Below are positions 1 to 20,734 of a DNA stretch of 20,734 nucleotides, piece after piece; within the stretch, counting starts at the first letter, position 1; every line of letters starts with the position of its first letter. The stretch comes from a virus: positions 1-20,734 of the IMG/VR virus record IMGVR_UViG_3300001460_000271, one strand, 5' to 3'. Made by a program: the position numbers and the translations under genes. The notes below the pieces were generated by a model that made no database searches, had not been told where the DNA came from, and saw only the letters and a program-made list of their open reading frames with translations.

Positions 1-75
1 AAACAAAAACTTCTCATGATGGATGATAAAATGGGTTGGATAGAGGAATTCTTAATAAAAACATCTGATTTTTGA
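1..75 (+). CDS. C-terminal end of an unidentified gene (partial)
   Basis: Frame 1 is open from the first base to a TGA at 73-75 and encodes the last 24 residues of a protein whose start lies outside the window. The fragment is mixed hydrophobic and charged, with a Met/Asp/Lys stretch (LMMDDKMGW) and the ending LIKTSDF. It is too short to assign to a family. The stop overlaps the TTG start of the next gene by four bases (TTGA), the tight coupling seen elsewhere in this operon, which supports it being a real gene end. Confidence 0.6.
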   Translation, partial: KQKLLMMDDKMGWIEEFLIKTSDF

Positions 76-650
76 TATCTAATAAAACTAAAAAACTAAT
101 TAATTCCGAAGTAAGATTGTGGTCAAAACATTATCTAGAGGTTCCCAACAAACATTTAAATAGATTACCTGCTTGTCCCTATGCTAAAATGGCGTGGCTA
201 GATAATAAAGTTGATATTGAAATAAGAGAACCAAAAACAGGTTATACAAGAAATCTTAATAAACACATAAAAAGACTTAATTTTGATAAAAAAGAGATAT
301 TAGTATTTTGTGATATTTTTTTTAAAGAATATTCTCTGAATAAATTCCAAAGAATAATCGATAATTTTAATAGAAAATTTAATAAAAAAGACATTTATTT
401 TATGGGCTTTCATCCCAATAACCCTCCCAATGAGGAGGAACAAGAATTTTTATTAGATCCTACAGGTGACAAAACAAATTTACCTGATTCTCAGATTGAT
501 TTTTCAATGATGTTAATACAAAAGTTCTCGCAATTATACGAGGCATCTGATAGATTAAAACGCATGGGTTATTATGATAAATGGCCAACAGATTACTACA
601 ACGAAGTAGTATCGTCTAGACAACTACAGTATAAAAAGCTTTTTAAATAA
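72..650 (+). CDS. CPYAK/FHP-motif protein, remotely DUF1415-like
   Basis: A 192-residue soluble protein of unknown function, with no signal peptide or membrane segment. Visible landmarks are RLPACPYAKMAW at residues 31-42, a beta-rich stretch ILVFCDIFF at 76-84, FMGFHPNNPPNEEE at 110-123, and a C-terminal helical part. A Trp near the N-terminus, a CPFA/CPYA motif, then an FHP motif and a helical end recall the layout of DUF1415 proteins; this resemblance is from memory and remote. The TTG start is chosen because it overlaps the upstream stop (TTGA) and because the next in-frame Met (residue 40) would remove the CPYAK motif. It precedes the virion genes, so a role in late infection is possible but unproven. 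Confidence 0.75.
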   Translation: MISNKTKKLINSEVRLWSKHYLEVPNKHLNRLPACPYAKMAWLDNKVDIEIREPKTGYTRNLNKHIKRLNFDKKEILVFCDIFFKEYSLNKFQRIIDNFNRKFNKKDIYFMGFHPNNPPNEEEQEFLLDPTGDKTNLPDSQIDFSMMLIQKFSQLYEASDRLKRMGYYDKWPTDYYNEVVSSRQLQYKKLFK

Positions 651-655
651 GGAGG
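649..655 (+). promoter_or_regulatory. Strong ribosome binding site (AAGGAGG)
   Basis: A near-perfect Shine-Dalgarno sequence lies five bases before the ATG at 661. It overlaps the stop codon of the upstream gene. Most genes in this window have weak or no such sequence, so this site marks the tiny downstream ORF as genuinely and probably strongly translated. Confidence 0.75.
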
Positions 656-660
656 CTACA

Positions 661-807
661 ATGACAGGAATGGCAAAAAAGAAAAACGTAACAGGCGGCG
701 CGATGATGAAAATGCGTGGTGGTGGAATGATGAAAAAAATGAAGGGTGGCGGAATGGCCAAGAAGAAGAACGTAAAAAAGAAAACTAAATCTAAAAAGAA
801 AAAATAA
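661..807 (+). CDS. Small Lys/Gly/Met-rich basic protein
   Basis: A 48-residue protein made almost only of Lys, Gly, Met, Ala, Asn, Val and Thr. The heptapeptide MAKKKNV occurs at residues 4-10 and again at 32-38. Between them lie two Gly-Met segments, MKMRGGGMM and MKKMKGGGM, and the C-terminus is a Lys-rich tail. It has no Cys or Trp and no hydrophobic core, so it is probably disordered. The very high positive charge suggests binding to nucleic acid, an acidic protein surface or membrane. A strong AAGGAGG site supports translation. It sits just before the head-tail adaptor gene. Short Lys/Met/Gly-repeat peptides are, to my memory, common in marine phage late regions without known function. 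Confidence 0.7.
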   Translation: MTGMAKKKNVTGGAMMKMRGGGMMKKMKGGGMAKKKNVKKKTKSKKKK

Positions 808-810
808 TTA

Positions 811-1479
811 ATGACTACATCAGGAACAACAACTTTTAATTTAGAAATAGATAAGGTCATAGAAAGAGCTTATCGAAGAGCAGGTAAATCTTTACGCACA
901 GGTTATGATTTAGAAGCAGCTCGTGATAATTTAAATTTGTTGTTTTCTGAGTGGGCTAATAGAGGTTATAGTTTATGGAAAGTACAAAATCATACACAAA
1001 ATTTAACAGCTTCTACTAATCAATACACTGCACCCTCTAATGCAGATGATATTTTAGAAATGGTTTTTAGGAATGGAAGTACTGATACCTCTATGACAAA
1101 AATTTCAAGGTCAGAGTATCAAAATATTCCTAATAAAAGTTCTGAGGGAATACCCACACAATTTTATGTACAAAGAAATTTAGCTAATGTTCAAATTACT
1201 ACATACCTAACTCCTGAAACTACAGATACTCAAATTAATTATTGGTATGTACAAAGGATAGAGGATGTTGGAAAGTATACAAATACTCCTGATGCACCTT
1301 TTAGATTTTTACCCTGCATGGTATCTGGTTTAGCATATTATTTATCACAAGAAGTTAATCCCTCTCTTTCTGGTGAGTTAGAAAGAAGATACGAGTCAGA
1401 ATTAGCTAGAGCGATTACAGAAGACTCTCAATCAACTTCTGTAAATATTGTTCCTAAAACTTTCTATCCAGGATTATAA
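811..1479 (+). CDS. Head-tail adaptor / head completion protein (P22 gp4-like)
   Basis: A 222-residue protein with the pattern of podovirus head-tail adaptors. The N-terminal helical part (about residues 13-60: IERAYRRAGKSLRTGYDLEAARDN and onward to LLFSEWANRGYSLWKV) is followed by a beta-rich middle and a helical C-terminal part (about 165-200). Members of the P22 gp4-like group bind under the portal and close the filled head. The start follows the upstream stop by three bases, and the stop abuts the next ATG, showing translational coupling. A second adaptor-like gene lies two genes downstream, matching a neck made of successive rings. The family is a good match by pattern, but remote homology was not tested. 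Confidence 0.75.
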   Translation: MTTSGTTTFNLEIDKVIERAYRRAGKSLRTGYDLEAARDNLNLLFSEWANRGYSLWKVQNHTQNLTASTNQYTAPSNADDILEMVFRNGSTDTSMTKISRSEYQNIPNKSSEGIPTQFYVQRNLANVQITTYLTPETTDTQINYWYVQRIEDVGKYTNTPDAPFRFLPCMVSGLAYYLSQEVNPSLSGELERRYESELARAITEDSQSTSVNIVPKTFYPGL

Positions 1480-1809
1480 ATGGCATTTGCATCAGGTAAA
1501 TTTTCACAAGCAATTTGTGATAGATGTGGATTTCAAGTTCCCTATTTAAATTTAAGTAAAGAATGGAATGGTTTATTAGTATGCCAAGAATGTTATGAGC
1601 CAAAACATCCTCAACTTGATCCAGGCTATCACAGTGCAGACGCTGAAGCATTAGAAAATCCTAGACCTCAAGAACAATTACCTTTAGTCGTTCAAGTTGG
1701 TATACCTAATGATACTTTTTTTACATCGAATGGTATGCAGCCTTCTACAATAAGTGATGACTTGAACATAGGAACAAGTCTTGGTACAGTAGAGGTAGTT
1801 ATATCATGA
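1480..1809 (+). CDS. Small four-cysteine (zinc-binding-like) phage protein
   Basis: A 109-residue protein whose N-terminal half carries two CxxC pairs, C13-x2-C16 (ICDRCGF) and C35-x2-C38 (VCQECYEPKHPQ), 18 residues apart. This is the layout of a zinc ribbon or knuckle. The C-terminal half is Pro/Ser/Thr-rich and beta-prone (VGTVEVVIS-like ending). Proteins of this pattern sit between the two head-tail adaptor genes in many tailed phages, so a structural or assembly role in the neck is likely. It begins directly after the upstream TAA and its end overlaps the next start in ATGA. The metal itself cannot be read from sequence; zinc is inferred from Cys spacing. Confidence 0.7.
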   Translation: MAFASGKFSQAICDRCGFQVPYLNLSKEWNGLLVCQECYEPKHPQLDPGYHSADAEALENPRPQEQLPLVVQVGIPNDTFFTSNGMQPSTISDDLNIGTSLGTVEVVIS

Positions 1810-2492
1810 ATTATTCTGAATTATTATCAAATGTGAGAAATTATACTGAAGTTACTTCTGATGTTCTTACAGATTCAATTATTAATATTTTTATTACAAA
1901 TGTAGAAAATAAAATTGATAGAGCTATAGATTCTGATAGTCAGAGAAGATATGCTACTACAACCCTTGAAATCAACAATTCTTTTATTGATGTTTCGGGT
2001 CCTGAAGGTGGTTTTCGATTTGCCAGGGGACTACAAATGCATAAAACTGACGGTACCATTGTATGGCTACAACAAGTAGATACTACTTTTATTGATGAGT
2101 ATTCTGTTGAGAGGTCTACTACTGATGCGAATTTTACAGGTGAACCTAGATATTGGGCAAATTGGGATGCTACAACTTTGATGGTAGCTCCAACTCCTAA
2201 TGCAGCTTACACAATTGAAATGTGGTATAATGAAACTCCTGAAAGGATAAGTAGTACAAACACTACAACTTTTTTATCTAATAATGCCTCAGAGGTTTTA
2301 TTATATGGCACTTTAGCAGAAGCCTTTTCCTACTTGAAAAATGTTCAGGATATGCAATTATACGAAGCTAAGTTTACCGCTGCTTTAAAACTTTTTGCGG
2401 ATGAGCAGATGGGTAGAAAACGCAGGGATGAGTATGTAGATGGTGTACTACGAATTCCTTTAACATCATTAGATCCTAAAGGGGGTACATAA
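1806..2492 (+). CDS. Phage adaptor protein (SU10-type head-tail adaptor)
   Basis: A 228-residue protein that begins NYSELLSNVRNYTEVTSD and continues with a helix ending in ENKIDRAID, the N-terminal signature of a widespread phage adaptor family (SU10 adaptor-like). The middle is beta-rich (about residues 50-150: PRYWANWDATTLMVAPTP, YTIEMWYNETPE) and the C-terminal part helical (EVLLYGTLAEAFSYLKN, then KFTAALKLFADEQMGRKRRDE). Such proteins form a ring between portal/connector and nozzle in short-tailed phages. The ATGA overlap with the previous gene indicates coupled translation. Together with the gp4-like gene and the nozzle gene at 11158 it completes a podovirus-type neck. Confidence 0.75.
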   Translation: MNYSELLSNVRNYTEVTSDVLTDSIINIFITNVENKIDRAIDSDSQRRYATTTLEINNSFIDVSGPEGGFRFARGLQMHKTDGTIVWLQQVDTTFIDEYSVERSTTDANFTGEPRYWANWDATTLMVAPTPNAAYTIEMWYNETPERISSTNTTTFLSNNASEVLLYGTLAEAFSYLKNVQDMQLYEAKFTAALKLFADEQMGRKRRDEYVDGVLRIPLTSLDPKGGT

Positions 2493-2493
2493 A

Positions 2494-2937
2494 ATGGCAA
2501 TAAATCAAGCAGTCTGTGCTTCATTTAAAAAACAGTTACTAGAAGGAGATCATGATATTGATAACGATACAATCAATCTTGCTCTGTACACAAACTCTGT
2601 AACTTTAAATGGAAACACAACAGCCTATTCCGCGACAAACGAAGTAGGTAATTCAGGAACATACGCAGCAGGTGGAGCAACTTTAACAAGTCCAACTATC
2701 GGTTTAACAGCAAGTAGTGTAACAGCTTCAACAGCATTTGTTGATTTTGCAAACGCAAGTTTTACATCAGCAACAATTTCTGCTCAAGCAGCTTTGATCT
2801 ACAATAGATCTTCAAGTGCTACAAACGCAGCTATTTGTGTTCTTGATTTCGGTGCAGTTAAAACATCAACAAACGGTACATTCACAATCGCATTTCCAAC
2901 TAATGATGCTTCAAGTGCAATATTAAGATTATCTTAA
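2494..2937 (+). CDS. Beta-rich virion structural protein
   Basis: A 147-residue protein starting MAINQAVCASFKKQLLEGDHD, followed by a Ser/Thr/Ala-rich all-beta body (INLALYTNSVTL, YSATNEVGNSGTYAAGG, AALIYNRSSSATNAAICVLDFG). This N-terminal pattern is familiar from structural-module proteins of marine tailed phages. The composition fits a decoration, fibre-base or tail accessory protein. It has no signal peptide or membrane segment. It starts one base after the preceding stop and is followed by a repetitive structural protein. The exact virion position is unknown. Confidence 0.65.
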   Translation: MAINQAVCASFKKQLLEGDHDIDNDTINLALYTNSVTLNGNTTAYSATNEVGNSGTYAAGGATLTSPTIGLTASSVTASTAFVDFANASFTSATISAQAALIYNRSSSATNAAICVLDFGAVKTSTNGTFTIAFPTNDASSAILRLS

Positions 2938-2941
2938 TATA

Positions 2942-2947
2942 GAGGAG
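2942..2947 (+). promoter_or_regulatory. Ribosome binding site (GAGGAG)
   Basis: GAGGAG lies seven bases before the ATG at 2955 and fixes the start of the repetitive structural protein. It is one of only a few clear Shine-Dalgarno sites in the window. Confidence 0.65.
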
Positions 2948-2954
2948 CATTACC

Positions 2955-3941
2955 ATGGCAGATGCTTGGGGTGAAAATAATTGGGGCGAAGGACCTTGGG
3001 GTCAACAAAGCTCAATTACAGTATCTGTTACTGGACTATCAACAACAACAGCAATTGGCACTGAGTCAGTTGTTGCAGATGCCATAGTATCAGTTTCAAC
3101 TTTATCTATGACCAGTGCTGTAGGCACTGCAATAGGTGAACCTGAAAATGTCACGTTTCCTACAGGTGTTTCATTCGAAACACAACTCTCTGGAGCATTA
3201 GCAATTGAAGAAGGTGCAGGCGTTGTCTTGCCAAGTCTTTCTATGGCTTTCACCGCAGGTGATGAAACAGGCTCAGGTACCGTGGATGCAGGTTGGGGAA
3301 GAAACAACTGGGGATCTTTTGCTTGGAATGAAAATATAACACAAGAGGTTAGTGTCACAGGCGTGACAATGACCACAGCACTTGGGACAACTTCTCAAGA
3401 AGTTGGAACAGGTGTCATTGTAAGTCCTACAGGATTATCAATGACAAGTGCCTTAGGCACAACATCTCAAACAGGAACGGCAGTAGAAACTTTAGATAGT
3501 TTAACAATAGGTGCCGCTTTATCGGGAGCGACTGTTTCTGGTGAAGGAAGTGCTGCAGTAATAGCACCTTCCGATCAATTAGACTTTGCTATTGGTACTC
3601 CAGTTATTGATATCTTTACACAAGTAGATCCTACATCGGTCACAATGACCTCTGCTTTAGGAACTGCCACTGTAGAGGCAGATGCTCTAGTGACTCTTGG
3701 CAGTTTAAGTATGACCTCTGCTTTAGGAACCGAAACTGTAGAGGTAGGTACAGGTGTTATTGTAAGCGTTTCTACAGTAGCCTTGTCTTTTGCAGAAGGC
3801 TCAACCACTCCTTCAGGAGGAGCTGTGGTCAATGTAACAGGTGTTGATTTATCGATAATTCCAGGAAACCCTTTTGCTACACCTTGGGCAAAAGTAGTAA
3901 CAGGTGCAAGTAATACATGGAAAGAAGTAGATGCAGCATAA
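2955..3941 (+). CDS. Repetitive Trp-motif / MTSALGT-repeat structural protein
   Basis: A 328-residue Ser/Thr/Val/Gly-rich, Cys-free, probably all-beta protein. Two Trp-rich segments, WGENNWGEGPWG (5-16) and WGRNNWGSFAW (114-124), head two repeat blocks. The motif MTSALGT or a close variant occurs at about residues 52, 139, 163, 231 and 253, with a more divergent TTAIGT at 31. The intervals are 22-24 residues within blocks. At DNA level an identical 20-base stretch recurs at 3645-3664 and 3711-3730, 66 bases apart, so the last duplication is recent or kept by recombination. It lies between a beta-rich structural gene and the fibres; a fibre, fibre adaptor or decoration role is inferred. Its acidic composition fits an extracellular virion part. 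Confidence 0.65.
   Translation: MADAWGENNWGEGPWGQQSSITVSVTGLSTTTAIGTESVVADAIVSVSTLSMTSAVGTAIGEPENVTFPTGVSFETQLSGALAIEEGAGVVLPSLSMAFTAGDETGSGTVDAGWGRNNWGSFAWNENITQEVSVTGVTMTTALGTTSQEVGTGVIVSPTGLSMTSALGTTSQTGTAVETLDSLTIGAALSGATVSGEGSAAVIAPSDQLDFAIGTPVIDIFTQVDPTSVTMTSALGTATVEADALVTLGSLSMTSALGTETVEVGTGVIVSVSTVALSFAEGSTTPSGGAVVNVTGVDLSIIPGNPFATPWAKVVTGASNTWKEVDAA
3645..3730 (+). repeat. Direct repeat pair of 20 bases inside the repetitive structural gene
   Basis: ATGACCTCTGCTTTAGGAAC at 3645-3664 is repeated exactly at 3711-3730. The 66-base offset equals 22 codons and preserves the reading frame. Flanking bases are similar but diverged (TGTAGAGGCAG against TGTAGAGGTAG). More divergent copies of the encoded motif occur upstream in the same gene. 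Confidence 0.8.
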
Positions 3942-3946
3942 TAGTA

Positions 3947-3974
3947 TTGATAGATTTGAAAAAAAAAATATAAT
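3947..3974 (+). promoter_or_regulatory. Candidate sigma70-like promoter before the tail-fibre genes
   Basis: TTGATA (3947-3952) and TATAAT (3969-3974) are separated by 16 bases. A run of ten A (3959-3968) lies in the spacer directly before the -10 box. The site lies in the 44-base gap between the repetitive structural gene and the first tail-fibre gene. The expected transcript start is about 3981, only about five bases before the ATG at 3986, giving an almost leaderless message. AT-rich DNA yields such matches by chance, but a consensus -10 with acceptable spacing in a gap is notable. Confidence 0.45.
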
Positions 3975-3985
3975 TGGAATGAAAA

Positions 3986-5035
3986 ATGGCAAGTACATAC
4001 TCAGATAGATTAAAATTAGAACTAATGGCTACAGGGGCAAATGCCAACACCTGGGGCAACAATACTAATAATAATTTACAGACAATTGATTCTTTTGGTG
4101 GTGGTTATCTTTCTAAATCTGTAGCAGGTTCAGCAAATATAACCTTGTCTACAAATAACGCAGATCCTGCAGCAGAAGCGTCAAATAAAGTTATTGAATT
4201 CACAGGTGCTTTAACAGGAGATATAATAGTTTTTATACCCGCTGTAGAAAATAATTATATTTTCTTCAACAACACCACTGGCTCTCAAACTTTAAGCATA
4301 GCTCCAACAGGGCATACAGCCAATGCAGTAGCTATCACACAAGGTGCACATACGATTATGTATAATAATGCTAGTAATAAGATAGTAGATTTATTTGCAA
4401 ACTCACTTGGAACTGTGAGTGTTAAAGGTGCAGCCAATGTTGCTGCAACTGTACAGGTTAAAGCTAATGGTCAACTTTCAGCTACCTCTTTTACAGGAGA
4501 TGGTTCAGGATTATCTGGTGTAACCACACTAGATGCCGGAACACAAATGGTTTTTTTAGGAGCTTCAGCACCAACTGGTTGGACTCAAAATACAGCGGCG
4601 GCTTTAAATAACGCAACCTTAAGAGTTATTACATCAGGCACCGCAGGAACAGGTGGAGCAGATACTTTTCAAGATGTTTTTGCTGCAAAAAATACATCTG
4701 GAGCTGCTGCAGCAGGTATATCACCTCTAAGTGTAAGTGGCGGAAGCATCGGAAATGCAACTTTATCTACACCTCAATTACCTTCCCACTTGCACTCAGG
4801 TCTTAAAGGTACTTTTACAGGTTCTAACTTTCAAGGTGGACCCGCAGGTGCACAAGGATTGACATTAACCAATGGATCAACAAGTGGTGCAACAGGAGGT
4901 GGTGGTTCTCACACTCACCCTTTATCAGGAAGTGCCTCTGTATCTGGAAACATATCAGCACCTTCAGTAGCTTTAGCCGTACCTAATATGGACATAAAGC
5001 ATTCAAATGTTATAGTATGTAGTAAGGACGCATAA
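3986..5035 (+). CDS. Tail fibre protein 1 of 3 (HxH-tip fibre)
   Basis: A 349-residue tail-fibre protein, first of three adjacent paralogues of nearly equal length. The N-terminal module (about 1-140: SDRLKLELMATGANANTWGN, then IPAVENNYIFFNNTTGS, then GAHTIMYNN, then IVDLFANSLG) is shared and probably attaches the fibre to the particle or forms the shaft base. A linker (about 160-182) with TSFTGDGSGLSGV is typical of phage fibres and adhesins. The C-terminal tip starts near GWTQNTAA and has a Gly-rich GTGGADTF. Two HxH motifs, HLH (268-270) and HTH (309-311), recall iron-binding HxH motifs in the T4 gp37 tip. The sequence between them is unique to this copy. The end is VPNMDIKHSNVIVCSKDA. Confidence 0.8.
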   Translation: MASTYSDRLKLELMATGANANTWGNNTNNNLQTIDSFGGGYLSKSVAGSANITLSTNNADPAAEASNKVIEFTGALTGDIIVFIPAVENNYIFFNNTTGSQTLSIAPTGHTANAVAITQGAHTIMYNNASNKIVDLFANSLGTVSVKGAANVAATVQVKANGQLSATSFTGDGSGLSGVTTLDAGTQMVFLGASAPTGWTQNTAAALNNATLRVITSGTAGTGGADTFQDVFAAKNTSGAAAAGISPLSVSGGSIGNATLSTPQLPSHLHSGLKGTFTGSNFQGGPAGAQGLTLTNGSTSGATGGGGSHTHPLSGSASVSGNISAPSVALAVPNMDIKHSNVIVCSKDA

Positions 5036-6090
5036 TGAGTAGTTCATATACAGATAGTTTAAAATTAGAAAAACAAGCAACAGGAGCAAATGCTAATACC
5101 TGGGGTAATAATACTAATAATAATTTAGAAGTTGTAGATGCTTTTAATTCAGGTTATCTATCAAAATCTGTAGCGGGTTCAGCGGATGTTACATTGACAA
5201 CTGCTAATGCAGATCCTGCAGCTGAATCTTCCAACAAAGTTATTGAGTTTACTGGAACATTGACTGGAAATATAAAAGTTTTCGTTCCCGCTGTTGAAAA
5301 TAATTATATATTTTTTAATAATACTGCAGGTTCTTTTAGCTTAACAGTTGCACCTACCGGCCATGCTGCAAATGGAGTTGCAATTGCACAGGGAGCGCAC
5401 ACTATTCAGTATTGCAAAGGTAATAGAATTGTTGATTTGTTTGCAAGTTCTTTTGGTAACATATCCGCAAAGACTCAAATTAAAATTGGTGATAATGTAA
5501 AACTTAATGCAAATGGTGTGGTACAGGCTACAACACTTTTAGGTAATGGTGCAGGTCTTTCTGGTGTAGAAGAATTTGCTGCAGGAACTAAACCGTTATT
5601 TGTGCAAACAGCATCTCCCACAGGATTTACAACAGATACAACAGCAACCTTATCAGAGTGTTGTTTACAAGTGGTAAACGGAACAGGTGGAGGTACAGGT
5701 GGATCTGATGCATTTTCTAGTACCTTTACAGGCTCAAAGAGTGCAACAGTAACAGATGCTCCTATTGATATTTCTAGTTTATCAGTAAGTAGTAACTATG
5801 CTATTGGTGCACATACACTTTCAACTCCTGAAATGGCAGGCCATACTCACACAATTATGCAATCAGCTCCCTCAAGTAGACTCCAGACAGGTAATGAACC
5901 GGTGCCAAGAAAAACTGCAGGTGCTCCCTCTAACGTTCCTGCTGATACTGGAAATACAGGAGGTGGAGGAAGTCATACTCACCCTCTCGGATCTTTTTCT
6001 TTATCAGGCACTTTAACATCACCTTTAAGTGCTTCTGTTCCTAATATGAATTTAAAATTTGCAGATAGCATAATTTCGGTGAAGGATTAA
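5035..6090 (+). CDS. Tail fibre protein 2 of 3 (HxH-tip fibre)
   Basis: A 351-residue paralogue of its neighbours. The shared N-terminal part includes ATGANANTWGNNTNNNLEVV and FVPAVENNYIFFNNTAGS, followed by the linker GNGAGLSGV and the Gly-rich GGGTGGSDAF. HxH motifs lie at 270-272 (GHTHTIM) and 314-316 (SHTHPLG). The segment between them (about 275-308) is longer and richer in Pro/Arg than in the other copies (SRLQTGNEPVPRKTAGAPSN), as expected for a receptor-contact loop. This copy has ASPTGFTTDTTA where the others read GWTQNTAA, adjacent cysteines at 209-210, and lacks the Cys of the VIxCSKD ending (it has IISVKD). Its ATG shares one base with the upstream TAA, so the fibre genes are translationally coupled. 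Confidence 0.8.
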   Translation: MSSSYTDSLKLEKQATGANANTWGNNTNNNLEVVDAFNSGYLSKSVAGSADVTLTTANADPAAESSNKVIEFTGTLTGNIKVFVPAVENNYIFFNNTAGSFSLTVAPTGHAANGVAIAQGAHTIQYCKGNRIVDLFASSFGNISAKTQIKIGDNVKLNANGVVQATTLLGNGAGLSGVEEFAAGTKPLFVQTASPTGFTTDTTATLSECCLQVVNGTGGGTGGSDAFSSTFTGSKSATVTDAPIDISSLSVSSNYAIGAHTLSTPEMAGHTHTIMQSAPSSRLQTGNEPVPRKTAGAPSNVPADTGNTGGGGSHTHPLGSFSLSGTLTSPLSASVPNMNLKFADSIISVKD

Positions 6091-6092
6091 TT

Positions 6093-7136
6093 ATGAGTAG
6101 CTCATTTTCAGATCGTTATAAATTAGAGTTAATGTCCACAGGTGCTAATGCAAACACCTGGGGTAATAATACAAACACAAACTTAGATGTTATTGATAAA
6201 TTTACAGCGGGATATATTTCAAAGTCTGTTGCAGGCTCTGCTGACGTTACACTTACAACTGCTAATGCAGATCCTTCAACTGAATCAGCTAATAAAGTTA
6301 TAGAACTAACAGGAGCTTTGACTGGTGATATAAAAGTATTCATACCCGCAGTAGAAAATTATTATTACATTTTTAACAATACAACAGGTTCTCATACCTT
6401 AAACATATCTGTAACAGGCCATGCCGCAAACGTTGTGCCAGTGGTTCAAGGTTCACACACAATTATATATTGTAAAGATGGTGATGATGTAGTTGATTTA
6501 TTTGCAAACTCATTAGGAACTCTAAGTATTAAAAACTCTATGACCGTTAATGGAGCTGTATTTACTGCCTCTAATGGTGGTATAACTGCAACAACCTATT
6601 CTGGTAATGGATCAACTTTATCAGGGGTTTCTAGTATTCCATCAGGAACCACAGCAATGTTTTTTCAAGGATCAGCACCTAGTGGATGGACACAAAACAC
6701 AGCTGCATCTATTAACACATCAACAATGAGAGTTGTGACTGGTTCTGGCGGGGGCACAGGAGGCTCTGACGCTTTTGGAACAGTCTTTACAGGTTCAAAA
6801 AATACTGCATCTGGTGCAATCAATTTTACTGATGTATCTGGAGCTTCAGCACCTGCAAACTTTTCAGCAGGGGCAACAACTGTATCAACACCACAAATAG
6901 CTTCTCATACTCACAGTTGGACTCAAGGTACTTTTAGTCCTTTAAGAAACCAAGGTGGTAATACACAACAGGTTCCTCCTGGGCAAGCTTCTCAATCAAC
7001 AGGTGGTGGCGGTAGTCACGTTCATTCTTTTTCAGGAAGTCTTGCACTTGGAGGTAGTGGAACAACCACAACAGCTTTATCTGTACCCGCTATGAATATA
7101 AAATTTGCAAATGTTATTGCGTGTTCTAAAGATTAA
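6093..7136 (+). CDS. Tail fibre protein 3 of 3 (HxH-tip fibre)
   Basis: A 347-residue third paralogue, starting two bases after the previous stop. The N-terminal module is conserved (STGANANTWGNNTNTNLDVI, FIPAVENYYYIFNNTTGS). The linker is GNGSTLSGV, and the tip has SGWTQNTAA and GGGTGGSDAF. HxH motifs lie at 272-274 (SHTHSWTQ) and 309-311 (SHVHSFSG). The segment between them (SPLRNQGGNTQQVPPGQASQ) again differs from the other copies. The end VPAMNIKFANVIACSKD matches fibre 1. Known fibre tips with repeated HxH motifs bind metal along a trimer axis; here that is inference. Three similar proteins could form separate fibres with different receptors or a mixed fibre. Confidence 0.8.
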   Translation: MSSSFSDRYKLELMSTGANANTWGNNTNTNLDVIDKFTAGYISKSVAGSADVTLTTANADPSTESANKVIELTGALTGDIKVFIPAVENYYYIFNNTTGSHTLNISVTGHAANVVPVVQGSHTIIYCKDGDDVVDLFANSLGTLSIKNSMTVNGAVFTASNGGITATTYSGNGSTLSGVSSIPSGTTAMFFQGSAPSGWTQNTAASINTSTMRVVTGSGGGTGGSDAFGTVFTGSKNTASGAINFTDVSGASAPANFSAGATTVSTPQIASHTHSWTQGTFSPLRNQGGNTQQVPPGQASQSTGGGGSHVHSFSGSLALGGSGTTTTALSVPAMNIKFANVIACSKD

Positions 7137-7145
7137 GAATATAAT
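7117..7145 (+). promoter_or_regulatory. Candidate promoter at the end of the fibre genes
   Basis: TTGCGT (7117-7122) and TATAAT (7140-7145) are separated by 17 bases. The -35 half lies inside the end of fibre gene 3 and the -10 half in the 19-base gap. A transcript would begin near 7152, about four bases before the ATG at 7156, where no Shine-Dalgarno sequence is visible. It could give separate expression of the accessory block after the fibres. Chance matches in AT-rich DNA cannot be excluded. Confidence 0.4.
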
Positions 7146-7155
7146 ATCCTAACTT

Positions 7156-7617
7156 ATGCCAATATTCGATCCAGACGGTAAGTGTCCGTTAATAAATAAA
7201 AAATGCATGAAACATCGATGTATTTGGTATAACATGCTTCAAGGTAAACACCCCCAATCAGGAGCAAATGTTCAAGAATGGGGATGTTCAATAGCTTGGA
7301 TCCCTTTGCTTTTGGTTGAAAATACAGGTAAGCAAGTGCAAACAAATTCAGCTGTTGAGTCATTTAGAAATGAGATGGTGAAAGCCAACATGGTAACATT
7401 AGCTCTTGTAAATGAACAAAATAAAAAAGAAAAAGTAGACCCAACTAAACAAGTAGGTAGTATTTGGGGCAATATTAGTGAGAGTCAAGATGCTTTAGAA
7501 AAAGGTGAAGATCCAACAGAAGATATTGCATTGCTTCTAAATAAAAAACCTGTTATAAAGAAAGGAACTAAAGGGAAAAAAAATGGCCGTAACAATAAAC
7601 AACGTAACAATAAATAA
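7156..7617 (+). CDS. Four-cysteine phage protein of unknown function
   Basis: A 153-residue protein whose N-terminal third holds four Cys: C10, C17, C22 and C44 (KCPLINKKCMKHRCIWYNMLQG, read in parts, and EWGCSIAWIP). The segment AWIPLLLVENTGKQ then AVESFRNEMVKAN is typical of a family seen in marine phages near tail genes. The C-terminal part is charged and disordered, ending in a Lys/Asn/Arg-rich tail (KKNGRNNKQRNNK). The Cys spacing could hold zinc or an iron-sulphur cluster; the sequence does not decide between them. Its last 35 bases overlap the start of the next gene in another frame, and the basic tail lies wholly in that overlap. Function is unknown. Confidence 0.7.
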   Translation: MPIFDPDGKCPLINKKCMKHRCIWYNMLQGKHPQSGANVQEWGCSIAWIPLLLVENTGKQVQTNSAVESFRNEMVKANMVTLALVNEQNKKEKVDPTKQVGSIWGNISESQDALEKGEDPTEDIALLLNKKPVIKKGTKGKKNGRNNKQRNNK

Positions 7618-8053
7618 CCAACTTACTATTATTAATGATGCAGGTGTAAATGCATCAAATGCAAATAATGGACCTAAGTCATACTCTGGAGACACAGAGG
7701 CTGATGTAAATATAGATGGCACAAGTTATTTAAATTTAACAGGAAGCGATATTATTCCTTCCAATGTTCACGCCTTACAGTTTAAACCTGCATTGGATTC
7801 TGGTGAAATAGAATTCGATGGTACAGCACAAAATCAAGCTATTACAGAATCAAGCATACCTGATTGGGCAAAGACAATGATTAAAAGATGGAATGGTGAG
7901 AAAACCTATTGGGACACTTATAATACATCTTATAACAACGCTGTTGATGCCTTAGATTCAGAATCAGCATCTTATGGAGATGATGTAGCTGCCGCTCAAA
8001 CAGCGGCCGTATCACAAGCCACCACTGCAAAAAATAACATTATAAGTGCTTAA
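7583..8053 (+). CDS. Fibre-associated protein with Ala-rich helical C-terminus
   Basis: A 156-residue protein. The N-terminal beta-prone part repeats VTINN (MAVTINNVTINNQLTI). The middle contains IPSNVHALQFKPALDSGEIEFDG followed by ITESSIPDWA (residues 58-96); this pattern recalls small phage proteins encoded beside tail fibres that match IHAVQWN...GEIEY...PDWA. The C-terminal third (97-155) is helical and Ala/Ser/Gln-rich and could form a coiled coil. The gene overlaps the previous one by 35 bases, with AAAGGG near the start as a weak ribosome site. A fibre assembly or fibre-base role is inferred from position and pattern. Confidence 0.65.
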   Translation: MAVTINNVTINNQLTIINDAGVNASNANNGPKSYSGDTEADVNIDGTSYLNLTGSDIIPSNVHALQFKPALDSGEIEFDGTAQNQAITESSIPDWAKTMIKRWNGEKTYWDTYNTSYNNAVDALDSESASYGDDVAAAQTAAVSQATTAKNNIISA

Positions 8054-8630
8054 TCTTAAAGATAAAGTTCTTGATCATACTCTTTTAATTAAAGAGTTTA
8101 TGAATCCTCCTTTAGTAAAATTAATTGATAATGTTTTTTATTCTGAAAAAGCAAAAGACTTATGGGCTAAAGGAGCAACTGCTAACGGTGAAGATAACTC
8201 ATTAAGATCGGTTGAAAATTGTGGTCTTGAAGAAGAACAAATTGGAAATTCTGTATCAAAAAGAATTATTTACAACGATATTAAGAGGTTTACTTCAAAA
8301 TTAGAAAATCTTTACAAAGAAAAGGTTTCAGATTGGTACTTCTCAAATTCTTCTTATTTTGAATTTTTATATTATAAAAAAAAGAATGGTGGACATTATG
8401 TTTATCATACTGATTATTATAAGGACGCTCCAAGAAATTTAACTATTTTAGTAGGATTAAATTCATCAAAAGAATATGAGGGGGGAGAATTATTTATACA
8501 TAATCAAGAACAAGGAATTAAATTAGACTACGGTGATGTGGTCGCTTTTCCATCTAATTTTATGTTTCCTCACAAAGTTGAACCTCTCAGAGAGGGTGAA
8601 AGAAAGGTACTTGTGATATGGACCCAGTAA
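8046..8630 (+). CDS. 2-oxoglutarate/Fe(II)-dependent oxygenase 1 (HxD type)
   Basis: A 194-residue protein with a double-stranded beta-helix oxygenase core. The facial triad is visible as H121-x-D123 (VYHTDYY) and H176 (FMFPHKVEPL), with R186 ten residues later (EGERKVLVIW) as the likely 2-oxoglutarate-binding Arg. EYEGGELFI (143-151) and YGDVVAFPS (162-170) are the usual strands between the motifs. Such enzymes hydroxylate or otherwise oxidise a substrate using O2 and 2-oxoglutarate; the substrate is unknown here. The GTG start at 8046 overlaps the upstream stop; the next Met (residue 19, at 8100) is an alternative that keeps the whole core. It heads a run of modification genes downstream of the fibres. 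Confidence 0.85.
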   Translation: MLNLKDKVLDHTLLIKEFMNPPLVKLIDNVFYSEKAKDLWAKGATANGEDNSLRSVENCGLEEEQIGNSVSKRIIYNDIKRFTSKLENLYKEKVSDWYFSNSSYFEFLYYKKKNGGHYVYHTDYYKDAPRNLTILVGLNSSKEYEGGELFIHNQEQGIKLDYGDVVAFPSNFMFPHKVEPLREGERKVLVIWTQ

Positions 8631-9247
8631 ATTTATTTAAAGAAAATAATTATGTTCATCTTGAAGGTCTTGTAAGTCCTGAAATGTCTTCCTTTATATA
8701 CAATTATTTGATTTTAAAATCTTGTACAAACAGAGATTTTTCTGAAGGAAATGAACAAGATCAAAACTTTATTAGACAATGCTATATTGATCTTAATATG
8801 GAAACATTATCAACATTTCTTCTTGATAAAATTAGTAAGGTTACTCAAAAAAAACTTTGCCCTACTTATACTTTCTCTAGAGTATATACACATGGTGAGC
8901 TTTTAAGACCTCATAGAGATAGACCCTCTTGTGAGTATTCTATAACATTGAATTTTGGAGGAGATCCATGGCCTATATATTTTGGTGAAATTAATACAGA
9001 AAATAATAATAAAATGAACGCTGACGCGATGGGCTTAAACTTTAATGGCCATAGTCTTAAAAGCGAGATAGTGATGAAACCAGGTGATGGTATTATTTAT
9101 ATGGGCGAGAAGCTTGTTCATTGGAGAAATAAATTTGAAGGAGATCATTGTGCGCAAGCTTTTATTCATTACATTGATGTAGATGGTCCTCATCATCCAG
9201 AATGGGCTTATGATAAAAGAAAGAATGTAGGTTATTTACAAACATGA
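8618..9247 (+). CDS. 2-oxoglutarate/Fe(II)-dependent oxygenase 2 (HxD type)
   Basis: A 209-residue oxygenase. The metal triad is H99-x-D101 (LLRPHRDRPSC) and H168 (EKLVHWRNKFEG). The intervening strands read YSITLNFGGDPWPIYFGE (107-124) and MKPGDGIIYMGE (153-164). The C-terminal stretch QAFIHYIDVDGPHHPEWAYD closes the barrel. R170, directly after the metal His, is the obvious basic residue near the usual 2-oxoglutarate site, unlike the Arg ten residues later in the previous enzyme, so the two are distinct subfamilies rather than a recent duplication. The gene overlaps the previous one by 13 bases. AGAAAGG ten bases upstream of the ATG is a possible ribosome site. The substrate is unknown. Confidence 0.85.
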   Translation: MDPVNLFKENNYVHLEGLVSPEMSSFIYNYLILKSCTNRDFSEGNEQDQNFIRQCYIDLNMETLSTFLLDKISKVTQKKLCPTYTFSRVYTHGELLRPHRDRPSCEYSITLNFGGDPWPIYFGEINTENNNKMNADAMGLNFNGHSLKSEIVMKPGDGIIYMGEKLVHWRNKFEGDHCAQAFIHYIDVDGPHHPEWAYDKRKNVGYLQT

Positions 9248-10059
9248 TAAAACCAGAAGAAATAAAAGACAAAAATTTTAAAGTTTTTTTAGGCATGCCT
9301 ATGTATGGAGGTATGTTAACAGAAAGCACTCTTCATGGATTATTGGAGCTACAGTCATGGAGTTTAAAAAATAATGTTAATTTACGAATACAGACTATAG
9401 GTAATGAAAGTTTAATAACGAGGGCAAGAAATACAATAGTATCAATGATGTTGGATGCTACAGATTTTGTAGCAACACATTTATTATTTATTGATGCTGA
9501 TATAGGTTTTACTTTTCAAAATATAGAAAGACTTCTTTGTGCTGAAAAGGATGTGACTTGTGGTATTTATCCTAGAAAACATATTTATTTAGAAAAAATT
9601 AAAAAAATATTAGAAGAAAATCCTAATGCCGATAATGAGGAGATAGAAGCCAAAGCATTAGGCTACAATGTAAACTTTGACAATCCTGAACATTTACAAG
9701 GTAATGGTGGGTTTTTTCCTGTTCAAGAAGCAGCCACAGGAATGATGCTTGTAAAAAGAGAAGTTTTTAGAACTATGATGAAAAAGTTTCCTGAAAGAAA
9801 ATATGATTCCGATCAAATTGTAAACGGTGAAAACTATAGTTCTGATAATTGTTATGATTTATTTGCAGTGGGTCCTTATGAAACAAAAACTACAAAAGGC
9901 AAAACGCAAGTTAGGTATTTATCTGAAGACTATTATTTTTCTCGTCTTTGGCAAGAATGTGGTGGTGAGATTTGGGCAGATTTAGCGATGCCTCTAACTC
10001 ACTTTGGCAATAGAGCATTTAAGGGTCATGTTGGATCTTTAGTTGCATCTAAAAAATAA
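9244..10059 (+). CDS. GT-A-like glycosyltransferase
   Basis: A 271-residue protein with glycosyltransferase-type motifs: an N-terminal strand FKVFLGMPMYGG (12-23), a nucleotide-sugar region ESLITRARNTIVSMML (55-70), the metal-binding DxD motif in LLFIDADIGFTF (80-91), ATGMMLVKREVF (164-175), and the late motif YLSEDYYFSRLWQECGG (225-241) followed by LTHFGNRAF. SEDYYF is the kind of acidic motif that supplies the catalytic base or acceptor contact in GT-A enzymes. The sugar and acceptor cannot be read. The ATGA overlap couples it to the oxygenase upstream, so the products may act on a common target such as a virion protein or surface glycan. It has no membrane anchor. Confidence 0.75.
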   Translation: MIKPEEIKDKNFKVFLGMPMYGGMLTESTLHGLLELQSWSLKNNVNLRIQTIGNESLITRARNTIVSMMLDATDFVATHLLFIDADIGFTFQNIERLLCAEKDVTCGIYPRKHIYLEKIKKILEENPNADNEEIEAKALGYNVNFDNPEHLQGNGGFFPVQEAATGMMLVKREVFRTMMKKFPERKYDSDQIVNGENYSSDNCYDLFAVGPYETKTTKGKTQVRYLSEDYYFSRLWQECGGEIWADLAMPLTHFGNRAFKGHVGSLVASKK

Positions 10060-10061
10060 TC

Positions 10062-10619
10062 TTGAATATTCATTTAATACAGTCCTCTTCTAATTCGATT
10101 GCTAGTATATATATTCTAAAAGATTTTCTTTATAGTAAAGAATACCTAGAATCCTTAACCAAACTAGTCTATGAAGAGACTTTGAAATCTGCTAAAGAGA
10201 ATTTAGTAAATGTACAAGCTACCTGCACAGATTGGGGTAGACTATTAGAAATAGAAGAAATGAAAAGCTTTCATGTAAGAATACTTCATACTCTAAATAA
10301 TATTTACAAATTAAGAGCTACAGCACCTGACGCTCCTGTAGAATTTACAATGACTTCATCCTGGGGAATGGTACATAAAAAAGGAGACTATTCTAATGAA
10401 CATACACATATTCCTGTAGCTTGGTCTGGTGCTTTTTATTTTGATGTTCCTAGTAAAACAACAATGACTTTTCCTGATTTTGGAAAATCTTTAGAACTTG
10501 AAAGCAATATGCTTGTTCTTTTTCCAGGAACAACAAAACATGGTGTTTCAGAATACTTAGGTGATAAAGAAAGAATTTCAATGGCCTTTAATATCATCTG
10601 GGATGAAAAAAATGATTAA
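10062..10619 (+). CDS. 2-oxoglutarate/Fe(II) oxygenase 3 (HxH variant, TIGR02466-like)
   Basis: A 185-residue protein matching the putative 2OG-Fe(II) oxygenase group with the pattern HxH..(W/S)SG..Y: SNEHTHIPVAWSGAFYFDVP spans 111-130, with H114 and H116. LVLFPGTTKHGVSEY supplies the distal H160, and R171 in KERISMAFNI is the likely 2-oxoglutarate-binding Arg. The family's usual length is about 200 residues, so it looks complete. The start is TTG two bases after the upstream stop; the next Met is near residue 67, which would remove about a third of the protein. Fold and motif order are clear; activity and substrate are not. The gene at 12995 is of the same subgroup. Confidence 0.75.
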   Translation: MNIHLIQSSSNSIASIYILKDFLYSKEYLESLTKLVYEETLKSAKENLVNVQATCTDWGRLLEIEEMKSFHVRILHTLNNIYKLRATAPDAPVEFTMTSSWGMVHKKGDYSNEHTHIPVAWSGAFYFDVPSKTTMTFPDFGKSLELESNMLVLFPGTTKHGVSEYLGDKERISMAFNIIWDEKND

Positions 10620-11133
10620 AATTTTTGATAATTTTATTAACGATCCAAAGTTAATAACTGGTTTTTTTGATAAATATATTATGGAAGGACACTTGCAACT
10701 TTCTTTTTCGAATCTAGGTGGTGAAAAGGAAACAATTCCTCACTCCTTTACTTCGTCACTAGATGAAAGAAATTTTATTGTACCTTTGATTTATGACATT
10801 TATAAAAAATGTAATCAACTTCTAGAACCTAATATGGAGATCTATAGGTGGCACGCTAATATTTATCCCTCTGGATTTGATGGATCTATTCATACTGATT
10901 CGAAACAAAACACTCCCACTTTCTTATATTGTATCTCTCCGTGGAAAGCTGAATGGGGAGGAGAGTTTATTGTTTATGATGAAAACAAAGAAGCAAAAGA
11001 AGTTGCCTCTTTTAAACAAGACAGATTAATAGTTTTTGATGGAAAATACCCACATAGAGCAACTGCTCCCACTAGGGTTAGTTCTTTGCTTCGTACTACT
11101 GTTGCATTTCAAACAGTAATACTAGAAAAATAA
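10612..11133 (+). CDS. 2-oxoglutarate/Fe(II) oxygenase 4 (prolyl 4-hydroxylase-like)
   Basis: A 173-residue oxygenase from the ATG at 10612. Motifs are H94-x-D96 in GFDGSIHTDSKQ, WGGEFIVYDENKEA (115-128), H148 in GKYPHRATAP and R161 in SSLLRTTVAF. The layout is that of prolyl-4-hydroxylase-like phage enzymes. The open frame extends to 10561, but the start at 10612 is preferred because it gives a typical N-terminus (MIKIFDNFINDPK) and an eight-base overlap with the upstream stop. ATG at 10603 is a second choice. The enzyme lies directly before the nozzle gene. Substrate is unknown; protein prolines or asparagines, nucleic acid or small molecules are all possible. Confidence 0.8.
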   Translation: MIKIFDNFINDPKLITGFFDKYIMEGHLQLSFSNLGGEKETIPHSFTSSLDERNFIVPLIYDIYKKCNQLLEPNMEIYRWHANIYPSGFDGSIHTDSKQNTPTFLYCISPWKAEWGGEFIVYDENKEAKEVASFKQDRLIVFDGKYPHRATAPTRVSSLLRTTVAFQTVILEK

Positions 11134-11157
11134 TATTTATAGGGTATATTAACTCTC

Positions 11158-12987
11158 ATGCCATTAGTAAATTTTAGACCCGCACCCGGTATTAATAAAG
11201 AAGTAACTGACTATACAGGAGAAAATAAATGGACAGACGGGGATAATGTACGTTTTTTTCAAGGTTCTCCACAAAAAATTAAAGGTTGGGAGAAATTTAT
11301 AAGCACTACTTTAGTGGGTGTGGCACGTGATCAACATGCTTGGATATCATTATCTGGCACTAGATATAATGCTGTTGGCACTGATCGTAAGCTATATGTT
11401 ATAGAAGAAGGTTTAGCTTATGATATTACTCCTATACGTAAAACTACCTCCTCTTTAGCTAATCCTTTTACTACAAATGCTACTACATCAGTCTTGGTTA
11501 CGGACAGTGGACATGGTTGCGACACAGGTAGTTTTGTTACTTTTGATTCTTTTAGTACCATTAATGGTTTAGACATGAATAAAGAATTTGAAGTTACTTC
11601 TGTTGTAAATAGTTCAAATTATGTTGTAACTCACACTGCCACAGCTTCAGGTTCTACTTCAAACGGTGGTGGCACAGGAAATGCTAAGTATCAAACTAAT
11701 CCAGGACCTGAGTTTTCTGTTCCTGCTTTTGGATGGAGTACAGGTGAATGGAACACTGGGGCGTGGGGCACTCCGAGGTCTACATCCAATGTGACTTTGG
11801 AAGCTAGACAATGGTCCCTAGATAATTTTGGTGAAGATTTAATTGCTACTGCTTTAAATGGTGGCACATTTAAATGGGACACATCAGCAGGTGTTACAAC
11901 AAGAGCAGTTGCTGTTACCAACGCACCAACAGCTTCAAGATTAAGCTTAGTTTCAACACCTGACAGACACTTAATTGTATTAGGAACAGAAAATACAATT
12001 GGAACAACTAATTCACAGGATGATTTATTAATTAGATTTTCTGATCAAGAAGATATTACAACATATCAACCCACAGCAGAAAATACTGCGGGTACATTAA
12101 GAATTGCTGACGGATCACGGATCGTGGCTGCAGAAAGATCAAGGGGACAATTGCTTATTTGGACAGATACCTCACTACACTCTATGCAGTTTATTGGTCC
12201 ACCTTTTACTTTCGGTTTAAGACAGCTTGGTCAAAACTGTGGTATTATAGGTCAACATGCAGGCATAGATATTAATGGTGTTTCTTATTGGATGTCTCAG
12301 GATTCTTTCTTCTTATTCGATGGAACAGTGAAAAAATTACCCTGTTCTGTGGAGCAATACATATTTAATAATATAAATCAAACTGGTTCAGAAAATGCTT
12401 TTGCATCACATAATGGTGAGTTTAATGAAATACTTTGGTTTTATAATAGATCTGGGTCAGATCAAATTAATGCAGTAGTTGCTTATAATTATTTGGAGCA
12501 AACATGGTGGATAGGATCGCTAGACAGAACAACATGGATTGATAGAGAGATCTATGATAATCCAGTAGCCTCGGACTACCTACCAACCACAATTGCTAAT
12601 AATGAGGTAATATTAGGGTTGACAGATGGAGCCACACAAATGTTTTTACATGAACAAGGTAATGATGCGGATGGGGAAGCAATAACTGCTTTCGTCAAAT
12701 CAGGTTCGGTTGAAATAGGTGAAGGTAATGATTTGTTATTTGTTTCAAAACTTATCCCTGATGTACAGGATCAAAGTGGTACTTTAAATGCAAAGCTTGA
12801 ATTTAAAAACTATCCTAATAATAGCATAAGCGTTACAAAAACTGCTACTTTTACTGATGCTACAGAGTTTGTTAGTTTAAGAGGTAGGGGTAGAGAATTT
12901 ACAGTAAACGTAGTTTCAAACACTACAGGCACGGCTTGGAGGCTAGGCACACAACGTTTTGATGTTCAACCAGATGGTAGAAGATAA
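11158..12987 (+). CDS. Tail nozzle / stabilisation protein (P22 gp10-like)
   Basis: A 609-residue protein with the hallmark N-terminus of podovirus nozzle or tail-hub proteins (PLVNFRPAPGINKEVTDYTG, then KWTDGDNVRFFQGSPQKIKGWEKF), followed by a long all-beta body. Propeller-like stretches recur (ISLSGTRYNAVGTDRKLYVI, LLIRFSDQEDITTYQP, QLLIWTDTSLHSMQFIG, VSYWMSQDSFFLFDG, VVAYNYLEQTWWIGS). The C-terminal beta domain (about 510-609) ends in TAWRLGTQRFDVQPDGRR. Such proteins form the last ring of the short tail through which DNA exits. A Trp motif GWSTGEWNTGAWG (192-204) inside an insertion echoes the Trp motifs of the protein at 2955. It is flanked on both sides by oxygenase genes. Confidence 0.75.
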   Translation: MPLVNFRPAPGINKEVTDYTGENKWTDGDNVRFFQGSPQKIKGWEKFISTTLVGVARDQHAWISLSGTRYNAVGTDRKLYVIEEGLAYDITPIRKTTSSLANPFTTNATTSVLVTDSGHGCDTGSFVTFDSFSTINGLDMNKEFEVTSVVNSSNYVVTHTATASGSTSNGGGTGNAKYQTNPGPEFSVPAFGWSTGEWNTGAWGTPRSTSNVTLEARQWSLDNFGEDLIATALNGGTFKWDTSAGVTTRAVAVTNAPTASRLSLVSTPDRHLIVLGTENTIGTTNSQDDLLIRFSDQEDITTYQPTAENTAGTLRIADGSRIVAAERSRGQLLIWTDTSLHSMQFIGPPFTFGLRQLGQNCGIIGQHAGIDINGVSYWMSQDSFFLFDGTVKKLPCSVEQYIFNNINQTGSENAFASHNGEFNEILWFYNRSGSDQINAVVAYNYLEQTWWIGSLDRTTWIDREIYDNPVASDYLPTTIANNEVILGLTDGATQMFLHEQGNDADGEAITAFVKSGSVEIGEGNDLLFVSKLIPDVQDQSGTLNAKLEFKNYPNNSISVTKTATFTDATEFVSLRGRGREFTVNVVSNTTGTAWRLGTQRFDVQPDGRR

Positions 12988-12994
12988 AATTTAA

Positions 12995-13540
12995 TTGTTT
13001 AAAAATATTTCTGAAACTAAAGTTTATTATTCTAAGTTGGATTTAGATATTTGTAAATCAGCGAAACTTAATATTGATAATAAACAAAATGAATTTCAAC
13101 AAAAAACTTGGGATTGTGATATAAAAACCTCGTTAAATTACACACAAAACATATTAAATTGTGTAGAACTTCATCAATTAAAACTAAATATATTAAGTCA
13201 TATCGAGATGTATATGTATCAAAACAATAAATTTATTGATGGATATATTTATGAATCTTGGGTTAATATATATGAAAAGGATTTTTTCCAAGAGTTTCAT
13301 GTGCATACACATGATTGTTATAAATCTATATCAGGTATTGTATACTTGACAGAAAACAACTCTGACATTGTTTTTAATATTGATAATCCATATAACTTTG
13401 TTCCAAAATTTGCTGACATACTATTATTTCCTGATGATATACCACACAGAGTTAGAAAAAATGACACTGACAGTTTAAGAGTTTCTTTAGCTTTTAACTA
13501 TAAACTTTGTAATCCATCAATAATTACTTCACTAAGTTAA
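12995..13540 (+). CDS. 2-oxoglutarate/Fe(II) oxygenase 5 (HxH variant)
   Basis: A 181-residue protein of the same subgroup as the gene at 10062. Residues 98-118 read FQEFHVHTHDCYKSISGIVY, with H102, H104 and H106. FPDDIPHRVRKN gives H151, and SLRVSLAFNY gives R162. The N-terminal half is diverged and Asn/Lys/Cys-rich (C20, C41, C56). Alignment by eye to the other copy pairs H104/H106 with its H114/H116, so the usual D of HxD is again H. The TTG start lies seven bases after the nozzle stop; the next in-frame Met is near residue 72, so a shorter start would delete the N-terminal domain. It is more AT-rich and less similar to standard members than the other four oxygenases. Substrate is unknown. 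Confidence 0.65.
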   Translation: MFKNISETKVYYSKLDLDICKSAKLNIDNKQNEFQQKTWDCDIKTSLNYTQNILNCVELHQLKLNILSHIEMYMYQNNKFIDGYIYESWVNIYEKDFFQEFHVHTHDCYKSISGIVYLTENNSDIVFNIDNPYNFVPKFADILLFPDDIPHRVRKNDTDSLRVSLAFNYKLCNPSIITSLS

Positions 13541-13571
13541 TGTTAGAAAACATAGGAATATTTATATAAAG

Positions 13572-13580
13572 TGATATAAT
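13572..13580 (+). promoter_or_regulatory. Candidate extended -10 promoter (TGATATAAT)
   Basis: TGN-TATAAT, the extended -10 pattern that can work without a -35 box, lies in the 46-base gap after oxygenase 5. The expected start is about 13587-13588, at the ATG of the small membrane ORF, so a transcript would be leaderless for it or would mainly serve the genes at 13669 and 13832. No clear -35 hexamer is seen. Confidence 0.4.
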
Positions 13581-13586
13581 TGTGTA

Positions 13587-13718
13587 ATGTTTTTATTATG
13601 GCACACATTATTAATTGTTGGTTTTATAGGAATATCGTTTATTCTTGGATTTATAGCAGGTAGAAAATATGGCAAAATTAACTTTACAAAGATTTCCAGA
13701 TCCAAGACCAGAGTATGA
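13587..13718 (+). CDS. Small single-membrane-segment ORF
   Basis: A 43-residue ORF with one strongly hydrophobic segment (about residues 7-24: TLLIVGFIGISFILGFIA) followed by a basic cytoplasm-type tail (GRKYGK, SRSKTRV). The positive-inside rule predicts an N-out, C-in topology. It fills the gap between oxygenase 5 and the coiled-coil protein at 13669 and overlaps the latter by 50 bases in another frame. No Shine-Dalgarno site is visible, but an extended -10 box ends six bases before the ATG. Small single-pass proteins in late phage operons include holins, spanin parts and superinfection factors; nothing here picks one. The clean transmembrane pattern makes a real gene more likely than chance. 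Confidence 0.5.
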   Translation: MFLLWHTLLIVGFIGISFILGFIAGRKYGKINFTKISRSKTRV

Positions 13719-13839
13719 TGCACAACAGTCTGCTGAACTTATAAGACAATTAGAAGAAATGATACAACAGTTAAACACTCAATATACACAAGACACTCAA
13801 GAAGAATCTACAAGAAGGACATGGTTTTTAAATGGCTGA
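13669..13839 (+). CDS. Small coiled-coil phage protein
   Basis: A 56-residue protein: KLTLQRFPDPRPEYD at the N-terminus, then a Gln/Glu-rich amphipathic helix (residues 18-45: QQSAELIRQLEEMIQQLNTQ) and the ending TRRTWFLNG. The pattern LTLQRFPDPRPEYD...RQLE...TRRTWFL is familiar from very small proteins encoded just after nozzle-type genes in marine phages. A coiled coil suggests oligomerisation or binding to a structural partner. It overlaps the following start by eight bases. The function is unknown. Confidence 0.65.
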   Translation: MAKLTLQRFPDPRPEYDAQQSAELIRQLEEMIQQLNTQYTQDTQEESTRRTWFLNG

Positions 13840-14188
13840 CGTATTCAAAAGGTTTATAGCAAATCTAACAACAACAGATTTAACTACAGTATTTACAGTG
13901 CCAACTGCTAACGTGGCTGCTACACCTCCAACACCAGTTTCAACTTTTATTGTTAAAACTATAAACACTCATAATTATGATGGATCAAATGCTGTTACTG
14001 TGAATGTTGATCATAATAATGGAACTGCAGATCTTCAAATATTTCAAATTGATGTTTCAGCTTCTGACACTAACACAATAAATTCTTCTATCGTTTATCA
14101 AGCAGGCGATGTTTTTAAAGTTCAAGCAAATGCCGCTTCAAGAGCTATGATAGAAGTTTCTGTTTTAGAGATAAAAGCACAACAATAG
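13832..14188 (+). CDS. Small beta-rich virion protein
   Basis: A 118-residue protein of alternating beta strands with the start MADVFKRFIANLTTTDLTTVFTVP, a central IVKTINTHNYDGSNAVTVNVDH and the end VYQAGDVFKVQANAASRAMIEVSVLEI. It has no Cys, Trp or membrane segment. This jelly-roll-like pattern is frequent among small phage structural proteins (head decoration, tail tip or fibre-base) with position near the tail genes. Start and upstream stop overlap by eight bases, indicating coupling to the coiled-coil protein. The virion location is unknown. Confidence 0.6.
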   Translation: MADVFKRFIANLTTTDLTTVFTVPTANVAATPPTPVSTFIVKTINTHNYDGSNAVTVNVDHNNGTADLQIFQIDVSASDTNTINSSIVYQAGDVFKVQANAASRAMIEVSVLEIKAQQ

Positions 14189-14191
14189 TAA

Positions 14192-14890
14192 TTGAAAATA
14201 ATTTTTAAATCACCTTTAAAAGGTTATATATCTGATCCAAAACCCTCTGTTACTCACATACCCAATGGATATAAAGATTTACCTCTTTTTCAACAAACCG
14301 AGACAAAGCCTACTGTAAAAAGGTGCATACCTTTTCTTGATGCCTTAACATCAGGTTACATTATTCCACATCCTGTTGACATTGAAATGTTTTACAATCA
14401 AGAAACAGAGAATATTTTATTTAGTGCACCTCAAGAGTTTAATCATTTTTCGGATCTTATAGGTATTAAAGAACATCTTAAATTTCAAATAACACCCGAA
14501 CTAATGCACCCCAGAAGAACAATAGATGCAGTTTTTAAATTTATGAATCCTTGGACAGTCGTAACTCCTCCAGGTTATAGTTGTATTTTTATGACACCCG
14601 CCAACCATGTCTTACCTTACGATTTGATTACTGGTGTGGTTGACACTGATACATATCCTGCAAGAATCAATTTTCCTTTTTATTGGACAAAAAGCGTAGA
14701 TCAAAGAACAGTTATAAAAGAGGGTAGTCCTATGGTAATGATAATTCCTTTCAAAAGAGAGTCATGGAAAATGCAAACAGAAGAATGCAAAGAGACTGAG
14801 AAAGAAAGTAATAAAAATCACTTGAGTAGGTTCAAGTTTATAGCTGATAACTACAAACGCTTATTTTGGAGAAAAAAATCATATAAATAG
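14192..14890 (+). CDS. DUF6065-like protein
   Basis: A 232-residue protein with the sequence landmarks I associate with DUF6065: CIPFLDALTSGYIIPHPVD (45-63), FMNPWTVVTPPGYSCIFMTP (117-136), GVVDTDTYPARINFPFYW (148-165) and IKEGSPMVMIIPFKRESW (175-192). It looks like a compact beta-sandwich or cupin-like fold with a charged C-terminal tail (ECKETEKESNKNH and a Lys/Arg-rich end). The family occurs in bacteria and phages and has no established reaction known to me. The TTG start is needed because the next Met (residue 67) would cut off the first conserved block. It lies among modification-type genes, so a catalytic or ligand-binding role is possible. Confidence 0.65.
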   Translation: MKIIFKSPLKGYISDPKPSVTHIPNGYKDLPLFQQTETKPTVKRCIPFLDALTSGYIIPHPVDIEMFYNQETENILFSAPQEFNHFSDLIGIKEHLKFQITPELMHPRRTIDAVFKFMNPWTVVTPPGYSCIFMTPANHVLPYDLITGVVDTDTYPARINFPFYWTKSVDQRTVIKEGSPMVMIIPFKRESWKMQTEECKETEKESNKNHLSRFKFIADNYKRLFWRKKSYK

Positions 14891-14914
14891 ATCAATATAA
14901 TTTATTGATTTTCT
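14891..14914 (+). terminator. AT-rich inverted repeat followed by T-run (weak terminator candidate)
   Basis: ATCAATA (14891-14897) and TATTGAT (14903-14909) form a perfect seven-pair stem around a five-base loop, directly after the stop of the DUF6065-like gene and followed by TTTC. Only one pair is G-C, so the hairpin would be weak as an intrinsic terminator. It may instead be a protein-binding palindrome or chance in AT-rich DNA. Confidence 0.3.
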
Positions 14915-14930
14915 AAACTTATCCTATAAA
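14905..14930 (+). promoter_or_regulatory. Weak promoter candidate before the small acidic protein
   Basis: TTGATT (14905-14910), overlapping the right arm of the palindrome, and TATAAA (14925-14930) are separated by only 14 bases, shorter than the usual 16-18. The -10-like box ends eight bases before the ATG at 14939. No Shine-Dalgarno sequence precedes that ATG. Confidence 0.25.
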
Positions 14931-14938
14931 ACTAGAGT

Positions 14939-15190
14939 ATGGCAAAGATTACAGATGAACCTAAGCTACTAAGATATGATATGCTTGATGGCAAAAAAAT
15001 CCCTGTTTATAGTGCTAAAGTAGAAACCACTGTTACTAATACAAAAACAGGACAGGAATATGATTCGCATGAAGAGTGTCAAGCAGACATAGATAATCCT
15101 GCTACAGATACTACAGAAGAAGACATAAGAAGAGATGTACATGTGACAGCACCGCAAGTTTTTGCAGGTGCAACTACATTAGAAGAATAA
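14939..15190 (+). CDS. Small acidic phage protein of unknown function
   Basis: An 83-residue acidic protein. The middle has TNTKTGQEYDSHEECQADIDNP (34-55) followed by ATDTTEEDIRRDVHVTAP (55-72), a pattern I associate with small proteins of marine and cyanobacterial phages. It has one Cys, no membrane segment, and a beta-prone N-terminal half. The 48-base gap before it holds a palindrome and a weak promoter candidate. It is followed 15 bases later by the methyltransferase with its own strong ribosome site. The function is unknown. Confidence 0.65.
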   Translation: MAKITDEPKLLRYDMLDGKKIPVYSAKVETTVTNTKTGQEYDSHEECQADIDNPATDTTEEDIRRDVHVTAPQVFAGATTLEE

Positions 15191-15193
15191 AAA

Positions 15194-15200
15194 AAGGAGA
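15194..15200 (+). promoter_or_regulatory. Ribosome binding site (AAGGAGA)
   Basis: A strong Shine-Dalgarno sequence five bases before the ATG at 15206. It fixes the start of the methyltransferase and suggests that this gene is translated independently of its upstream neighbour. Confidence 0.7.
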
Positions 15201-15205
15201 AAATA

Positions 15206-15805
15206 ATGTCGGTTAAATGGTTTGAGATACCTGGATATTTCAATTATATGGAAACATACGAAATGATTGCTTACAAACTACCCGAAGGTAGTAAATTTAT
15301 TGAGTTAGGTTGTTTACTTGGAAAAAGTACAAATTTTCTTGCATCACGGCTCAAGGAACATAATAAAAAGTTTGAATTTCATGTAGTAGATACATTTGAA
15401 GGTACAGCAGGAGAGCATGATCATTTAAAAGATTTTCATGATCAATTTATTGAAAACTGTAAAGATTTAATTGATGAAGGATGGATTACAAAAGTACATA
15501 AGATGACCACTAATGAGGCGGTCAAACTATTTGATGATAAATATTTTGATGCTTTGATGATAGATGCTGATCACAAATATGAACCTGTTATGGAAGATGT
15601 AATGAATTGGCTACCTAAGATAAAAGACAATGGCACAATGTTTGGTGATGATTATTACATGGAATCTGTTTCAGAAGGATGTAAAAAAGGATTGACAGAC
15701 TATTACAAAAAAGGTGTACATTTAGCAGTAATGCATGGGAAAGAATCTACTTGGTATCATGATAAATCAGATGATCCTGATAAATGGCTTAAGAAGATAC
15801 CTTAG
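15206..15805 (+). CDS. Class I SAM-dependent methyltransferase (Methyltransf_24-like)
   Basis: A 199-residue Rossmann-type methyltransferase. Motif I is IELGCLLGKST (32-42), binding S-adenosylmethionine, and the acidic post-I residue is D62 in VVDTFEG. The strand-4 motif YFDALMIDADHKYEPVMED (113-131) followed by GTMFGDDYY (143-151) matches the IDxDHxYE...DDY signature of the Methyltransf_24 group, which includes enzymes acting on sugars, phenols and small molecules and is often found near glycan-modifying genes. There is no DNA-recognition domain and no NPPY/DPPY or PC motif, so it is unlikely to be a DNA base methylase. It ends 17 bases inside the convergent minus-strand gene. With the glycosyltransferase at 9244 it could decorate a glycan, but that is inference. 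Confidence 0.8.
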   Translation: MSVKWFEIPGYFNYMETYEMIAYKLPEGSKFIELGCLLGKSTNFLASRLKEHNKKFEFHVVDTFEGTAGEHDHLKDFHDQFIENCKDLIDEGWITKVHKMTTNEAVKLFDDKYFDALMIDADHKYEPVMEDVMNWLPKIKDNGTMFGDDYYMESVSEGCKKGLTDYYKKGVHLAVMHGKESTWYHDKSDDPDKWLKKIP

Positions 15806-16115
15806 ATTTTTTTTTACCTTTCCTAATAATCTCTTTAGATAATTGCCAAGAATTAGGTATTACAGTAATCCTGCCTGCAAATTCTTGTGTTTCGTCTGCA
15901 ATTAATACTATTTTTTCTTTATCAGAGTAAAGCTCAAAACCCACACTAGTGCATTTAGCAAGTTGTCCCCTTGTAAAAATTTCTTTCCAATCAAACCATC
16001 CAGACCCTAATGCATCGTAAGCGTCAACCCATTTTATTATAACTAAATCTAATTCTTCTACAGTAATTTTTGTTGGTATACGCATTGACATATTGCATAT
16101 TACAACTTTTTTCAC
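15789..16115 (-). CDS. Lone minus-strand conserved phage protein
   Basis: The only minus-strand gene in the window, 108 residues from a GTG at 16115, or 100 and 98 residues from ATGs at 16091 and 16085. The core ITVEELDLVIIKWVDAYDALGSGWFDWKEI, then LAKCTSVGFEL, IVLIADETQE and RITVIPNSW, is a conserved-looking small beta protein; small phage proteins with VKWVDA..GSGW..W.EI..A.CTSVG are familiar to me. The tail is Lys-rich. The ordered hydrophobic pattern and Trp content support a real gene rather than a shadow, and no + gene competes with it except the 17-base overlap with the methyltransferase end. It faces the gene at 16150 across 34 bases. In T-even or marine phages such proteins have no firm function. 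Confidence 0.7.
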   Translation of the reverse strand: MKKVVICNMSMRIPTKITVEELDLVIIKWVDAYDALGSGWFDWKEIFTRGQLAKCTSVGFELYSDKEKIVLIADETQEFAGRITVIPNSWQLSKEIIRKGKKKSKVSS

Positions 16116-16121
16116 TATAAA
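16093..16121 (+). promoter_or_regulatory. Candidate promoter for the ejection-protein genes
   Basis: TTGCAT (16093-16098) and TATAAA (16116-16121) are separated by 17 bases; the -10 region also reads TATAAATA (16116-16123), a string resembling the T4 late box. A start near 16128 would give a leader of about 20 bases to the ATG at 16150. It makes sense because the minus-strand gene interrupts the + operon just upstream. The -35 half lies inside the 5' end of that gene. Confidence 0.4.
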
Positions 16122-16128
16122 TATAGGT

Positions 16129-16134
16129 AGTATA
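16129..16134 (-). promoter_or_regulatory. Possible -10 box for the minus-strand gene
   Basis: Read on the minus strand this is TATACT, about 13 bases before the GTG at 16115. No good -35 element is visible at the expected distance, so it is only a weak candidate. Any minus-strand promoter must lie here or inside the gene at 16150. Confidence 0.2.
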
Positions 16135-16149
16135 AAAGGGCTTTAATTA

Positions 16150-17049
16150 ATGGCATTTGAATTCAGAGACATATTACCCGCAGTAGGAGCAGTACTTGGT
16201 TTTGGTTTTGGCGGACCAGGGGGCGCGGCTCTCGGTTCAGGTATAGGATCACTAGCTAGAGGTGATGAGGCTGACGAAGCTTTTAAAAACGCTGCACTAG
16301 GCTATGTAGGTGGACAAGGTGTAAAATATTTAGGTGGAACAGAAGCAGGAAAGGGTTTTTTTAGTAGAATTCCAGGTGGTAATTTTCTAACAGGTACAGA
16401 AGGATCAATGGGTGGCATACAAGGTGATGACATATTTGGTGCAGCCTTTGATAAAGGTAAAGAAATGATTGGTATGGGTGATCCTGCAATAGCCCTTGAA
16501 AAAAATTTATTAGAACAACAAGAAATTTTTACAAAACTTGATAATTTAAAGGGTGTTGATCCAGAATTAATCAAGGGGGCTAAACAAAAGCTTATTGATG
16601 ATATGAGTAGTGGTGCAAGCACAGAAGAAAGTTTATTTAATTTAAAAAATATTTTAGGACTAGCCGGTTTCTCTGGAATATTTGGAAAGATTTTAGATAA
16701 AGGGGATGAAGGAGAAGATATGAGTAAATATATGGTGACTACAGATACACCATTAAAAGGATTTGATACTCCAACAAAAATTAAAGATGTTACAGAGTTT
16801 GCAGCTAATGGTGGCCTGATGTCCTTAGCACAAGGTGGGTTTCCAAGAAAAAATGGTAAGATTCAAGGACCAGGTACAGAAACATCTGATGATATCCCTG
16901 CTATGTTAAGTGATGGAGAGTTTGTTGTAAATGCACGAACCGTTCGAGGCTTAGGTGAATCAATGGGTGGTAGTGGAAAGATGAATGCAAGAGAACGAGG
17001 CGCTGAATTTTTATACGGTGTACAAAATCAATTCGGAGGTAAAGCATAA
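16150..17049 (+). CDS. Ejection / internal virion protein with glycine zipper and tape-measure-like C-terminus
   Basis: A 299-residue protein. The N-terminal part (8-36: ILPAVGAVLGFGFGGPGGAA and GSGIGS) is a glycine-zipper-like hydrophobic helix that could insert in a membrane. A charged helical middle (about 105-170) follows. The C-terminal block reads GGLMSLAQGG (221-230), then GPGTETSDDIPAMLSDGEFV (240-259) and NARTVRGLG. The signature GPGT.TSD.IPA.LSDGEFV.NA..V is common at the ends of phage tape-measure and ejection proteins. Membrane-active helix plus this motif fits a protein stored in the virion and ejected with DNA. It has its own promoter candidate and is coupled by TAATG to the next gene. 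Confidence 0.7.
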   Translation: MAFEFRDILPAVGAVLGFGFGGPGGAALGSGIGSLARGDEADEAFKNAALGYVGGQGVKYLGGTEAGKGFFSRIPGGNFLTGTEGSMGGIQGDDIFGAAFDKGKEMIGMGDPAIALEKNLLEQQEIFTKLDNLKGVDPELIKGAKQKLIDDMSSGASTEESLFNLKNILGLAGFSGIFGKILDKGDEGEDMSKYMVTTDTPLKGFDTPTKIKDVTEFAANGGLMSLAQGGFPRKNGKIQGPGTETSDDIPAMLSDGEFVVNARTVRGLGESMGGSGKMNARERGAEFLYGVQNQFGGKA

Positions 17050-18038
17050 TGCCAACAGCAAATCAAGTTTCAATGCAGTTGCCTCCTGAGTATATACAAC
17101 AAAGGACCCAAGAATTATTAAACACATATTTCGGTACACCTGATTTAGCTACAGATGATCCTAATTATGTTCCAGGCTTAATTACTCAACAAAGGGATGT
17201 ACCTGCTCAACAAGCTGTAGCTCTATCTACACCACAGCAACAATTAATTAATGCCGCTAATACAGCAGCAACTTCTATTACACCTCAAACATTAGGTATA
17301 GGTTCTTTTGATCCTTTTTTACAACAAGCTTTAGCTCAAACACAACAAGGTCAACAAACGCTACAAGATGCTACAGGAGTTTTTAATCCTAATGATCCTA
17401 ATTCTGGCATTTCAGCCTTTATGTCACCCTATCAACAAAATGTAACACAAGAAGCATTGAAAGAAATTGATAGACAAGGTGCAATAGCTCAAAATCAAGC
17501 GGCAGCTAGTGCGATTGGTGCAGGTGCATTTGGTGGGGGTAGAGAAGGTGTTCAAAGAGCAGAATTAGGTAGAAATATACAAGATATAAAATCAAAAAGA
17601 ATTGCCGAAGATATGCAATCAAATTATTTACAGGCTTTGTCCACTGCTCAGGCTGCACAAGAAGGTCAAAGACAAAGACAATTATATGCAGGATCACAAA
17701 TGGGTTCTATGGGACAAAGAACAGCTGCTCTTGGACTATCTGGTCAACAAGCGACAGGTAGGGATATCGCAACTTTAAGTGGTATTGGTGGTATAGATGT
17801 CTCACAAAGACAAGCACAACAAGAAGCAATGCGTCAAAATATTTTAGCTGCACAGGAAGAACCTTACTCAAGATTAAGTTTTGGTGCAAATATGTTAGCG
17901 GGTGTGCCACAAGGACAAACTACTCTGACTCAGGCTCAACAACCTAATCCTTATTTAACTGCTTTACAAACTGGAATCTTAGGACTTGGTGTTTTATCTG
18001 GTCAAGGTGGTAGTAATTTAGGTAGTTTTTTAGGTTAG
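17049..18038 (+). CDS. Ala/Gln-rich ejection-type virion protein
   Basis: A 329-residue protein very rich in Gln, Ala and Gly. Motifs: LPPEYIQQRTQELLNTYFG at the start (11-29), FMSPYQQNVTQEALKEIDRQ (124-143), ASAIGAGAFGGGREGVQRAE (153-172), a long Gln-rich helical region (183-270) and a short hydrophobic C-terminus (302-315). The block MSPYQQ.V...L.E..R......AGAFGG.R is widespread in phage proteins encoded next to internal virion or tail-needle genes. The composition fits a DNA-ejection protein that unfolds through the portal. The start shares one base with the previous stop. The exact role is unproven. Confidence 0.65.
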   Translation: MPTANQVSMQLPPEYIQQRTQELLNTYFGTPDLATDDPNYVPGLITQQRDVPAQQAVALSTPQQQLINAANTAATSITPQTLGIGSFDPFLQQALAQTQQGQQTLQDATGVFNPNDPNSGISAFMSPYQQNVTQEALKEIDRQGAIAQNQAAASAIGAGAFGGGREGVQRAELGRNIQDIKSKRIAEDMQSNYLQALSTAQAAQEGQRQRQLYAGSQMGSMGQRTAALGLSGQQATGRDIATLSGIGGIDVSQRQAQQEAMRQNILAAQEEPYSRLSFGANMLAGVPQGQTTLTQAQQPNPYLTALQTGILGLGVLSGQGGSNLGSFLG

Positions 18039-18045
18039 GTAATGA

Positions 18046-19461
18046 ATGGCAGCAATAGATAATTTAGAATTAGAAAAAAGGAGGATGTTTAACAACCTCA
18101 GTCCTGATGAGTATAACCAACTTGTTGATTATCAAAAAGAATTTACTGGTATTGAACCCTTAAATGTAAATCGCGGAGTGACAGCTGCAGATGTTTTAAG
18201 AGCAACAGGTCCCCTAAGTCAACCCGTGGCTCCAGGATTAACAAGTTCCGTAGCACAATTTAATGATTTCTTAGCAAATATATTAGGTGCAAAAACACAA
18301 AGAATAGCTCAAGAAGAAGGCATTGGTGCAGAACAAGATGCTGCCGCAAGAGCTGCAGTTGATGCATCATTAGCAAAACCAGGGCCGAATGAAAAAGATT
18401 ATTTTATAGAAGTTAATAATCAACTTGTTGACACAAGAACACTTAATGATGATGATCCTAGGATTATTGATTTTAGAAATAAAGAAGCCGCCGAAAAGCA
18501 GACAATTAAGTTAACAGGTGGTGTTGAAATGACTATGGAACAATTCAATAGCTATAGTCAAGCTGATAAGAACAAACTTTTAGGTTTAGATGAAGCCTCA
18601 GGGCAAACTTTTAAAGAAAGTTTTATAAAGGAAGATGGTTCTCTAGGAGCAATAATTGAAGATGCAAATGGTAATATTACTACAGTAGACTTTGATGTTG
18701 AATTGCAACCAAAAGCGGAGGATGATGGATCTACTGAAACAGAGAGACTTTTAGAAAGAAAAACAAATTTACAAGTTAAAAAATCAAATGAAGGATTATC
18801 AGAAAAAGAAGAGTTTGAACTTGCAAACATAAATCAAGAATTAAGTAAAAGACCTTACGAAACACAAGCTGAAAAAAGTTGGGGCACAGCTAGTCAAGAA
18901 TTAATTTTAGACTTACCTAATAGAGAAAAGCTTCTTACTGATGTGGCAAGAGTAAGTAATTTATTGCAACAATCAGATACGAACACAGGTATATTGACTC
19001 CTGCTCTTACTTTTGTACAAGAAATTTTTGAACCGTTTGGAGTTGATTTTAAAGGACTTACAGATCTAGTGGGTTTTGAAACATTAAACGCTGTTGAAGA
19101 CTCTGCTCTCATAGATTCCATTTCATCTCAATTAGGAATAGCTGCATCGGAGCAATTAGCAGGAACGATATCTGAAAGAGAATTAGTCGCTTTATTTAAC
19201 ACAACAATAAGATTAGGTGCACCAAAAGAATTTAATGCAAAGTTTGCTCAAGGATTATTATATTTAGCCCAAAAATCTATTTATGCATCAGAAGCTGCCG
19301 TAACAGCAAAAAGTGCACAAGAGTGGGCAGGTATGATGAAAGAGTATCAAAAAAGTAATCCACCACCTGCTTTTATGCAACCTATCTATGACTTTGAAGC
19401 TATGGCTGATTTGGATTTAGACGTGAACCTCAGACTTCCGCTTAAGGATAGTAATGAGTAA
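18046..19461 (+). CDS. Putative internal virion protein
   Basis: A 471-residue, mostly helical acidic protein. The N-terminal part is LSPDEYNQLVDYQKEFTGI (18-36). A charged region (231-268) may form a coiled coil (TERLLERKTNL, SEKEEFELANINQELSKR). The C-terminal domain (283-430) has GILTPALTFVQEIFEPFGVD, SALIDSISSQLGIAASEQLA and GTISERELVALFNTTIRLG, resembling a repeat-domain pattern seen in several phage virion proteins (A.S..L.......G.iSd.E...f...lP.l). It lies between an Ala/Gln-rich ejection-type protein and a large open gene; together they look like a podovirus ejection set. No enzyme motif was found. Confidence 0.55.
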   Translation: MAAIDNLELEKRRMFNNLSPDEYNQLVDYQKEFTGIEPLNVNRGVTAADVLRATGPLSQPVAPGLTSSVAQFNDFLANILGAKTQRIAQEEGIGAEQDAAARAAVDASLAKPGPNEKDYFIEVNNQLVDTRTLNDDDPRIIDFRNKEAAEKQTIKLTGGVEMTMEQFNSYSQADKNKLLGLDEASGQTFKESFIKEDGSLGAIIEDANGNITTVDFDVELQPKAEDDGSTETERLLERKTNLQVKKSNEGLSEKEEFELANINQELSKRPYETQAEKSWGTASQELILDLPNREKLLTDVARVSNLLQQSDTNTGILTPALTFVQEIFEPFGVDFKGLTDLVGFETLNAVEDSALIDSISSQLGIAASEQLAGTISERELVALFNTTIRLGAPKEFNAKFAQGLLYLAQKSIYASEAAVTAKSAQEWAGMMKEYQKSNPPPAFMQPIYDFEAMADLDLDVNLRLPLKDSNE

Positions 19462-20734
19462 TGGTAAGATCATTAGATAGAATAGCTCAAGATGAACTCT
19501 TAGCTGAACAACAAGTAACAGATTTAAATATGGATGCTACTGGACAAGGTAGCTTTGATGTTGCTAGTGTTAATCCTATAAATCCTGATTTTCAAATAGC
19601 TCAATTAAATAATCAAAAAGAACCTATCACAGTTAATAAAAAAACATTTTATTTACCTAAAGATACAGAACTAAGAAATAAAATATTAGATGCTAGAGAT
19701 GATGTTAACACCATCATAAATGAGATGACTAAAGAAGAATTTACTCAATCAGATATTATGAAGTATGTTGATATGTATCTTAAAGAAAACGAATTAACTA
19801 AAGATCAAATAAGCGGTAAATATCCTGATCCTGAAACAGATTTTATTATGGCATTGGGTCAAGGATCTAATAAAAGACTTTTAGAAATAGCAGACAAGGT
19901 GATTGACTTTAGTTATATAACTTCTCCCTTAGGTTTTAGTGCCGAAAAAATACAACAATCAGTTAAACCTGATATTGATTTTGTACCTGCGAATGAAAAA
20001 GTAAAAAATAAACTACACGAAGTATTTGAATTTTTACATTTTATTGATCCATCATTTACTCCAGATACTTTTTCTGAGAGAGTTGCGGATAATATGGGTG
20101 GTTTCTTAATTGATTCTATTCCTATTACAGGTGCCATGACAAAACTGACGCAAGCTAACAAAGTTCAAATAAAAGATCCTGAAGTTCTTAAAGGAGTATT
20201 TTCTAAAGCTAAAAATAATTTAGGGTTAATGTATAATCAAATAATTGATATTTATGATAATGCAAAAAAAACAGGTAATTTAGGTTCTGTTGTTGCAGAT
20301 GACATACTTGCTGTAATGGGATTTTCTGCAGGAACAGATTTTGGAAAAAAGTTAGCCGAAGAAGCTACTGAGCCAGGCTTGATTGGAACACCATTAAATT
20401 TAGCTATCCAGACATTTTCTCCTTTTATAGGTGCAGGATTAGGACTAGCAACAAAAAAATATTTATATGATGTTCCTGTAGCTACTTACAATGCTACAAA
20501 AAACTTTTTTAAAAATTATTCAGAATTCAATGCAGCTAACCCTGATCAAAGTCCTACTACAAATTTAGTACAATTTTATAAAAACAAATATGATGCCTCT
20601 AAAGCAAAAGAAATTTCTGAGAGTATTAATACACAGATTAATCCTGAGGAGATAGCTAATAGAGAAAGAGCCTTAGAAATAGAAAATAATTTAAACAAAG
20701 TAGTTGTTCAAACAGTAGAAGAAGGACCTGATGG
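19461..20734 (+). CDS. Large internal virion protein, N-terminal part (runs off window)
   Basis: The frame opens with ATG at 19461, sharing a base with the upstream TAA, and is open to the end of the window (at least 424 codons), so the C-terminus is missing. The N-terminal 130 residues are helical and charged (LRNKILDARDDVNTIINEM). Later there are weakly hydrophobic segments, GGFLIDSIPITGAMTKL and GTPLNLAIQTFSPFIGAGLG, that resemble membrane-interacting helices of ejection proteins. No transglycosylase or peptidase motif appears in the visible part, but one could lie beyond the end. Being last in a run of three ejection-like genes, and long, it is a good candidate for the largest ejection protein. 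Several small other-frame ORFs in this stretch are shadows. Confidence 0.6.
   Translation, partial: MVRSLDRIAQDELLAEQQVTDLNMDATGQGSFDVASVNPINPDFQIAQLNNQKEPITVNKKTFYLPKDTELRNKILDARDDVNTIINEMTKEEFTQSDIMKYVDMYLKENELTKDQISGKYPDPETDFIMALGQGSNKRLLEIADKVIDFSYITSPLGFSAEKIQQSVKPDIDFVPANEKVKNKLHEVFEFLHFIDPSFTPDTFSERVADNMGGFLIDSIPITGAMTKLTQANKVQIKDPEVLKGVFSKAKNNLGLMYNQIIDIYDNAKKTGNLGSVVADDILAVMGFSAGTDFGKKLAEEATEPGLIGTPLNLAIQTFSPFIGAGLGLATKKYLYDVPVATYNATKNFFKNYSEFNAANPDQSPTTNLVQFYKNKYDASKAKEISESINTQINPEEIANRERALEIENNLNKVVVQTVEEGPD

Follow-up and report, generated by a model that had tools for sequence, protein, structure and literature searches.

Why a marine virus should carry five divergent 2-oxoglutarate (2OG)/Fe(II)-type oxygenase genes and a glycosyltransferase gene among its tail genes is the question raised by the stretch of DNA analysed here (the window: 20,734 nucleotides, positions 1 to 20,734 of IMG/VR virus record IMGVR_UViG_3300001460_000271). 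Few unexplained genes are as common in marine phages as oxygenases of this class, which tend to be assigned to auxiliary metabolism, DNA repair or "ferrochelatase". A preliminary description of the window had listed the six enzyme genes and proposed a stepwise pathway acting late, perhaps hydroxylation followed by glycosylation of fibre or nozzle residues. All six open reading frames proved to be present, with Pfam recognizing four of the oxygenases and a predicted fold the fifth (OX2); a megablast search with the entire window as query matched no phage record.

Layout of the locus and enzyme families

The genes on which the argument draws are the following.

3986-5035, + strand: FIB1, collar-type tail fibre, first of three paralogues that are 53-55% identical
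5035-6090, + strand: FIB2, tail fibre paralogue
6093-7136, + strand: FIB3, tail fibre; residues ~1-110 follow the backbone and ~120-240 the OX1/OX2 cassette
7156-7617, + strand: 7156, Cys-rich fibre-associated protein, fibre-tip cassette member; C10, C17, C22 and C44 invariant
7583-8053, + strand: 7583, tail-assembly-chaperone-like protein; profile match over 64 columns (probability 95.8, E 7e-9) to a phage protein group, part of it with Phage_tail_APC
8046-8630, + strand: OX1, predicted P4H/PKHD-type 2OG-Fe(II) oxygenase, GTG start, fibre-tip cassette
8618-9247, + strand: OX2, predicted 2OG-type oxygenase fold, homologues annotated ferrochelatase, fibre-tip cassette
9244-10059, + strand: GT, glycosyltransferase with a modelled GT-A fold and invariant DxD, inherited with the nozzle backbone
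10062-10619, + strand: OX3, putative PF13759-type oxygenase, HxH...H...R, TTG start, single-gene cassette missing in the close relative L007
10612-11133, + strand: OX4, PF13640-type oxygenase, single-gene cassette
11158-12987, + strand: NOZ, nozzle/stabilisation protein (phrog_3287), backbone anchor between slots
12995-13540, + strand: OX5, putative PF13759-type oxygenase, HxH...H...R, TTG start, single-gene cassette downstream of the nozzle
14192-14890, + strand: DUF6065 protein, TTG start, cassette present in several slots of relatives
15206-15805, + strand: Methyltransf_24 methyltransferase, cassette in a downstream slot

Stop/start overlaps of 8, 13, 4 and 8 bp, plus one 2-bp gap, couple the genes from 7583 through position 11133, and OX1 to OX4 lie between fibre and nozzle genes, both as first described. 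OX5 departs from that description on each count, being separate from the coupled run and parted from OX4 by the nozzle gene, so the five oxygenases do not form one unbroken run.

Profile searches took OX1 (PF13640 at 1e-14; phrog_61 at 1e-26), OX3 (PF13759 at 6e-13), OX4 (PF13640 at 1e-7; phrog_274 at 7e-22) and OX5 (PF13759 at 1e-9) past the Pfam cut-offs for 2OG-Fe(II) families. An H-x-D/H...H...R core had been attributed to all five proteins, and these four possess it. The canonical HxD...H...R occurs in OX1 (H121-x-D123/H176/R186, invariant across 49 sequences) and OX4 (H94-x-D96/H148/R161, conserved in 13 homologues); OX3 (H114-x-H116/H160/R171, conserved in 19 homologues), OX5 (H102-x-H104/H151/R162, conserved in 30 homologues) and nearly all PF13759-like proteins of these loci have HxH in place of the canonical H-x-D/E. 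The Arg of each of the four sits at the usual place, ~10-13 residues past the distal His, and metal-ligand residues are retained in nearly every oxygenase family of the loci examined. The nearest solved relatives of one PF13759-like protein, 3bvc and 2rg4, are both uncharacterised; we treat OX3, OX5 and the HxH group as putative oxygenases, whose activity should not be presumed.

The description of the five as non-redundant was borne out, the window proteins being almost unrelated to one another (sole weak pair OX3/OX5, E 0.004). Comparison of the OX1 profile with solved structures gave PKHD and prolyl/lysyl hydroxylases as nearest relatives (3dkq 1e-12, PiuC 2e-11, P4H 2e-7), such that OX1 groups with peptidyl hydroxylases as a predicted PKHD/P4H-type enzyme. 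The families closest to it act on prolyl or lysyl residues. For OX2, GT and OX4, PDB searches by protein or profile sequence returned nothing useful.

The ferrochelatase label of OX2

OX2 matched no Pfam family at E <= 0.1, and its match to phrog_2954 (5e-42) carries the label "ferrochelatase", as do homologous genes of HTVC008M, HTVC023P and cyanomyoviruses. An AlphaFold model built on a 54-sequence alignment (pLDDT 88.7) matched 2OG-oxygenase folds at Z 15-17, among them SnoN (Z 16.8, 3.0 A across 169 residues), PHD2 with HIF peptide (Z 16.1, 2.9 A across 164 residues) and the Pseudomonas putida P4H (4j25; Z 15.9, 2.7 A across 156 residues). The ligands H99-x-D101/H168 are conserved in the 54 homologues; the Arg/Lys usually found past the distal His is absent, and R88, R102 and R170 are invariant instead, so the core first ascribed to OX2 lacks its last element. 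We predict from the model that OX2 has a 2OG-type oxygenase fold. As a ferrochelatase it was rejected, with no Pfam profile match to one and no ferrochelatase among the 50 fold matches listed, and the HTVC008M and HTVC023P homologues likewise matched no Pfam family at E <= 1, ferrochelatase included.

Because the fold matches of OX2 are 2OG oxygenases, the label on its homologues is very probably wrong. Ferrochelatases in these phages are said always to adjoin 2OG oxygenases (PMC9599517), a statement that would then describe neighbouring oxygenases; the reassignment would correct a misannotation beneath the published "oxygenase-ferrochelatase partnership".

Two oxygenases are inherited with the fibre tip

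Loci of relatives were drawn from IMG/VR by means of OX2 and NOZ, genes were mapped on 110 of them, and co-inheritance was measured as the Spearman correlation of distance matrices. This revealed two groups. The 7156, 7583, OX1 and OX2 proteins and fibre residues ~120-240 co-inherit at 0.79-0.85 with OX1, values that stem mostly from two deep cassette types, and correlate with the nozzle at only 0.02-0.34 (OX2 versus NOZ 0.02, n=69). The backbone group (1806, 2494, 2955, GT, NOZ and 13832) holds together at about 0.3-0.7. The linkage switches inside the fibre gene, at about residue 100-140 in a sliding window: residues 1-110 of FIB3 correlate with NOZ at 0.51, yet also with OX1 at 0.56, and the remainder follows OX1 at 0.81 and NOZ at 0.02. 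Within type I the linkage persists, with 0.51 for OX1-OX2, 0.51 for OX1 and the fibre C-terminus and 0.29 for OX1-NOZ; within type II only OX1-OX2 persists (0.47), OX1 and the fibre C-terminus standing at r = -0.01 (n=18).

When cassette types were set separately from four genes, all 57 loci of 57 gave concordant types; mapped onto the NOZ tree, the types require at least 12 changes (shuffled mean 34). The order FIB - 7156 - 7583 - OX1 - OX2 is found in nearly all clade loci. A direct mosaic is seen between loci L059 and L106, which are 89% identical as far as the first 0.7 kb of the fibre gene, then diverge, and return to 90% identity from the GT start. As the loci are metagenome contigs, single ones may be chimaeras. 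Taken together, these comparisons show exchange of the fibre C-terminus, 7156, 7583, OX1 and OX2 as one block; the co-inheritance of such neighbours could by itself reflect a single recombining tract. The whole block from OX1 to OX5, as first delimited, is kept together only in part, with fibre tip, 7156, 7583, OX1 and OX2 conserved as a unit and OX3 to OX5 variable.

Similar associations occur outside the clade. In myo-, podo- and autographiviruses the 7156 homologues adjoin tail fibres, and in P-SSM2 and CRP-361 a Phage_tail_APC chaperone domain is encoded by the gene in the 7583 position. Among 15 outside-clade fibre-7156 loci with downstream sequence, OX2 follows in six, in three of them fused to OX1, and is absent from the genes listed after 7156 in the other nine. 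The OX2-OX1 fusion proteins of cyanophages, from ACG-2014f (362 aa), S-SCSM1 (453 aa) and S-SCSM2R (427 aa), argue that OX1 and OX2 work jointly; in the latter two phages the fused gene comes immediately behind a 7156 homologue and a homologue of the gene in the 7583 position.

The glycosyltransferase falls in the other group. Its D84-x-D86 is invariant in 48 sequences, and a model of moderate confidence (pLDDT 78) has a GT-A fold matching GT-A enzymes at Z 12-14, with top matches tied across several GT families: STIV A197 and human LH3 at 14.3 each and Mnn9 at 13.3. The LH3 match covers residues 283-540, which we take to be an accessory GT-like domain; COLGALT1 is also among the matches, and the two are suggestive of collagen-type chemistry without fixing the specificity of GT. 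Although a neighbour or near neighbour of OX2, GT correlates with it at 0.09 (n=80) and with the nozzle at 0.53, and finds no support as a member of the oxygenase cassette. Given this inheritance with the nozzle backbone, one linked pathway of hydroxylation and then glycosylation, as originally proposed, is unproven.

Single enzyme genes turn over in slots

Across relatives the scaffold reads fibre(s) - 7156 - 7583 - OX1 - OX2 - slot A - GT - slot B - NOZ - slot C - 13832 - slot D; of the 110 loci, 103 have GT, 90 have OX2 and 80 have OX1. The 49 loci that span the region have a median of five oxygenases (range 0-10; L002 and L006, published phages with more divergent genes, are under-counted) and 45 distinct repertoires, such that five is ordinary for the lineage and which five is not. 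The slots contain more than 20 oxygenase subfamilies plus cupins, JmjC_2 and DUF6065 proteins, along with carbamoyltransferase, sulfotransferase, methyltransferase and glycosyltransferase-like genes and one Fe-superoxide dismutase.

Losses and gains respect gene boundaries. Between the window and L007 (91-93% identical DNA) the alignments stop exactly at 10056 and 10606, positions contiguous in L007, and OX3 is a clean one-gene indel of ~550 bp; L009 lacks OX3+OX4 as one block and OX5 as another, with breaks at gene boundaries. OX4 and OX5 are gained and lost separately among relatives, and distance correlations couple OX3-OX5 only weakly to other genes. A conserved five-gene pathway was rejected because OX3-OX5 come and go one by one, and the stepwise scheme first suggested is borne out only in part: across 45 gene sets in 49 loci, OX3, OX4 and OX5 are scattered and independently gained, the outcome named beforehand as refuting it, while OX1 and OX2 stay linked to the fibre tip. 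The tail-module placement itself is real and recurrent, since in ten relatives (35-59 kb) Pfam detected 32 2OG genes, of which 31 lie within ~8 kb of nozzle or fibre-tip genes.

What the enzymes may act on

We read the locus, with a probability of roughly 0.48, as a two-layer tail-fibre recombination hotspot in which the exchangeable tip of the fibre, or proteins that assemble with it, are the most likely hydroxylation targets of OX1 and, probably, of OX2. In the first layer, the fibre C-terminus, 7156, 7583, OX1 and OX2 are swapped between a conserved fibre N-terminus upstream and the GT/nozzle region downstream, and OX1, probably with OX2, would hydroxylate residues of the tip or of assembly partners during virion assembly. 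In the second, the slots beside GT and nozzle gain and lose single-gene enzyme cassettes, mostly 2OG-type oxygenases and otherwise carbamoyl-, sulfo-, methyl- and glycosyltransferases, probably acting on the same virion surface or on a host envelope glycan. GT is constant backbone and, more tentatively, would probably decorate a constant part of the virion. Counting against this reading are the dependence of the correlations on two deep cassette types, the nine outside-clade loci with no OX2 listed after 7156, the position of OX2 homologues beside replication genes in P-SSM7 and S-E7, the missing Arg/Lys of OX2 and the HxH of OX3 and OX5.

The exchange of OX1 and OX2 with the host-binding fibre tip suggests that they chemically finish that tip. 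Since relatives of OX1 hydroxylate prolyl or lysyl residues and OX1 travels with the tip and a chaperone-like gene, hydroxylation of the tip or a partner, analogous to the P-SSM2 arrangement described below, would be the simplest reading. A pair travelling with a receptor-binding fibre tip offers a specific, testable candidate substrate, and confirmation would imply that post-translational hydroxylation of tail proteins is widespread in the ocean. A wider proposal is more doubtful, namely combinatorial virion finishing in which fibre tips and their dedicated hydroxylases OX1/OX2 are exchanged and pooled hydroxylases and transferases are added; if true, lineages would display differently decorated receptor-binding proteins, a chemical variation of host recognition beyond that of sequence.

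Tailoring of a host surface polysaccharide or secondary metabolite, instead of protein, by the oxygenases and the glycosyl-, carbamoyl-, sulfo- and methyltransferases is in our judgement unlikely. A similar cyanophage enzyme set has been interpreted in this way (PMC7824862), carbamoyltransferase, sulfotransferase and glycosyltransferase-like genes occupy the slots, and the fused OX2-OX1 gene of S-SCSM2R stands at the head of a glycosyltransferase gene run. It fits poorly with the grouping of OX1 with peptidyl hydroxylases and with OX1/OX2 following fibre-tip and tail-chaperone genes, and no genes for activated-sugar synthesis were seen in the window.

DNA modification, in which the oxygenases would oxidise bases or strip methyl groups in phage or host DNA, appears improbable. 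DNA repair has been proposed for phage 2OG genes in work that includes a marine phage with nine copies (PMC9146016). OX2 homologues are flanked by adenine methylase and clamp loader in P-SSM7 and S-E7 and lie near helicase genes in S-RIM32 and S-MbCM25; from the P-SSM7/S-E7 setting, the OX2 family may have several substrates, or DNA as substrate. A DNA_methylase (PF00145) gene also occurs in 3 of the 10 relatives. Against this, no window oxygenase matched Tet_JBP (PF12851) at E <= 0.1, nor was there a Tet_JBP match in the ten relatives, though control genomes gave none either, and nearly all Pfam-detected oxygenase genes sit in the tail region.

Late hydroxylation of host translation factors, ribosomal or envelope proteins is very improbable: the P. 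putida P4H found among the OX2 fold matches hydroxylates EF-Tu and one slot gene of relatives matches JmjC_2, a ribosomal-oxygenase family, but the co-exchange with the fibre tip and the turnover of the other oxygenases would be left unexplained. We give as little credence to the oxygenases being passengers that pile up at a fibre-side recombination hotspot without acting on the tail, as the high turnover (distinct repertoires, single-gene indels) and weak coupling of OX3-OX5 would allow, since the slots are filled almost entirely by metal-dependent oxygenases and group transferases, not random cargo, and nearly all families retain their active-site residues.

Comparison with known systems

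Calling the locus an undescribed system, as the preliminary description did, was too strong. HTVC023P-type pelagiphages are reported to have eight non-orthologous 2OG genes, often close together and colocated with "ferrochelatase" (PMC9599517), and tandem arrays are annotated in HTVC008M and S-SCSM1. In HTVC023P, HTVC027P and 023Pt_psg01 several 2OG oxygenases lie between tail fibres and the nozzle homologue, as in the window, with the "ferrochelatase" in that interval in HTVC023P and 023Pt_psg01; the tail gene order is similar, although the HTVC023P-type nozzle is only 38-42% identical to that of the window. That study treats the oxygenases as auxiliary metabolic genes, draws no fibre link and reads "ferrochelatase" as a separate iron-insertion partner, a reading that the predicted 2OG fold of the window's homologue indicates to be wrong there. 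Pelagibacter phage HTVC008M has five tandem oxygenases, one annotated ferrochelatase, beside tail genes, and in Synechococcus phage S-SCSM1 seven 2OG-annotated genes, spread over 9 kb, surround two short tail fibres and a homologue of 7156; both are myoviruses with other gene content, and OX2 and OX1, fused in S-SCSM1, are separate in the window.

The cyanophage cluster of carbamoyltransferase, halogenase, 2OG, cupin and methyltransferase genes (PMC7824862) shares the enzyme spectrum of our slots save for halogenase, none of which was identified there; its proposed role is synthesis of a secondary metabolite or decoration of capsule, and it was not described as part of an exchangeable fibre-tip cassette. 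EGLN3-like phage proteins are treated in PMC12774648. In the literature searched, no paper on a tail-modifying prolyl hydroxylase of phages came to light, searches for TET with carbamoyltransferase in phages found nothing relevant, and the marine-phage 2OG literature compared yielded no proposal of 2OG oxygenases as part of an exchangeable fibre tip.

Mimivirus L230 and human LH3 pair a 2OG hydroxylase with a GT-A domain, as in the window, where the two are separate genes, collagen repeats are lacking and GT is not co-inherited with the oxygenases. Among the entries reached by the OX1 profile is 6ax6 (E 1.6e-4), the procollagen lysyl hydroxylase/glycosyltransferase of mimivirus. In P-SSM2, PSSM2_028-031 encode a collar fibre, a 7156 homologue, a tail-assembly-chaperone protein and a PKHD-type oxygenase in the order seen in the window; that fibre is collagen-like, with Gly-X-Y repeats as an obvious prolyl-hydroxylase substrate, unlike FIB1-FIB3, which have none; a collagen-like substrate was rejected for the window on that ground. 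Multi-oxygenase arrays have thus already been reported in pelagiphages, and the linkage to the fibre tip and the ferrochelatase correction appear to be new.

Exchangeable genes around the tail region

Among the related viruses, the gene for a DUF6065 protein (14192-14890 in the window) varies in slot, that is, in its position beside the glycosyltransferase and nozzle genes, from one relative to the next, and its mobility thus equals that of the oxygenases; the protein itself holds many invariant residues. Within 15206-16115, the Methyltransf_24 gene has a convergent minus-strand ORF of ~100 aa after it. This pair recurs in six related loci (L042, L049, L050, L077, L079, and L104), and the two genes apparently form a two-gene cassette. 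One oxygenase slot (L078:3821-4489) is occupied by an iron/manganese superoxide dismutase gene.

Fibre genes and their associated protein

Three fibre paralogues, 53-55% identical, lie in tandem at 3986-7136. Relatives carry one to three copies, with three mostly coinciding with type I of the two fibre-tip cassette types. The product of the adjacent 7156-7617 gene, a type of gene that adjoins tail fibres in several phage families, is small and has invariant cysteines at four positions (C10, C17, C22, and C44); it may be a component of the tail that binds a metal or a cluster.

Oxygenase family names and fusions

The PHROG labels "ferrochelatase" (phrog_2954 and phrog_3531) and "DNA endonuclease V" (phrog_274) are misleading as functional names for families that have 2OG-type members in these phages. 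One half of phrog_3531 matches the oxygenase OX2 (8618-9247) and a different half matches OX1 (8046-8630), consistent with the two-domain fusion of these enzymes. In S-SCSM2R (L110, 11580-18333), the genes after the fused OX2-OX1 gene encode several glycosyltransferases, including one with a GT25 annotation, together with a radical-SAM maturase, an amidinotransferase, and a further 2OG oxygenase; the whole run may be a larger tailoring cluster.
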